The translations under genes were made by a program, and so were the position numbers. The notes beneath the pieces are model-generated. The model worked only from the letters and a program-made list of their open reading frames with translations. It did not search any database and had not been told where the DNA came from. From assembly GCA_035516255.1 (NCBI GenBank), contig DATJAL010000025.1, positions 1 through 64,000 of the forward strand: a stretch of 64,000 bases of DNA, written 5' to 3'. Source of the DNA: Chitinivibrionales bacterium (GTDB lineage: Bacteria > Fibrobacterota > Chitinivibrionia > Chitinivibrionales > FEN-1185). Below are positions 1 through 64,000 of the stretch, piece by piece; positions within the stretch are counted from its first letter, which is position 1; every line of letters starts with the position of its first letter.

Positions 1-77
1 TTCTTTCCTGAGGTTGCCAACAACTGGACTGCTTCCCGTTTGAACGCATCGTCATACTTCTTACGTGACGTAGACAT
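1..77 (-). CDS. IS3-type transposase OrfA, N-terminal fragment (runs off window)
   Basis: Only the first 25 residues lie in the window (MSTSRKKYDDAFKREAVQLL, then ATSGK). The pattern KYDxxFKREAVQLL is the classic start of the small helix-turn-helix OrfA of IS3-family transposases, which binds the element ends before OrfAB cuts. The start codon at 75-77 has a strong ribosome binding site (GGAGG on the minus strand at 83-87, five bases upstream). The gene continues to the left beyond the window, so completeness and the OrfB partner cannot be judged. The family assignment is from the N-terminal motif only. Confidence 0.8.
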   Translation of the reverse strand, partial: MSTSRKKYDDAFKREAVQLLATSGK

Positions 78-113
78 ACACACCTCCAAGAACAAAGATA
101 AATTTGGTTCTCG

Positions 114-136
114 GAGTGTCCAAATTCAGGAGTACA
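114..136 (-). mobile_element. Probable terminal inverted repeat of the IS3-type element
   Basis: About 40 bases upstream of the transposase start, the minus strand begins TGTACTCCTGAATTTGGACA. IS3-family elements end in TG...CA with GGACAC-like blocks near the tip. The other end is outside the window, so the match cannot be verified here. Confidence 0.4.
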
Positions 137-151
137 CCTCAGAGATAGAAA

Positions 152-199
152 TGTGCGTTCCCCTCGCCCGCGGTTTACCGAGGGCGAGGGGAACGCACA
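152..199. terminator. Very strong 18+4 bp hairpin between IS end and the next gene
   Basis: Perfect 18-bp inverted repeat: arms 152-169 and 182-199. The 12-base loop contains a further CGGT/ACCG pairing (171-174 with 177-180). It sits 13 bases past the stop of the minus-strand gene at 213. A T-rich run follows on the plus strand side (201-220), not on the minus side. It may act as a terminator shielding the gene from the insertion sequence, or be a palindromic repeat beside the insertion. Confidence 0.6.
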
Positions 200-212
200 G
201 ATTTTTATATTC

Positions 213-1550
213 TTATTCTTCTTTTAATTCCACCCTGCACGGGGCATGCAGTTTGAAAAGACCGCGTCCGGCGCGGACGAGGCGGACTTCGGGCACTTTT
301 TCGGCGAGCACGTTTGAAAGCCTTTGCAGGCGAAGCGAAAAATTTTCCGCAATCTCAACGTGGCGGCCGCGGGAATCCGTGGTGAAATCGCTGTTGGCAA
401 ACTCGGTCTTGCCGCCTATGACATGTTCGCGCAGGATCCGCCTGAGGATGCCCGCGGGCGCCGATTTCACGAGCCGCCTGCCGTTGACGGAAACCGTCTC
501 GCTGGCGGACTGGTAGACAAACACGATTTTCCGCTCCAGGTCGGCCACGAGCCTGGCGTGCCGGTCGTGCACCTGCTGCCACGCCTCGCTTTTTTCCGAA
601 AGGCCCTCGTGGATGAGCGGCGACATGAATTGCTCCGACGGCCTGACATTGGAACGGTATTTAATCCGGTACAGGTGCACCGGTGCACCGTAGACAGTTC
701 CCCTGTGGAGCACCACCCTTTTCCGGATCGGGCATTTATAGTCGCAGGTTACCTCGACGACTGGCCTGTTTGGAATGTGATGACCGTTTAACGATATCCT
801 ATTTCTCGTGCAGAACCCTGAAAATGTTGTTGCCGTCCCGCACAAGTTTCCCTTTATGTAGACCTTGTCGCTTCTCCTGACAATATGATGGGGATCCACC
901 ACCGCTTCCAGCGGCCGAGGGTCGCTTATCATGGCAACGCTCTCAAACGCAGGCAGGCCCAGCCGCGTGGGAGAGTATTGCAACGGCCTGGCGATGAAAA
1001 GGTCGGCGTCGTGATAAGGAATTTTTTTCTGAAACGTACGGTCCAGGCAGAGCATGAATACTGTTGTGTTCTGGTTGGATTTTTTTTCGTGCTTCACCAC
1101 GGCGGCGAGCATCGACGGCATCATTTTTTGGCAGACATAGGGGATGACGTTTTTAAGGCCGAAATAACGCAAATCGTCCGAATTGAACAAAAATTTCAAA
1201 AACGGCGCCAAAATACCAAGCAATGCGGAAACGCTGACGACGGCGCCCTTGTTGAGACCATTGATGAATGAATTGACAAATGCATCTGTGCTCTCGCCGC
1301 TTTCAATGAGAAACGGCTCCACCGCATTGAACACGCCGAGCACGTAGGAAATATCCGAAGATTTGTTTTCCTGCCAGACATGCTTGAGCAGATCGGCGTC
1401 CTTCAGCACGACACCGCCGTCGCTGATGGGATGGCCGCACCAGAATTTCTTTACCGATTCGAGGGGCAGTTCCCGCAGCATGGTGGCATACAAAAGCCGG
1501 AGCGCGTCGTTGCGGATTTTTGTATCGCTATTTGTCGGTGAGGTTTTCAT
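213..1550 (-). CDS. Unassigned protein with C-terminal winged-helix-like domain
   Basis: I do not recognise this 445-residue protein. Residues 1-170 are mostly helical, with a hydrophobic stretch near 95-125. The middle is rich in basic residues and carries scattered cysteines (for example VTCDYKCPIRKRVVLH). The last ~110 residues read like a winged helix: a strand pair around VYQSASETVSVNGRR, a helix ending IGGKTEFANSDF, a second helix RLQRLSNVLAEKVPEV, then a wing VRLVRAGRGLFKLHA. No signal peptide is seen. The ATG at 1550 is preferred, but a GTG seven codons upstream (1571) is possible and neither has a clear ribosome binding site. A DNA-binding role is inference from the tail only. Confidence 0.7.
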   Translation of the reverse strand: MKTSPTNSDTKIRNDALRLLYATMLRELPLESVKKFWCGHPISDGGVVLKDADLLKHVWQENKSSDISYVLGVFNAVEPFLIESGESTDAFVNSFINGLNKGAVVSVSALLGILAPFLKFLFNSDDLRYFGLKNVIPYVCQKMMPSMLAAVVKHEKKSNQNTTVFMLCLDRTFQKKIPYHDADLFIARPLQYSPTRLGLPAFESVAMISDPRPLEAVVDPHHIVRRSDKVYIKGNLCGTATTFSGFCTRNRISLNGHHIPNRPVVEVTCDYKCPIRKRVVLHRGTVYGAPVHLYRIKYRSNVRPSEQFMSPLIHEGLSEKSEAWQQVHDRHARLVADLERKIVFVYQSASETVSVNGRRLVKSAPAGILRRILREHVIGGKTEFANSDFTTDSRGRHVEIAENFSLRLQRLSNVLAEKVPEVRLVRAGRGLFKLHAPCRVELKEE

Positions 1551-1709
1551 GGAGGATTGCGCGCCTGCCACGGGACAAGGGCTGCCGGAAGCGCCAAGAA
1601 AATATAAATAATTGCAGACGCAAGAACAGAAATGTGAAATTTATTGCACGGAGGCGTTTTAAAATATGCATGCCTTATCTTGGAAACGAGTTTTTTTACT
1701 TCGACTAAT

Positions 1710-1725
1710 TTGCATGAAAATGCAA
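1710..1725. promoter_or_regulatory. Palindromic operator candidate upstream of the DUF4143 ATPase
   Basis: TTGCAT-GAAA-ATGCAA, a perfect 6-bp inverted repeat with a four-base spacer, ends seven bases before the -35 box at 1733. Such symmetry next to a promoter is typical of a dimeric repressor or activator site. The regulator is unknown; the divergent winged-helix-like protein at 213-1550 is one candidate by position. Confidence 0.4.
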
Positions 1726-1732
1726 AAAAGTC

Positions 1733-1761
1733 TTGACTTTTTTGCAGAGGAATGATAAATT
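1733..1761 (+). promoter_or_regulatory. Sigma-70-type promoter giving a leaderless transcript
   Basis: TTGACT (1733-1738), a 17-base spacer, then TAAATT (1756-1761). Transcription would begin around 1768-1770, exactly at the ATG at 1770. This supports that start over the ATG at 1752, which lies inside the promoter. Confidence 0.6.
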
Positions 1762-1769
1762 GTCATTAT

Positions 1770-2888
1770 ATGGAAAGAGCACAGACTTCTTATATACTCA
1801 ATGATCTAAAGAAAAAAATGGTTTTTCTCATTGGCCCGCGCCAGGTGGGAAAAACATGGCTGGCAAAAAGGGTCTCGGAACAGTATAAAAACCCGATGTA
1901 CCTTAATTATGACAGGTTCGAAGACAGAGACCTGATAAAGAAAGAAGCCTGGCCTGAAACCACGGACCTTCTTATTTTTGACGAAATACATAAAATGCCA
2001 GAATGGAAGAATTTTGTAAAAGGCATTTTCGATACAAAGCCGCAATCGCTTCATTTGCTGGTGACCGGAAGCGCACGGCTTGAAACGTTCAGGCAGAGCG
2101 GCGATTCCATGGCAGGAAGGTTTTTCAGACACCGTCTTTTCCCGCTCTCTTACAAGGAATTACCGGATAAAAAACCGGACGCCATAGACCGTCTTATTAT
2201 CCGCGGTGGCTTTCCCGAACCCTTTATTGCAAAAAACGACGTCGACGCCGACCGCTGGAGACAGCAGTACGTTGATGGCCTTATACGGACAGACGTGCTC
2301 GATTTTGAGCGTGTTCACGATCTGCGCACCATGCAGACCATTATGGAACTGCTGCGAAGACGCATCGGATCGCCGGTGTCATTCAATTCCATTGCGGAAG
2401 ACATCCAGGTATCGCCGAACACAATCGGACGGTATATCGAAATACTGGAAGCGCTTTTTATTGTTTTCAGGATAACACCCTACTCGCGGAATATAGCGCG
2501 GTCATTGCTCAAAGAACCTAAAATTTATTTCTACGACACGGGCATGGTGATCGGCGACGAAGGCGCCCGTTTTGAAAATATGGTCGCCTTAAGCCTGCAC
2601 AAACACGTATGCGGCGTTTCTGATTATCTCGGTAAACAGGCGGATCTCAAATATATTCGCACAAAAGACGGCGAAGAGGTTGATTTCTGCATTATCGAAA
2701 AAGACAAGCCTCTTCAAATCGTTGAAGTAAAAGCAGGCGGGAGGGATTTCGGGAGCTCCCTAAAAAAAATCCACACAAAATACGGGCTGCCCGCAATTGC
2801 CGTGATAAAAAACTTAAAAAGGGAATATAAAGAAGAAGGCATTCCCGTTATGCCAGCGGCGCAGTATTTGAAGGGGTTGTTTTTGTAA
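1770..2888 (+). CDS. ATPase of the AAA_14/DUF4143 family
   Basis: 372 residues. The N-terminal ATPase domain has the Walker A GPRQVGKT (residues 22-29), a Walker B ending LLIFDEIH, and the arginine-rich TGSARLETF and SMAGRFFRH motifs typical of AAA_14 proteins. The C-terminal half is the DUF4143 region, ending in a nuclease-like strand pattern EEVDFCI...IVEVKAGG (E...D...EVK), which resembles PD-(D/E)XK folds but is not proven active. The family is very common in anaerobes and its cellular role is unclear. Start chosen at 1770 because a good promoter overlaps the upstream ATG. GC is visibly lower than in neighbouring rarA, which fits horizontal transfer. Confidence 0.88.
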   Translation: MERAQTSYILNDLKKKMVFLIGPRQVGKTWLAKRVSEQYKNPMYLNYDRFEDRDLIKKEAWPETTDLLIFDEIHKMPEWKNFVKGIFDTKPQSLHLLVTGSARLETFRQSGDSMAGRFFRHRLFPLSYKELPDKKPDAIDRLIIRGGFPEPFIAKNDVDADRWRQQYVDGLIRTDVLDFERVHDLRTMQTIMELLRRRIGSPVSFNSIAEDIQVSPNTIGRYIEILEALFIVFRITPYSRNIARSLLKEPKIYFYDTGMVIGDEGARFENMVALSLHKHVCGVSDYLGKQADLKYIRTKDGEEVDFCIIEKDKPLQIVEVKAGGRDFGSSLKKIHTKYGLPAIAVIKNLKREYKEEGIPVMPAAQYLKGLFL

Positions 2889-3227
2889 ACTGATAGGGAA
2901 TTTGATTTTTCATGAGCGTCCGGGCTGTCCCCCTGAAAAATTTTAACACCCCACATGCACTCCGGCCCCAGGCCTCGCTCACGAGTTCTTTTTACGGTCC
3001 ACCCCCAATTGAGAATATAAGGGTATTCCGACCTTTTGTCAACTATGACAATGGGGTTTCCGGGGCTTCTAATCAAGCGGGGTGAAATAAGGGAGTTTTC
3101 CAGGCGCAGGTCCGTTTTTTAATATTGTTTTATCCCAATCCCCCAAAGAATCCTTCAAGCCATTTCCCATCCAAATGTATTTTAAAAACAAGAATCCAGA
3201 CAATACAATCAACGATTACTAATAATC
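2889..3227. other. Intergenic region before rarA
   Basis: No convincing gene in 339 bases. The last part (3120-3210) is AT-rich and likely holds the rarA promoter. The sequence AACGATTACTAATAA (3211-3225) just before the rarA start reappears, with one change, in front of the peroxide-operon gene at 48180. Confidence 0.5.
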
Positions 3228-5453
3228 ATGGATCTTTTCGAACAGCGCAGCCAGGACATCCTCAGCACAACCGCGCCGCTCGCCGACCGCATGCGGCCGC
3301 GCACGCTCGACGAGTTTTTCGGCCAAAGCCACATCGTGGGGCCGGGAAGGCTGCTGCGGCGCGCCATCCAGATCGACCAGCTGTCGAGCCTCATCTTCTA
3401 CGGCCCGCCCGGCACGGGCAAGACCACGCTGGCGCGCATCATCGCCCACACCACCAAGGCGCAGTTCCTGTCTATCAACGCCGTGCTCGCGGGGGTGCAG
3501 GACATCCGCGACGCCATCGACAGCGCGAAGAAGACCCTGTCGCTGTACGGCAAGCGCACCATCCTGTTCATCGACGAGGTGCACCGGTTCAACAAGGCGC
3601 AGCAGGACGCGCTGCTCCCCCACGTCGAAAACGGCGTGCTCATCCTCATCGGCGCGACCACCGAAAACCCCTACTTCGAGGTGAACAAGGCCCTTGTGTC
3701 GCGCTCGAGAATTTTCCAACTTAAAACCCTCACCGCGAGCGACCTGGCCGCCATCGCGCACGCCGCCCTCGGCGACAAGGAGCGCGGTTACGGCGGCCGC
3801 AAAGTCTCCATTGACAAGGACGCACTCGACCACATCGTCGCGGTGGCCAACGGCGACGCGCGCGGCGTGCTCAACGCGCTGGAGCTCGCCGTGGAGACCA
3901 CCAAACCGGACAAAAGCGGCGCGATCCGCATCATTCGCGAAGTCGCCGAGGACTCCATCCAGCAGAAGGCCGTGCTCTACGACAAGGACGGCGACGCGCA
4001 TTACGACACGATCTCGGCGTTCATCAAGTCGCTGCGCGGCTCCGATCCCGACGCCGCGCTCTACTGGATGGCGAAAATGGTGTACGCCGGGGAAGACCCG
4101 CGCTTCATCTTCCGCCGCATGCTGATTCTCGCATGTGAAGACATCGGCCTCGCGGATCCCCGCGCTCTTTCGGTGGTGGTGGACGCGGCGCGCGCGTTCG
4201 ACTACGTGGGCCTCCCCGAGGGCAGGTTCCATCTCGCGCACGCGTGCCTGTACCTGGCCACGGCGCCCAAAAGCAATTCGTCCATGGCGTTCTTCGACGC
4301 GCTCTCCACGGTTTCGCACGAGACCAAGGACGACGTGCCCGCGCACCTGCAGGATTCCTCCCGCGACAAGGAGGGGTTCGGCCACGGCGAGGGGTACCTG
4401 TACCCGCACGCGTTCCGCGACCACTGGGTGGCGCAGCAGTATCTCCCGTCGTCGCTGCAGGGAAAATTCTTCTACCAGCCTTCGGACATCGGGTATGAAA
4501 AGGAGATCGGCCTTCGCGTGACGAGGCTGCGCGAGGCGATGGTGGAGGCCATGGCGATTGACGATGAGGATATTTTCGAGGGCGATGCGCAGGACACGCC
4601 CGGCCCGCGCCGTTTGTGGGTTAAGCGCACGCGCGGCGGCGATACGCTCTCGGCGGCACGCGAAAAGATTTTCGAGGCCGCCGCGCCCGGCCGCGACAGC
4701 CTGGTGCTCGACCTGCACGCCCGCACCGGACTCCTCACCTTCGAGGCACTGCGCCTTTCGCCTGAAGGCAGCGTGTGGGCGCTCGCGCATGACGAAAAGG
4801 AATTCGACACCGTGGTGAAGATGGCGGCCCAGTACGAGCTGTTAAAACGCCCGACGGTACTGCTTACCTCCATGGATAAGTTCGACGCGGACATAAAAAA
4901 ATCTGCCGGGCAGAACGTGGCGTTCGACGCGATCATCGGCAGGAACATCATCGCGGCCGAGCGGGACAAGCCGGCGCTTGTCAAAAGAATGCTTGCGCTT
5001 CTGGCAAAAGACGGGTGTATCGCGCTTGCAGAGACCGTACATTCGCAGGGCCAGCGCCTGAGCAGCCTCCTGACGTTCAGAAACTTGCCGCAGAACGCCA
5101 TATCCCGATTTGCGAAAGCTGAGGAACGGCTCTTTGCTGACAAAGGCGACGCGCTTGTCAACTGGGACCCGGCGTCGCTCGAAAAGCAGTGCGCGGCGCA
5201 GTTCCCCTGCGTGTTTACCGTCCAGACCATCGCACCGGCGGGCCGCAGGCGGATTACACCCGGCATGGTGGACCACTGGTTCAGGCCGCGCACCGAAGGC
5301 GGCCGCACGCCGCTCGGCGCCCGCCTTGAGGAGGAATTCGGTAAAAAGGCCGCCGCCGAGATCAAAAAGCAAATCCACGGCCAGCTTGACAATACAGACA
5401 TACCCTGGAAGACCTCCATCGCCATCATGCGAATATTTGCCGCCCGCGCCTGA
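3228..5453 (+). CDS. rarA: RarA/MgsA replication-associated ATPase fused to a methyltransferase-like domain
   Basis: 741 residues. Residues 1-440 are a complete RarA (MgsA/Mgs1-type clamp-loader-like AAA+ ATPase acting at stalled replication forks): Walker A GPPGTGKT (59-66), Walker B ILFIDE (112-117), sensor 1 IGATTENP (141-148), and the conserved FYQPSDIGYEKEI region near 420. Typical bacterial RarA stops there. Here about 290 further residues follow, with a Rossmann-like LVLDLHARTGLLTFEAL block and FDAIIGRNII and LLAKDGCIALAE segments that resemble a class I methyltransferase. A known RarA/unknown-domain fusion type exists in other phyla. Catalytic activity of the tail is not shown by the sequence. 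Confidence 0.95.
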   Translation: MDLFEQRSQDILSTTAPLADRMRPRTLDEFFGQSHIVGPGRLLRRAIQIDQLSSLIFYGPPGTGKTTLARIIAHTTKAQFLSINAVLAGVQDIRDAIDSAKKTLSLYGKRTILFIDEVHRFNKAQQDALLPHVENGVLILIGATTENPYFEVNKALVSRSRIFQLKTLTASDLAAIAHAALGDKERGYGGRKVSIDKDALDHIVAVANGDARGVLNALELAVETTKPDKSGAIRIIREVAEDSIQQKAVLYDKDGDAHYDTISAFIKSLRGSDPDAALYWMAKMVYAGEDPRFIFRRMLILACEDIGLADPRALSVVVDAARAFDYVGLPEGRFHLAHACLYLATAPKSNSSMAFFDALSTVSHETKDDVPAHLQDSSRDKEGFGHGEGYLYPHAFRDHWVAQQYLPSSLQGKFFYQPSDIGYEKEIGLRVTRLREAMVEAMAIDDEDIFEGDAQDTPGPRRLWVKRTRGGDTLSAAREKIFEAAAPGRDSLVLDLHARTGLLTFEALRLSPEGSVWALAHDEKEFDTVVKMAAQYELLKRPTVLLTSMDKFDADIKKSAGQNVAFDAIIGRNIIAAERDKPALVKRMLALLAKDGCIALAETVHSQGQRLSSLLTFRNLPQNAISRFAKAEERLFADKGDALVNWDPASLEKQCAAQFPCVFTVQTIAPAGRRRITPGMVDHWFRPRTEGGRTPLGARLEEEFGKKAAAEIKKQIHGQLDNTDIPWKTSIAIMRIFAARA

Positions 5454-5534
5454 TTTTGCGCATCGCGCAACATGAGTTATATTGTTAGCCGAGCATTTCA
5501 ATAAAATTCGTTGGGGGGATTAAAGGAGACGTTC

Positions 5535-6101
5535 ATGACACAGGCCAACGCTCGTCAGCCGTTCCGGAATTTCTTCATCAAACGGTCGATGCAGCTGAAC
5601 CTCATTTTCAAGATTCTTCTCGTCGTGCTTATCGGCGCGGTGCTCGCCACCGCGGCCCTCACCGTGCTCTACAACTTCAAGGCGCACGGCGGCAGCTTTT
5701 ACTACATGAGCAACGACATGCGCCAGGACCTCGAGCTCAAGAGCGTTCTCGAGTTCGTGCTGCCCAGCGTGATCGGCGCGCAGGTGTTCAGCATCCTCAT
5801 CGGCCTCGGCATCGGGCTTTTCTCCTCGCGCAAGATGGCGGTGCCCATTTACAAATTCGAAAAATGGGTGTCGCAGCTTCGCACCGGGAACCTGAACACG
5901 AAAATCTCGTTCCGGGAGACCGAAGCCGAAATGGAAGACCTCACGTCGGAGTGCAACGCCATGGCCGGATTCTACCAGAAACTGTTCAAGGAAATGAGCG
6001 CCTCGGCCGAGGCGATTGAAAAGAACGTGGGGGGAAACGCCGCGGCAATGGAGCAGGTGAACCAGATGAAGAAGACGCTGGGGAAGGTGAATTTCGGATA
6101 A
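5535..6101 (+). CDS. HAMP-type two-pass membrane protein
   Basis: 188 residues starting at 5535, where AAAGGAG lies seven bases upstream. After a basic N-terminus come a membrane segment (about 20-42), a short extracytoplasmic part of about 30 residues, a second membrane segment (about 72-94), then a HAMP-like linker (KMAVPIYKFEKWVSQLRTGN) and a C-terminal coiled-coil stretch. It resembles the front half of a chemoreceptor or sensor kinase without the output domain, so it probably transmits or anchors rather than signals by itself. A role in stress sensing is possible but unproven. Confidence 0.75.
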   Translation: MTQANARQPFRNFFIKRSMQLNLIFKILLVVLIGAVLATAALTVLYNFKAHGGSFYYMSNDMRQDLELKSVLEFVLPSVIGAQVFSILIGLGIGLFSSRKMAVPIYKFEKWVSQLRTGNLNTKISFRETEAEMEDLTSECNAMAGFYQKLFKEMSASAEAIEKNVGGNAAAMEQVNQMKKTLGKVNFG

Positions 6102-6201
6102 TATTGATTTTAAAATGATATTTGATTCTATTTCCCCTCTTCATCTGTGGAGAGGGTTGGCCGCTCCGGCGGCCGGGGTGAGGCGTAAATAAAAAGAGCA
6201 T

Positions 6202-6339
6202 TTACTTCGCCGGCATGCAGTCCAGTTCCTTCTCGATCCGCACAAGCACAGCATTCATATCATTCATAACTTCACCATTCGTAAACCTCCGCCTCGTCCC
6301 CTGCTTCTTCTCCACAGTGTGGAGAAGGGAGCAAGAAAA
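6202..6339 (-). pseudogene. C-terminal remnant of a DUF559 (Vsr-like) endonuclease-domain gene
   Basis: The minus strand encodes an open stretch ending RRRFTNGEVMNDMNAVLVRI, then EKELDCMPAK and a stop at 6202. RFTNxEVxNDxxxVL is the hallmark end of DUF559 proteins, which are about 110-130 residues long. The upstream part is missing: a stop codon (6340-6342) and unrelated DNA follow. Short hairpin-prone sequences flank it (6134-6184 and 6301-6330), as often seen around these small mobile-looking genes. Confidence 0.65.
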
Positions 6340-6351
6340 TCAAGCTTTCCA

Positions 6352-6879
6352 TTACCCCTTCCTTTTCGCCACAAACTCCTCCACTACTTTCCCATGCCTC
6401 TTCGCGTACCCGCTGCCCGGCGCCTTCCCGCACTTCCTGCAGCTTATGTTATATGCCGAATTCATTGCTCCACATTCGGGACAGCTGAAAAGTTCCCTCG
6501 TCTCCTCGAACCAGGTTTCCCAGCCCGCGTCGCGGATCCTGTCCTGCCATTCCCATAGTTCGAGGCGGTGCGGCGCTTCTGCCTGGAACCGTTTGAGTTC
6601 CTCACACGGATATTCTGCGCATTGCCCGCAAAAGTCAATTCCCTTTTTGGCAACGCAGGCAATCATCTTGCAGCTGTTGCAATAAACATAGCGGTTAGCG
6701 GACCTGCACCCGTCACACACGAGCGTCTCCGCCGGCACCCCGAGCCCCGCCGCGATCCTTGCGCGGTGTTCCGGCGTTTCGCGCGCCCCGATGTAAATGA
6801 GGCACGACGGGCAGAACAGTCCGCACGCCCCGGCAAGGGATTTATCCGCCTTTGGGGATTTTTGCTGTGATGGTTTCAT
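6352..6879 (-). CDS. DUF3795 cysteine-rich protein
   Basis: 175 residues. The CGLFCPSCLIYIG start, VCDGCRSANRYVYCNSCKM, and GIDFCGQCAEYPCEEL motifs match DUF3795 proteins, which carry paired cysteines likely to bind zinc or a cluster. A second zinc-ribbon-like pair (CPECGAMNSAYNISCRKCG) follows near residue 135. Function is unknown in the family. It stands alone on the minus strand, behind the DUF559 remnant. Confidence 0.85.
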   Translation of the reverse strand: MKPSQQKSPKADKSLAGACGLFCPSCLIYIGARETPEHRARIAAGLGVPAETLVCDGCRSANRYVYCNSCKMIACVAKKGIDFCGQCAEYPCEELKRFQAEAPHRLELWEWQDRIRDAGWETWFEETRELFSCPECGAMNSAYNISCRKCGKAPGSGYAKRHGKVVEEFVAKRKG

Positions 6880-7030
6880 GATGATTTCCTTTCGATGTTA
6901 TTCCGGATTTGCAAAGGTGATGTCTGATGGAATTCTCATGAAAGAAAATAAGGTTTCGTGATGTTCTTGTCAATCCAATCAAAACCTTTCCAAAACAATC
7001 CGGGCGTTCCCCTGCTTCGCAGGGTCGGCC

Positions 7031-7138
7031 GTCCTTCCGGTCTCGGGCAAGCCCTCGGGCTGCCACGGCCCCGATATGCCTGACGGCGAGGGCCGGGCAG
7101 CACCGCGCTCCAGCGCGGCCTCCAGTCCTGCCTAACGC
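7031..7138 (-). repeat. Structured dispersed element, copy 1
   Basis: Read on the minus strand: GTTAGGC, then GGACTGGAGG, hairpin CCGCGC-TGGA-GCGCGG (7103-7118), a second stem GCTGCC/GGCAGC (7059-7064 with 7096-7101), then hairpin GGGC-TT-GCCC (7045-7054) and CCGAGACCGG. Copies with the same layout but different stem bases lie at 63582-63707 and 61703-61795. Confidence 0.75.
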
Positions 7139-7152
7139 TTAGCATAAGTCAA

Positions 7153-7347
7153 CTATAATTTTTGTTTTTCCATCAGTGACGCAACAGCGCTCATCTCAGC
7201 CAAGAAATTTCTCCAGATGTAAGAACTGATAACAGTCTGGCCATACTTTTTGACTGAGGTGAAGTCTTTGGGAGCTTTCACGAAATGTAGTTGCTTGAGG
7301 AGAAAAGTCAAACTAGAGGATATAGTGCGGCACTGAAAAATCGTAGA
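7153..7347 (-). pseudogene. Possible decayed coding remnant
   Basis: A 64-codon open frame with no start codon at its beginning encodes a natural-looking helical tail (for example KAPKDFTSVKKYGQTVISSY, then IWRNFLAEMSAVASL) and stops at 7153. Its 5' end is cut by a stop at 7348-7350. I do not recognise the family. It may be the end of a gene disrupted when repeats accumulated here, or chance. Confidence 0.3.
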
Positions 7348-7467
7348 TCAACTTCCGCCGATATAATAATTTCTTCTTCCGCCGTGTAAACTACTTGCTG
7401 CAACTGGGGGATCGCCAGCCACCCGGGGTTTCCGTGTACCACAGAAGTATCGGCGCCAAAGAGGGGG

Positions 7468-7545
7468 TGTGGGTGCGGATCGCCGGCGCGCCTTCGGCTT
7501 TTTTTATTCTTGGGGCGCGCCGGAAGCCGCACCCCAGGGGGAGAC
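7468..7545. repeat. Long imperfect inverted repeat downstream of dnaJ
   Basis: Left arm GGGTGCGG-ATCG-CCGGCGCGCC pairs with a right arm whose reverse complement is GGGTGCGG-CTT-CCGGCGCGCC. The loop is T-rich. A second small hairpin (GGGGGAGACTTCCCCC) follows. It lies 50 bases past the dnaJ stop and could end the heat-shock transcript. Confidence 0.55.
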
Positions 7546-7596
7546 TTCCCCCTCAATAATTTCTTGCTTTATGGGAAAATATGGAAACAAAAGGAT

Positions 7597-8766
7597 TTAG
7601 GAGAAAAATTCCTTAAACTTCTCAAAGCTCCCCTTCTCCTGCGTCTCGGTCTGCGCGAGCTTTTCAAAAAGCTCCTTTGCTTCCTTCGACAGCCTTTCGG
7701 GCGTGTGCACGTGCACGCGCACGAGCTGGTCGCCGTGTTCCGGGCTGTGGAGCTCGGGCAGGCCCTTGCCGCGAAGGCGGAAGATTTTCTCAGACTGCGT
7801 TCCGGGCGGAATTTTGAGGCTTACCTTTCCGTCAAGCGTGGGCACGGTCTTGGACGCACCGAGCGCGGCTTCGGAAAAGGTGATGTCAATGGAGCACACC
7901 ACGTCGATGCCGTGGCGCTCGAAGAAATTGTCCGGCTCCTCCTGGATCACCACGATGAGATCGCCCGAAGGCCCTCCGTTCTGGCCCGCGTCTCCCTTGC
8001 CGTCCACCGTGATGTAGTTGCCTTCGGAAACGCCGGCCGGGATGTCGACCGACACGGTCGTCTCGGCCGCCTGTCTGCCGCTGCCCGAACACTTCGGGCA
8101 CGGATCGGTCACGATCTGTCCTTCGCCGCGGCACACCGGACACACCGATTCCTGCACGAGCTGGCCGAAAAAAGAATTCGACACATGCTGCACGCGGCCC
8201 GACCCGCCGCAATGTTGGCAGGTTGCGCGCTTGCCGCTCCTCGAGCCACTTCCGCGGCACTCGGTGCACAAATCCTTGCGCTTCACTTTGAGCGTCTTGG
8301 TGACGCCGGTTGCTATTTCGGAAAGCTTGAGGTGCAGATGCACCTGGAGATCGTTGCCGCGCGAACCGCCGCCGCGCCGGCCGCCGCCGCGCCTTCTTCC
8401 GCCGCCCATGCCGAACAAATCGGAAAAGAACGACGAGTCGCCGCCGAAATCGTTCATGAACGCGCGCAGCGCGTCGGAAAGGTCGAAGCCACCGGGACCG
8501 AAACCGCCGAACCCGCCGCCCGCCCCGCCCGCGCCCGGCCCCTCGAACGCGGCAGTGCCGAACTGGTCAAACTGCGAGCGCTTCTTGGGGTCCTTGAGCA
8601 CCTCGTACGCCTGCGTGGCCTCCTTGAATTTCTCCTCGGCCTCCTTGTCGCCCGGGTTCTTGTCCGGGTGGTATTTCATGGCGAGCTTGCGGTAGGCGCG
8701 CTTGATGTCGTCTTCGGAGGCGGATTTGGGGACGCCGAGGACTTCGTAGAAGTCGCGCAAGGCCAT
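7597..8766 (-). CDS. dnaJ: Chaperone DnaJ
   Basis: 389 residues with the full type I layout: J domain (5-67) with the HPD tripeptide, a Gly/Phe-rich region extended by an unusual Gly/Arg stretch ([17 protein letters not shown]), four zinc-finger repeats ([32 protein letters not shown]), and the C-terminal peptide-binding domains. It stimulates DnaK ATPase and delivers substrates. It is the last gene of the chaperone cluster, separated from dnaK by a 413-base gap holding a dispersed repeat. Confidence 0.98.
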
Positions 8767-9179
8767 AGATGATTTCTCTATTTGGAAAATTTTTTATCGA
8801 GTGTACTGATTATCGGAAAAATCCAAATATCGTGACTGGGCATTTTTACGCGGGCAAATGTCCGGAGGTAAATATGAAACCAGTTTATAAATGAATCAAT
8901 CAAGAAAACTTTTTATAATGGATAAAACTCATCTTTGCCTATCTTTATGGCCTTTAACAACCCTCCGATGAAAGCCTCCCTTTGGCGGATACAATAAGCA
9001 TTTTGTCATTTCATTCCGCAAGGGCAAGGTAATGGTGCTTCGCACCTTTTATTATAACATTTGCCCTTTCCTTGCCGGTTCTAAGCTCAATCCGAGCTGC
9101 GCCAGCTCGCTCTTCGGGCGAGGCCCTTCCATATCTTGAATTTTATTTTTCAAAATATCCCGTGCGTCAAGAATGCCTT
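8767..9179. other. Intergenic region between dnaK and dnaJ
   Basis: 413 bases without a gene. 8967-9150 is a dispersed repeat (copy A of the family also found behind ligA). No CIRCE is present and I found no convincing dnaJ promoter, so dnaJ is either read through from dnaK or has a weak start in the AT-rich 8780-8900 part. Confidence 0.5.
8967..9150 (-). repeat. Dispersed element behind dnaK (family B, copy A)
   Basis: In the direction of dnaK it begins AAAATTCAAGATATGGAAGG about 30 bases past the stop codon and ends AAAATGCTTATTGTATCCGCC with GGGAGGCTTTCATC. Both ends recur in the element behind ligA (42721-42825), while the cores differ and hold separate hairpins (GAGCTG/CAGCTC here). Confidence 0.65.
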
Positions 9180-11129
9180 TTACTTGTCATCCACCACCGT
9201 AAAATCCGCATCCACCGGCCCTTCACCGTCCTTCTTGCCGTCCTTCTTCTGCCCATCCGACGGCCCCTGCTGCGGCCCGGGTCCCGCCTGACCCTGCGGC
9301 CCTGCTCCCGGCTGGCCCTGCGGGCCCGCGTGTTTGTACAACTCCTCGGCCATCTTCTGCGATACCTTGACAAGCGCGTCCATGCTCGACTTGATCGCGG
9401 CGATGTCGTCGCCCTTGGCCTTCTTGCGCAAATCGTCGCACGCCGCCTGAATTTTGTTCTTCTCGTCGAGCGGGATCTTGTCGGCGATGTCCGCGAGCGT
9501 CTTTTCGGTGGTGTACACGAGCTGGTCGGCCTGGTTCTTCACGTCGATCCTCTCGCGCTCCTGCTTGTCGCGCTCCACGTTGGCCTCGGCCTCGCGCACC
9601 ATCTTCTTGATTTCCGATTCCGAAAGCCCGCTCGACGATTCGATGCGGATCTGCTGTTCCTTGCCGGTGCCCAGGTCCTTGGCGTTTACTTTGAGGATGC
9701 CGTTGGCGTCGATGTCGAAGCTGACCTCGATCTGCGGCACGCCGCGCGGCGCCAGCGGGATGCCCACGAGGTCGAACTTGCCCAGCAGCCGGTTGTGTCC
9801 CGCGAGCTCGCGCTCGCCTTGGTACACCATGATCGAGACCGCGGGCTGGTTGTCGGACGCGGTCGAGAAGATCTGGCTTTTCTTCGTGGGAATCGTGGTG
9901 TTGCGCTCGATGAGCTTGGTCATCACGCCGCCCAGCGTCTCGATGCCCAAGGATAGCGGCGTCACGTCGAGCAGCAGGATGTCTTTCACGGTCTCGTCGC
10001 CGCCCAGGATCGCGCCCTGGATGGCGGCGCCCACGGCGACCACCTCGTCCGGGTTCACGCTCTTGTTCGGCACCTTGCTGAAAATTTCCTCAACTTTTTT
10101 CTGCACCGCGGGCGTGCGCGTCTGGCCGCCTACGAGGATGACCTCGTCGATGTCCTCGAGCTTTACCTTCGCGTCGGCGATGGCCTTGCGGCACGGCTCC
10201 ACCGTGCGCTCCACGAGGAACGCGGTGAGCTGGTCGAACTTGGCGCGGGTGAGGTTCATGTCGAGGTGCTTGGGGCCGGATGCGTCCGCCGTGATGAACG
10301 GCAGGTTGATGTTCACCTGCATCTGGCTCGACAGCTCGCGCTTGGCCTTCTCGGCCGCCTCCTTGAGCCGCTGCAGCGCCATGCGGTCCTTGCGCAGGTC
10401 GATGCCCTGCGTCTTCTGGAACTCGTCGGCGATCCAGTCGATGAGCACCTGATCGAAGTCATCGCCGCCCAGGTGGGTGTCGCCGTTAGTCGAGCGAACC
10501 TCGAACACGCCTTCGCCGATGTCAAGAATTGAGATGTCGAAGGTGCCGCCGCCCAGGTCGTACACCGCGATGGTCTCGTTTTTCTTTTTGTCAAGACCGT
10601 AGGCAAGCGACGCGGCCGTCGGCTCGTTGATGATGCGCTTCACGTCGAGTCCCGCGATGCGGCCCGCGTCCTTGGTGGCCTGGCGCTGCGAGTCGTTGAA
10701 ATACGCCGGAACGGTGATCACCGCTTCCTTCACTTCCTGGCCCAGATAGTCTTCGGCGGCCTTCTTGAGGTACTGCAGGATCATGGCCGATACTTCCGGC
10801 GGGGTGTATTCCTTGCCGCCCGCTTCCACCTTGACAAGCTCGCTGGCGCCGCCGGTCACTTTATACGGCACGCGTTTCTCCTCGTTTTCAACTTCGCTGT
10901 GGCGCCGCCCCATGAAACGCTTGATGGAAAACACCGTGTTTTCTGGATTGGTGATCGCCTGCCTGCGTGCGATGGACCCCACGAGCCGCTCGCCCGCCTT
11001 GGTGAACCCCACCATCGAGGGCGTGGTGCGCTCGCCTTCGGCGTTCGGGATCACCACCGGTTTTCCCGCCTCCATGATCGCCACGCACGAAAACGTGGTG
11101 CCCAAGTCGATTCCAATGATTTTAGCCAT
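9180..11129 (-). CDS. dnaK: Chaperone DnaK (Hsp70)
   Basis: 649 residues, normal family length. It starts [20 protein letters not shown] and contains the phosphate-binding [15 protein letters not shown] block, the [12 protein letters not shown] motif, and the [14 protein letters not shown] start of the substrate domain. The C-terminal tail is Gly/Gln/Pro-rich and ends [10 protein letters not shown], a variant of the usual EEVKDK-like end. A good ribosome binding site (AAGGAG) precedes the start. It lies 63 bases behind grpE in the same direction, consistent with co-transcription. Confidence 0.98.
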
Positions 11130-11192
11130 AAAAGCTCCTTCTTTTCTCTATCTTTTATTTTTCGTTTTTTTCGGCTCACTATTGCACGGCAA

Positions 11193-11975
11193 TCAGGCCC
11201 CTTCAGTGCCTTCTTTCTTTTCCTTATCATTCGGTTCCGATTCGACTTCAAACACAGCCTCGTTTTCCGCCGGAGCGCATGATGCCTTTTCTTTTTTCTC
11301 CTGCGCGGGCGCGGGTTTCCCGCTCGAAACGATCACCTTTGAATGTTTGATCACCTTTCCCTTGAGCCGATATCCCTTCTCGCACACCTCGGCGATGTGG
11401 TGCTCGGGAATCGTCTCGTGCGGCGTTTTCATCATGGCGTCGTGCAGCTGCGGGTCGAATTCCTGACCCGCCTCGGTGTACACCTCGAGCCCGTGCCGGT
11501 GCAGCACGTTGTCGAGTTTCGTAAACACCATTTTCATGCCGTCGATGAAAGGCTTGGCGTCGGCGCCTTCCTTGTGGGCCTTGAACGCGCGCTCGAAATT
11601 CTCGCGCACGTCAATGATGTCCTTTATCAGTTTCTCGTTGGCCTGTTCCACGATCTGCTGGTTTTCCTTGAGCGTCCGACGCTTGTAATTGTCGAATTCC
11701 GCCATGAGCCTCAGGTATTTGTCGTTGACCGCGCCGACCTGCGATTGCAGCTCGTCGATTTTTTCAAGGTCTTTTTCATGTTCGGTCTTCGGTTTTTCCT
11801 CCTGCTTCGGCTTTTGTTCGGCAGACATTTGGGCGGCTGCGGCAGCAGCCTCCGGCGCATTGACCTGGGCGCTTTCATCAGCCTTTTTCTCAGGATGCCC
11901 GTGGGGATGACCGAAACCGTGATGATCATGGTCTTTCACCCCGTTTTTATGATTTTGTTTTTGATCTTGTTCCAT
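11193..11975 (-). CDS. grpE: Nucleotide exchange factor GrpE
   Basis: 260 residues, longer than the usual ~200. The core has the long coiled coil (IDELQSQVGAVNDKYLRLMA, then EFDNYKRRT) and the C-terminal beta domain with the GQEFDPQLHDAMMKTPHETI motif, used for ADP release from DnaK. The extra length comes from a His/Gln/Lys-rich N-terminal part and an acidic, low-complexity tail. The gene sits between hrcA (41 bases upstream) and dnaK. Confidence 0.95.
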   Translation of the reverse strand: MEQDQKQNHKNGVKDHDHHGFGHPHGHPEKKADESAQVNAPEAAAAAAQMSAEQKPKQEEKPKTEHEKDLEKIDELQSQVGAVNDKYLRLMAEFDNYKRRTLKENQQIVEQANEKLIKDIIDVRENFERAFKAHKEGADAKPFIDGMKMVFTKLDNVLHRHGLEVYTEAGQEFDPQLHDAMMKTPHETIPEHHIAEVCEKGYRLKGKVIKHSKVIVSSGKPAPAQEKKEKASCAPAENEAVFEVESEPNDKEKKEGTEGA

Positions 11976-12015
11976 GATTGTTTCTTTCCGTGCTAACCTC
12001 AGTGGTGGGGTGAGG

Positions 12016-13053
12016 TTACGTGGAATACATCTCCCCCAGCAATCTCGCCGTGTAATCCACCGCGCTCACCAAAAACGGGTACGGCATGCGCTTGGGGCCG
12101 ATCACGCCGAGGCTGCCCTCCAAATGGCCCACCTGGTACTTGGTCTTGACAACGGAGAACGACTGGAGCTGGCCCTCGGCGTTCTCGCCGCCGATGGAGA
12201 TCATGACGCCCGATTTGTTCACCTGCTCCTTTTCGAACAGATGGAGCAGGAGTTTTTTCTCCTCAAGAATCTCGATGATCGCGCTCACCTGGCCCTTGGA
12301 GAAAAATTCCGGCTGCACCACGATGTTGGTTTCGCCCTCGGTGTATACCTCGTCGGTCTGTTCCGCCTCTATCATCTTCTTGATGGACGGGACAAACAGG
12401 CGGATGAGCCCCAGCTCGTACTGCTCCACATTATTGAAAATCTTGTCCTCGTTCTTGAGCATGTCGTCGAGCGTGAGCCCGAAAAACCGCTCGTTGATGA
12501 CCTGGCACGCGCGCTCGAGACGCTCGGCCGACAGGCCGGTCTTGAGCTCAAGCACCATGGTCTTTACAAATCCGGAATCGATGGTGAGGTGGAGGAGCAC
12601 GCGCTGCGATTCGATGGGAAAGATGTGCACGTGCCTGAACACGCCCCGGTTGAGCTTCGGCGCGAGGATGATGCCGAGCTGGTGCGTGGCCCGCGACAGA
12701 GCCCGCGATGTGGCCTCCATGAGCAGGTGCAGGTCGGAGGGTTCCACTTTGACAAGATAGTCCTTGATCTGCTTCTTCACGTCCTGCGGAAGCTCCATGT
12801 ATTTCATCATCCGGTCGACATAATAGCGGTATCCCTTGTCGGTGGGGACCCGTCCGGCCGACGTGTGCGGCTGCGAGATGAAGCCGCGTTCCTCGAGGTC
12901 GCCCATGATGTTGCGTATCGTCGCGGCCGAGGTGTCGAAATCGGGCTGCTTGGAAAGAAAGCGCGAGCCGGTCGGCGATGCGCTCAGGATGTAATTGCGC
13001 ACCACGGCCTCAAGCACCTGCTGCTCGCGTTCTGTCAATAATTCTTCATTCAT
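12016..13053 (-). CDS. hrcA: Heat-inducible repressor HrcA
   Basis: 345 residues. The N-terminal winged helix (LTEREQQVLEAVVRNYILSA, SPTGSRFLSK) binds CIRCE operators, and the middle and C-terminal parts carry the GAF-like and dimerisation regions (VSAIIEILEEKKLLLHLFE, VIGPKRMPYPFLVSAVDYTA). HrcA needs GroEL to fold, which couples chaperone load to repression. Its gene lies directly behind groEL. The only CIRCE in the window is in front of groES, so HrcA probably controls its own operon by read-through. Confidence 0.96.
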   Translation of the reverse strand: MNEELLTEREQQVLEAVVRNYILSASPTGSRFLSKQPDFDTSAATIRNIMGDLEERGFISQPHTSAGRVPTDKGYRYYVDRMMKYMELPQDVKKQIKDYLVKVEPSDLHLLMEATSRALSRATHQLGIILAPKLNRGVFRHVHIFPIESQRVLLHLTIDSGFVKTMVLELKTGLSAERLERACQVINERFFGLTLDDMLKNEDKIFNNVEQYELGLIRLFVPSIKKMIEAEQTDEVYTEGETNIVVQPEFFSKGQVSAIIEILEEKKLLLHLFEKEQVNKSGVMISIGGENAEGQLQSFSVVKTKYQVGHLEGSLGVIGPKRMPYPFLVSAVDYTARLLGEMYST

Positions 13054-13067
13054 AATTTCCGTGATGA

Positions 13068-13097
13068 CGCCATGGGGAGAATCGCCTCCCCATGGCG
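13068..13097. terminator. Hairpin between groEL and hrcA
   Basis: Perfect 11-bp stem CGCCATGGGGA (13068-13078) with TCCCCATGGCG (13087-13097), placed 17 bases past the groEL stop. No T run follows on the minus strand, so it more likely stabilises the groESL message or only partly terminates, lowering expression of the downstream hrcA genes. Confidence 0.6.
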
Positions 13098-13113
13098 AAA
13101 ACAGGTCGACGGT

Positions 13114-14766
<1,653 letters not shown>

Positions 14767-14838
14767 AGTGCGTTCTCCTGTTTGTTGTAAGTATTATTGG
14801 TTTTTGTTTTTTTGTCTATGAGTGTCTTTGGGTGCATT

Positions 14839-15123
14839 TTAGATGATTGCGAGAACGTCGCTCTCTTTTACAATAAGATATTCCTGGCCGTCAACGGTGA
14901 CCTCGGTTCCGGAATACTTTCCGTACAGGACCTTGTCGCCTTTCTTGAGCTCCATGGCGATTTTCTGGCCGTTGTCAGAAATTTTACCGGGGCCCACGGC
15001 AACAACCTCGCCTTTCTGGGGCTTTTCCTTGGCATTGTCCGGGATGATGATTCCGCCCTTTGTTTTTTCTTCAGCCTCAAGGGGCTTTACAAGAATCCGG
15101 TCGGCTAATGGCTTAACGTTCAT
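14839..15123 (-). CDS. groES: Co-chaperonin GroES
   Basis: 94 residues starting [20 protein letters not shown], with the mobile loop [20 protein letters not shown] that docks on GroEL and the roof hairpin region. A consensus ribosome binding site (AGGAGG) lies upstream. It is the first gene of the chaperone cluster, directly behind the CIRCE-controlled promoter. Confidence 0.99.
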
Positions 15124-15183
15124 AACAACTCCTCCTTGGTAGTGTTGAATTTTTGAATATAATACGGATTAAACGGGAAATTA

Positions 15184-15210
15184 TTAGCACTCTTTGGGAT
15201 TGAGTGCTAA
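15184..15210. promoter_or_regulatory. CIRCE operator (HrcA binding site)
   Basis: Perfect match to the CIRCE consensus: TTAGCACTC (15184-15192), nine-base spacer, GAGTGCTAA (15202-15210). It covers the predicted transcription start of the groES promoter, so HrcA binding would block initiation. Confidence 0.98.
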
Positions 15211-15212
15211 CA

Positions 15213-15241
15213 AATATAACACAATATGAAAAGGATGTCAA
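15213..15241 (-). promoter_or_regulatory. groES promoter
   Basis: On the minus strand: TTGACA (15236-15241), a 17-base spacer, TATATT (15213-15218). This near-consensus housekeeping promoter lies directly upstream of CIRCE and drives the chaperone cluster. Confidence 0.9.
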
Positions 15242-15738
15242 GCGATTGGCAGAAAGATTTTTTGTTTCTTTTGGAAGGATGGCTTTTTAAAAAGTCTTGG
15301 CGATAAAAATAAGAGGACGCTTTGCAAAGTAAATCATTGACAAGTGATAATTCGCTTCGTTCGACTTCCTCAATCAATCTAATAAATGTTATCATCGAAA
15401 AAAAATGGATGGGTATAACAATAACAATGATTTGTCCCCTGTGAATTGTTTCATCCCTGAGAATTATAAATTTCCATGATTTTTATCCTGGAAAGAAAAT
15501 TATCCTCTAGTATGTTATAACTTCATGGCACACAATATATTGTGGATTTTCCATAATTTCAGTTCCCGTATCGACTTGTGGAAAAAGCTGAATAAAAAAA
15601 GACTTGATTTTATTGCGTTAACAAATATATTCTATTAATTGATAAAGAGATAACTCACTTGCTTAATCCTGTTGTTCATGTTAAGCCGATATCGAGGGGA
15701 AAAATAAGAAGATCAACTTCTAACAGAGAGTATGTCGC
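15242..15738. other. AT-rich divergent region between groES and the HU/IHF gene
   Basis: Apart from the two promoters this region of about 500 bases holds no supported gene. A 62-codon minus-strand frame starting at 15395 overlaps the groES promoter and is rejected. The strong AT bias is typical of a regulatory region between highly expressed divergent genes. Confidence 0.5.
15604..15631 (+). promoter_or_regulatory. Promoter candidate for the HU/IHF gene
   Basis: TTGATT (15604-15609), a 16-base spacer, TATATT (15626-15631). It leaves an untranslated leader of about 100 bases before the start at 15739. Confidence 0.5.
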
Positions 15739-16074
15739 ATGGGAAACGTAACAAAAAAAGATCTTGTTGAAAAGATTTCTGACAGAACCGGCCTTACCCA
15801 GGTGGATACCAAGATCGTGGTGGAAAGCCTACTGGAAGCCGTTTCAAAGGCGCTGCAGCAGGGCAGAAATATCGAAATACGCGGATTCGGCAGGTTCAAA
15901 ATCAAAGAGAGAAGGGCAAGAAGCGCGCGCAATCCCCGCACTAATGAACATATTCAGGTGAAAGCCGGGTTCAAACCGGTGTTCGAGGCTTCAAAAGAAC
16001 TCAGAAAACGGGTTAATGACAGCTATTGGGTAAAAAACCCTCAGCAGGAATCCCCGGCGCCACCGGCGGCCTGA
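15739..16074 (+). CDS. HU/IHF-family nucleoid protein
   Basis: 111 residues. It begins VTKKDLVEKISDRTGLTQVD and has the IEIRGFGRFKIKERRARSAR arm region with NPRTNE and the beta-arm tip, typical of IHF subunits and HU, followed by a short Pro/Ala-rich tail. It bends DNA and packs the nucleoid. HU and IHF types cannot be separated safely from this sequence, although the RNPRTNE signature leans to the IHF side. A strong terminator follows. Confidence 0.93.
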   Translation: MGNVTKKDLVEKISDRTGLTQVDTKIVVESLLEAVSKALQQGRNIEIRGFGRFKIKERRARSARNPRTNEHIQVKAGFKPVFEASKELRKRVNDSYWVKNPQQESPAPPAA

Positions 16075-16097
16075 AATTCTGCCCCAAATAATCAGAT

Positions 16098-16131
16098 AAA
16101 AAAAAGCGCATTGAAATGCGCTTTTTTTTTT
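16098..16131. terminator. Rho-independent terminator behind the HU/IHF gene
   Basis: A run of A, stem GCGCAT (16106-16111) with ATGCGC (16116-16121), then ten T. The flanking A and T runs extend the stem and make it work in both directions, also ending the minus-strand FHA gene. Confidence 0.92.
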
Positions 16132-16195
16132 CGGTGAAGCCCTCTTTAACAATTGAAGAACCCCACCCCACCGGGCTGTGCCATTCGAAATAAAT

Positions 16196-17023
16196 TTAAG
16201 AATGCATGAAATATTGGTAGCGCTTGACTTTCGTCTCCAGGCCCATTTTTTTCAGCGTCGTCTGCAATTCCGAGCGGCCGATCGATGCGCCGCCAAAATC
16301 GCTGTCTGAAAGCCGCTTGCGGATCGTCGTATCGTCCGCGAGAGGATTTTCGAATATCGCCAGGCGTATCCTGTCTTCAAGCTGAAGCCCGGCCGGATTG
16401 CTTCTGAGCAGCTCGCTGCGCTTTTTTTTCTGAGCGTCGCCGACCTGATCTGCCGACGGCGCCGCCTGCTGGGCACCCACTTCAATATTTTTTGTGTCGC
16501 TGAAAGCGGGGTGTGATTGTCCGGCGGCGGAAATCTCCTCGATTACCTCCTGCGCCTTCGGCTGCTCGGGCGGTCGCGCCGTTTCAACTGGGGGCGTCTG
16601 CTCTTTGGGAGGTGTGATGGCGGTATCGGTTGCGGGAGGCGAAGCGGCGCCTTCAACGCGCACGTCCGTGTCGGACAACGGCTCGCCGCCGGATGCCTGC
16701 ACCACGGGCGATTCTTCCTGCGAGGATTCCTGCGCGGGCTCAGGTGAAAACGAGATGGTGTATGCGCCTACGGTCACCTTATCGCCCTCCGAGATAAAGG
16801 CGCTCGTGACGCGGATGTCGTTGATATAGGTGCCGTTGAGCGACCCGAGGTCCGAGATGCTCCATCCGTCACGCGCCAATTCGATGCGCACGTGGTTGCG
16901 CGAGACGGCCTTGCTCGCAATGGATATTGTGTTGGTCCGGGACCTGCCGATGGTTATCACGGTCTTCTTGACAACGTAGGTGCCCAGCACCTTGTTATTG
17001 ACCGATATGGTGAAGGTTGGCAT
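16196..17023 (-). CDS. FHA-domain protein
   Basis: 275 residues. Residues 1-92 form a forkhead-associated domain that binds phosphothreonine: GRSRTNTISI, SRNHVRI, and SDLGSLNGTYINDIRV are the conserved loops. A long acidic Pro/Glu/Gln-rich linker (95-200) follows. The last ~75 residues are a compact helical domain (LEDRIRLAIFENPLADDTTI, then RKRLSDSDFGG), resembling a small winged helix or degenerate regulatory module of unknown role. No membrane segment is seen. It is the last gene of the possible rho-proC-tlpA run, and a kinase partner is not visible here. Confidence 0.88.
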   Translation of the reverse strand: MPTFTISVNNKVLGTYVVKKTVITIGRSRTNTISIASKAVSRNHVRIELARDGWSISDLGSLNGTYINDIRVTSAFISEGDKVTVGAYTISFSPEPAQESSQEESPVVQASGGEPLSDTDVRVEGAASPPATDTAITPPKEQTPPVETARPPEQPKAQEVIEEISAAGQSHPAFSDTKNIEVGAQQAAPSADQVGDAQKKKRSELLRSNPAGLQLEDRIRLAIFENPLADDTTIRKRLSDSDFGGASIGRSELQTTLKKMGLETKVKRYQYFMHS

Positions 17024-17062
17024 AAGGTGATTCCCCGGAACCTGATTCTTATAATATAATTA

Positions 17063-17899
17063 TTACCGTGCGGCCGTGTCTGCCGACCACAAGGAAACGG
17101 CGGCTTTTTTCAAATCGTTGTACCAGGCGCGCAATTCGTCGGGAGAAACACGGATCGCCGCGGCGACCTTCTCTATGGGTTCGCCGCACTCCACCCGCGC
17201 AATGGCGTTCCATCGCTGCTTGGGCGTGAGCCTCTGCGCCTTTGCCGCCTCGCCCTCCCCGGCTTTCGCCTCCTGGCCCTTTCCCGCTTCAACGGCCTTC
17301 ACCGGAACGGTCGCCCCTCCCTCATCAGCGGAGACAGCGATTTTCCCTCCCTCACGCACCGCCTTCAGTATCTTTTCGAGTTTCGGCCCCAGGGGATTTT
17401 TCTCATCGTAGCCGCGGGAGGAAAACCGTATGACGCCCATGGTATCGATCACAAACAGTGCGGGAAGCGATTTGACGCCGTAACGTTCCGACGTCTTGGT
17501 GTAGGGATCGAGCAACACCTGCACGGTATAGTTCTTTTCCTTGACAAAAGGCTCAACGACGGCCGATCCCTCCTTGTCGATGCTGATGCACAGGACAAGG
17601 ACGTTGTCCTTCTTGTGCTTTTCGATGAACGCCTGAAGCTCCGGGATTTCCTTCTGGCACGGTTTGCAGTAGGTGGCCCAGAAGCTCAGGATAACCGTGT
17701 GCCGGATTTTGTTGAGATACGGCTTCGACAGCGTTTCGCCGGAGTAGGTGGAAAGCGAAACCCGGTCGCCCGAAAGGGACGGGAGAGAGAAACTCGGGGC
17801 GGCCGTTCCGGCCGGAAGAAGTTTTCCCTCGTCGGCGTTCTCCGCGAACGCCGAGAAGCCTACCGCTGCCGCAAAGATAATCATGAAAATCCGCTTCAT
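17063..17899 (-). CDS. TlpA-like thiol-disulfide protein with extra C-terminal helix-turn-helix-like tail
   Basis: 278 residues with a signal peptide (1-19, cut after FAFA-like residues). A thioredoxin/AhpC-TSA fold follows, with the redox pair C78-K-P-C81 (WATYCKPC) and the cis-proline loop SLPALFVID. This indicates an exported thiol reductant for envelope proteins or cytochrome maturation. After a Lys/Ala/Glu-rich linker (200-225) the last 50 residues read LTPKQRWNAIARVECGEPIE, KVAAAIRVSPDELRAW, which resembles a homeodomain-like helix-turn-helix. That is odd behind a signal peptide. It lies 24 bases behind proC. Confidence 0.85.
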   Translation of the reverse strand: MKRIFMIIFAAAVGFSAFAENADEGKLLPAGTAAPSFSLPSLSGDRVSLSTYSGETLSKPYLNKIRHTVILSFWATYCKPCQKEIPELQAFIEKHKKDNVLVLCISIDKEGSAVVEPFVKEKNYTVQVLLDPYTKTSERYGVKSLPALFVIDTMGVIRFSSRGYDEKNPLGPKLEKILKAVREGGKIAVSADEGGATVPVKAVEAGKGQEAKAGEGEAAKAQRLTPKQRWNAIARVECGEPIEKVAAAIRVSPDELRAWYNDLKKAAVSLWSADTAAR

Positions 17900-17923
17900 A
17901 CCGCACTCCCTTTCTGTGCAACC

Positions 17924-18730
17924 TTATTCCTGTTTTCCAATTTCCTCGGCGCGCGCCGCGGCCTCGGTGACGGCCTTGATGACGGAATACTTGAATTTGT
18001 TTTCCTCGAGCGCCATGAGCCCGCGCACCGTGGTGCCGCCGGGAGACATGACCGCAGACTTGAGCGCGGCCGGCGTCTCCTGCCGTTCCTGCACCATGCG
18101 TGCGGCGCCGACCACGGTCTGCACCGCGCAGTCCTTTGCAACCGCATAGGAAAGCCCGGCCGCAACCCCTCCTTCGATGAGCGCCTCGATGAAAAGATAA
18201 ACGTACGCGGGGCCGCTCCCGGAGAGCCCGGTTACCGCGTTCATGAGCTTTTCGGGAACGGCGACCACCCTGCCGAACGCGCCGAGAATGCGCTCAGTCG
18301 TTGCTTTATCGGAATCACGGCAGCGGCCGCCGCAGCAATAGGCCGACATCGCCTCGCCCACCAGGGCGGGCGTGTTGGGCATCACCCTGCACACGCGCGC
18401 GTGCGCGGGCAAAAGTTTTTCGAGCTTCGCAATGCCGATGCCGGCGGCGATTGAAATGAAAAGCGGATCATCGGCCCCGGCCTGAAAGCCCGAAAACGCC
18501 TTGAGCGCGTCGGCCATGTCCTGCGGCTTCACCGCGATCACCACGGCGTCGGGCTTGTTTTCATCGAGGATCCACTCGTCGGGCGAAACCACGAGCGCCT
18601 CGTCGGGGAGGTGCTTGAGCACCGCATCGCTCTTGTCAAAGGCGATAATTGAAACGTCGTCGTACTTCTTGAGCAGGCCGGCGACGATCGCCCGGCCCAT
18701 GTTGCCGCAACCCAAAACCGCGATTCGCAT
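17924..18730 (-). CDS. proC: Pyrroline-5-carboxylate reductase
   Basis: 268 residues. It begins MRIAVLGCGNMGRAIVAGLL, the NADPH-binding Rossmann turn, and has the family motifs RVMPNTPALVGEAMSAY and NAVTGLSGSGPAYVYLFIEA, plus SPGGTTVRGLMALEE near the end. It catalyses the last step of proline synthesis. The ATG at 18730 is chosen because it opens the conserved Rossmann start and has GGAG upstream; a longer reading frame to 18937 overlaps rho and has no conserved sequence. It lies between rho and the thioredoxin-like gene. Confidence 0.97.
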   Translation of the reverse strand: MRIAVLGCGNMGRAIVAGLLKKYDDVSIIAFDKSDAVLKHLPDEALVVSPDEWILDENKPDAVVIAVKPQDMADALKAFSGFQAGADDPLFISIAAGIGIAKLEKLLPAHARVCRVMPNTPALVGEAMSAYCCGGRCRDSDKATTERILGAFGRVVAVPEKLMNAVTGLSGSGPAYVYLFIEALIEGGVAAGLSYAVAKDCAVQTVVGAARMVQERQETPAALKSAVMSPGGTTVRGLMALEENKFKYSVIKAVTEAAARAEEIGKQE

Positions 18731-18753
18731 GCGTGACTCCGTTGTTGAAAAAA

Positions 18754-18809
18754 CGTGAATGCATATATGCGCCAATGCGTTTCCGCTTCTACGGGTCCAC
18801 GCATTCACG
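18754..18809. repeat. Inverted repeat between rho and proC
   Basis: CGTGAATGC (18754-18762) pairs with GCATTCACG (18801-18809). Inside, GCATATATGC is itself palindromic, and GCATATGCG recurs just after the right arm. It may form a hairpin in the rho-proC message. Confidence 0.45.
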
Positions 18810-18819
18810 CATATGCGAC

Positions 18820-20067
18820 TCAGCTCTTCATCGATTCCAGAAAATCCTTGTTCGTCTTTGTCCCGCTTATTTTCTCGTTGAGGAACTCCATCATCTCCAC
18901 CGGCGTCATGGTGGCAAGGAACTTGCGCAGGATCCACATGCGGTTGAGTTCCTCTTTGGAAAGGAGCAGCTCCTCCTTGCGCGTGCCCGACTTCATGAGG
19001 TCGATGGCCGGGTAGATGCGCCGGTCGGCGATCTTCCGGTCGAGCACGAGCTCCATGTTGCCCGTACCCTTGAACTCCTCGAATATCACCTCATCCATGC
19101 GGCTGCCGGTCTCGATGAGCGCGGTCGCGATGATGGTGAGGCTGCCGCCGTTGTCGATGTTGCGCGCCGCGCCGAAGAACCGTTTCGGTTTGTAAAGCGC
19201 CTGCGAGTCCACACCGCCCGAAAGGATGCGCCCCGAGTGCGGCGCCACGGTGTTGTGCGCGCGCGCGAGCCGCGTGATGGAGTCGAGGAGGATCACCACG
19301 TCCTTGTTGTGCTCCACGAGGCGCTTGGCGCGCTCGATGGCCATTTCGGCCACCACCACGTGGCGCTCGGCCGGTTCGTCGAACGTGGAGCTGATCACTT
19401 CGGCCTTTACGGAGCGCGACATGTCGGTGACCTCTTCGGGCCGCTCGTCGATGAGCAGCACGATGAGCACCGCCTCCGGGTGGTTGGTGGAGATCGCGTT
19501 GGCGATGTTCTTGAGCAGCACGGTCTTTCCCGTGCGCGGCGGCGCGACGATCAGGCCGCGCTGCCCCTTGCCGATGGGCGTCGCCAGGTTCATGATGCGC
19601 GTTGAAATTTCCTTTGCGTCGTGCTCGAGGTTGAAGCGCTGGTTGGGGAACAGCGGCGTGAGGTCGTCGAAGTTGATCTTCTTCTTGCATTCCTCCGGGT
19701 CCTCGAAATTGACCATCTCCACGCGGAGCAGCGCGAAATACCGCTCGGAATCCTTGGGCGGCCTCACCTGGCCCGACACCGTGTCGCCCGTTTTAAGGTA
19801 AAACCGCTTGATCTGCGACGGCGACACGTAGATGTCGTCCGGCCCGGACAGATAGCTGTTGAGCGGCGAACGCAGGAACCCGAACCCGTCCGGCATGATT
19901 TCGAGCACGCCCTCGGCGAACATCTGCCCGTTCTGGGCCGCCTGCGCCTGGAGGATTTTAAAGATGAGTTCCTGCCTGCGGAGATTGCGGTGATCCCCGA
20001 TGCTGAGACTGATGGCCAGATCGTAGAGATCGGTCATGGCCTTTGTTTTTAAATCGGCAACGTTCAT
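18820..20067 (-). CDS. rho: Transcription termination factor Rho
   Basis: 415 residues, normal length. The N-terminal domain has the RNA-binding cold-shock-like part ([29 protein letters not shown]), and the ATPase ring domain has the P-loop APPRTGKT (175-182), [17 protein letters not shown], and the [11 protein letters not shown] arginine region. It loads on untranslated RNA and ends transcription. AGGTG lies upstream of the start. Many genes here lack T-run terminators, fitting Rho-dependent ends. Confidence 0.99.
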
Positions 20068-20537
20068 CGAAACACCTCAATGAAAGAAAAAATGAATGGA
20101 ATAATGACACAACGGCGCCCGCGAGGGCCGCCGAAAAAAAATCCGTATTTGTTCTGAAGAGCAGTTTTCAAATTTATAACGGCCGGTACGAATTGCGGCA
20201 CGCGGGCCGGGCCATCACCAGCGCTTCTTTTTATGTCAATGAAGAACGACAACGGTGCTGGAAACAGATCCGAATTTCGTTTTGGATTTCCGCAAAAAAG
20301 AAGGCTTCACTACCCGGTATCACTTGGTAAAAATCACGCTTCTGTTATTTGAAATTCCATTTTTTGGAGATTGTATGTATCGAAAATTTTTCGAGATTGG
20401 ATGTATCGGCTGATTTGGTATCGTGTGAGGCTTAAAACAGGATAAACCGATTTTTCGCACTCCGTTATAGTACAAATATGCAGTATTCCGGCTGAATTGT
20501 CAAGTGATTTTTAATTTTCCCTCTATTTTTTTTCGAT
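20068..20537. other. Rho upstream region
   Basis: 470 bases without a supported gene. It probably contains the rho promoter and a long leader. The notable content is a direct repeat at 20367-20408. Rho leaders are often long because Rho attenuates its own gene, but no known structure could be confirmed. Confidence 0.45.
20367..20408. repeat. Direct repeat GAGATTGKATGTATCG upstream of rho
   Basis: Two 16-base copies (20367-20382 and 20393-20408), identical except for one base and spaced 26 bases start to start. This spacing is about two and a half helix turns, so the copies may be operator half-sites or chance. Confidence 0.4.
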
Positions 20538-21608
20538 TTATCGAACCTGAAAAATCTTCCCGATGATTCTATTGGAAGCAGATTGCCCGGCGATGAGATA
20601 GCATCCCGATGACTGTAAAGCGTTGCCATCCCCATTGGCCTGTTTTGCATATCGCTTGTCCCCCATCCGTTGGCCGAGGAGATTCATCATCTGGATTCGG
20701 CATCCGATATTTTCCCCGTACGCGACGGTGTACGGATGAGGAAACGGGCGCGCCGCCATGGTGCCTGCAAATGCGGCATTCACCACCGCGCCGTAGGAAT
20801 CCCCTCGTGTCAGGCCGTCGAGCCAAAGAATGTTGGTGATGGTGGTCTGCTTGGAGCGGTAGAAGCCGTGCTTCCAGTAATGGTTGCCCACGCCGCCGAG
20901 GCTCGATTTGTACTGCAGCGTGGGAACATTGACAAGCGCAAGCACCTGGGAAAAATCCGCCTGGCCCTCGTCGCGGCGCCACGCCGTCACCGAGCCGGTG
21001 AAATCCTTTGCGAATTTGGTCTGCAGCACAAGGTCCACCCAATGCCCGAGATCAAGTCCGCTGCTGCTCAGGGGATACGATTTCCACCGGAGCGACTTGC
21101 CCGCGGAATCCAGGTCGCCGCTGTTCAGATCGACGCTGAACCGGTCTTGCACGCTCACCGCGACCGACGGCGACGCGGCAAGCACGTCGGGCCCGTGAAG
21201 CTGAAAAATAATGGCCCACGCGCCATCCGCATCGGCGGCCGGCGCCTGCCAGGACGTGTCGAGCCGCACGCTGAAGGCATAAAATTGCGTGCCGCTCGCC
21301 TCGGCCTCATACATGGCCGTGCCCGCCGCGTCCGACATGACCAGGACTTCGGCGCGCTCGCCTGACGAATTGATCGGGTCGTCGCCCGGCCGCACCTCAA
21401 CGCGAGCGGCATACTGTCCTTGACGCACAGGACTCGTCACCCGCAGGAACCGGTCGGCGGCCATGGACTGGAGATATTTCCAGTTGCCGGCGCCGGTGAT
21501 GCCGTTTTCCCAGTCGCCGGAGAAGGAGACGGTTTGGGAGAAGGTAAAAGGGACGATGCAGATAATGGTAAGTAATGACGCAAAGAAACCATGAAGAATT
21601 TTTCGCAT
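20538..21608 (-). CDS. Secreted polysaccharide lyase (heparin-lyase-I type) with sorting-like C-terminus
   Basis: 356 residues from the ATG at 21608 (AGGAG upstream). A signal peptide (1-24) precedes a beta-jelly-roll with motifs of the PF14099 lyase type: SSGERAEVLVM, AWAIIFQLHGPD, GHWVDLVLQTKFAKDFTGSV and YWKHGFYRSKQT. These enzymes cut uronic-acid polymers by beta-elimination. The last 45 residues (IQMMNLLGQRMG ... GKIFQVR) resemble the C-terminal sorting domains of type IX-like secretion. Substrate cannot be told from sequence. A reading frame extending to 21764 lacks conserved sequence and is not used. Confidence 0.85.
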   Translation of the reverse strand: MRKILHGFFASLLTIICIVPFTFSQTVSFSGDWENGITGAGNWKYLQSMAADRFLRVTSPVRQGQYAARVEVRPGDDPINSSGERAEVLVMSDAAGTAMYEAEASGTQFYAFSVRLDTSWQAPAADADGAWAIIFQLHGPDVLAASPSVAVSVQDRFSVDLNSGDLDSAGKSLRWKSYPLSSSGLDLGHWVDLVLQTKFAKDFTGSVTAWRRDEGQADFSQVLALVNVPTLQYKSSLGGVGNHYWKHGFYRSKQTTITNILWLDGLTRGDSYGAVVNAAFAGTMAARPFPHPYTVAYGENIGCRIQMMNLLGQRMGDKRYAKQANGDGNALQSSGCYLIAGQSASNRIIGKIFQVR

Positions 21609-22127
21609 TGATACTCCTAAAGACGATTCACTTTTTAAATTTTTCTCTTCTCGGATACCAAACAGCAATTTTTTTATATCTTTGGTAATTTCAAAAGGCT
21701 CCCAATATAATGTTTCATAGCAGCCACAGGAGATAGTACCGCAACGGCGCCCCAGGGGCCACAAGACGAATATTAGCCTGGATTTTTTAAATAAAAGTAG
21801 TTGGAAGTTGAAGGTTGGATGTAACGTTTAAGACAAAGCTTTTTTCTTTTTCAACCCCAAACTATTATTCCGGAGAGCACAAAAAACTTTACTCATGAAC
21901 CTGAAACCGACCGTTCGCCCTGAGCCTCTCGAAGGGCGGAATCCTCGGAACGCTCATGGCTCGACAAGCTCACCGCGAACTGAAAGTTTAAAGTATTTCA
22001 TGCTCCACGTAGTGACTATCTATCTTCTCTGAGTCTTCCGTATCTCTTTGGTGATTTTTCTTTAACTATCTTATTTTTTTTCTCTGCGCCCTCCGCGTCC
22101 CTGCGGCGAATTTATAATTAGGTCAAA
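21609..22127. other. Intergenic region with small repeats
   Basis: 519 bases without a gene between the lyase and rlmI. It carries a GGAAGTTGAAGGTTGGA motif (21797-21815) shared with 23350-23365, a palindromic repeat at 21913-21980, and one end of the GCCACAGAG-type repeat at 22081-22110. The lyase promoter should lie in the first 150 bases. Confidence 0.5.
21913..21980. repeat. Palindromic repeat with GTTCGC...TGAGC...TCGA arms
   Basis: Left arm GTTCGCCCTGAGCCTCTCGA; the reverse complement of the right arm reads GTTCGCGGTGAGCTTGTCGA. This sequence type (CTGAGCC-TGTCGAAGGGC) is a widespread intergenic palindrome in many bacterial genomes. It has no coding role. Confidence 0.6.
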
Positions 22128-23297
22128 CTATTGCACCCTCAGCACCAGCCCCTTGAGATACTCACCCTCCCGATGCGCTATATTGAACGGATGGTCTTCC
22201 CCTGCGGAAAGCACGTGCAGCACCTGCACGAATCGGCCCGAATCGGCGGCCGCGGCGAAAACGATCTGCCGGAACAGTGTGGGATCGACCGCGTTGGAGC
22301 AGGAAAAAGTGAAAACGATTCCGCCGGCGGCGCTTTTTTTGAACGCAAGCAGGTTGATGTCCTTGTAACCGCGCGCAGCGGCGTCAACCTCGCCCTTGTG
22401 CCTTGCGAATTTCGGCGGATCGAGCACGATGCAGTCGAACGAGCGGTCGGTCTTGCGGAGCCAGTCGAACACGTCGGCTTTAACGGTTTCGTATTTTCCG
22501 TTGTCAATGTCGTTGAGGCCGCAGTTGGCCCGCGCAGCGGCGAGGGCATCATCCGATGTGTCAACGAGCACGCCGGAGCGGCCGCCGGCGCAGAGCCCGT
22601 ACACCGAAAACCCTCCGCTGTAGCAGAAGCAGTCGCAGACGGTCTTCCCTGCCGCGTAAGATTTGAAAAGCCTCCGGTTGTCGCGCTGGTCAAGGAAGAA
22701 ACCGGTTTTCTGGCCGGTCGTAATGTCCGCGTTGAACCTGAGGCCGTTTTCCCGCACGACAAGCGGCGAGGGGATCGTCCCGCTCAGGAGCCCGCCTGCC
22801 CCGGGCAGGCCTTCCCGCTGCCGCGCGTCCGCGTCCGAGCGCTCGCAGATGAACGCGGGCGACAGGTTCCTGGCGAGGCATTCGAGAATGGCGGGCCGCA
22901 GCCGCTCCATGCCCGCGGCCTGAATCTGGATGCAGAGCCCGGTTGCGTATTTGTCAACAATCAGTCCGGGCAGGCGGTCGCCTTCCGAATTGACAAGCCG
23001 GCACGAGTCGGTGGCACCGTCAAGGAGGGCGGCCCGCCGCGCCGCGGCCCCGGTGATGCGGCGGCACAGCTCGGTGCCGTCGAAACGGCCATTCCTGTTC
23101 GTCAGCATCCGCACGCGGATCGCTGAATACGGGTTGTAAAACCCGGTTCCCAGCGGTTCGCCGGAAGATGATTTGACGGAGCATATTTCACCCGGCTCCC
23201 CCTCGTCTTCAACGCGGGCGATGGCGCCGGAAAACACCCACGGGTGCCCCATGCGCAGCGGTTTGTCTTTTTCTTTTTTCAGATGGATTACCATCAT
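22128..23297 (-). CDS. rlmI: 23S rRNA (cytosine-5) methyltransferase, RlmI type
   Basis: 389 residues. The N-terminal PUA domain (KDKPLRMGHPWVFSGAIARV) is followed by the RlmI/RlmK core: TGQKTGFFLDQRDNR, the SAM-binding block VCDCFCYSGGFSVYGL, and the catalytic-loop motif DCIVLDPPKFARHK. The last part has FTFSCSNAVD, where the cysteine matches the family motif. It modifies 23S rRNA (C1962 in E. coli). It stands alone between repeat-rich gaps. Confidence 0.95.
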   Translation of the reverse strand: MMVIHLKKEKDKPLRMGHPWVFSGAIARVEDEGEPGEICSVKSSSGEPLGTGFYNPYSAIRVRMLTNRNGRFDGTELCRRITGAAARRAALLDGATDSCRLVNSEGDRLPGLIVDKYATGLCIQIQAAGMERLRPAILECLARNLSPAFICERSDADARQREGLPGAGGLLSGTIPSPLVVRENGLRFNADITTGQKTGFFLDQRDNRRLFKSYAAGKTVCDCFCYSGGFSVYGLCAGGRSGVLVDTSDDALAAARANCGLNDIDNGKYETVKADVFDWLRKTDRSFDCIVLDPPKFARHKGEVDAAARGYKDINLLAFKKSAAGGIVFTFSCSNAVDPTLFRQIVFAAAADSGRFVQVLHVLSAGEDHPFNIAHREGEYLKGLVLRVQ

Positions 23298-23327
23298 GCA
23301 AGTTGATCCTGCTTCATTAAATAATTC

Positions 23328-23462
23328 ACTGCGGAGAGGACGGAGAAAACATACAGTGGGAAGTTGGAGGTTGAAAGCAACGACACGAACGAAACACGTT
23401 TGGCTTTCAACTTCCGCTTTAAACTAATTGCCTTCTCTGTGTCCTCTGTGTCTCTGTGGCAA
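23328..23462. repeat. Family C repeat with inverted GCCACAGAG-like ends
   Basis: The left end CACTGCGGAGAGGACGGAGA (23328-23347) is an imperfect inverted match to CTCTGTGTCTCTGTGGC near 23444-23460. Inside, GGAGGTTGAAAGC and GCTTTCAACTTCC form a second inverted repeat. The layout resembles a small non-autonomous element; a similar one lies at 62530-62670. Confidence 0.55.
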
Positions 23463-23494
23463 ATTTTTCCTGGCGTTCTTTGCGAGAAAATGTT

Positions 23495-24853
23495 TTATCT
23501 CGGCGGAATAAACATGTTCCGCAGCTTGTGAAACGCCGCGCCGGGTCTGCGCAGCGCCTTCAAAATCACCTTCGGATTCAACACATTGCTCATAAACAGG
23601 GTGCGGTTGACTTTGTCCCTATAACGCTTTATGTCCGCCGCCGTCGAACGGCGGAGCTTCATGGGCATGCGGCCGAGCAGGCTGTTTTCGGCGTTGTCAT
23701 ACTCCTCGTAGCTTTTCACGTTAAGGAGGTCGTGCTCTTTTGCATAGGTAAAGAGGTCGTTGCCCGGAAACGGCGTCGTGGTGCACACGGTCCAGCTGCG
23801 GGGCTTGATTTTCCTGAGCAGCCTGTGGGTCAGTTCCATGTCTTGGGGCGTTTCGTCGGGCGCGCCCAGCATGATGAACGCGTGCGGCAGAATGCCGAGC
23901 TTGTGGCACCAGGCGAACACCTGCTCGGCCTGTTCCGGGTTGGCGTGCTTGCGGTAAAACTCCAGCACCGCCGGCGACCCGCTCTCAACGCCGAAGCCGA
24001 GCTGTTTGCACCCCAGCGATTTCATCATTTCGAGTTTTTCCCAGGTGACCGTGTCGACGCGGGAATTTGCCTGCCATCGCACCGACATGTTTTTTCTCGC
24101 GAGCGCGGCGCCGAATTCCCTGAACCACTCCATGGGCATGGCCGTGAACGTGTCGTCCTTGAAACTCACCTCTTTTTGCCCGACGACGCTAAACGCGTGT
24201 TCCATTTCGTCAACCACGTTGGCCGCGGAGCGTCGCCGCACCGCGGCGCCGAACAGCCCGTCGAGCATGGGCTTGCAGTACAGGCACCTGAACGGGCACC
24301 CGCGGCTGGCGATCATGCCGATGGTGGGATAACGCGAATAGTCGATGAGGTCGCGGGCCGGGAACGCCAGCGAATCCAAGTTGGCGATAAATGCCGGACG
24401 GGGATTGACTTTCGTTTCATTGTTGATTTTGCACGCGATTCCCGGGCATTCCCTCGGCCGCCCCTGCGCAAGCTGGGAAACGAATTCGCTGATGATTGCT
24501 TCGCCCTCGCCCAGAACGGCGTAATCGAATCCTGATGCCAGCGCCTCGGCCGCCGACATGGTCGCGTGCGGCCCGCCGATGACCACGGGCCTTCCCGGCG
24601 CAACGCGCTTGACATACGCAAGAATCTCCATGGCCTTTCCGAACAGCGGCGTCGTGGAGGACATTCCCACCCAGTCGGCCTTGGCAAGCGCTGCGTCCAT
24701 GTGGCCGAGCCCTTTTGCAAAGCTCAGGTCAAACACCGTCACGCTGTGGCCCAGCGACCGGAGCGTCGCTGCGATGTACAGGAGGCCCAGGGGCTCTTCG
24801 AGGCCGCCGGCCATGCGGGTTTTGTAGCGGGGGTAAATGAGGACGATGTTCAT
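23495..24853 (-). CDS. B12-binding radical SAM protein
   Basis: 452 residues from the ATG at 24853 (a GTG at 24889 would add 12 residues; neither has a strong ribosome binding site). Residues 1-140 resemble a B12-binding Rossmann domain (VGMSSTTPLFGKAMEILAYV, VVIGGPHATM). The radical SAM core holds the 4Fe-4S triad in SRGCPFRCLYCKP (C-x3-C-x2-C), followed by the GFGVESGSPAVLEFYRKH barrel segment. Members act in methylation or tailoring of lipids, antibiotics and hopanoids. No partner gene nearby shows the substrate. Confidence 0.9.
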   Translation of the reverse strand: MNIVLIYPRYKTRMAGGLEEPLGLLYIAATLRSLGHSVTVFDLSFAKGLGHMDAALAKADWVGMSSTTPLFGKAMEILAYVKRVAPGRPVVIGGPHATMSAAEALASGFDYAVLGEGEAIISEFVSQLAQGRPRECPGIACKINNETKVNPRPAFIANLDSLAFPARDLIDYSRYPTIGMIASRGCPFRCLYCKPMLDGLFGAAVRRRSAANVVDEMEHAFSVVGQKEVSFKDDTFTAMPMEWFREFGAALARKNMSVRWQANSRVDTVTWEKLEMMKSLGCKQLGFGVESGSPAVLEFYRKHANPEQAEQVFAWCHKLGILPHAFIMLGAPDETPQDMELTHRLLRKIKPRSWTVCTTTPFPGNDLFTYAKEHDLLNVKSYEEYDNAENSLLGRMPMKLRRSTAADIKRYRDKVNRTLFMSNVLNPKVILKALRRPGAAFHKLRNMFIPPR

Positions 24854-24899
24854 GGTGCTGGCAGATATTTTCCGGATATGATCCGACACTTCATTTTAT

Positions 24900-24978
24900 T
24901 GTCACTCCCGCGAAAGCGGGAGTCCATCTTGCCCATCTCGGAATTTTAACATGGATTCCCGCTTTTGCGGGAATGACA
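24900..24978. repeat. Palindromic repeat with GTCACTCCCGCGAAAGCGGG arms
   Basis: Left arm 24900-24927 and right arm 24951-24978 are 28-base inverted copies with about 24 identical positions. Each arm is also internally palindromic (CCCGC-GAAA-GCGGG). This is a known kind of widespread intergenic repeat and could end convergent or leftward transcripts. Confidence 0.7.
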
Positions 24979-25028
24979 TTGATATATCGTACTTGTCAAT
25001 CTTCCACAATATATAACCAAATAAAATA

Positions 25029-26381
25029 TTATTCGAATAGCGCCACCGTATCCTTGATCATCTCCGACACCGTGGGATGCGGAAATACGACCTTCAAAAC
25101 ATCCTCCACCGTCATCCCGTGCTCAATGATCATCGCCGCGCCGAAAATCAACTCTGAACAATGATCGCCCACCATGTGCATGCCGACAAGCTTTCTACTC
25201 GTTTCGTCAATCACGGCCTTGACCAGGCCGCGGCCGCCGTCGGTCTCGGCGGTGTAGCGGCTGTTGTACCCCATGGGAAGCTTGGCCTCCTTTGCCAAAA
25301 TGCCCTGGCCGGCGGCCTCTTCTTTTGTCAAGCCAACGCCCGCCGCCTCGGGGTGGGTGTAGATGACGGACGGGATGGCCCGGTAATTCACCCGCGCCTC
25401 TTTTCCGAGCATGTCGCTCACGCATGCCTGCGCCTCGTGATAGGCGGTGTGCGCGAGCATGGACTTGCCGTTCACGTCGCCGGCCGCCCAAACGCCGCTC
25501 ACGTTGGTCCTGCCTTTTTCGTCGGTGACGATCGCGCCTTTCTCAACCTTGACGCCCAAAGTCTCCAGACCGAAACCGGCGGTAACAGGCCTGCGGCCCA
25601 CGCTGAGCAGAACGAGGTCCGCTTCTGCCGTCTGCGATGTGCCGTTGCTTTCAAATTTCACCGCGTGATTTTCTACGGAAGCCACCGTTGAACCGAGGTG
25701 GAACACGATGCCTTTTTTTTCAAGCTCCCGCTTGAGCGCCTGGCTTATGTCTTTGTCAATTGGGCCGCCAATCTGCGGCAGCATTTCAACCACCGTGACG
25801 CGGCTTCCCGCCTCGGCGAAGAACGTGGCGAATTCCAGGCCGATCGCGCCGGCGCCGATGACGACGAGCGATTTTGGCACCGAGGAAACGGTGAGGATTT
25901 CCCTGCTTGTCAAGACAAAGTCCTGATTCATGCCGGGAAGACCGAGCCTTATGGCGTCCGAGCCGGTGCAGACGAGCAGCCGCTTCGCCTCGAATTCCTT
26001 TTCGAGCACCGAGACCCTGAACCCTTCGCTCCGCTTTCCCCTGATGACGGCGGTTCCCGCAACGGTTTCCACGCTGCATTTCTTTAATGTAAAGCCGATG
26101 GCGTTGCGCTGCGATTCCACGATTTTCTGCCTGTGCGCCGTGAGCGCGGCAAGATCAAGGGCGGCCCCGTCCGCGGTCACGCCGAAATTCCGCGACGACA
26201 GCGCCGACGTGTAAAGCCCGGCGCTGTACAGCATGGTCTTGGACGGAACGCACCCCTCGTTGAGACAGACGCCGCCGATGCGGCTTTTTTCAACAAGGAG
26301 CGTTGATAGCCCGGCCTTGCCCGCCTGTTCGGCCGCGAAATATCCCGCGGGCCCGCCGCCGATGACAATAAGATCGTGCAT
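25029..26381 (-). CDS. lpdA: Dihydrolipoyl dehydrogenase
   Basis: 450 residues. It begins HDLIVIGGGPAGYFAAEQAG (FAD), carries the redox disulfide GGVCLNEGCVPSKTML, a second Rossmann turn VVIGAGAIGLEFATFFAEAG (NAD), and ends in the dimerisation domain with HMVGDHCSELI and FPHPTVSEM (the active-site His-Pro region). It reoxidises lipoyl domains of 2-oxo-acid dehydrogenases or the glycine cleavage system. Partner E1/E2 genes are not in the window; a lipoate ligase lies at 56625. GGAG lies seven bases before the start. Confidence 0.96.
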   Translation of the reverse strand: MHDLIVIGGGPAGYFAAEQAGKAGLSTLLVEKSRIGGVCLNEGCVPSKTMLYSAGLYTSALSSRNFGVTADGAALDLAALTAHRQKIVESQRNAIGFTLKKCSVETVAGTAVIRGKRSEGFRVSVLEKEFEAKRLLVCTGSDAIRLGLPGMNQDFVLTSREILTVSSVPKSLVVIGAGAIGLEFATFFAEAGSRVTVVEMLPQIGGPIDKDISQALKRELEKKGIVFHLGSTVASVENHAVKFESNGTSQTAEADLVLLSVGRRPVTAGFGLETLGVKVEKGAIVTDEKGRTNVSGVWAAGDVNGKSMLAHTAYHEAQACVSDMLGKEARVNYRAIPSVIYTHPEAAGVGLTKEEAAGQGILAKEAKLPMGYNSRYTAETDGGRGLVKAVIDETSRKLVGMHMVGDHCSELIFGAAMIIEHGMTVEDVLKVVFPHPTVSEMIKDTVALFE

Positions 26382-26483
26382 TCTTTATCTCCGGATCATG
26401 GAAACAGGTGTTTTGTCACTCAAAAATATAGCCCACCTTGCGGGACTGAGTCAAGGTCAATTACGCTCCGTGTGCGCCTGTGT

Positions 26484-26516
26484 TAAAAAAAGCGGAAGGT
26501 ACTCTGCCTTCCGCTT
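26484..26516 (-). terminator. Rho-independent terminator behind the lipoprotein gene
   Basis: Minus strand: AAGCGGAAGG hairpin with CCTTCCGCTT (26490-26499 with 26507-26516), followed by TTTTTTT. It lies about 34 bases past the stop of the gene at 26550. Confidence 0.9.
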
Positions 26517-26549
26517 GTCCCCGGCCGGGAAAATACCAAACAGCGATCT

Positions 26550-27281
26550 TTATTGCTCGTCAACTTGTATCGTGACCACCGTGGACTTGTTGGTGGTCTT
26601 GTTCGTGATGGTGAGCGTCGCACCGCCGTTGCCGGTGAAATCGACGTCATAGGTGCGGTGCGGGAAATCCACCGCCACGGTGCCGCTGCGCGGGAACTGC
26701 CATTTTCCGTCTGTAAAGGCGCGCGTCACGTTGGTGATGGTGCCCGTCGCCACCTGGTCGCCGTCGTAGGTCCCGGTGATGGTGCCGTTCTTCACGTGTG
26801 TGGTGTCGGGCGTGAGGTTGATCACGGAATTCATCACCACCCTGATGTCAAGCTCGGTGCCGCCCTTGGTGTTCGTCACGTTACGGACATGGCTTATGGT
26901 CTTGCAGGTCGCCAGCGACGGAAACTGGAGCGATGCGCCGGTGGCGTCCTTGAAAATCACCGTGTCGACGCGCACGCGCTGGTAACCGTCTGAGCCGACC
27001 ACCGTCGCGGTGCGGATGTACCCGCCGATGGTTGCGTCCCAGTGGTACGGGTTGATGGTCAGGTCGTAATACACTGTGTCGGCCGTTGCCGCGGTCTTGG
27101 CAAGTCCCTTGCCGAGGATCATGCCGCTCGAGTTCGAGCTCATGTTCGCCACTTCCTGCGAAGCCATGCGCGCGAACTCGTCGCTCAGCGAATTGTTCAG
27201 GCCGCACCCAGGAATCAAGAGCCCCGTACTCGCGATAAGGGCACACAGACAGACGCTGAGAGCGGTGGATGATTTTTTCAT
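26550..27281 (-). CDS. Secreted lipoprotein, function unknown
   Basis: 243 residues. The signal peptide ends in a lipobox (LLIPGC, C26), so it is probably a lipid-anchored envelope protein. The rest is a threonine/valine-rich beta protein with periodic strands (TVYYDLTINPYHWDATIGGY, TITGTYDGDQVATGTITNVT, SGTVAVDFPHRTYDVDFTGN), without a family I recognise. The end (GGATLTITNKTTNKSTVVTI) has sandwich-like strands. It is a single-gene unit with its own promoter and terminator. Confidence 0.8.
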   Translation of the reverse strand: MKKSSTALSVCLCALIASTGLLIPGCGLNNSLSDEFARMASQEVANMSSNSSGMILGKGLAKTAATADTVYYDLTINPYHWDATIGGYIRTATVVGSDGYQRVRVDTVIFKDATGASLQFPSLATCKTISHVRNVTNTKGGTELDIRVVMNSVINLTPDTTHVKNGTITGTYDGDQVATGTITNVTRAFTDGKWQFPRSGTVAVDFPHRTYDVDFTGNGGATLTITNKTTNKSTVVTIQVDEQ

Positions 27282-27347
27282 AAAACCTCCTTTGGATTGT
27301 TGGTTGCTGAATGATGAGACGGTTTTCAGGCGATCGTTGCTTCCCCT

Positions 27348-27356
27348 ATTATACCA
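27348..27356 (-). promoter_or_regulatory. Extended -10 promoter of the lipoprotein gene
   Basis: Minus strand TGG-TATAAT, a perfect -10 box (27348-27353) with an extended TG. The -35 region is poor. The leader would be about 60 bases. Confidence 0.6.
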
Positions 27357-27483
27357 TGAAATCAGTATTTTTTCATCAGGATTACTTCCTGAAAAAGAGA
27401 GACGGGTGTTGTACCGGATTGATCGTGGGGCGATGCACGCACGGGGGAAAAGAATCGTCGAAGAGGCCGGAATAATAAGATCT

Positions 27484-27987
27484 CTACGCTCGCCCGGTTT
27501 CGATCCATTGTTTGTCAGCCAATACCACCGATGTCTCTATTTGACGGTCCGGAATCGTCCAGTATTTTCTCAACAGTCTGTTTTTCGTTTCCTCATCAAC
27601 GGGCGTGAACCCGTGTTTTTGGTAAAATGAGATAGCCCATGTCGCGGCCTTCCATGTTCCCATGAGCACGGGCCTGCCGGTCTTTTTTACGAGAAACGCC
27701 AGTAATTTTCCGCCGATCCCCTTCCTCTGGAACCGCGTGAGCACGTACGCGTGCCGGATGAGCGTGACGTCCTTCACGTCCTGGATTCCCATCACGCCGG
27801 CGAGCGTTCCGTTTTCAGAACAGCCGTAAAACTCCACGCCCCTGCCGATTTCCAATTTCAGGTGTTCGCGGGACATGTACGGATCATGCCAGCAGTCTTC
27901 GGGAATGGCGCCTTTGTACGCCCAGGCCGCGTCGTTGATAATGCGGAACATTGCGTCGAAATCAGCGGGGGTGCACGGGATGATCAT
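27484..27987 (-). CDS. GNAT-family N-acetyltransferase
   Basis: 167 residues. It has the acetyl-CoA-binding RFQRKGIGGKLLAFLVKKTG (the Q/RxxGxG/A pattern) and the ISFYQKHGFTPV end of the GNAT fold. Substrate is unknown. It precedes the small envelope proteins at 28006 and 28495 in the same direction and may share a transcript with them (18 bases from the next gene). Confidence 0.88.
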   Translation of the reverse strand: MIIPCTPADFDAMFRIINDAAWAYKGAIPEDCWHDPYMSREHLKLEIGRGVEFYGCSENGTLAGVMGIQDVKDVTLIRHAYVLTRFQRKGIGGKLLAFLVKKTGRPVLMGTWKAATWAISFYQKHGFTPVDEETKNRLLRKYWTIPDRQIETSVVLADKQWIETGRA

Positions 27988-28005
27988 GGGCCGGAATAAA
28001 GTCGG

Positions 28006-28485
28006 TTATTTGTTCACCATCGCGTTGAAATTCGCGATGATCTTTGCCGCGGTATCCTCGGGCCGCATGGTCTTGGTGGCGGAAGCCACCGCGCTCACGT
28101 CTTCCCTCCGGGGATTCCATTGCTCACCGTAAATGTCGCAGATGAGAAGGCTCGACTGCTGGCCGATGCCCTCCTGCGACCGGACGAATTTTTCTGCCGT
28201 CTCGGTAAGCTTTGCGGCGGCGACCGCGTTGAACAGGATCACCGCCCGGTAATTGCGGCGCTCCCGGTCGTTGAGCGTCCTGATGCTGATGATGGTCACC
28301 CCGTAGCCCCGGGCCGTGAGGCTGTCCTTGACAATTGCGGAAACGGCCTTTTCCATGTAGCTTTTACCCATGGCGATGAGCACTTGTTTGGGGAGCGTGT
28401 CCGGTTTCAAGGAATCGGTCTGCGCAAGGCAGGCGCCGCAGCATACCGCCGCGATAAATGCGGATAAGCGAAAAACCCGATTCAT
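28006..28485 (-). CDS. Exported protein of unknown function
   Basis: 159 residues. A signal peptide (1-21, ending CLAQ) precedes an alpha/beta domain: QVLIAMGKSYMEKAVSAIVK, GYGVTIISIRTL, YRAVILFNAVAAAKL and SSLLICDIYG look like alternating strands and helices of a flavodoxin-like or Rossmann-like fold. No cofactor motif is clear. It lies ten bases from the next gene and 19 from the acetyltransferase, so a three-gene transcript is likely. Confidence 0.75.
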   Translation of the reverse strand: MNRVFRLSAFIAAVCCGACLAQTDSLKPDTLPKQVLIAMGKSYMEKAVSAIVKDSLTARGYGVTIISIRTLNDRERRNYRAVILFNAVAAAKLTETAEKFVRSQEGIGQQSSLLICDIYGEQWNPRREDVSAVASATKTMRPEDTAAKIIANFNAMVNK

Positions 28486-28494
28486 GTATCCTCC

Positions 28495-28983
28495 CTACTT
28501 TGATGCGCCCTTTTTGCCCGCCGGCTGTTTCTGGGACGGCACCGGCGCCGGGCCACCCTTGGCCATCCGGAGCGCGGCAAGGATCGCCCCGACGGCGCCG
28601 AGCGCGGCGATGAGCGAACTGAAGAAGATGCTTGAGTTTGATTTTTTGAAAAACCAGGCGTGCCCCGGATGCTTTTCATAATAATACACGGTGACGTACT
28701 GGGAGCTGTACCCGGCGCCCGGCATAGCGACTCTTTTCGTATACTCTTTGCCGTCCACCGTGTAACGTACTACGTCGTATTCCCGGTCTATGGTCTGCTT
28801 CCGCGACGCGAACTCTTTTTTCGTAAAGGTATCGACAATTTTCCCTGATGTCATTTTGACGGTCTTGTTCAGGTTCGCAAACGCCACGATACCCGCGCCG
28901 CCCGCAAGCATGACAACGAGGGAAATGATCAGGAGCCATAAGGCAACGGATGACTTTTTTACCGGCTGTTCCGGCTGTTTCAT
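28495..28983 (-). CDS. DUF3592-like two-pass membrane protein
   Basis: 162 residues. A membrane segment near 12-35 and a second at about 118-140 enclose a beta-rich extracytoplasmic part (GKIVDTFTKKEFA, EYDVVRYTVDGKEYTKRV, YSSQYVTVYYYEKHPG), the pattern of DUF3592 proteins whose function is unknown. The C-terminus is Pro/Lys/Gly-rich. It starts the short minus-strand run that ends with the acetyltransferase. Confidence 0.75.
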   Translation of the reverse strand: MKQPEQPVKKSSVALWLLIISLVVMLAGGAGIVAFANLNKTVKMTSGKIVDTFTKKEFASRKQTIDREYDVVRYTVDGKEYTKRVAMPGAGYSSQYVTVYYYEKHPGHAWFFKKSNSSIFFSSLIAALGAVGAILAALRMAKGGPAPVPSQKQPAGKKGASK

Positions 28984-29061
28984 GGGGTGTCCTTCCGTGA
29001 AAAAGTGTGTTGGTAAAAATAAATGCCGCCATTGCAGGCGCAGGTGAACAAAAACGGTCTG

Positions 29062-29376
29062 TTAAAACATGAGATGGCGGATGGCGAGCACCGGATGACG
29101 CAGCAACATGCGCGGCCCGCTGTACTGCATCACCCTGCGGATCAGGTCGCGGTATTCCGGTTTGTAGCAATGCGCAGGGCATTTTCTGCAGGCGGTTTTT
29201 TTCTCGCCGTACTTGCACCGGTCGAGGCGTTCAAGGGCGTATGCCGCAAGAGCATTGCATTGATTGCAAAGGTTCGATGTTGACACATGATGATGACCTC
29301 TACAGAACATGCGTATCATGACCTTGATGGTTTTGGTTTCCCGAATGATCTTTGATTTCCTTTTTTCCATGATCAT
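29062..29376 (-). CDS. ygbA: YgbA/nitrous-oxide-stimulated-promoter family protein
   Basis: 104 residues. The arrangement RETKTIKVMIRMFCRGHHH, LCNQCNALAAYALERLDRC, CRKCPAHCYKPEYRD and MRYSGPRM-like end (MQYSGPRMLLRHPVLAI) matches the YgbA family (PF11756). Its conserved cysteines suggest metal or cluster binding. In enteric bacteria ygbA is induced by nitric oxide and linked to recovery of iron-sulfur functions; that role is taken from the family. It stands alone. Confidence 0.88.
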   Translation of the reverse strand: MIMEKRKSKIIRETKTIKVMIRMFCRGHHHVSTSNLCNQCNALAAYALERLDRCKYGEKKTACRKCPAHCYKPEYRDLIRRVMQYSGPRMLLRHPVLAIRHLMF

Positions 29377-29547
29377 TTGTTCCCGATCGGCCTGTTATGG
29401 CAGAGAAAATACATGGCTGACTGATATGATAAAAAACAAGCGCAACAAGAGCCACGGCGCATTTGCGCTTTCAATCCGTCGGTAATGGAATTTATTTTGA
29501 AAAGTCATTTCACGCCCCTCTCACCTTTTCGATGAACGGGTATCCTT

Positions 29548-29904
29548 ATGAAATTTTCAGAACTCGCGGTCCGTTTTATCGCGGGCGGATCGCTCGTGGT
29601 CGCCGTCTCTCTGTTTGCAAAAGCGAAAAATCCCGTGCTCGCCGGCCTTTTCATGCTCTTCCCGGTTATCACCCTGGTAGGATTTTATTTCATCGGCTCG
29701 GCCGCCGATAGCGCCGGCCTCAGGAAAATCGCCCTGTTTTCCATGGCCGCGCTGCCCGCGACGCTTGTTTTTCTGGCGTCTTTCTATGTGCTGATCGGTT
29801 CGATGGCGCTGAGGCCGTGTTTGCTCTTGTCAACACTCGCCTGGTGTGCGGCGGCGGCGGTGGTGCTGCTCATCAACCATTTCATTCTCCGGATCGGATT
29901 TTAA
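29548..29904 (+). CDS. GlpM-like integral membrane protein
   Basis: 118 residues with four membrane segments. The pattern FIAGGSLVVAVSLFAKAKNP, LAGLFMLFPVITLVGFYFIG, followed by a LRKIALFSMAALPATLVF segment, resembles GlpM (PF06942), a small inner-membrane protein of unclear function in alginate-producing pseudomonads. No ribosome binding site of note. A terminator follows. Confidence 0.7.
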   Translation: MKFSELAVRFIAGGSLVVAVSLFAKAKNPVLAGLFMLFPVITLVGFYFIGSAADSAGLRKIALFSMAALPATLVFLASFYVLIGSMALRPCLLLSTLAWCAAAAVVLLINHFILRIGF

Positions 29905-29916
29905 AAGATAAAAAGC

Positions 29917-29945
29917 AAAAGGACCCGGAAATCCGGGTCCTTTTT
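29917..29945. terminator. Bidirectional terminator
   Basis: AAAAGGACCCGG with CCGGGTCCTTTTT around an aaat loop (29917-29945). It ends the GlpM-like gene and also the minus-strand GH3 gene at 29974. Confidence 0.92.
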
Positions 29946-29973
29946 GGGTCCGCAGGAAATCATACTGCCGCCG

Positions 29974-32388
29974 TCACTCCCGCAGCGAATCCACGCTCAC
30001 CTGGGTGTACAGCCCGTCTTCCGCGTGCAGCGTGTCTCCTTCGTAATTCAACCCGAAGCCGAACGGCCATTGCGGCACTTTGGTGCCGTACGCCGCCTTT
30101 CCATTGTAGGGATATCCCCAGTTGATCGGCTCCTGGCTTAGGTTGGCGGGCCAGGTGTAGGAAAGCTTGCCGGTGAAATCATTCTTGCCGTAGATGAGGT
30201 CGGCAAGGCCCTCGCCCTCCGATCCCGGCCACATCGCGATGATGATCGCGTCACACTTGCTGATCACGCTCGAAAAATCGACGGGCCGTCCGCTCACGAC
30301 CACCAGCACGACCTTCTTCGCCCCGGTAACGGCATTGACAGGCGAGACATCAATATTGATATCCGGGAAAGCGGTTTCGGCGTAGGGGTTTTCTCCGATG
30401 GCGACGATGGCAATATCCGCGCCGCTTCCGTTGCCGGAAAGCGTCACGTTGTTGCCGCCGACCTGCTGCAATCCCTGATAAAATGAGGTGCCGCCCGGCA
30501 CGCTCACATGGCTCTGCCAGGAGAGCGTCCATCCGCCGCATTGCAGACCGACGTCGTTCATGAACGCCCCGACGCACGCGATTTTCGAAGAAACTGTGGC
30601 CGGGAGGGCGCCGTTGTTCTTGACAAGGACGCAGGATTTCCGCACCGCCTCGCGGCCGATGTCCCGGTGATCGGCGCAGCCGATGAGGGTGGCCATCCGG
30701 TCGTCAATCGGTTTGTTGTAGAATCCCCAATCGCCGAACATCCACATCTTGGGCGTGAGCACGCCCTTGATGCCCTGGTCTCCCCGCACCGAGGTGGGAG
30801 TGCTTGTGAAAAAGGTCTTGGCGTTACCTAGACATCCAGCGGCGTTGTCGCTCGGCATGGCGACGTCAAGCCCGTATTGGAAGTTGCTGAATTGAGTTCC
30901 CCAGTCGCCGTTGACAAACCCCTGGAAATGCTGCTCCCCCCTGAGCCAGTCGATGTTCATTGCCGAATTCTGGGAGCAGGTCGTGCCCATCCACGATCCG
31001 AACTGATCCATGATCGAAATGGCACACACCTTGAAGCATTCCTCATAGGTAAGCAGATGGATGTATTTGAGCTGTTCATAGGTAACATGTTCGTACGACG
31101 TGTCGCAGGGACCGGCCATGGTTCCGTTGGTGCTTCCGCCGTCTCCGCAAAAATGCTTGCAGCATACGCCGACCGCGTTCGGATGTCCCAGGTCGCCCGT
31201 TGACAGACCGAGCACCGCCGACTTTGCGATTGCCGCCGCCAGATCCGGATTTTCGCTGTAGCCTTCGTACAACCTGCCGTAGCGGTCGTCGCGGCACACG
31301 GCCACGCAGGGAGCGAGCATCCAGTCCTCGCCGGTGCCCCGTATTTCGCAGCCGACCATTCTATATGCCTTTTCAACGAATTGCGGGTCCCACGTGCAGC
31401 CCATGGCGCAGTTGTGCGGGAGAATGACCGCGGTTTCGACCGCGCTTGCTCCATGAACGTTGTCGACCCCGCAGAGAATAGGAATGTGCAGCCTGGTCGC
31501 CCTTATCCCGGCATTAAGGGCCTTTGTAAATGTCGTCCAATTGCTGATGCTGTGACCGCCCGGGCCGTCATCCCCGCCGGCAAAAGCGAATCCGCAGAGA
31601 TTCTGTGCGTAATAGGCCGCGTTTGCGTTATCAAAATTAGGCTCGTTAATGGCACCGGCTTTTTCGGCGGGGGTCATCAGGGCGAAAACTGAGTCGACCT
31701 TTTTGGCAACGTCCATTTTCACGATCTTGACCGTGCCGACGGGGTCGGTGTAGCTCGCGATGGGGACAATTGCAGAATAATACCCGGTCTTACCCACCCT
31801 GAGCGTGTCGATGAACGCGGCGATTTTGCCGAGCCGGTTTGCCATGGCAGGTCCTGAAGAGAAACCGGCTCGCACGGAACCGGCGCGGAATTGGTTCATG
31901 ATTTTCACGCATTCGGATTTTCCGTTAACCGTAACTTTTGCCAGATACATGGCATAGGCCCAGTTTTTCGTTGAGCTTGCGAAAGGCGAAAAGGCAAAAA
32001 AGCCGGTATTATCCATGATCTTGTTAAGGACAATGCCAAGGCTGCGGCCTTGCATGTCGAACAGTTCGACCGTCGCACCGTCTCCCCGTGAAACATGGAA
32101 TAAAAGCTCTTTTCCCCGCACCATCAACTGGAGCCCGCTCGCGGCGTTCGAAGACAAGGCCGGATTCCTCACCCCGACGGGCCCGCCAAACGATCCGTCG
32201 TTTAGGCTGTAGGACCAAGTAAAGCGCTTGTCAAGAGTAACGTATGAGATGTAGGCGTTCCGCACGGGCTTGCCGCTTGAGTCAACAACAATACCCGTGT
32301 TGGTGACATAGCCGCGCGGGACATCGGCTTGAGCGGTTAAGAAAAACGTTAACACCAATGCAAGACTGAAAAACGACAGATGCTTCAT
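29974..32388 (-). CDS. Secreted GH3 glycoside hydrolase with N-terminal sorting-like domain
   Basis: 804 residues. Signal peptide 1-21. Then a carboxypeptidase-regulatory-like beta domain begins (NTGIVVDSSGKPVRNAYISY) and seems to resume at 192-225 (DTLRVGKTGYYSAIVPIASY). Between them sits an 85-residue block (83-170, VELFDMQGRSLG ... YLAKVTVNGKSECVKI) that looks like a sorting domain normally found at the C-terminus. The GH3 domain follows: K411-H-F (CKHFCGDGGS) and the nucleophile D495 in FVNGDWGT. Exo-acting beta-glucosidase or related activity is likely. A usual C-terminal FnIII-like domain is absent. Confidence 0.9.
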   Translation of the reverse strand: MKHLSFFSLALVLTFFLTAQADVPRGYVTNTGIVVDSSGKPVRNAYISYVTLDKRFTWSYSLNDGSFGGPVGVRNPALSSNAASGLQLMVRGKELLFHVSRGDGATVELFDMQGRSLGIVLNKIMDNTGFFAFSPFASSTKNWAYAMYLAKVTVNGKSECVKIMNQFRAGSVRAGFSSGPAMANRLGKIAAFIDTLRVGKTGYYSAIVPIASYTDPVGTVKIVKMDVAKKVDSVFALMTPAEKAGAINEPNFDNANAAYYAQNLCGFAFAGGDDGPGGHSISNWTTFTKALNAGIRATRLHIPILCGVDNVHGASAVETAVILPHNCAMGCTWDPQFVEKAYRMVGCEIRGTGEDWMLAPCVAVCRDDRYGRLYEGYSENPDLAAAIAKSAVLGLSTGDLGHPNAVGVCCKHFCGDGGSTNGTMAGPCDTSYEHVTYEQLKYIHLLTYEECFKVCAISIMDQFGSWMGTTCSQNSAMNIDWLRGEQHFQGFVNGDWGTQFSNFQYGLDVAMPSDNAAGCLGNAKTFFTSTPTSVRGDQGIKGVLTPKMWMFGDWGFYNKPIDDRMATLIGCADHRDIGREAVRKSCVLVKNNGALPATVSSKIACVGAFMNDVGLQCGGWTLSWQSHVSVPGGTSFYQGLQQVGGNNVTLSGNGSGADIAIVAIGENPYAETAFPDINIDVSPVNAVTGAKKVVLVVVSGRPVDFSSVISKCDAIIIAMWPGSEGEGLADLIYGKNDFTGKLSYTWPANLSQEPINWGYPYNGKAAYGTKVPQWPFGFGLNYEGDTLHAEDGLYTQVSVDSLRE

Positions 32389-32694
32389 CCAGTCCCCCTT
32401 TTTTAAGATGAAAACTACCTGTTATACCGTTTGTAATCTATCTCAATCACAATTATCATATAGGAAGGAAGGCTATTAAACGAATAATATACAATTAGAA
32501 TAGTAACAAAATTGGGATTTTTTTAGTTATTGAAAACAGGGCTATTTTATACTTATTGACAATACCGTCGCCGGCCTGAACGGAATATAAATAAACGGTG
32601 TGCGAGTAAACGGGTGGTGGGAATTTATTTTAATTATTTGACGTTCGATTGTTTATAACCGCATTCTTGATGTGGAAAAGATTACACCTGACTT
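32389..32694. other. Divergent region between GH3 gene and deacetylase
   Basis: 306 AT-rich bases. A TATAAC box on the minus strand (about 32422-32427) with a weak -35 may start the GH3 message. No repeat or gene is seen. Confidence 0.4.
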
Positions 32695-33438
32695 ATGAAA
32701 CCATATTTTTTTGTCATTTTATCCAGTTTCCTGGCGGCGTGGGACGGAGCAAATCCGTCGGGGGATACCCTGGATGCACCAAAAAACGTGGTTGCCCTGA
32801 CTTTCGACGACGGCCCCTCCGCCCTTTACACGCCGCAGATCCTCGACATCCTCAAAAAAAACGGCGTGCGCGCCACGTTCTTTGTCATAGGAGAAAACGT
32901 GGAAAAATATCCGTTCCTTGTAAAAAGGGAAGTTGACGAAGGACATTGCGTGGGCAACCACACCTGGTCGCATCCGTTAAACGCGCCGCTTGAATCGCGG
33001 AAAACCCTGGATGGGCAGATCCTCCGCACCGATTCCGCGGTCTTCAAAGCCGCGGGGGTGCACACGCGTCTGCTGCGGCCGCCGCACGGATGGGAGTCGC
33101 CGTGGATGGTCAGAAACGCCGAGTCATTGGGGTATGACGTGGTCACCTGGACCGTCAATCCCGGCGATTGGAAGCATCCCGCAGCGAACGTGATCATAAA
33201 ACGGGTCGAGCGGGCGAACGGAAAAAGCGCCATCGTATTGCTCCACGACGGATTGGAATTGAAACCCGACCCCCACCAGGAAAACACCCTCAAGGCGCTT
33301 CAGGAAATCATCGATGATTTCAGGTCCACCGGCTACGCCTTCGTAACCATAGAGCAAATGATTGACAATGAGGATTTTTTAAAAGCGCATCGCGATCTGC
33401 TTACGGCCATCAAAAGGCCGCGGGCGGGGTACCGATAA
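32695..33438 (+). CDS. NodB-type polysaccharide deacetylase
   Basis: 247 residues with all five carbohydrate-esterase 4 motifs: TFDDGP (36-41, catalytic Asp), the metal-binding H89-x3-H93 (NHTWSHP), RPPHG (128-132), DW in NPGDWKHP, and LLHDG. A hydrophobic start suggests export, although cleavage is uncertain. It removes acetyl (or formyl) groups from N-acetylglucosamine polymers such as peptidoglycan or chitin. It faces the GH3 gene across a 306-base divergent region. Confidence 0.93.
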   Translation: MKPYFFVILSSFLAAWDGANPSGDTLDAPKNVVALTFDDGPSALYTPQILDILKKNGVRATFFVIGENVEKYPFLVKREVDEGHCVGNHTWSHPLNAPLESRKTLDGQILRTDSAVFKAAGVHTRLLRPPHGWESPWMVRNAESLGYDVVTWTVNPGDWKHPAANVIIKRVERANGKSAIVLLHDGLELKPDPHQENTLKALQEIIDDFRSTGYAFVTIEQMIDNEDFLKAHRDLLTAIKRPRAGYR

Positions 33439-33540
33439 GCCCTGCGCCGGGATGCGGCCTGTAACAACCGCAGGACGGATGCTGTCTAATTTGTTCGTAT
33501 TTTCCCTTAACCTCTTTTCCTTCTATGGCATGGGATCACC

Positions 33541-34362
33541 ATGAAAATTTTATTTCCGGTTGTTTCCGCGCTTCTTTTTATGCTTTTGTCAACATGCAAT
33601 CCGCCCGTTGTTGTTGAAAGCAAATGGGCCCCGTCCCCTCCGCCCTTTGACGGAAACCCCGCGCCGTGGAAGGATGTCATGCAGTACCCCGACGATCCTC
33701 AATTCGGGATCGGCGTCAGGAATGACGGTACTTTTTTATACCTCGACATGACTTCGTGGAAACGCGACGTCAACACGCAGATCCTGCGCTTCGGATTCAC
33801 CACCTGGTTCACCAGCCCGTCTAAAAAGGGGAAACGGTTCGGTATTCATTTTCCGCTCGGCATGAAAAACGCTCCGCCGCTGCACTCGACCGCGGAGAGG
33901 GCGCGCGATCCGCAGGCAATGAGGGAAAGGATGGAGCAGACGCTCCAGGAAATGGAACTGCTCGGGCCGGGAAAAGAAGACAGCATTCCGGTAAAAACAG
34001 GCGTTGCCGAATCCTTCGGCATTATCGTCCGTTTATTCCCGTCGGATGAAAACCTTGTTTACCAAATAAAAGTTCCCCTCAGGTCAGACTCCCTATGCAA
34101 ATATGCCGTCGATATCGGAAACGACACACTGCTGAACGTGACTTTCGAGTCATCCGTGCCCGATATCGACCCGCACGGCCAGGGTGAAAGCGGCTCTGAA
34201 ATGCAGCCCACGGGCGGCGGCGGCATGCACGGTGAAGGGAGCGGCGGGGGTATGCACGGCGGCGGACATGGACACGGCGGCTACTCCGGAACTTCCGCGG
34301 AAGCAATGCCGTCCGCGTTCACCGCCAGTTTTTCCATTGGCCTGTCAAGGAATCCAAAGTAA
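33541..34362 (+). CDS. Putative lipoprotein with CBM9/DOMON-like domain
   Basis: 273 residues. A signal peptide with the lipobox-like LLSTC (C19) starts the protein. The part 25-190 has PFDGNPAPWKDVMQYPDDPQ, FGIGVRNDGTFLYLDMT, and LRFGFTTWFT, resembling sugar- or haem-binding CBM9/DOMON-type sandwiches found in outer-surface proteins, though no family is firm. The tail is Gly/His/Met-rich (GGGMHGEGSGGGMHGGGHGH), a possible metal-binding stretch. It follows the deacetylase by 102 bases. Confidence 0.7.
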   Translation: MKILFPVVSALLFMLLSTCNPPVVVESKWAPSPPPFDGNPAPWKDVMQYPDDPQFGIGVRNDGTFLYLDMTSWKRDVNTQILRFGFTTWFTSPSKKGKRFGIHFPLGMKNAPPLHSTAERARDPQAMRERMEQTLQEMELLGPGKEDSIPVKTGVAESFGIIVRLFPSDENLVYQIKVPLRSDSLCKYAVDIGNDTLLNVTFESSVPDIDPHGQGESGSEMQPTGGGGMHGEGSGGGMHGGGHGHGGYSGTSAEAMPSAFTASFSIGLSRNPK

Positions 34363-34382
34363 CCAATCAACCCGCATTTCGG

Positions 34383-34415
34383 AAAAAAAAACAGCGCCTT
34401 TTTTAAAGGGCGCTG
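34383..34415 (-). terminator. Terminator of the small membrane protein gene
   Basis: Minus strand stem CAGCGCC with GGCGCTG (34392-34398 with 34409-34415), followed by nine T (34383-34391). The plus side lacks a T run. Confidence 0.85.
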
Positions 34416-34441
34416 CAGGAAAAAGACCTTAATTGCACCTG

Positions 34442-34786
34442 TCATTTTGGTCCCTGAGCCTCGGGCTTTTCCGCAGGCGCCGGGAACTGCTGGCCCCGTT
34501 CCGGAGGGATGAATCTCTTACCCATCCAATGCTGAGGAACGCTCCCCATCATGGGTGGACGCCCCTGCATGCCCATTCCCCCCGTGAAATGCCGGCCGTG
34601 AAAATGCCTCATTGCAACCGGAGAAAAGAGAACAACCCCTGCAATGACAAACAGGATTATTGACAGGATCCGTCCGAATGACGAAATGCTTTTCGGCGTG
34701 GTTGCCTGGGCTGAGCTCCACAGGGCAAAGTATCCGAAAAACACCAATGCCGAAGCCGCAATCAAAGGAAAAATAATCAGCATCAT
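34442..34786 (-). CDS. Small two-pass membrane protein, His/Met-rich loop
   Basis: 114 residues with membrane segments at about 3-25 and 38-58. The rest is extramembrane and rich in His, Met, Gly and Pro (RHFHGRHFTGGMGMQGRPPM). The neighbouring lipoprotein on the other strand has a similar His/Gly/Met-rich tail, so both may bind a metal such as copper or nickel. No family is recognised. Confidence 0.7.
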   Translation of the reverse strand: MMLIIFPLIAASALVFFGYFALWSSAQATTPKSISSFGRILSIILFVIAGVVLFSPVAMRHFHGRHFTGGMGMQGRPPMMGSVPQHWMGKRFIPPERGQQFPAPAEKPEAQGPK

Positions 34787-35053
34787 TTTTCACCTCCCTC
34801 CACAGTTTTTTAAAAGCTCTTCGCGAATATTTCTTCATGCACGTGGGACACATTTCCAAAAATGCGCCCACTGCAAAATCTCATGATTCTTAACTATGGT
34901 TTGACACTTACAATGGGATAAACGTTACCGGTTTTTTACGAATCCTGAAGGAAAAGCTATAGCGTCGGTCAAGGTACCGGCGGCGGTGCAAGGCAAAAAG
35001 GGCTCGACGAATCCGGGGGCGCACGTCTTAGATGATAAGCGGTTATGGCCGCC

Positions 35054-35830
35054 TTACCATTTACGGACAAGAAACGTCCGGATCGTCTCCCCTTCGCCGC
35101 TGATCACCGCTGCCGCGCGCACCGAAAGCACCTCCTCGACACCGGGGACGCAGAATGGCGGTTTGTCAAGCACAACCGCCGACCGCTCGTGCACCCTCGT
35201 GTCGAACCCGTGCGGTTTGTCCCGGTTCGGCCGCAGGCGCACGGTATCGGCGGGAAAATGCTCGGTCACCAAGGTGTACTCGTATACCCGCAGTCTTTGG
35301 ACGATGGAGGCGATCTCCGCGTTGGAAAGATGCTGCAGCACCTGCCTCACGAGACAGAGCTGGCCCGGCGGCAGATCGTCATCGATGATGTTGCGGCATT
35401 CAAACGAAACGTTGCGCAAATACGCGTATTTTTTCCGGTTCGCCTCGATTACTTTTTCCACAATATCAACGGCAATCCACGAGCCGCCGGCCCGAGCGAT
35501 CCGGGCGCCAACCCTGAAATCGCCGCAGCCGAGGTCGACAATGCCGGCAATGCGGTTCTTCGCGATAAACGACCCCACGAACACGCAGTACGGCCCGGTG
35601 ACCGCGTCGTCTGAACCGGTGCCTGAATAAGGGTCCGGCCCTCCCCCCCATTCGCGGTTATCATAGATCCTGGCAAAAACCTGCTTCGCGGACAGCGAGG
35701 TGTTTTCCTTTCTTCTTGTGTTGATGAGCCGTGCGAGCGCCCGCTTTGCGCGCCACTGTCTCATCCACGCCGGGGCGTATGAGGCCACAAAGGATCTTAT
35801 TTTCTGTATTTGTACCTGCATTATCGTCAC
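35054..35830 (-). CDS. Class I SAM-dependent methyltransferase, substrate unknown
   Basis: 258 residues. After a basic N-terminus the core has motif I IVDLGCGDFRVGARIA, motif II SWIAVDIVEKVIE, and LCLVRQVLQHLSNAEIASIV (the motif IV/V region). The front segment KQVFARIYDNREWGGGPDPY, SGTGSDDAVTGPY resembles glycan- or lipid-methylating enzymes of envelope gene clusters. There are no adjacent pathway genes to name a substrate. Confidence 0.85.
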   Translation of the reverse strand: MTIMQVQIQKIRSFVASYAPAWMRQWRAKRALARLINTRRKENTSLSAKQVFARIYDNREWGGGPDPYSGTGSDDAVTGPYCVFVGSFIAKNRIAGIVDLGCGDFRVGARIARAGGSWIAVDIVEKVIEANRKKYAYLRNVSFECRNIIDDDLPPGQLCLVRQVLQHLSNAEIASIVQRLRVYEYTLVTEHFPADTVRLRPNRDKPHGFDTRVHERSAVVLDKPPFCVPGVEEVLSVRAAAVISGEGETIRTFLVRKW

Positions 35831-35983
35831 CCACTGAACGGTTCATGTGGAACAACATGCCTTCCCCATACGAAAATAGCTGGTATCAAAGCGCGTGGCA
35901 ACGGCTGCCGTTAAATATCCAAGTAAAAAATGTGGCCTTTGCGCTTTTGCGCAGCGTATCTTAATGGCAGGAGAACAACCATA

Positions 35984-36754
35984 ATGAGAATACTCAGCTG
36001 GAACGTCAACGGAATCCGGGCGGTCGCGAAAAAAGGCATGCTCGACCGGCTCGTGAAGGACGGGGCGGACATCATTTGCCTGCAGGAAACAAAGGTGTTC
36101 GACCCGCAGGAACTCGACGAGTCCATCCTGTCGCCGCAAGGATATTCTTCGCATTGGAACTCGGCGCAGGACAAAAAAGGATACAGCGGGGTCGCCGTCT
36201 ATACCAAGCGGCAGCCCAAGAAGATTGAAAAGGGCTTCGGCGTCAAGAAGTTCGACACCGAAGGCCGCACGCTCGTGGCGCATTACGACGGCTTCACGCT
36301 CCTCAATATCTACTTTCCCAACGGCAAGCAGAATGAAGAGCGCCTGAAATATAAAATGGACTTTTACGACGCGTTCCTTGCCTTCTGCGACGGCCTGAGG
36401 AAAAAGAAAATCCCGCTTATCATGTGCGGGGACTACAATACCGCGCACAAGGAGATCGACCTGGCGCGGCCCAAGGAGAACGCGGGGGTCTCGGGCTTTC
36501 TCCCCGAAGAACGCGCGTGGATCGACAAGTATTTAACACACGGATACATCGACACGCTCAGGATGTTCCACCAAGAGCCCGGACTGTACACGTGGTGGGA
36601 CCTCAAAAGCGGCGCCCGCGCGAGGAACGTGGGCTGGCGCATCGATTATTTCTTCGTGAGCGACGATATCAAGGGCAGGGTGAAGGACGGATTCATCCTA
36701 AAGGACGTGATGGGATCCGACCATTGTCCGATAGGAATTGACATCTCGCGATAA
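35984..36754 (+). CDS. xth: Exodeoxyribonuclease III (AP endonuclease)
   Basis: 256 residues. It begins MRILSWNVNGIRAVAKKGML and carries the metal and catalytic motifs LQETKV, NIYFPNGK, GDYNTAHKEIDLARP, RIDYFFVS and GSDHCPIGIDI of the EEP-family AP endonuclease/exonuclease III. It repairs abasic sites and removes 3' blocks. The start at 35984 follows AGGAG and opens the family N-terminus; 18 further in-frame codons upstream carry no conserved residues. Confidence 0.97.
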   Translation: MRILSWNVNGIRAVAKKGMLDRLVKDGADIICLQETKVFDPQELDESILSPQGYSSHWNSAQDKKGYSGVAVYTKRQPKKIEKGFGVKKFDTEGRTLVAHYDGFTLLNIYFPNGKQNEERLKYKMDFYDAFLAFCDGLRKKKIPLIMCGDYNTAHKEIDLARPKENAGVSGFLPEERAWIDKYLTHGYIDTLRMFHQEPGLYTWWDLKSGARARNVGWRIDYFFVSDDIKGRVKDGFILKDVMGSDHCPIGIDISR

Positions 36755-36756
36755 AA

Positions 36757-36790
36757 AAAGGGCGCCATATTTTCGACAGCGCCCCTTCTT
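36757..36790 (+). terminator. Terminator-like hairpin behind xth
   Basis: AAGGGCGC pairs with GCGCCCCTT across a 13-base loop, then TTGCTC. The T run is short. It lies between the convergent xth and beta-barrel genes. Confidence 0.6.
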
Positions 36791-36824
36791 GCTCTCAACT
36801 TCCAACTTTCAACTTCAACCTTTT

Positions 36825-38234
36825 TTAGAACATCCAGCTTGTCTTGAGAATCCACCACCAGTCATTCGCGGTTACCAGAAGCTCGTTCCAGTACTCGTAG
36901 CTGTATGCCGCGCACGGAAGCGTCATGTGGTCGCGGCCGATTTGGCCCGTAATCGCGAAATGGCCGTCGAAAAAGCTCTTCTTCGCATATACCGACCATT
37001 TAATCTGGCTCTTGACCGGCGCGTTAGGATCCGTGAGCTGTACCTGTACGCTGTACGGAAGTGGCTCACTTCCCTTGCCGAACTGGTTTGACGCGTCGTT
37101 GTAATATTTCGCGCCGAACCATTCGATCTCGCCGTCGAGCGCATCAAGGACCTTGAAGGTCGGGAAATAAAACCCGATTGCGATAGGCATTTTTTCCTGC
37201 CACTTGTTATATGAAGGCGCTACCAGTGTAAGCGTTGGACTGCCCTGGGGTAGGCCGGAATCGGGATAATTTTCAACGCCGATCAGGTCGGCTTCGGCAT
37301 ACAGTTTTAGGTCATTTTCGCCGAAGATCTTGGAGTGGAAAAACGCCTTGGGATCAATAGTAATACGGCCCATGACTTTGGTGCCCTTAAACGTGTACCA
37401 CAGGGTGTCACCATTTTGAATGTACTGCGCGTTGTAATTCCCGCTTTTGGGCTGTGTCGGGTCACCTGTACCTGATCCGAAATAACGATCGGTATAAACA
37501 TCAAAAAGGTGCTCAAAATCAACGCCCGCCCCAATATTGATGAAATGAAGCGCAGCAATATCGTAATTGGCAAGTGCGGCAAGAGCCCAGTTCATGGTGG
37601 GCCATACCGTGGCGCTGGTGAGCAATAGATCGATTTTAAGGCTCTTGAAAAAATTGTCCTGCACGTGAAATCCCAGGAGCCGCTGCCATGGTGTGTCGAA
37701 ACCCATATTGAACCATATAGGATACGTTCCCGTGCGGAACATGTATTCACCGAGGTTGACAACTTCCGGATTGTATTTGAATTTAAAATAGCCTACCTGT
37801 GCGAGGAAGAGCGGCATGGCCGCGTCTCCCAAATGATATTGAGCGTATGCCTGATCGAAATAAATGTCCTGCCTGAGGTACTTTGTGTATTGATCGTGAC
37901 CGAGGAAAACAGGATATGAGAAATAAAGTTTTGCTCCGAGGCTGAATTCCATCTTGAGCCGATCTTTGTAAATCGCGGTAAATCCGCCTTCAAGGTCCGC
38001 ATCCTCGGTCCAAACATGATCGATCCCGTAATTGCCGTTATTCGTTGCGATATCATCATTCTTCAGACTGCCCTGCTCGATCTCACCCGCCTCCATGTGA
38101 GCGTATGCGTGCGGAATGAGGCTGAGTCCCTCGGGAAGAACAACTTTCCCGCCCTTGTCACTGCTCTGATCCTGCGCAAAAGAAAAAACCGCTGCCAACA
38201 AAAGTACACACAACATTGAATTGGTTTTTGACAT
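36825..38234 (-). CDS. Outer-membrane beta-barrel protein, function unknown
   Basis: 469 residues. A signal peptide (1-20, ending FAQ) is followed by alternating amphipathic strands with aromatic ends throughout (KMEFSLGAKLYFSYPVF, ADLEGGFTAIYKDR, MPIAIGFYFPTFKVLD), and the last residue is phenylalanine (WILKTSWMF), the usual barrel-assembly signal. The dense aromatic content and lack of a plug domain suggest a 14-18-strand porin-like barrel. I cannot name a family. It has its own promoter candidate at 38334-38362. Confidence 0.8.
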   Translation of the reverse strand: MSKTNSMLCVLLLAAVFSFAQDQSSDKGGKVVLPEGLSLIPHAYAHMEAGEIEQGSLKNDDIATNNGNYGIDHVWTEDADLEGGFTAIYKDRLKMEFSLGAKLYFSYPVFLGHDQYTKYLRQDIYFDQAYAQYHLGDAAMPLFLAQVGYFKFKYNPEVVNLGEYMFRTGTYPIWFNMGFDTPWQRLLGFHVQDNFFKSLKIDLLLTSATVWPTMNWALAALANYDIAALHFINIGAGVDFEHLFDVYTDRYFGSGTGDPTQPKSGNYNAQYIQNGDTLWYTFKGTKVMGRITIDPKAFFHSKIFGENDLKLYAEADLIGVENYPDSGLPQGSPTLTLVAPSYNKWQEKMPIAIGFYFPTFKVLDALDGEIEWFGAKYYNDASNQFGKGSEPLPYSVQVQLTDPNAPVKSQIKWSVYAKKSFFDGHFAITGQIGRDHMTLPCAAYSYEYWNELLVTANDWWWILKTSWMF

Positions 38235-38333
38235 TCCTTCCTCCCCTCATTGTTTATTATGGTTCACTTTATATCTTGCGGATGAGCGTCGTTTCCTTTT
38301 CGTCATCCCTCATTGCCGAGCAAATAAAAAAAT

Positions 38334-38362
38334 AGGATATTCCATGACGACGCAAAAGTCAA
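38334..38362 (-). promoter_or_regulatory. Promoter of the beta-barrel gene
   Basis: Minus strand TTGACT (38357-38362), 17-base spacer, TATCCT (38334-38339). The leader is about 90 bases. Confidence 0.6.
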
Positions 38363-38397
38363 TTTTTGCCGTTATAAATTCTAGTTGGAAATACAGA

Positions 38398-38424
38398 GTC
38401 CGGCGGGCGGGCGGCCCGCCGGAC
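38398..38424. terminator. GC-rich hairpin behind the second GH3 gene
   Basis: Perfect 11-bp stem GTCCGGCGGGC (38398-38408) with GCCCGCCGGAC (38414-38424), 19 bases past the GH3 stop on the minus strand. The T run is weak, so it may be an incomplete terminator or message-stabilising hairpin. Confidence 0.65.
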
Positions 38425-38442
38425 CCGATTGAGAGATTTGTA

Positions 38443-40830
38443 TTATTGCACCGTAAAACTGCCGCTCATCGTCGGCTGCAAATCAACCTGTGACGACGTT
38501 CCAACGCGCACGCCGTAGGTTCCCGGATTGATCTGCCAGGTCCCCGTGCCGTTGTAATCCGCGCCGTTGGGATTGAACACCCGCATGTCTTCTGGAGCCA
38601 GAATGAAATCTACGGTCTGGCTTGCACCTGAAGCGAGCGTCTGCGTCGGATCCAGCGGTACCTTCTGGAATCCCCTCAGATCCTGAACGTGTACCGGCAG
38701 GCCGGCGGCGGCAGGCATTGACAAATACAACTCGGCCGTCTCCTTTCCCGCCACGTCGCCCGTATTCTTCACGGTGACCCTAACATGAACCCGGTCTCCC
38801 GCGGAGATGGTCGTCGGGAAAACCTGCAGGTTGGAATACTCAAAGGTCGTGTAGCTCAGGCCATGGCCGAAGTGGAACAGCGGCGTCCATTTGTTTTTAT
38901 CCATCCTGAAATACCCGTGCGCCGTGTCCGACGCAGGATAGTTCAGCTCGATGTTGTTCACCAGATTGAAGTTGGGCAGCTGTGTAGCATCCACGGGGAA
39001 CGTAACGGGCAGTTTGCCGCTCGGATTGTAATTGCCGAACAGCACGTCAGCGATACAGTAACCCTGTTCCTGTCCCGGATAAAATGCGAAAACAATTGCC
39101 GGCGCGGTTGACCAGTATCCGGCGCTCGCTGCGCTGCCGCCGGTAAACACAACGATTGTTTTAGTGGTGCCGTTTGTGGCGGCAAGGGCAGTCTGCACCG
39201 CGGCATCACCGTCACCCGGCTGTACTGCAAGGTTCGGCCTGTCGGCGCCCTCTGTCTCGCCCGTGACCCCGACGAAAACCAAAATATAGTCGGCGGCATT
39301 GAGATCCGTCGTAATGGTGGATGCGCCCGGGATTGTCGGGTATCCGCCGGTACCGCCAAGCAACTGAGTAATGCCGGTCTTGGGATCAACACGGAACGCA
39401 GGGTTTACTGAACTGCTTCCACCCGGGCCTGTACGGCATGTTGACAGCATTGAGGCGGGACCCGTAAGGGCGATTGTCTTGCCCGTCTTTGGGATGGGCA
39501 GTATGTTGCCATCATTTTTGGCAAGCACGATTGCCGCAGTACCTACCTGTCTCGCCACTGCTCTGTGCGTCGTGCCTTTAAAAGTGCTTGTGAATGCCGT
39601 GGCATTATAACCGGCAACCAAATCGCCCACCATCTCGTGCTCGTAAATGATCCTGCGAGCATGCATATTGACAAGGCTGTCAGGTTGACCCGAGACCGAA
39701 CCGAGGTTATAGGTGTCGGGGTTCGGCATATCAATATCGGTGCCATAACGGATCGCCTGCGTAAAGTCCATGTTTGCGCCCCAGTCGGTCATCACCATGA
39801 ACTTATATCCCCACTCGTTCCGCAGAACATCGGTCATAAGGTATTTGTTCTGGTTGCAATATCCTTGGTTAGCCACGAGATGGTTGACCTGGTTGTAAGC
39901 GCCCATGATCCCCCAGCAGCCATCGTTACCCCTCACGATACACGGCTTCCAGTTCATGAGGTAAATCTCGCGCAGAGAGCGCTCGCTCATGTTCGCGCTC
40001 AAAGTTCCTCTATTGTTTTCCTTGTTATTGCAGGCATAATGCTTGATTGTTGCCGCAACGCCTTTTGACTGCAGACCCATGCAGTCCTCGCCGGCCATAT
40101 GGCCGGATTCATAGGGGTCTTCGCCGTAGTATTCGGACGCCCGTCCGCCCTGCGGATGATAGACAAGATCAAGGGCGGGTCCAAGCGAACAGTTTTTGCC
40201 GAGCGCTCTGAATTCCTCGCCTTTCGAGGCTCCCTGTATAAAAGCTAGCGCCGTGTCCCATGTGCTGGCCTCGCCTGAACAGCAAGGATATAGCGTTGCC
40301 TGCGCGCCGCTCTGCGGCCTCACGCCGTGGGGGCCATCTGACATATAGATCTCGGGAATTGGCCCGGCCCCAAGCCCTTCGAACCCATCGCCGCCTCCGC
40401 CCATCAGGGTAGCTTTATTAACCTTGCTCATGGTGGCAATGTAATTCTCCACCGCCTTCTTGGAGGCAGAAGAGTCGGCAACCGCCGTGATCCGTGCGAT
40501 ATATTGCGTGTTAGCCGGGGCGGAACATTGGAAAAAGATTACATGGTTGTCAGGCGCATTGGGGTTTACAATTCGTACCGGTCCCACGTCGCCTGATACC
40601 TCGGTAAGCGTCAGCGGAGTACCGCCGCCAGAAGGCAGGATGGAAAGCGTCACGAAAATCGTGTCGTAGCCGCCGGCGGTGAGGGTATATTCCACCTTCC
40701 CGGAAAATCCGAGCTGCGTGCCCGCGTCCGGCGGGTGAAGCATTGTGCCCGGCACCGTGACCGAATTAATATCGGCATACAGCGCGCAGGCGGCGATCAA
40801 GAGAATTCCACATACTGTTTTTATATTCAT
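38443..40830 (-). CDS. Secreted GH3 glycoside hydrolase (beta-glucosidase type)
   Basis: 795 residues. Signal peptide 1-19 and an N-terminal Ig-like domain (about 25-118), then the GH3 core: K263-H264 in TIKHYACNNKENNRG, nucleophile D349 in MVMTDWGANMD, and the middle domain with VGTAAIVLAKNDGNILPIPK. The C-terminus is a fibronectin-III-like domain (HFGHGLSYTTFEYSNLQVFP, RVTVKNTGDVAGKETAELYL), the normal form for cellobiose- or xylose-cleaving enzymes. It lies 12 bases behind the small sorting-domain gene at 40843, so the two are probably one transcript. Confidence 0.93.
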   Translation of the reverse strand: MNIKTVCGILLIAACALYADINSVTVPGTMLHPPDAGTQLGFSGKVEYTLTAGGYDTIFVTLSILPSGGGTPLTLTEVSGDVGPVRIVNPNAPDNHVIFFQCSAPANTQYIARITAVADSSASKKAVENYIATMSKVNKATLMGGGGDGFEGLGAGPIPEIYMSDGPHGVRPQSGAQATLYPCCSGEASTWDTALAFIQGASKGEEFRALGKNCSLGPALDLVYHPQGGRASEYYGEDPYESGHMAGEDCMGLQSKGVAATIKHYACNNKENNRGTLSANMSERSLREIYLMNWKPCIVRGNDGCWGIMGAYNQVNHLVANQGYCNQNKYLMTDVLRNEWGYKFMVMTDWGANMDFTQAIRYGTDIDMPNPDTYNLGSVSGQPDSLVNMHARRIIYEHEMVGDLVAGYNATAFTSTFKGTTHRAVARQVGTAAIVLAKNDGNILPIPKTGKTIALTGPASMLSTCRTGPGGSSSVNPAFRVDPKTGITQLLGGTGGYPTIPGASTITTDLNAADYILVFVGVTGETEGADRPNLAVQPGDGDAAVQTALAATNGTTKTIVVFTGGSAASAGYWSTAPAIVFAFYPGQEQGYCIADVLFGNYNPSGKLPVTFPVDATQLPNFNLVNNIELNYPASDTAHGYFRMDKNKWTPLFHFGHGLSYTTFEYSNLQVFPTTISAGDRVHVRVTVKNTGDVAGKETAELYLSMPAAAGLPVHVQDLRGFQKVPLDPTQTLASGASQTVDFILAPEDMRVFNPNGADYNGTGTWQINPGTYGVRVGTSSQVDLQPTMSGSFTVQ

Positions 40831-40842
40831 GGCTCAGCCTCC

Positions 40843-41241
40843 TTACTTTACAATGGATATTTTGGTTTTTTCTTCATTCGTTCCGTACCGCATGGCGGCC
40901 AGATACACGCCGGTCACGACCCTATGCGACGAAACGCCCCAGCGGACGGCATTGCTTCCCGGTGTAAGGTCAAAGGTCTGGATCCTCGCGCCGAAAAGAT
41001 TGTAAATGGTGAGTGTTGCGCCACGAACATTTTGAGGAAGGCTGTACTGGATGGTGACGAAACCGTTGTTCACTACCGGCCTGCACAGATGCGCCGTAAG
41101 CATGGCGTTTGATTGTGCGGGATTTTTCACCGACTCCGCAGGAAAGCCAAATGGACTGCTGTCCATCTGCCACGTTACAGCACCAGCAATGATGGGTGCC
41201 ATAAAGGCAATCCCAATAAATAGGTTAAAAATTTTTTTCAT
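40843..41241 (-). CDS. Small exported protein consisting of a sorting-like domain
   Basis: 132 residues. Signal peptide 1-21, a short linker, then a single domain FVTIQYSLPQNVRGATLTIY, NLFGARIQTFDLTPG, GVYLAAMRYGTNEEKTKISIV. This is the pattern of C-terminal sorting domains (type IX-like), but here it stands alone without a cargo domain. It is directly upstream of the GH3 gene, and its start overlaps by one base the stop of a possible small upstream frame (41241-41462). AAGGAG lies upstream of the start. Confidence 0.75.
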   Translation of the reverse strand: MKKIFNLFIGIAFMAPIIAGAVTWQMDSSPFGFPAESVKNPAQSNAMLTAHLCRPVVNNGFVTIQYSLPQNVRGATLTIYNLFGARIQTFDLTPGSNAVRWGVSSHRVVTGVYLAAMRYGTNEEKTKISIVK

Positions 41242-41462
41242 CAGACTCTCTCCTTTTTTGAGTTAGTTACATAGACTACATCTTTAATAAGCATTAATCG
41301 TTTAACCCCCCCTTTCAAACCCTTTCTGTTAATCTCGTTAATAAAAAAAGATGTAATGTTTCTGAAATTAAACCTTTTCCATATATATAATTTAATTAAA
41401 AATGCCGTAGTTTGGCGATATTTATTGATAATAATTGTAATTTTTGGACGACCCGGTTGCAT
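41241..41462 (-). CDS. Possible 73-residue basic protein or coupled leader frame
   Basis: The start at 41462 has an excellent ribosome binding site (AAGGAGGAG six bases upstream), and the stop TGA shares its last base with the ATG of the next gene, which suggests translational coupling. The product is Lys/Ile/Arg-rich (MQPGRPKITIIINKYRQTTA, then FLIKLYIWKRFNFRN) with no known family. It is very AT-rich, so a chance frame in a 5' leader remains possible. Confidence 0.35.
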   Translation of the reverse strand: MQPGRPKITIIINKYRQTTAFLIKLYIWKRFNFRNITSFFINEINRKGLKGGVKRLMLIKDVVYVTNSKKERV

Positions 41463-41574
41463 GATTTTCTCCTCCTTCTCCATAGTACACCATGACCGGC
41501 CGTCGGTAAAGGATAATCTGCAATGCCAGGAAAAAAATGTTTTCTGGCAGGAAACATTTTACGGAAAATCCCTT
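41463..41574. other. Convergent-divergent spacer in front of the GH3 cluster
   Basis: A 112-base spacer; together with the preceding uncertain frame it makes 333 bases between clear genes. The promoter for the GH3 transcript should lie here. A small inverted repeat (GTAAAATGTTTCC around 41545-41560) is not convincing as a control site. Confidence 0.35.
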
Positions 41575-42690
41575 TTAAAAATCCACGCACTGCAGGTATG
41601 CCGTCACTTCTTCTCTATCATGATAGAGTTGTTTTATCCATATCTCATGACGGCCGCCGCTCCTCTTCAACTCCGCAGTTATAATTTCTCTGCATCGCGT
41701 TACCTCTTCAAATCTTTTTTTCATCGGCAGCTTGAGATTAAAAATAACCCGACGGCACCATTTATTTCCGATCCACCGGGCGGCAAGTTTCGCGATGCGC
41801 GACGGCTGCTCGACGATATCGCATACCATCCACTCTACCGGATGCTTCGGCGCAAAGGCGAACCCGTCGCCGCGAATGTGCTGCACAAGTCCCGAAGCGA
41901 GCACGCGGCCGTCCATGCGGCCGTTGTCCACCGCGGTGACCCGGAGGCCTCGGCTGACCAGCTGCCATGTCCAGCCGCCGGGCGACGCGCCGAGGTCAAC
42001 GGCGCTCATCCCGGGTTTGAGCAGGCGGGCCATGTCCTCCCTTGACAAAAAAGTACAAAACGCCTCTTCGAGTTTGAGGGTTGACCGGCTGGGCGCTCCG
42101 GCGGGGAATTTGAAGCGCGGTATCCCCATGGGCCAGGAAGATGAATTATTTACTGATGAATACCCGACGCGTGCGTGATCCGTTGATGTAAAAAAGATAT
42201 GGAGCCGAATCGGATCAGCACTGTTTTCCAAAGAATTATCAATAAGAATGTTTTCCTTCTTAAGGGCCGATGCAAATGGCGCCAGCAGTTTCCTGCACAA
42301 CGGGCTCAATTGTTTCGCGTCATTCGTATCGGCGGTTTCAATAAAAATATCGGAGTATTTCTGGTTTGTCCTTCTGATGACTTCCAGCAACGGATTGATC
42401 CTGTTGCCGGCAAATAGCGGTCCGATGAGGTCAGAGGCCGCGATCATCTGGCGGCTGAAAACGAACGAGGAAAACGGGAGGGATTGGAGACAGGTAATTG
42501 CCGATGATGCACTGGAGAACCGGAATATCACGTAGCCGCTGTCCTTGGCAGCAATTGCAATCGCTCCAAAACCGAATTTTTTTGATGCGTTTAAAAATTC
42601 CTGAGAGCATTCTTGTTCAAAGCCGGAGCGGCAATAAAGCAATATCGAATGAAATATTTGTTGATGAGGATTTTCGGCAGCATCATTCAT
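41575..42690 (-). CDS. rlmM: 23S rRNA 2'-O-ribose methyltransferase RlmM
   Basis: 371 residues. An N-terminal domain (1-~180, THUMP-like) precedes the FtsJ-type core: AVDLGASPGGWTWQLVSRGL (SAM site), PVEWMVCDIVEQPSRIA (catalytic Asp) and RVIFNLKLPMKKRFEE (catalytic Lys). This is the layout of RlmM, which methylates C2498 of 23S rRNA. The gene's GC is lower than in ligA beside it. A rlmI gene is also in this window, so two 23S rRNA modifiers are present. Confidence 0.92.
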   Translation of the reverse strand: MNDAAENPHQQIFHSILLYCRSGFEQECSQEFLNASKKFGFGAIAIAAKDSGYVIFRFSSASSAITCLQSLPFSSFVFSRQMIAASDLIGPLFAGNRINPLLEVIRRTNQKYSDIFIETADTNDAKQLSPLCRKLLAPFASALKKENILIDNSLENSADPIRLHIFFTSTDHARVGYSSVNNSSSWPMGIPRFKFPAGAPSRSTLKLEEAFCTFLSREDMARLLKPGMSAVDLGASPGGWTWQLVSRGLRVTAVDNGRMDGRVLASGLVQHIRGDGFAFAPKHPVEWMVCDIVEQPSRIAKLAARWIGNKWCRRVIFNLKLPMKKRFEEVTRCREIITAELKRSGGRHEIWIKQLYHDREEVTAYLQCVDF

Positions 42691-42720
42691 GCTAAAACAC
42701 TTTCGGATGAATCGTGCTTT

Positions 42721-42825
42721 GGTTGAAAGCCTCCCGGCGGGGGAGGTTTGGAGGGCGGACTACAAAAAGCATTTTCCCTACGGGGTCTTAGGGGCAGAGC
42801 CCCTACCATATCTTGAATTTTATTT
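42721..42825 (-). repeat. Dispersed element behind ligA (family B, copy B)
   Basis: In the direction of ligA it begins AAATAAAATTCAAGATATGG about 12 bases after the stop codon and ends AAAATGCTTTTTGTAGTCCG with GGGAGGCTTTCAAC. Its core hairpin AGGGGC-TCT-GCCCCT is followed by GGGGTCTTA-type sequence. The ends match the element behind dnaK (8967-9150). Confidence 0.7.
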
Positions 42826-42836
42826 GCATTTATCTC

Positions 42837-45871
<3,035 letters not shown>

Positions 45872-46146
45872 CCTCTGCCTTTCTATATCCTTTGGCCCAC
45901 CGCTTGCTGTTTACAACATCATGCCTCCGGCCCTTCCTCCGGAGACATGGAGGTATAAAATAAAACTATGGCACATGGTAAAGAAAGAGCGAAATGGAGC
46001 AAATTGATTGTGATTTTTTTCAATTATCTAATTGCAAAATCATCGAACTTCATTTTGAATTGAAGTAAAAAAGATTGTATTTTGAAGAATCCATTTTCTT
46101 CAGTAATTCCAATCACCTATCACAAATCACAGGAAAGGGCAATTCA

Positions 46147-47790
46147 ATGGCCGATACCTTCTCTATTAGTCCTGAAGGCGAAAAGTTTCCGATCCCCAAA
46201 AAAGAAGACTATTCCGCGGAGTTTGACCGCATTAAAAAACTCGCGGACGCCGAACGTAAAAAAGGAAAGGAAATCGTCGTGGTGGTGGGCGTGGGCTTCG
46301 TGGGCGCGGTCATGGCGGCGATCGTCGCCGACACCGTTGACACAAGGGGAAAACCTTCAAAGTTCGTGATCGGCGTGCAGCGTCCGAGCACCAGGAGCTT
46401 CTGGAAGATACGGCTGCTCAACCGCGGGCTTTCGCCGGTCAAGGCGGAAGACCCCGAGGTGGACCCCATGATCAAGCGCTGCGTGCTTGACAAGAAAACA
46501 CTGATCGCCACCTACAACGAGGACGCGCTCTCGCTCGCCGACGTGGTGGTGGTGGACGTGCAGTGCGATTACCTCAAGGAATCGCTGGGCAACCTGGCCA
46601 CCGGCCGCGCCGACATGGCCGCGCTTGAAAAATCCATGTATACCATTGCCGAGCGCGTGCAGCCAAACGCCCTCGTGCTCATCGAGACCACGGTGGCTCC
46701 CGGCACCACCGAGCAGGTGGCGTATCCGATCATGAAAAAGGTTTTCGAGCACCGCGGCATCAAGAGCGAGCCGGTGCTCGCCCACAGCTACGAGCGCGTC
46801 ATGCCCGGCAAAAATTACGTGGCGAGCATCCGCGATTTCTGGCGCGTGTGCAGCGGCGTCAACAAGGAATCGCGCCGCCGCGTGGTGAAGTTTCTCACCG
46901 AGGTGCTCAACACCAAGGCCTTTCCCCTCACCGTGCTTGACAAACCAATAGAGTCCGAAACGGCAAAGATCGTGGAAAACAGCTACCGCGCCACGATCCT
47001 CGCCTTCCTCGACGAATGGAGCCTGTTCGCGGAACAGAACGGCGTTGACCTGGTCAAGGTCATCAAGGCGATCAAGGTGCGACCCACGCACAGCAACATC
47101 ATTTTCCCGGGCCCGGGCATCGGCGGGTACTGCCTGCCCAAGGACGGCGGCCTGGGCATGTGGGCCTACAAGCACATCCTCGGATGGGACGAGAACATCT
47201 TCAAGATCACGCCCGCGGCGATCAACATCAACGATACGCGCGCCCTGCGCGTGGGCCAGCTCACACGCGACGCCCTGCGCAACATGGACAAGCCCATCGC
47301 GGCGGCGGAGGTGCTGCTGCTCGGCGCATCGTACCGCGAGGACGTGGGCGACACCCGCTACAGCGGCTCGGAGATCATCGTGCGCAAACTCACTGAAATG
47401 GGCGCCGAAATGCGCGTGCACGATCCGTACGTGGCGCACTGGTGGGAGTTCGAGTCACAGGACTCTTATCCGTCAACAGGCTACAGCTGGGCGCGCTTCT
47501 TCCGCAACCAGGAAAAACTCACCAACCTGTGCGTGTCGAAGGACATGAACGCCTCGCTCAAGGGCGCGGACGCAGTGGTCCTCGCCGTGCGCCACAAGCA
47601 GTACCTCGACCTCGACCCGGACACAGTGGTGAAAAAAATCGGAAAGCCCGCCGCCATCATCGACTGTTTCGCCATCCTCGACGACGAAAAAATCCAGCGC
47701 TATTTCGAGCTGGGTTGCGAGGTGAAGGGATTGGGACGGGGGCATGTGAACAGAATAAAAAAAGCTGTACTGGCGAAAAAAAGGAAATGA
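46147..47790 (+). CDS. UDP-glucose/GDP-mannose dehydrogenase family protein, extended
   Basis: 547 residues from the ATG at 46147 (AGGAAAGGG upstream). NAD-binding VVVVGVGFVGAVMAAIVAD, the middle domain with KIVENSYRATILAFLDEWSL, and the catalytic cysteine in IIFPGPGIGGYCLPKDGG (around residue 335) are conserved. It oxidises a nucleotide sugar to the uronic acid. It is about 100 residues longer than usual: a charged N-terminal addition of about 40, and an insertion near 455-495 (WWEFESQDSYPSTGYSWARF). A role in surface polysaccharide is likely; no cluster partners flank it. Confidence 0.92.
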   Translation: MADTFSISPEGEKFPIPKKEDYSAEFDRIKKLADAERKKGKEIVVVVGVGFVGAVMAAIVADTVDTRGKPSKFVIGVQRPSTRSFWKIRLLNRGLSPVKAEDPEVDPMIKRCVLDKKTLIATYNEDALSLADVVVVDVQCDYLKESLGNLATGRADMAALEKSMYTIAERVQPNALVLIETTVAPGTTEQVAYPIMKKVFEHRGIKSEPVLAHSYERVMPGKNYVASIRDFWRVCSGVNKESRRRVVKFLTEVLNTKAFPLTVLDKPIESETAKIVENSYRATILAFLDEWSLFAEQNGVDLVKVIKAIKVRPTHSNIIFPGPGIGGYCLPKDGGLGMWAYKHILGWDENIFKITPAAININDTRALRVGQLTRDALRNMDKPIAAAEVLLLGASYREDVGDTRYSGSEIIVRKLTEMGAEMRVHDPYVAHWWEFESQDSYPSTGYSWARFFRNQEKLTNLCVSKDMNASLKGADAVVLAVRHKQYLDLDPDTVVKKIGKPAAIIDCFAILDDEKIQRYFELGCEVKGLGRGHVNRIKKAVLAKKRK

Positions 47791-48118
47791 AGATTAAAGA
47801 TTAAAGATTGCGGGGCGGAAAAAGGTATGGTTCCGCTCCGCTTCCCACATATAAAACCCCCTGAATTCCACACAGGCGTTACCTGATCGGCCATCAGTAA
47901 AATCCTGTTAAGACCTGCAGAATATTTGCCGATTTGGTATAGTGCATGAAGGTATGTTGCGTACAATACGCCGTTTTGGTATATTGGGGGAAATGCAACA
48001 TGCCTGTAGTTGGTTTAAATAAACCGGAACGAATGAATTGATAGGCGGCGGCGGAAGACAAGAAGAATTGAAATGCAGCCCCCTTTAAACCGCGCCACGT
48101 CCCGGGGCGAAAAAATAT

Positions 48119-48148
48119 TTGACACGGCCATTACCTCCGAAGCATATT
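48119..48148 (+). promoter_or_regulatory. Promoter of the peroxide-defence operon
   Basis: TTGACA (48119-48124), an 18-base spacer, CATATT (48143-48148). The predicted transcription start is just before AACGATTACTGATAA (48158-48172), an operator candidate that also appears, with one change, before rarA. Confidence 0.55.
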
Positions 48149-48157
48149 AATAATAAT

Positions 48158-48172
48158 AACGATTACTGATAA
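48158..48172. promoter_or_regulatory. Possible PerR/Fur-family operator
   Basis: AACGATTACTGATAA lies directly after the predicted transcription start and in front of the perR ATG at 48180. Together with the preceding TAATAATAATA it makes an AT-rich site of the size Fur-family proteins bind. Symmetry is only partial. AACGATTACTAATAA at 3211-3225 is a near copy. Confidence 0.4.
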
Positions 48173-48179
48173 GGAACAT

Positions 48180-48593
48180 ATGCAGTACCGGCGTAGTCAG
48201 CAGAGGGAACGAATCCTTGAAATACTAAAAGGGACAAAATCTCATCCTACCGCGGATTGGATTTATAAAAAGCTGAAAGAGGAAATTCCTGAATTGAGCC
48301 TTGGCACCGTGTATCGCAATTTACATATTCTTATTTCGCAAGGTCATATTCAGAAATTGCCTTTTGGCAGCACGTTCGACCGTTTTGAAGCCAAGATTGC
48401 TCCACATTACCATCTTGTTTGTGAAAAATGCGGTGCAGTCATTGATTTCGAGATGCCGGAGTATTCTGATATTAATAAAAAGGCCGAACGGCTGAGTTCT
48501 TTTAAAATATCCCGACATCGAATAGATTTTTTTGGTCTTTGTGAAAAATGTCAAATTTATCATAAACAAACAACCAAACGAAAGGGGAAGTAA
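48180..48593 (+). CDS. perR: Fur-family peroxide regulator, PerR-like
   Basis: 137 residues. A winged helix (ELSLGTVYRNLHILISQGHI) is followed by the metal-sensing domain with HYHLVCEKC and a second C-x2-C pair (FGLCEKC), which usually bind structural zinc, plus His/Asp residues suited to the iron site. PerR-type proteins repress peroxide defence genes until a metal-catalysed oxidation of a histidine releases them from DNA. It heads the operon rubrerythrin-katG with its stop codon adjacent to the next start, as expected for an autoregulated peroxide sensor. Confidence 0.9.
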   Translation: MQYRRSQQRERILEILKGTKSHPTADWIYKKLKEEIPELSLGTVYRNLHILISQGHIQKLPFGSTFDRFEAKIAPHYHLVCEKCGAVIDFEMPEYSDINKKAERLSSFKISRHRIDFFGLCEKCQIYHKQTTKRKGK

Positions 48594-49169
48594 ATGGCTT
48601 TCATAAAAGGAACTGAAACGGAGAAAAATCTTCTCAAGGCATTTGCCGGTGAATCACAGGCTCGCAATCGTTATACTTATTTCGCTGGTGTGGCGCGCAA
48701 AGAAGGATATGTTCAAATCGCCGATGTTTTCGAGGAAACGGCAAATCAGGAGAAAGAGCACGCGAAGAGATTTTTCAGCTTTCTTGAAGGGGGTATGCCG
48801 GAAATAATAGCATGCTATCCTGCCGGAGTAATAGGAAAGACAATTGACAATTTAAAAGCATCGGCAAGTGGAGAACATGAAGAATGGACGGATGTATATC
48901 CTGCCTTTGCCGCCAAAGCGAAACAAGAAGGCTTTCCGGCAATTGCCGCGCTTTTTGAAAATGTTTCCGTCGCCGAAAAGCAGCATGAAAAGCGTTATCT
49001 TGGTTTACTGAAGAATGTCGAGGAAGGAACTGTTTTCAAGAAAGCCCAAAAAGTTGTTTGGCGCTGCCGGAATTGCGGTTATATTCATGAAGGTGAAGAA
49101 GCGCCGGGCACCTGTCCAGCCTGTGCACATCCGCAGGCACATTTTGAACTTCTTGCCGAAAACTGGTAA
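48594..49169 (+). CDS. rbr: Rubrerythrin
   Basis: 191 residues. The four-helix ferritin-like domain has the diiron glutamates and histidine in GESQARNRYTYFAGVARKEG and ETANQEKEHAKRFF and SVAEKQHEKRYLGL. A C-terminal rubredoxin domain carries two CxxC pairs (CRNCGYIHEGEEAPGTCPAC). It reduces hydrogen peroxide to water in anaerobes. Its start codon follows the perR stop directly, with AAAGGGG as binding site inside the perR end. Confidence 0.97.
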   Translation: MAFIKGTETEKNLLKAFAGESQARNRYTYFAGVARKEGYVQIADVFEETANQEKEHAKRFFSFLEGGMPEIIACYPAGVIGKTIDNLKASASGEHEEWTDVYPAFAAKAKQEGFPAIAALFENVSVAEKQHEKRYLGLLKNVEEGTVFKKAQKVVWRCRNCGYIHEGEEAPGTCPACAHPQAHFELLAENW

Positions 49170-49188
49170 TTCTAATTTCATATTATGA

Positions 49189-51399
<2,211 letters not shown>

Positions 51400-51772
51400 T
51401 TGCAGTGTAAAAGCTTTGAGAGCGTCTGGATAGCATCAATTTCAAGAATGGAGGAAAGCGGCCTCCGCTCATCCTCCGCTCCGGCGCTGAAGAAATGGGG
51501 GATGCAATACAAAAGGCAAAGAACGCCGCCACAGAAAGACATTTACATTATGGCAGCGTTCCGGTTTACTTCCACCAACACACGCATGCCGGGCGGCCAA
51601 AGCCTCGCCCCAAATTGCCGCAGTTTACCTAGGTAAAGGCTCGTGTCCGCGCTTCGCTGGCACGAGCCTAAATTATAGGCGGCAACTTCGTCATGCGTGG
51701 AACGTTGGTTGGCCATTGCCACCCATCTTCCAACTAGGACCGCTTGCAAACATACCTGCGGGAAAGGCGATT
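51400..51772. other. Intergenic region before the MAPEG gene
   Basis: 373 bases without a supported gene. It contains a 68-codon minus-strand frame (51543-51749) with no known domain and a hairpin GGCTCGTG/CACGAGCC at about 51638-51667. The sequence around 51670-51720 could be an old insertion remnant but is not assigned. Confidence 0.4.
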
Positions 51773-52168
51773 ATGACTATTGAACTTACTCTTCTTGTTT
51801 TAAGCGTTATTCTGGGAATAATTCATCTTATCATGGCATCACATTTTGCAAGCTTCCAATTCGGTTATAAATGGACCGCCGGCAATAGGGACAAAATCAT
51901 GCCTCCATTGAATGGCATTGCCGGAAGAATGGAAAGAATTGCATCAAATTATTTGGAAACATTTCCATTTTTTGCATCTGTAATAATAATTGCACATCTG
52001 GCAGGACGTCACAACTCATTAATAATTTTAGGGGCATATTTTTATCTTTGTGGAAGAATCGCTTACGCAATCATATATGCGATTGGAATACCATTGTTGC
52101 GTTCCTTAATCTGGAACGTTGCGACAATTGGAATATTCTTGATAATTGTTGGAATATTTGTCAAATAA
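51773..52168 (+). CDS. MAPEG-family membrane protein
   Basis: 131 residues with four membrane segments and the MAPEG signature around FGYKWTAGNRDKIMPPLNGI, AGRMERIASNYLETFP, followed by LGAYFYLCGRIAYAIIYAIG. Bacterial MAPEG proteins often resemble glutathione or leukotriene-type enzymes, but the reaction here is unknown. The start at 51773 has GGAAAGG upstream; an extension to 51716 lacks conserved residues. GC is low, as in the upstream katG unit. Confidence 0.85.
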   Translation: MTIELTLLVLSVILGIIHLIMASHFASFQFGYKWTAGNRDKIMPPLNGIAGRMERIASNYLETFPFFASVIIIAHLAGRHNSLIILGAYFYLCGRIAYAIIYAIGIPLLRSLIWNVATIGIFLIIVGIFVK

Positions 52169-52266
52169 GATAAACTTTAAATTGTCCAAAGGCATTTTTT
52201 CAACGATGTTGGACGATGTCTTTTTGTTCTCTCCCATTTCCTCCAGCAGCATTACATTATAAAAAA

Positions 52267-52303
52267 AACCTTCACCCTTTCCTTATCGGAAAGAGTGAAG
52301 GTT
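52267..52303. terminator. Bidirectional terminator
   Basis: A 16-bp stem with one C/A mismatch: AACCTTCAC-CTTTCC with GGAAAG-GTGAAGGTT, loop of five bases, flanked by A and T runs on both sides. It ends the MAPEG transcript and the minus-strand gene at 52353. Confidence 0.92.
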
Positions 52304-52352
52304 AAAAAAACGCGGGCATTGGGGGGAACAGCCGCGTCTTTTTTTACATTCC

Positions 52353-54353
52353 CTATCGAACGGCGATCTTCTCGCGGATGACCTTGTTCCCCTGCTCCAC
52401 CCTCAGGTACATGATCTGGTGCGACCATGTCCGCGGTATCATCAGCGACCCCGCGCCATTGTAAATCCGATCCCATACCATCTGGCCGTTGACGGAATAG
52501 ATCGTCACATGGAGCGGCAGTTCCGCTTTTACGCCCGAAAGATAAAGGGCGTTGGCGAGGACCGTGACGCGCAACTCCGCCTGAGGACGGGCGGGCAGCG
52601 ACGTCACACCTGAATTGGGCGCCAGGACGATGTCGACGGTCGTGGTGTCGTTTGCTATTGCTATGCCGGCCGAATCCTTGGTCACGTAACCCGCCTTTGT
52701 CACCGAGAGGGACGCCGCGGCATAGCCGGCGGGAATGCCGGTTATGCCGTAGGAGCCGTCCGCAGCGCATGTGTCAAGCAGCGCCAGGGTTGCGCCGCCG
52801 CCCGCGCGGGCGGTGAGCACCACGACGGCCGCGCCGATGCCTGCGCCCGAGGCGTTCTTTACCGTGCCTTTCACGGTCTTTGACGAACCGGTTGCCGCCT
52901 GGAGCGTGACGAAGATCGTGTCATCGGCGCCGGCGGCCACCTGCTGGCCGGTCCTGGTGGTGGTGTTGAAACCGGTTCTTGAAACGGTGATGTCATAGGG
53001 TCCCGCGATGACCATTGAGAAAACCGTCCAGCCGTCAACCGCGGTCGTAGCGTTGTAGGTCTGGCCAGGCGCGACTCCCCCGGCCCGTTGAATGAGGGTT
53101 ACCGATGCGCCGGTAATCGCGCTGTTGGCATTGTCACGCACCATCACATGCAGCGTGCCCTTTGGAACCGGCGCCATGGCCACGACGACCGTCGCGGTGT
53201 CCGGATTTGCCGTCAGGTTGACCGCCCGGTTGAGCGGCGTGACGTAGGTGAGGTAGTCTCCCCTGCTCACCACGAGCGAATAGGTTCCGATGTCGAGGCC
53301 CGAAAAGGCAAACGAGCCGTTTGCCGCGGTCGTTGATGAATCAATCCGCACCCAAGCAAGGCCGGGCTGCTGCTTGCGGAGGACCACCTGCGCGCCCTGG
53401 ATCGCGGCAAGCGAGCCGCTGTCGATGACGGTGCCCTTGATGATGCACGCGGGCACCACCACTGCGGCGAGCCTGAAGTTCTCGATGCGGGTCACCGCCG
53501 AATCGACCCTGAACAGGTTCGCCGAAGATGCGGTCACGTAGGTTGCGGCCGAAGCGGTGAGCCGGTAGCCCGCCTCGGCGGGAACGCCGGCGATGGTGTA
53601 GACGCCTGATGCATTTGTCAATACCGAATCGATCGAAACGGTCGTCACCACGCCGCCTACGGTGGTGGTTCTCGTGAGCAGCACCGTGGCGCCGGCAATG
53701 GCGACAGTCGTGTCAACCGCGGTAATCTTGCCGGTGAGCGTGCCCACACTGCTCCCGACAGGCGTGAGCTGGACATTTGCCAAGACCGAATCCGCCGTCC
53801 GCAGGTCGAGCGGGGCCGGCGACAGGTAATCCAGGTATCCGGTCTTTGTCACGGCCAGGTCGTACCTTCCCGAGGCGAGGGAATCAAAAAGATATTTGCC
53901 GTCGTTCGCGGACGCCTCCGTGTCAAGGGCGGTGGAGGCGAGCCCCGCGCGCAGAAGCAGAACGATCTGCGCGCCCGCAACGGCGTTCGCGCCGCCGACC
54001 TCGGTGACGGTGCCGAGAATTCGCTTGACGCCCGCGCCGGTGGCCGCGGGAGTAAGGAGGACGTTGACGGTGTCCACGCTCTGCAGGCCGGTCAGGAACT
54101 GGCGGTTCGTCACATATCCGGTCGCGGCCACGGCGAGCTGACCGGTGGTCTGCTCGATGGCGGGAAGCTCGTAGGTTCCGCCGGCGACCGTCGTGTCAAG
54201 ATACTGGTTTACGCCGGCGGTAAATGTTACCACCGCCCCGACGACCGGCGCGTTGCTCGCGGCGCTCGTCACAATGCCGCGGAGTGTGAGCGCGTGGGAC
54301 GAAAACGCCATTACCAGGGCGCACAGCCAGAGCAGACCTGTTTTTTTGACCAT
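52353..54353 (-). CDS. Large secreted protein with repeated carboxypeptidase-regulatory-like domains and sorting domain
   Basis: 666 residues. Signal peptide 1-21, then about six tandem beta-sandwich units of 85-95 residues, each with a pattern like LRGIVTSAASNAPVVGAVVT, DGKYLFDSLASGRYDLAVTK and a closing strand. These are carboxypeptidase-regulatory-like domains used as stalks or adhesive surfaces. The C-terminal ~75 residues (LHVTIYSVNGQMVWDRIYNG, YLRVEQGNKVIREKIAVR) form a sorting-like domain. No catalytic domain is seen. It is followed by the similar gene at 54457. Confidence 0.88.
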   Translation of the reverse strand: MVKKTGLLWLCALVMAFSSHALTLRGIVTSAASNAPVVGAVVTFTAGVNQYLDTTVAGGTYELPAIEQTTGQLAVAATGYVTNRQFLTGLQSVDTVNVLLTPAATGAGVKRILGTVTEVGGANAVAGAQIVLLLRAGLASTALDTEASANDGKYLFDSLASGRYDLAVTKTGYLDYLSPAPLDLRTADSVLANVQLTPVGSSVGTLTGKITAVDTTVAIAGATVLLTRTTTVGGVVTTVSIDSVLTNASGVYTIAGVPAEAGYRLTASAATYVTASSANLFRVDSAVTRIENFRLAAVVVPACIIKGTVIDSGSLAAIQGAQVVLRKQQPGLAWVRIDSSTTAANGSFAFSGLDIGTYSLVVSRGDYLTYVTPLNRAVNLTANPDTATVVVAMAPVPKGTLHVMVRDNANSAITGASVTLIQRAGGVAPGQTYNATTAVDGWTVFSMVIAGPYDITVSRTGFNTTTRTGQQVAAGADDTIFVTLQAATGSSKTVKGTVKNASGAGIGAAVVVLTARAGGGATLALLDTCAADGSYGITGIPAGYAAASLSVTKAGYVTKDSAGIAIANDTTTVDIVLAPNSGVTSLPARPQAELRVTVLANALYLSGVKAELPLHVTIYSVNGQMVWDRIYNGAGSLMIPRTWSHQIMYLRVEQGNKVIREKIAVR

Positions 54354-54400
54354 AGCTTCACTCCCAAGTGCCGAAGTAGAAAAATCCCTTCATTAATAAT

Positions 54401-54431
54401 AAGAGGCCCCCCTTGACAAGGGGGACCTCTT
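54401..54431. terminator. Terminator-like hairpin between the two repeat-domain genes
   Basis: AAGAGG-C-CCCCCTTG pairs with CAAGGGGG-A-CCTCTT (54401-54430) with one mismatch. It lies about 30 bases past the stop of the gene at 54457, so it probably ends that gene. A clear T run is missing on the minus side. Confidence 0.65.
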
Positions 54432-54456
54432 GTTTACAAGGACAAATAAACCCGCC

Positions 54457-56124
54457 TTACGGCATCACCACCTGTTTGTTATACACCGTACTCTTCTGCG
54501 TAACGTTCACCAGGTACATGCCGCTCGTGATGGTTTTCGGCAGCACAACCATGGTCGTGTTCGCGGTGATTCCGGTGCGGTAAACAAGCTTGCCGCTGAT
54601 GGAGAGCAGGGATACCGTTCCCGCCTCGCTGAAATTGGCAAGATGCAGCATCCCGGCCGCCAGCATGATCTGCGGCACGCGGGACTTCGCACTTGACAAA
54701 AGCGTCGTGACGCCAACACCCGGGACCATGAGGAAGTCCTCGGTCAGAGGAGTCGCAGCCACCGTCACGGTTTTCACCTTGGTCCCGTAATTGGCTTTGT
54801 TCACGGTCATCGTATAGGTGCCGGCCGGAATATCGGTCAGCGTATACGTGCCGTTTGCCGCCACAACGGCGGTGTCGACAACAGTCCCGCCCAGGCCGCC
54901 CGACAGGATCTTCACCACCGCTCCGCCAAGGGGTTGACCGGTTGTGGAATCGGCCACTTGCCCGGAAATGGTAACGCCGGGAAGCGAGGCGAGCAGGAAG
55001 CTCTGGGTAACAGGGGCTGCGGCAACCGTTATTGCCACCGTTTTTGCAGTATGACCAGTGGCTGTGGCTTCCAGCCTGTAGTTGCCTGGCTGTACGCTGT
55101 CAATAGTATATGAACCGTTTGATCCAGCCACCGCCGAATCGAGGATCGTTCCACCGCCAGCACCAGCTGCAGTGCGCAAATAAACAATGGCACCTGCAAG
55201 CGGCGTTCCGCGGATGGAATCATCCACCAAGCCGGAAACCGTGACGCCGGCAGGCAGACCGACAAGCATGAAATCTTCGGTAACAGCGGTGTTGGCAACC
55301 GCAACGCCGTTAACCGTCTTTGAGGTGTGTCCCGCAGCTGTCGCAATTACTGAATAAGTGCCGGGCTGTACGCTGTCGAGGGAATAAGAACCGTTGGTTC
55401 CAACAACCGCAGAGTCAATTATTGTCCCACCAATTATGCCGCCAGTCCTGAGATAAACTTTGCCGCCCGCAAGAGGGGTTCCGGAAACCGAATCTTTTAC
55501 ACTACCGGAAATCGCGACGCCGGCAGGCAGGCCGACAAGCAGGAAATCCTGGGTGATGTCCACGGCAGCAACAACAGTCCGAACTGTCTTGGCAGTATGG
55601 CCCGCAGCGCTGGCGACCAAGTTATAAGTGCCGGCCTGGACATGGGTGAGAGAATACTGGCCGTTAGTACCCACTATCACCGAATCAACCGTCGTGGCGC
55701 CGCCGCCGATCGTACGAAGGCGGACAAGCGCGCCGGCAAGCGGGTCACCGCTCACCGAATCCTTGACAGCACCGGAAATGGTGATGCCCGGCGGCAGGGG
55801 AACGAGGTTTATGTTTCTCGTCACAGTCCCATTGGCCGTCACCACAATATTTGCTCCGGCGTATGGGGTGAACCCATCCAGTGTTGCCGTTGGGGCGTAA
55901 ACCCCGGCAGGAACATTCGCAATCGAATAATCGCCCGTGGCAAGGGTCGTGTCTGAATACGAAGCGCCGCCGCCGAAGGCGGGTGTGAGCGTCACAATGA
56001 CGCCGGCCAGAGGCTTGTTGTTCGGGGCAGTGCCCGAGTCAACAACACCCGTAACCGTTCCCGCGTTAACCGTGAATATCGTTGCCGCGAGAATTGAAAA
56101 AACCAAACTGATTTTACGTACCAT
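54457..56124 (-). CDS. Secreted protein of five near-identical carboxypeptidase-regulatory-like repeats plus sorting domain
   Basis: 555 residues from the ATG at 56124 (AAAGGAGGAG upstream). A signal peptide (1-21) is followed by five repeats of 86-91 residues (22-108, 112-199, 201-290, 292-382, 384-467), each with a SGxVxDSxxGxPLAG start, a GSYSLDSVQPGTY-like middle and an end such as TEDFMLVGLPAGV. The C-terminal part (480-555, VSLLSISGKLVYRTGI ... YNKQVVMP) is a sorting-like domain. The regular repeats suggest a fibrous or stalk-like surface protein; no enzymatic site is present. Confidence 0.9.
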   Translation of the reverse strand: MVRKISLVFSILAATIFTVNAGTVTGVVDSGTAPNNKPLAGVIVTLTPAFGGGASYSDTTLATGDYSIANVPAGVYAPTATLDGFTPYAGANIVVTANGTVTRNINLVPLPPGITISGAVKDSVSGDPLAGALVRLRTIGGGATTVDSVIVGTNGQYSLTHVQAGTYNLVASAAGHTAKTVRTVVAAVDITQDFLLVGLPAGVAISGSVKDSVSGTPLAGGKVYLRTGGIIGGTIIDSAVVGTNGSYSLDSVQPGTYSVIATAAGHTSKTVNGVAVANTAVTEDFMLVGLPAGVTVSGLVDDSIRGTPLAGAIVYLRTAAGAGGGTILDSAVAGSNGSYTIDSVQPGNYRLEATATGHTAKTVAITVAAAPVTQSFLLASLPGVTISGQVADSTTGQPLGGAVVKILSGGLGGTVVDTAVVAANGTYTLTDIPAGTYTMTVNKANYGTKVKTVTVAATPLTEDFLMVPGVGVTTLLSSAKSRVPQIMLAAGMLHLANFSEAGTVSLLSISGKLVYRTGITANTTMVVLPKTITSGMYLVNVTQKSTVYNKQVVMP

Positions 56125-56624
56125 CTGTACTCCTCCTTTGTTAAACATTCATTCTGTTTTCTGGTCAATTGAAAAATAAAAAAAGGTAATATATGCCCAG
56201 TCCCCTCCTTTCCATTATAAAAATCTTGATGGAATTGATTAAATGTTAGACACCCGCAAATCTTTTAATCAAATTGTAATTACCGGTTAATATCCGCACA
56301 AAGGGTATCGGATACAGTTATAATAAGGCAGCAAACAATGTGCTGAAAATTTATCTTGATGAAATTCAAGAGATTATTAATGAGGATATGCCATCGGTAA
56401 TTTTTGTTTTTGTGGTTGATACACCCCGGTTTTATCATGCTTTTTTGGGCATTTTTCTTACTAACTTAAAATTCAATGAATTACAAGGAAATTTTTCTTT
56501 TGAGGTTTCGCCGCCACAAGTTTTGACCATTTAAGCGGATAAAGAAAGCTCAAGAATCAATAAAATCACGGTTGATTCATTTCCCAGACAAAACGCTTGT
56601 TTTCCATTTTATATTTTCTTTTTC
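56125..56624. other. AT-rich spacer before lplA
   Basis: 500 bases with no supported gene. A 64-codon plus-strand frame (56340-56534) lacks a ribosome binding site and a known domain. The region probably holds the promoter of the repeat-protein gene (minus) and of lplA (plus). Confidence 0.45.
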
Positions 56625-57434
56625 ATGAGCATTAGAGCGCGAATCATTAATGACTCTCCGCATTCCGCGGCCTTTAACATGGCCGCCGACCTGCATTTGC
56701 TTGCGACATGCGAAAACGGGCGGGCGGTTCTTGTCCGCATTTACACGTGGGAAAACCCTTCAATCACCCTCGGCATTGCGGAAAAACCCGATGGGACGCT
56801 TGACATGGCCGCGCTGGAAAAGCACGGCACCGAATGGATCCGCAGGCCCACGGGCGGCAGGAGCGTACTCCACGATCATGATGTCACCTATTCCTGCATT
56901 TTTTCAAGCGGAATTCCCGGCACGGGCGCGACGCTCATGGAAACCTACCGGATCATTTCGGGCTGCCTGATCGCAGGGCTCAAGTATGCGGGCATCGATT
57001 GCTCCAGCCACAACTCATCGTACGGCGGCCCGTCAAAAAGCGGCGTAAAACTCCCTTGCTTTCTCTCGCCCAACCGCCATGAAATAATGGTCAACGGAAA
57101 GAAGCTTGTCGGGTCGGCGCAGAAAAGGACGGCGCATGCGGTGCTCCAGCACGGCTCGATTCCCCTCTCGCCCGCTTTCAGGGGCCTCCCGGATTTTCTG
57201 CTCATTGACGAAAAAGAACGCGAGGCGCAGAAAAAGCTGCTCGTTCAGAAGTGCACCTGTATCAGTGAAATAGTGCCGGAAATAAAGGAACAAGAACTGC
57301 GGGAATGCCTGGTAAAGGGTTTTCGCGAAGCGTTGCCGGGCAAATCCGTTCTGTCAAACTGGACAAATGATGAAATTGGGGCAATCACGAGAATTGCAAA
57401 AAGCGATGAGTTCATCAACAAATGGCAGAAATGA
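56625..57434 (+). CDS. Lipoate-protein ligase family protein
   Basis: 269 residues. The biotin/lipoate ligase fold has the ATP/lipoate motif RRPTGGRSVLHDHDVTYSCI and the catalytic-lysine loop GKKLVGSAQKRTAHAVLQHG. LplA uses ATP to attach lipoate to carrier domains; LipM-type octanoyl transferases share the fold, and this sequence lacks an LplA C-terminal extension, so either is possible. It could serve the lipoamide-dependent complexes of the lpdA gene at 25029. The gene precedes the peptide transporter on the same strand by 112 bases. Confidence 0.85.
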   Translation: MSIRARIINDSPHSAAFNMAADLHLLATCENGRAVLVRIYTWENPSITLGIAEKPDGTLDMAALEKHGTEWIRRPTGGRSVLHDHDVTYSCIFSSGIPGTGATLMETYRIISGCLIAGLKYAGIDCSSHNSSYGGPSKSGVKLPCFLSPNRHEIMVNGKKLVGSAQKRTAHAVLQHGSIPLSPAFRGLPDFLLIDEKEREAQKKLLVQKCTCISEIVPEIKEQELRECLVKGFREALPGKSVLSNWTNDEIGAITRIAKSDEFINKWQK

Positions 57435-57546
57435 GGGTTGGTACTTGAAGGAAAAAGGGAATTGAGAGAAAAATATTTAGGTGTCCGCCACCCCTTTTTC
57501 TATATATTTTTCTTTCCTGTTATTTTTTACTTCTCCGGAGAGATTC

Positions 57547-59340
57547 ATGAAACATCTGATCGCCGCCATCCTATGCGCATTGCTTTTTATTGTTTCTCTG
57601 CAATGCTCAAAGTCCAAGCAGCCGGTGGGCCAACTCGAGGCCGTCGATTACGCCGCAATCCAGAAAAAAGCCGAAGCGTTTGTGCCGGCCATCGGCAAGA
57701 CCGGCGGGGAAATAATCCTGTCGTCCTTTTCCGACCCGAAATCCTTTAACCCGATAACTTCCATCGAAACCACGACGAGCGAATTCACCGGATACCTGTA
57801 TGAGGGCCTCATCCACATCAACACCGTGACGCTCAGGCCCGAGCCCGGCCTCGCACAATCGTGGGACGTTTCGAAGGACGGCCTCACCTGGGTGTTCCAT
57901 CTCAGGCCCGGCGTTGTCTGGTCGGACAACGCACCGTTCACCGCTGCCGACGTCGAGTTCACGTTCAACAGCCTCGTGCTCAACGATTCCGTCAACCCGA
58001 ATTCGTCGCGCGACATGTTCGTGATCGACGGGAAAAAGCCGGTGGTGAAAGCGCTTGACAGCATGACCGTGCAGTTCACGCTGCCGACGCCGTTCGCGCC
58101 GTTCCTCCGTGCCATGGCGCAAGAGATCTTGCCCAAGCATAAGTATCAGAAATACCTGAAAAACGGGAGTGGAAACTTCTCGAATTCGCTCGGCATACAG
58201 ACCCCGCCCGATTCAATGGTCAGTACGGGGCCGTTTCTCGTGGAATCGTTCATCTCCCAGCAGAAAATCACTTACAGGCGCAACCCGCTGTATTGGCGGA
58301 AAGATTCGGCGGGAAACCGTCTGCCCTATCTGTCGCGTATCGCGTACATGATCGTACTCGACCAGAACGCGGAGCTGCTGCGGTTCAAGCGCGGCGAGAT
58401 CGACTACCTGCACGCGAACGGCGAGGACTTCCCGGGCCTCAAGAGGGACGAGGCGCGGGGCAACTACACGGTGTACCGGCTCGGCCCGTCCTCGGGCAGC
58501 TATTTCGTGTTCTTCAACCAGAACACGGGCCGCGATCCCAAGACCGGAAAATTATATGTTGATTCGGTAAAGCTGTCGTGGTTCCGCAATGTCAAATTTC
58601 GCAAGGCCGTCGCCTATGCGTTTGACAAGGAAAGCATGATCCGCATCGTGATGAACGGCCTGGGCTACCCCCAATGGGGCCCCATGAGCCCGTCGGAAGG
58701 TTATTTTTACAACCCGGACGTCGCCACCTACCCTTACGATCTTGCAAAAGCAAAGGCGACGCTCGCCGAGGCAGGGTTTACGGATAAGAATAACGACAGC
58801 ATCGTCGAAGACCCGTCGGGGCACCCCGTTGATTTCTCTTTTGTCACCAACAGCGGCAACCCCGTCCGCCAGAAGCTCTCGGAGATCATCCGCAAGGACT
58901 TCGAGCGCCTCGGATTCAGGGTGCATTTTCAGCTCATTGAGTTCAACAGCCTCATCCAGCGCATCGACAACCCGCCGTACGAATGGGACGCCATCATGCT
59001 CGGCCTCACCGGCGGCGTTGAGCCGCATATGGGAAAGAACGTGTGGCACACCACGGGCTCGCTGCACATGTGGTTCCCGCGCCAGAAAACGCCCTCGACG
59101 CCGTGGGAGGCGCGTATCGACTCCATCTTCGACGCGGCGGTGAAGGAGCTTGACGAAAGCAAACGCAAGGCGCTCTACGACGAATGGCAGCGCATCGCGG
59201 CCGACCAACTTCCGCTCATCTATACCGCGCTGCCCGAGCAGATCTTCTGCCTCGCGAACAAGTTCGGCAACATCAACCCCTGTCCCAACGGCGGCGTCCT
59301 CCACAACATCGAGTGGATCTACCGCCTGCCGGTGAAGTGA
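57547..59340 (+). CDS. ABC transporter substrate-binding protein, peptide type
   Basis: 597 residues. The N-terminus has a signal and possible lipobox (VSLQC), followed by the SBP_bac_5 (OppA/DppA) fold: AAVAFTFNSLV-like region (ADVEFTFNSLVLNDSVNPNS), the NQNTGRDP loop, and RKAVAYAFDKESMIRIVMNG. Long binding proteins of this class capture oligopeptides or related solutes. The start at 57547 follows GGAGAG. The stop overlaps the first permease gene by one base (translational coupling). It is the first gene of a three-gene unit without ATPases. Confidence 0.92.
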   Translation: MKHLIAAILCALLFIVSLQCSKSKQPVGQLEAVDYAAIQKKAEAFVPAIGKTGGEIILSSFSDPKSFNPITSIETTTSEFTGYLYEGLIHINTVTLRPEPGLAQSWDVSKDGLTWVFHLRPGVVWSDNAPFTAADVEFTFNSLVLNDSVNPNSSRDMFVIDGKKPVVKALDSMTVQFTLPTPFAPFLRAMAQEILPKHKYQKYLKNGSGNFSNSLGIQTPPDSMVSTGPFLVESFISQQKITYRRNPLYWRKDSAGNRLPYLSRIAYMIVLDQNAELLRFKRGEIDYLHANGEDFPGLKRDEARGNYTVYRLGPSSGSYFVFFNQNTGRDPKTGKLYVDSVKLSWFRNVKFRKAVAYAFDKESMIRIVMNGLGYPQWGPMSPSEGYFYNPDVATYPYDLAKAKATLAEAGFTDKNNDSIVEDPSGHPVDFSFVTNSGNPVRQKLSEIIRKDFERLGFRVHFQLIEFNSLIQRIDNPPYEWDAIMLGLTGGVEPHMGKNVWHTTGSLHMWFPRQKTPSTPWEARIDSIFDAAVKELDESKRKALYDEWQRIAADQLPLIYTALPEQIFCLANKFGNINPCPNGGVLHNIEWIYRLPVK

Positions 59341-60320
59341 TGCGCGACGACCTCATCAGACGTACGCTCATTTTGCTCCCGCAGCTGCTCGTCGTGACGT
59401 TCATAACTTTCCTTTTTATCAACCTCGCGCCGGGCGACATCCTCGCCAAATACCGGTTCGACCCGCGCATCTCGCCCGAGTCGGTGAAGAAGATCGAGCA
59501 GAAATACCATTTCGACAAGCCCGCCGTGGTGCAATACGGCTACTGGCTCGGCCGGCTTTGCCACCTCGACCTCGGCTACTCGTTCTCGCGCGAGGCAAAC
59601 GTCACCACCGTGATCGCGGAGCGCGTGGGCAACACCCTGCTCATGTCGTCGATGGCGATCATCTTCACCTGGCTCATCGCGCTGCCGCTCGGCATCTACG
59701 CGGCGGTCAAGCAGTATTCGTGGGGCGACCGGATCCTTTCCTTCATCTCCTATTTCGGCATGTCGCTGCCCGGTTTTTTTTTCGCGCTCATCCTCATGTT
59801 CTGCATCTATTCGCTCAGCAACATCCCGTTCTTCGCCGCGCTTCCCATCGGGGGCATGGTGTCGCCCAACCACGAATCGCTTCCCTGGTTCGCCAAGATC
59901 GGCGACGTGGCGCTCCACCTCATTTTGCCCGTGCTCGTGCTCACCGTGACCGCGCTCGCAGGGCTGCAGAGGATCGCGCGCGGCAACATGCTCGAGGAAC
60001 TGCGCAAGCAGTATGTGATCACGGCGCGGGCCAAGGGGCTTCCCGAAAACCAGGTGATTTACAAACACGCATTGCGCAACGCCATCAACCCGCTCATCAC
60101 CCTGTTCGGCTATTCGTTCTCCGAACTCCTGTCGGGCGCGGCGATCCTCGAGATCGTGATCAACTGGCCGGGCCTGGGAAGCCTCATTTACCAGGCGGTG
60201 CGCGCGCAGGACACCTTTCTCGTGATGGGCAGCATGCTCATGGGCGGCGTCATGCTCATCGTGGGCAACCTCATCGCCGACCTTTTGCTCGTGGTCGCGG
60301 ACCCGAGGGTGCGCTCATGA
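59340..60320 (+). CDS. ABC transporter permease, OppB/DppB type
   Basis: 326 residues with six predicted membrane helices and the BPD_transp_1 loop EELRKQYVITARAKGLPENQ, where the EAA-like motif contacts the ATPase. The pattern of the N-terminal hydrophobic segment and the large periplasmic loop fit OppB. It shares the A of its ATG with the stop codon of the binding protein upstream, and its stop overlaps the next permease start by four bases (ATGA). Confidence 0.95.
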   Translation: MRDDLIRRTLILLPQLLVVTFITFLFINLAPGDILAKYRFDPRISPESVKKIEQKYHFDKPAVVQYGYWLGRLCHLDLGYSFSREANVTTVIAERVGNTLLMSSMAIIFTWLIALPLGIYAAVKQYSWGDRILSFISYFGMSLPGFFFALILMFCIYSLSNIPFFAALPIGGMVSPNHESLPWFAKIGDVALHLILPVLVLTVTALAGLQRIARGNMLEELRKQYVITARAKGLPENQVIYKHALRNAINPLITLFGYSFSELLSGAAILEIVINWPGLGSLIYQAVRAQDTFLVMGSMLMGGVMLIVGNLIADLLLVVADPRVRS

Positions 60321-61393
60321 ACCTGTTCAGGAACCAGCGCGAACTGAGAAAGCTCTCCCGGCACCCGCTCGCCATCGCCGGGTTCGCCGTGCTCGCCGTG
60401 TTCTACTTTGTCATGCTGCTGGCGGAGTTCATCGCGCCCTACGGGTACGACAGCGGCGACCGAGAGCTTTCGTACGTGCCGCCGAGCAGGGTGCATTTTA
60501 TTTACAAGGGGCATTTCTCTTTGCGGCCATTCATCTATCCGTATTCCTATACCTTCAACGCCTATGCCGAGCGCGCGTACGTGGAAGACAGCGCAACCCC
60601 CTATTACCTTTCGCTGTTCGCAAAGGGCGACAAGGTGAAGCTGTGGGGGTTCATTCCCCTCAGCCGCCACCTCTACGGCGTGCAGGGAATGCCGCAAAAA
60701 TGCCGTTACTACTGCCTTGGCGGCGACGGCGTGGGCCGCGACCTTTTTTCGCGCATCGTGTACGGTTCGCGCGTGTCGCTCACCATTGGTTTTTTCGGCG
60801 TGGCGATCACGTTTTTGCTCGGGTTCCTCGTGGGCGGCATCTCGGGCTATTACGGCGGCATGGTCGACAGCGTGCTCATGCGGTTCGCCGAGTGCTTCAT
60901 GCTCGTGCCCGGGTTCTTTCTCATGCTCGCGCTGCGCAGCGCGTTCCCGGTGAAGCTCTCGTCCACCGCCGTGTACCTTCTCATCGTGGTGATCATGAGC
61001 TTCATCGAATGGGCGGGGTTCGCGCGCATCATCCGCGGCATGGCCCTCTCCATCAGCAAACAGGACTTTGTCAAGGCGGCCAAGGCCCTCGGCGCGTCGG
61101 ACCTGCGCATCATCACGCGCCACGTGCTGCCGCAGACGCTCAGCTATGCCATCGTGGCGCTCACCCTCACCATCCCGGCGTACATCCTCGGCGAGTCCAC
61201 GCTCAGCTTCATCGGCCTCGGCATCCAGGACCCGCAGGCAAGCTGGGGCAACCTGCTCTCCGCCGCCATGAACGTGTCGGACATACAGTACCATCCGTGG
61301 ATTCTGATTCCGGGGATTTTTATATTCTTGTCGGTGATGGCGTTTAATTTTGTGGGTGACGGATTGCGGGATGCTTTGGATCCAAATAAATGA
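60317..61393 (+). CDS. ABC transporter permease, OppC/DppC type
   Basis: 358 residues. A N-terminal helix anchors a long periplasmic insertion (60-160, which includes HFIYKGHFSLRPFIYP and GFIPLSRHLYGVQGM), followed by the permease domain with the coupling motif SISKQDFVKAAKALGASDLR. This long loop is typical of OppC homologues in some lineages but is larger here. It ends the three-gene transporter unit; the two ATPases needed for transport are not adjacent and must be encoded elsewhere. Confidence 0.94.
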   Translation: MNLFRNQRELRKLSRHPLAIAGFAVLAVFYFVMLLAEFIAPYGYDSGDRELSYVPPSRVHFIYKGHFSLRPFIYPYSYTFNAYAERAYVEDSATPYYLSLFAKGDKVKLWGFIPLSRHLYGVQGMPQKCRYYCLGGDGVGRDLFSRIVYGSRVSLTIGFFGVAITFLLGFLVGGISGYYGGMVDSVLMRFAECFMLVPGFFLMLALRSAFPVKLSSTAVYLLIVVIMSFIEWAGFARIIRGMALSISKQDFVKAAKALGASDLRIITRHVLPQTLSYAIVALTLTIPAYILGESTLSFIGLGIQDPQASWGNLLSAAMNVSDIQYHPWILIPGIFIFLSVMAFNFVGDGLRDALDPNK

Positions 61394-61407
61394 TAATAAA
61401 AATTATT

Positions 61408-61429
61408 CGGGGGAGAAGTATCTCCCCCG
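61408..61429. terminator. Hairpin behind the transporter genes
   Basis: CGGGGGAGA (61408-61416) with TCTCCCCCG (61421-61429), four-base loop. It lies 15 bases past the last permease stop. No T run follows, so termination strength is unclear. Confidence 0.6.
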
Positions 61430-61689
61430 GCCTCGGCCTCCTCGCCGCGCTACGCGCGTCTGCGGGGTCCTCGGCACTCCCCTCTCCTGGGTGCGGCCGG
61501 GTACCGACAGTGGCAAGCTTCACACATCCGCTGGGCGCACCCACGGACGGCGGCTGAATTGGAATTGTGTACTGCCGAGTTAATTGTTTGATGATTGCCG
61601 GTGGTTATAAGATAATGGAGCGATTATAATTGTATCCGTTTGGTACTGATTCCAGCACTTATTACATTTCAAAAAGAGGGGGAGGTTTC

Positions 61690-61821
61690 TTGCGCCAGGG
61701 GCGACTGGAGGGTGCGCCAAAGCGCATTGCCGGCCGACCCCGCCGATAGGCATCGGGGCGGACCGGCAACGAGGCCGAATGGCCGAGCCCGTAAGGAGAA
61801 CCGTTGCCGACTGGCAGGCGC
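61690..61821 (+). repeat. Structured dispersed element, copy 3, upstream of the corrinoid gene
   Basis: GACTGGAGG (61703-61711) followed by hairpin GTGCGC-CAAA-GCGCAT (61712-61727), stem TGCCGG/CCGGCA (61728-61733 with 61763-61768) containing an inner CCCCG/CGGGG, then GGCC-GAAT-GGCC (61773-61784), CCGAGCCCG, and an end hairpin TGCC-GACT-GGCA. GCGCC at 61692-61696 can pair with GGCGC at 61817-61821 to close the whole fold. It ends about 37 bases before the gene at 61859. Confidence 0.65.
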
Positions 61822-61858
61822 CATGAATTTATAGTAAATTAATATTACAGGAGGATTG

Positions 61859-62521
61859 ATGCCAGACATACTTTCCCAAATAGCAACGTGCGTGGAAAAA
61901 GGGAAAATCAGCGCGGCCGCGCCGTTTCCGCCCGACATGAAGGGCAAGGACGGGGCCGACGAGCTCACCGGGCTCGCCTTGACACAAGGGATTCCTCCCC
62001 AGGAGGTTCTGTCGAAAGGGCTCGTGCCGGGCATGTACAACGTGGGCGAGAAGTTCAGGCTCAACAAGGTGTTCATTCCCGACGTGCTCATGGCGGCCAA
62101 GGCCATGTACGCGGGCATGAAGCACCTCAAGCCGTATTTCCTGTCGGGCGCAGTGAAGCGCAGGGGCACGTTCGTGATCGGCACCGCAGCGGGGGACCTG
62201 CACGACATCGGCAAGAACCTCGTGGCCATGATCGTGGAGGGCGGCGGCTGGGAGGTGGTGGACCTCGGCGTGGACGTGTCCATTGACAAATTCGTAAAGG
62301 CCGCGGGCGAGCACCCGGGCTGCAGCGTGGGCATTTCCACCCTGCTCACCACCACCATGATGAACATGGAAAAAACGACCAGGGAACTCAAGGAAAAATT
62401 CCCCGGCATCAGGGTGATCGTGGGCGGCGCACCGCTCACCAGGGAGTTCGCGGACAAAATCGGCGCGGCATATTCCGCCGATCCCCAGGGAGCGGTTGAT
62501 TTCTTGAATTCGGGAAAATAA
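61859..62521 (+). CDS. B12-binding corrinoid protein (methyltransferase cognate)
   Basis: 220 residues from the ATG at 61859, with AGGAGG four bases upstream. A helical cap (1-80, including the VLMAAKAMYAGMKHLKPYF segment) precedes the B12-binding domain with the lower-ligand motif DLHDIGKNLVAM, GWEVVDLGVDVSID and the IRVIVGGAPLT loop. It belongs to the MtaC/MtbC/MtgC class, which carries a methyl group between a donor-specific transferase and an acceptor enzyme. The acceptor may be the homocysteine S-methyltransferase that follows by 165 bases. No MtaB-like donor enzyme or corrinoid activator is in view. Confidence 0.92.
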   Translation: MPDILSQIATCVEKGKISAAAPFPPDMKGKDGADELTGLALTQGIPPQEVLSKGLVPGMYNVGEKFRLNKVFIPDVLMAAKAMYAGMKHLKPYFLSGAVKRRGTFVIGTAAGDLHDIGKNLVAMIVEGGGWEVVDLGVDVSIDKFVKAAGEHPGCSVGISTLLTTTMMNMEKTTRELKEKFPGIRVIVGGAPLTREFADKIGAAYSADPQGAVDFLNSGK

Positions 62522-62529
62522 AACAAGAT

Positions 62530-62670
62530 GGCCACAGAGGCACAGAGACACTGAGATTAATAATGTTTTAATGGTAACCTTCACAAATGTTTAATTGATG
62601 TTGAAGCAATAAGCATTCCCTATCAAACTCTCATTTTGCCTTCTCTGTGCCTCCGTGTCTCTGTGGCTAA
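62530..62670. repeat. Family C repeat with inverted GCCACAGAG ends
   Basis: GCCACAGAGGCACAGAGACA near 62530-62549 is an inverted copy of CTCTGTGCCTCCGTGTCTCTGTGGC near 62643-62667. It lies between the corrinoid and homocysteine-methyltransferase genes and touches the ribosome binding site of the latter. Confidence 0.6.
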
Positions 62671-62686
62671 ATCTTTTGAGGAAACC

Positions 62687-63577
62687 ATGAAAACAATCGT
62701 CGAAACCGTCAAATCCGGTTCCATCCTCGTCTCCGACGGCGCATGGGGCACCTTTCTCCACAAGAAAGGGCTCGAGCCGGGCCAGTGCCCCGAGCTTTGG
62801 TGCATCACCCGGAAAAACGACGTGCTTGACATTGCGAAAAGCTACGCGGGCGCGGGCGCCGACATGATCGAATCGAACAGCTTCGGCGCCAACCGGTTCA
62901 AGCTCATTCATTACGGCCTCGAGGCACGCGCAAGGGAAATGAACCGCGCCGCTGCCGCGATCTCGCGCGAGGCAGCCGGTCCAAACCGGCACGTGATCGC
63001 GTCCGTCGGCCCCACGGGCAAGATCCTCATGATGGGCGACGTCACGGAAGAAGAAATCTACGGCGCGTTCAAGGAGCAGGCAGTTGCACTCGAGGAGGGC
63101 GGCGCCGACGCGTGCTGCATCGAGACCATGACCGCGCTCGACGAGGCGTGCATCGCGGTGAAGGCGGCCCGGGAGAACACGAGGCTCGAGGTCATCTGCA
63201 CGTTCACATTCGACAAGACCGTCGACAACACCTTTCGCACCATGATGGGCGTGTCGCCCGCCGAAATGGCGGCCGCGCTTGTCAAGGCCGGCGCGCACGT
63301 CATCGGCACGAACTGCGGCAACGGCATGGAGCGGATGGTCGAGATCGTGCGGGAAATCCGCGCTGCCGACAAGGCCACGCCCGTGCTCGTGCACGCGAAC
63401 GCCGGGCTGCCGCAGGCCAAGGACGGCCAGATCGTGTATCCCGAAACGCCGGAGATGATGGCGGGACTGGTGCCCGCGATTGTTTCCGCCGGCGCGAATA
63501 TCGTCGGCGGGTGTTGCGGGACGACGCCGGAGCATATAGCGAAAATTGTAGCGGCTGTAAAATCGATTAGAAAATAA
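62687..63577 (+). CDS. Homocysteine S-methyltransferase domain protein
   Basis: 296 residues starting at 62687 (GAGGAA upstream). The TIM barrel begins SILVSDGAWGTFLHKKG and carries zinc-binding cysteines in IGTNCGNG and IVGGCCGTTPEHI, the pattern of MetH/BHMT/MmuM enzymes that form methionine from homocysteine. It is short because it lacks the folate, cobalamin and activation domains of full MetH. With the corrinoid gene just upstream it may act as one half of a split, cobalamin-dependent methionine synthase. It ends four bases before structured element copy 2. Confidence 0.92.
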   Translation: MKTIVETVKSGSILVSDGAWGTFLHKKGLEPGQCPELWCITRKNDVLDIAKSYAGAGADMIESNSFGANRFKLIHYGLEARAREMNRAAAAISREAAGPNRHVIASVGPTGKILMMGDVTEEEIYGAFKEQAVALEEGGADACCIETMTALDEACIAVKAARENTRLEVICTFTFDKTVDNTFRTMMGVSPAEMAAALVKAGAHVIGTNCGNGMERMVEIVREIRAADKATPVLVHANAGLPQAKDGQIVYPETPEMMAGLVPAIVSAGANIVGGCCGTTPEHIAKIVAAVKSIRK

Positions 63578-63581
63578 TAAT

Positions 63582-63707
63582 GCGGTCTCGGCCATAGGCC
63601 TCGGGCCGCCACGGCACTATTTGCAGAGACGCACTGCCGTGCGTCTCTGCAAAAGGCGGGTCCGGGCGGCATCGTGTTCCAGCACGACCTCCAGTCCGGC
63701 CTAACGC
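63582..63707 (-). repeat. Structured dispersed element, copy 2
   Basis: Minus strand: GCGTTAGGCC, GGACTGGAGG, hairpin TCGTGC-TGGA-ACACGA (63672-63687), stem GCCGCC/GGCGGC (63605-63610 with 63665-63670), hairpin GGCC-TAT-GGCC (63590-63600), CCGAGACCGC. Its variable loop is occupied by a separate 15-bp palindrome (63620-63634 with 63639-63653, TTTGCAGAGACGCAC). Confidence 0.75.
63620..63653. repeat. Palindrome TTTGCAGAGACGCAC nested in copy 2
   Basis: A perfect 15-bp inverted repeat with a four-base loop (63620-63634 and 63639-63653). The AGACGCAC...GTGCGTCT type is a widespread intergenic palindrome; here it sits inside the variable stem-loop of another element. Confidence 0.75.
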
Positions 63708-63913
63708 GAAAACCAAAGATTTCAATTGTGTTTTGTTTCTTCCCCATCAGCGCCGACTCCGAGGACGGTAGGCCATTCCGAACGGGCATACCCATTTATA
63801 CCTCAGAATTCCAGGTTTTCCGCTAGAAAACACTTTTATCATCTATCGGTTTAAATATTATGAATTTTATTATATATTACTTTTAGCAGGCCTAAAACAT
63901 GGAGAAATGCAAT

Positions 63914-64000
63914 ATGAAAAATAAAGTCATGGCATTTACAGTACTTTTTCTATTTTCCATGAATGCGAATGCGGAGATAGCGGTTGGCGATACTTTTGTA
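63914..64000 (+). CDS. Exported protein, N-terminal fragment (runs off window)
   Basis: 29 codons are visible: a start MKNKVMAFTVLFLFSMNANA, which is a typical signal peptide with cleavage after ANA, then EIAVGDTFV. GGAG lies about ten bases upstream of the ATG at 63914. The mature protein and its family lie outside the window. The AT-rich start differs from the neighbouring GC-rich genes. Confidence 0.75.
   Translation, partial: MKNKVMAFTVLFLFSMNANAEIAVGDTFV

Follow-up and report, generated by a model that had tools for sequence, protein, structure and literature searches.

The dispersed structured elements of the Chitinivibrionales genome studied here are, on balance, probably parts of a non-autonomous, mosaic mobile element (E3/E5) with ornate end modules that fold as single strands. 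At least three families of structured end module were found, i.e., E3, E5A, and E5B. In the proposed mechanism, two modules in any mixture would face each other across a variable, AT-rich middle to make up one mobile unit, a trans-acting enzyme would recognise the ends when folded, probably in the form of single-stranded DNA, and any solo copy would be the remnant of such a unit. E3/E5 may represent a novel type of miniature mobile DNA and, if this reading holds, the ends of mobile DNA can match structured RNAs in ornateness, which would point to an unrecognised enzyme.

The window (the whole stretch of 64,000 nucleotides that was analysed) contains three related E3 copies, as a preliminary description had claimed from the letters alone. 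The covariance-model check that this description proposed was carried out with R1, a model built from 21 E3 copies (window copies 1 and 3 included) and an older pairing of the core, which recovered copy 1 at 7004–7138 on the minus strand (E = 1.4e-27), copy 3 at 61692–61821 on the plus strand (E = 1.2e-13), and copy 2 as a match to 63551–63707 on the minus strand (E = 1.2e-7), the final part of which is poorly paired. The extents given earlier nevertheless required correction. Copy 1, described as 7031–7138, is real and complete (S0, S4, core, H1, S2, H3, and H5) but runs 27 nt further, to 7004, and so takes in a final hairpin as well as AACGC, the strand that closes the element. Copy 3 is likewise real and complete, and belongs to type 2, with its start moved from 61690 to 61692; a single-sequence RNA fold of this copy recovers S0, the core, and S2. 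Copy 2, described at 63582–63707 (minus strand), is real as well but truncated, since its 3′ part (S4′, H5, and S0′) has been lost, and a 34-nt palindrome (63620–63653, read from the sequence) lies within its S2 apex loop. Palindromes within E3 hairpin loops, e.g., GCAGAGACGCAC..GTGCGTCTCTGC and GGGGCGGTTCGCGAACCGCCCC, were also seen at loci L035, L045, L055, and L065, as if other repeats could insert there and leave the fold intact. Two further intergenic inverted repeats, GGCCACAGAGGCACAGAGACAC..TCTCTGTGGC and GTCACTCCCGCGAAAGCGGGAGTCCA..TGGATTCCCGCTTTTGCGGGAATGACA, are located in the window at 62530–62668 and ~24895–24980.

Both complete copies in the window have a partner module. At the first locus, the order is the stop codon of dnaJ (7597; gene assigned by Pfam), an E5A module at 7376–7552 (minus strand; nhmmer profile match of 140 bits, alignment A5) that starts shortly past this stop codon and faces E3, the middle, and E3 copy 1 at 7004–7138. 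Directly 5′ of this E3 copy, at 7139–7163 (minus strand), lies the H0 region TTGACTTATGC, read from the sequence, which is conserved in many copies, although its hairpin is weak in copy 1. At the second locus, the order is the stop codon of a permease gene, directly followed by an E5B module at ~61409–61575 (plus strand, facing E3; inner end approximate, with an nhmmer match at ~61467–61558 of 70.5 bits and the outer hairpin read from the sequence), the middle, E3 copy 3 at 61692–61821, and a gene for a B12-binding protein.

A complete E3 is ~135 nt long, begins with GCGYYAG, and consists, from the outside inwards, of S0 (GCGTT/AACGC or GCGCC/GGCGC), S4 (GGC/GCC, GGT/ACC, GGTT/AACC, GTGC/GCAC, or GGCC/GGCC, by eye), the core (CU-GGA-GG/CC-GGA-AG), H1, S2 with its apex, H3, and H5, while many copies carry, by eye, the extra hairpin H0 immediately 5′ of E3. 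The compensating base changes that the preliminary description had read from three copies are borne out in alignment A7 (36 E3 copies, plain MAFFT), in which 90.8% of 1420 cells are paired and 23 of the 41 pairs show a double change. Specifically, 130 cells are doubly changed, compared with 39.1 ± 7.2 in shuffles (none of 500 as high) and at most 47 in slid controls, where kinship among copies may inflate the shuffle tests. Two larger alignments that were fitted to the model with its older core pairing, and are hence biased towards it, yielded 267 doubly changed cells vs. 78.6 ± 6.9 in shuffles (A3, 78 copies) and 328 vs. 122.9 ± 10.0 (A4, 90 distinct copies). The E3 fold is under selection.

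RNAalifold applied unaided to A7 returned S0, the core, and parts of H1, S2, and H3, but neither S4 nor H5. It also showed the first core pairing, of CTGG with CCGG, to be wrong, and instead gave a symmetric internal loop flanked by a CU/AG and a GG/CC pairing. For A2, a mixed alignment of 21 of the 41 copies with both ends, it yielded 20 pairs, most of which are at odds with the E3 model. Among the 131 copies with both core words, pair 15/108 is T-A in 90, C-G in 30, C-A in seven, and T-G in four; GGA/GGA forms the internal loop in 75, and G-N-A occurs on both sides in at least 116, as counted over the twelve commonest variants. One S0 pair in A7 is U-A in 17 and C-G in another 17 of the 36 copies. 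In about a dozen copies (L001, L013, L018, L020, L048, L050, L051, L053, L065, and others), H3 is swapped for a longer GACGACGACCCTTG...GAAGGGGTGGACC, which looks like a single common insertion or a subfamily.

E3 is a dispersed family, as proposed earlier. The 4.28 Mb genome from which the window comes contains 103 occurrences of the word GACTGGAGG (56 forward, 47 reverse), compared with 17 of the same word read backwards; for a second core word, GAGNCCGNANGGA, the counts are 124 and 11. In the searched stretches, the R1 matches at E ≤ 0.01 comprise 164 distinct sequences (fragments included), i.e., 142 in this genome (G000) and 22 in that of a sister species (G001, MAG fen_1185, "Fibrobacteres"); two of these matches are cut by stretch ends, one of which (L114:1–84) repeats part of L081. 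Because only stretches were searched, the true E3 numbers are higher. Among 60 relatives, R1 yielded at least 56 matches in G000, at least 55 in G001, and two weak ones in G035, while blastn against 41 genomes yielded 21 in G000, 20 in G001, 14 in G003 (3′ part), and single matches in G020 and G035. A type 2 pattern run against 167 genomes of the phylum matched 12 times in G000, five times in G001, and once in G003, a tally that is an underestimate because most type 1 copies escape a pattern with type 2 spacing. A core pattern retrieved 63 stretches from GTDB representatives other than the window's genome, of which 17 belong to MAG fen_1185 and 46 to scattered taxa; R1 (E ≤ 0.1) matched 16 of the former, none of the latter, and neither of two viral contigs. 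The phage and plasmid collections searched held no E3 match either. Outside the two sister species, only weak cousins from the same order were thus found. A shorter cousin, seen at L071 and L076 of G003, which belongs to a different family within the order, retains S0, H3, and H5 as well as the core word CGAGCCCGGAA, whereas its middle differs. The literature searched held no description of such elements in Fibrobacterota.

A home-made codon-usage gene finder called 159 of the 164 E3 copies intergenic. As judged by this finder over both genomes, the gene 3′ of E3 is near (median of 29 nt for 81 antisense genes and 75 nt for 74 sense genes) and the gene 5′ of E3 is distant (median of 235.5 nt for 84 co-directional genes and 316 nt for 58 opposed genes). 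Within 600 nt upstream of E3, a partner module was detected in 60 of 163 regions and lacking in the other 103. In 56 of these 60 cases, the partner faces E3 across an AT-rich middle, the nearest partner being a facing E5A in 25, a facing E5B in 18, a facing E3 in 13, a tandem E3 in three, and an E5A facing away in one, with E3–E3 pairs counted from both sides.

E5A covaries independently: double changes affect 13 of its 38 predicted pairs among the 12 copies of alignment A5 (from 17 listed copies, the longer ones omitted), e.g., GGUG/CACC in six copies and CCCC/GGGG in six. An E5 pattern matched in 10 of 100 genomes, with 72 matches in G000 and 10 in G001; those in G003, G012, G104, G160, G161, and G051, and part of those in G162, are unlike E5 by eye. 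The outer ends of E3 and E5 share the short motif AAT-YTGG (read inwards) in AT-rich surroundings, as seen in 132 E3 flanks, 12 E5 flanks of G000, and 32 units. These 32 units measure 264–635 bp and show no target duplication, their longest direct repeat averaging 1.94 vs. 1.83 ± 0.26 in permuted pairs.

Comparison of the two sister species involved 14 stretch pairs with orthologous genes, six of which have orthologs on both sides; the other eight, with a one-sided ortholog or not clearly readable, were not used. At L052/L249 (also L081), E3 is conserved in place and sense next to an unalignable spacer; S2 shows compensating changes, H3 is longer, and H5 is different yet still pairs. E5B was found there in G001 only. 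At L025/L233, one gene is adjoined by E3 in both species and the other by E5A in G000 vs. E3 in G001. The same gene is adjoined by E3 in G000 and by E5B in G001 at L151/L222, E5B is present in both species at L147/L226, and the ends differ between the species at L179/L207. Finally, at L036/L279, one gap holds an E5A and E3 unit in G000 vs. 105 nt in all in G001, and another holds E3 in both, with extra sequence and one more gene in G001. From these six two-sided comparisons, it follows that modules are retained in some places, appear or disappear in others, and can be swapped.

Since RNA under selection would be expected to show more G.U than A.C mispairs, single-step mispairs at well-paired positions were compared. 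G.U (79) and A.C (67) did not differ (p = 0.36), a comparison that decayed copies may blur. This balance, together with the occurrence of E3 in both senses relative to its neighbours, lends no support to selection for RNA folding as such, one of two options raised in the preliminary description, whereas the other, a hairpin-recognising mobile element, gained support. In a raw tally of hairpins with at least four Watson–Crick pairs, 81 of 184 triloops were C(GNA)G, while 275 tetraloops included 19 GNRA, no UNCG, and 50 TGGA. According to passages of two reports, the d(GNA) triloop is a stable structure in DNA (PMC5815330) and caps the stems of Streptomyces telomeres (PMC7205883). Both strands of E3 fold under both parameter sets, the E3 strand slightly better in four of four comparisons, and a G.U pair is fixed in type 2 (25 of 36 copies in A7), which favours the E3 strand and would suit RNA too. 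The evidence on the polymer leans towards single-stranded DNA, without settling it.

In favour of mobility, we count the E3 covariation and the independent E5A covariation, the inward pairing in 56 of 60 cases, the common outer motif, the presence and absence of a unit at L036/L279, the end swaps at L025/L233 and L151/L222, the sense and antisense orientation of downstream genes (74 vs. 81), the intergenic location of 159 of 164 copies, and the C(GNA)G triloops. Against it, we count that no enzyme was found, none of 12 Y1_Tnp loci having an E3, that the 32 units gave no target-duplication signal, that 103 of 163 upstream regions lack a partner, that unaided RNAalifold omits S4 and H5, that type 2 has a fixed G.U, and that upstream genes are co-directional more often than opposed (84 vs. 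58). The conserved orthologous E3 with compensating changes at L052/L081 is also compatible with a local function or with gene conversion.

A cis-acting RNA role for E3 is the rival that we take most seriously, although we consider it rather unlikely. The modules would then be gene-boundary RNAs, transcribed and acting in place, e.g., as bidirectional terminators, as insulators, or by stabilising mRNA, and one could stand in for another by virtue of a shared function. Such a role would suit the location near gene ends (a median of 29 nt past the stop of an antisense gene), the strong RNA fold, and the E3 kept at an orthologous site, but sits poorly with E3 lying in both senses to genes, with the near balance of G.U and A.C, with the swaps and losses of modules between sister species, and with the conserved tail CCCAGATTTTT, which has no T run right after the last stem. 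If it were nevertheless true, a poorly studied phylum would harbour a large group of hitherto unknown gene-boundary RNAs; with so many copies in the two sister genomes, this and the mobile reading are both testable. Ordinary MITEs of a DDE transposase, with folds as a by-product of GC-rich inverted repeats, are improbable: the short common terminal motif, the AT-rich surroundings, and the AT-rich middle fit, while the missing target-duplication signal, covariation inside each end rather than between ends only, and single units with unrelated-looking ends do not. A retroposed structured RNA would account for a folded element with a T-rich 3′ flank, but is very improbable given no RVT_1 match in G000 (a genome 96.6% complete) and one in G001.

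Enzyme searches also bear on the mosaic mobile element. No R1 match at E ≤ 1 was obtained at 12 Y1_Tnp loci (including one of two in each of G000 and G001), and no E3 lies within the 1.5 kb flanks of the Y1_Tnp genes checked in these two genomes, G000 having two weak Y1_Tnp matches in all. A RAYT-driven REP reading was set aside, as no E3 accompanies the Y1_Tnp loci checked. A conventional REP system may nevertheless exist alongside E3, since a RAYT-like gene at L132 (G000:C16, near 70097) has a palindrome of its own, CCCGACCTTCAGGTCGGG, on its flanks. Integron attC sites and HEARO/omega-RNA remnants, both suggested in the preliminary description, are the least probable identities of all. GTTAGGC in GCGTT-type copies and the dispersed, structured nature of the elements had recommended them. 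An attC core reads RYYYAAC ... GTTRRRY, in that order; in E3, GTTAGGC comes first and AAC last, and attC is rejected because the GTT/AAC core covaries to GCC/GGC, many copies having GCGCC...GGCGC for GCGTT...AACGC. The Rfam scan of the window at gathering scores gave no match, and permissive scans gave nothing relevant around copy 1 (E ≤ 10) or copy 3 (E ≤ 5); HEARO (RF02033) was matched neither in the window nor in the genome, where the control genomes were silent too, and the TnpB domain PF07282 was found in none of four genomes, G000 and G001 included (controls positive in six of 14).

REP and attC, the bacterial folded mobile repeats compared here, have simple hairpins, REP being a 20–40-bp palindrome with a GTAG (or CGTC) tag at one end. 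E3/E5 resemble attC in their folding ends and the GTTAGGC of some E3 copies, and differ in a core that is not conserved, misordered half-sites, and the lack of a cassette array. With MITEs they share being small, non-coding, and dispersed, with a short common terminal motif, but their units show no target duplication and have covarying folds inside each end. Streptomyces telomeres also have several stem-loops capped by GNA triloops, as passages of PMC7205883 describe them, whereas E3 is internal and dispersed rather than at chromosome ends. REPINs appear in passages of PMC3116915 as inverted REP doublets, with hairpins predicted in single-stranded DNA or mRNA and with compensating changes, and what those passages and parts of PMC8266576 say of REPIN/BIME elements is paralleled in E3/E5: extragenic location, high copy number, doublets in inverted orientation around a spacer, a mosaic make-up from several types, and compensating changes. 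In contrast, E3/E5 ends are ~135–200 nt long with many helices, vs. REP palindromes of 20–40 bp, E3 has no GTAG tag, the end families are three and unlike each other, and no RAYT link was found. We would tentatively entertain, at odds clearly short of even, a new class of miniature mobile DNA, with interchangeable multibranched single-stranded DNA ends of unlike families, mobilised by an as yet unrecognised enzyme for which shape counts more than sequence. As a working likeness, REPIN/BIME would be the nearest known system, with E3/E5 set beside it rather than filed as a member.
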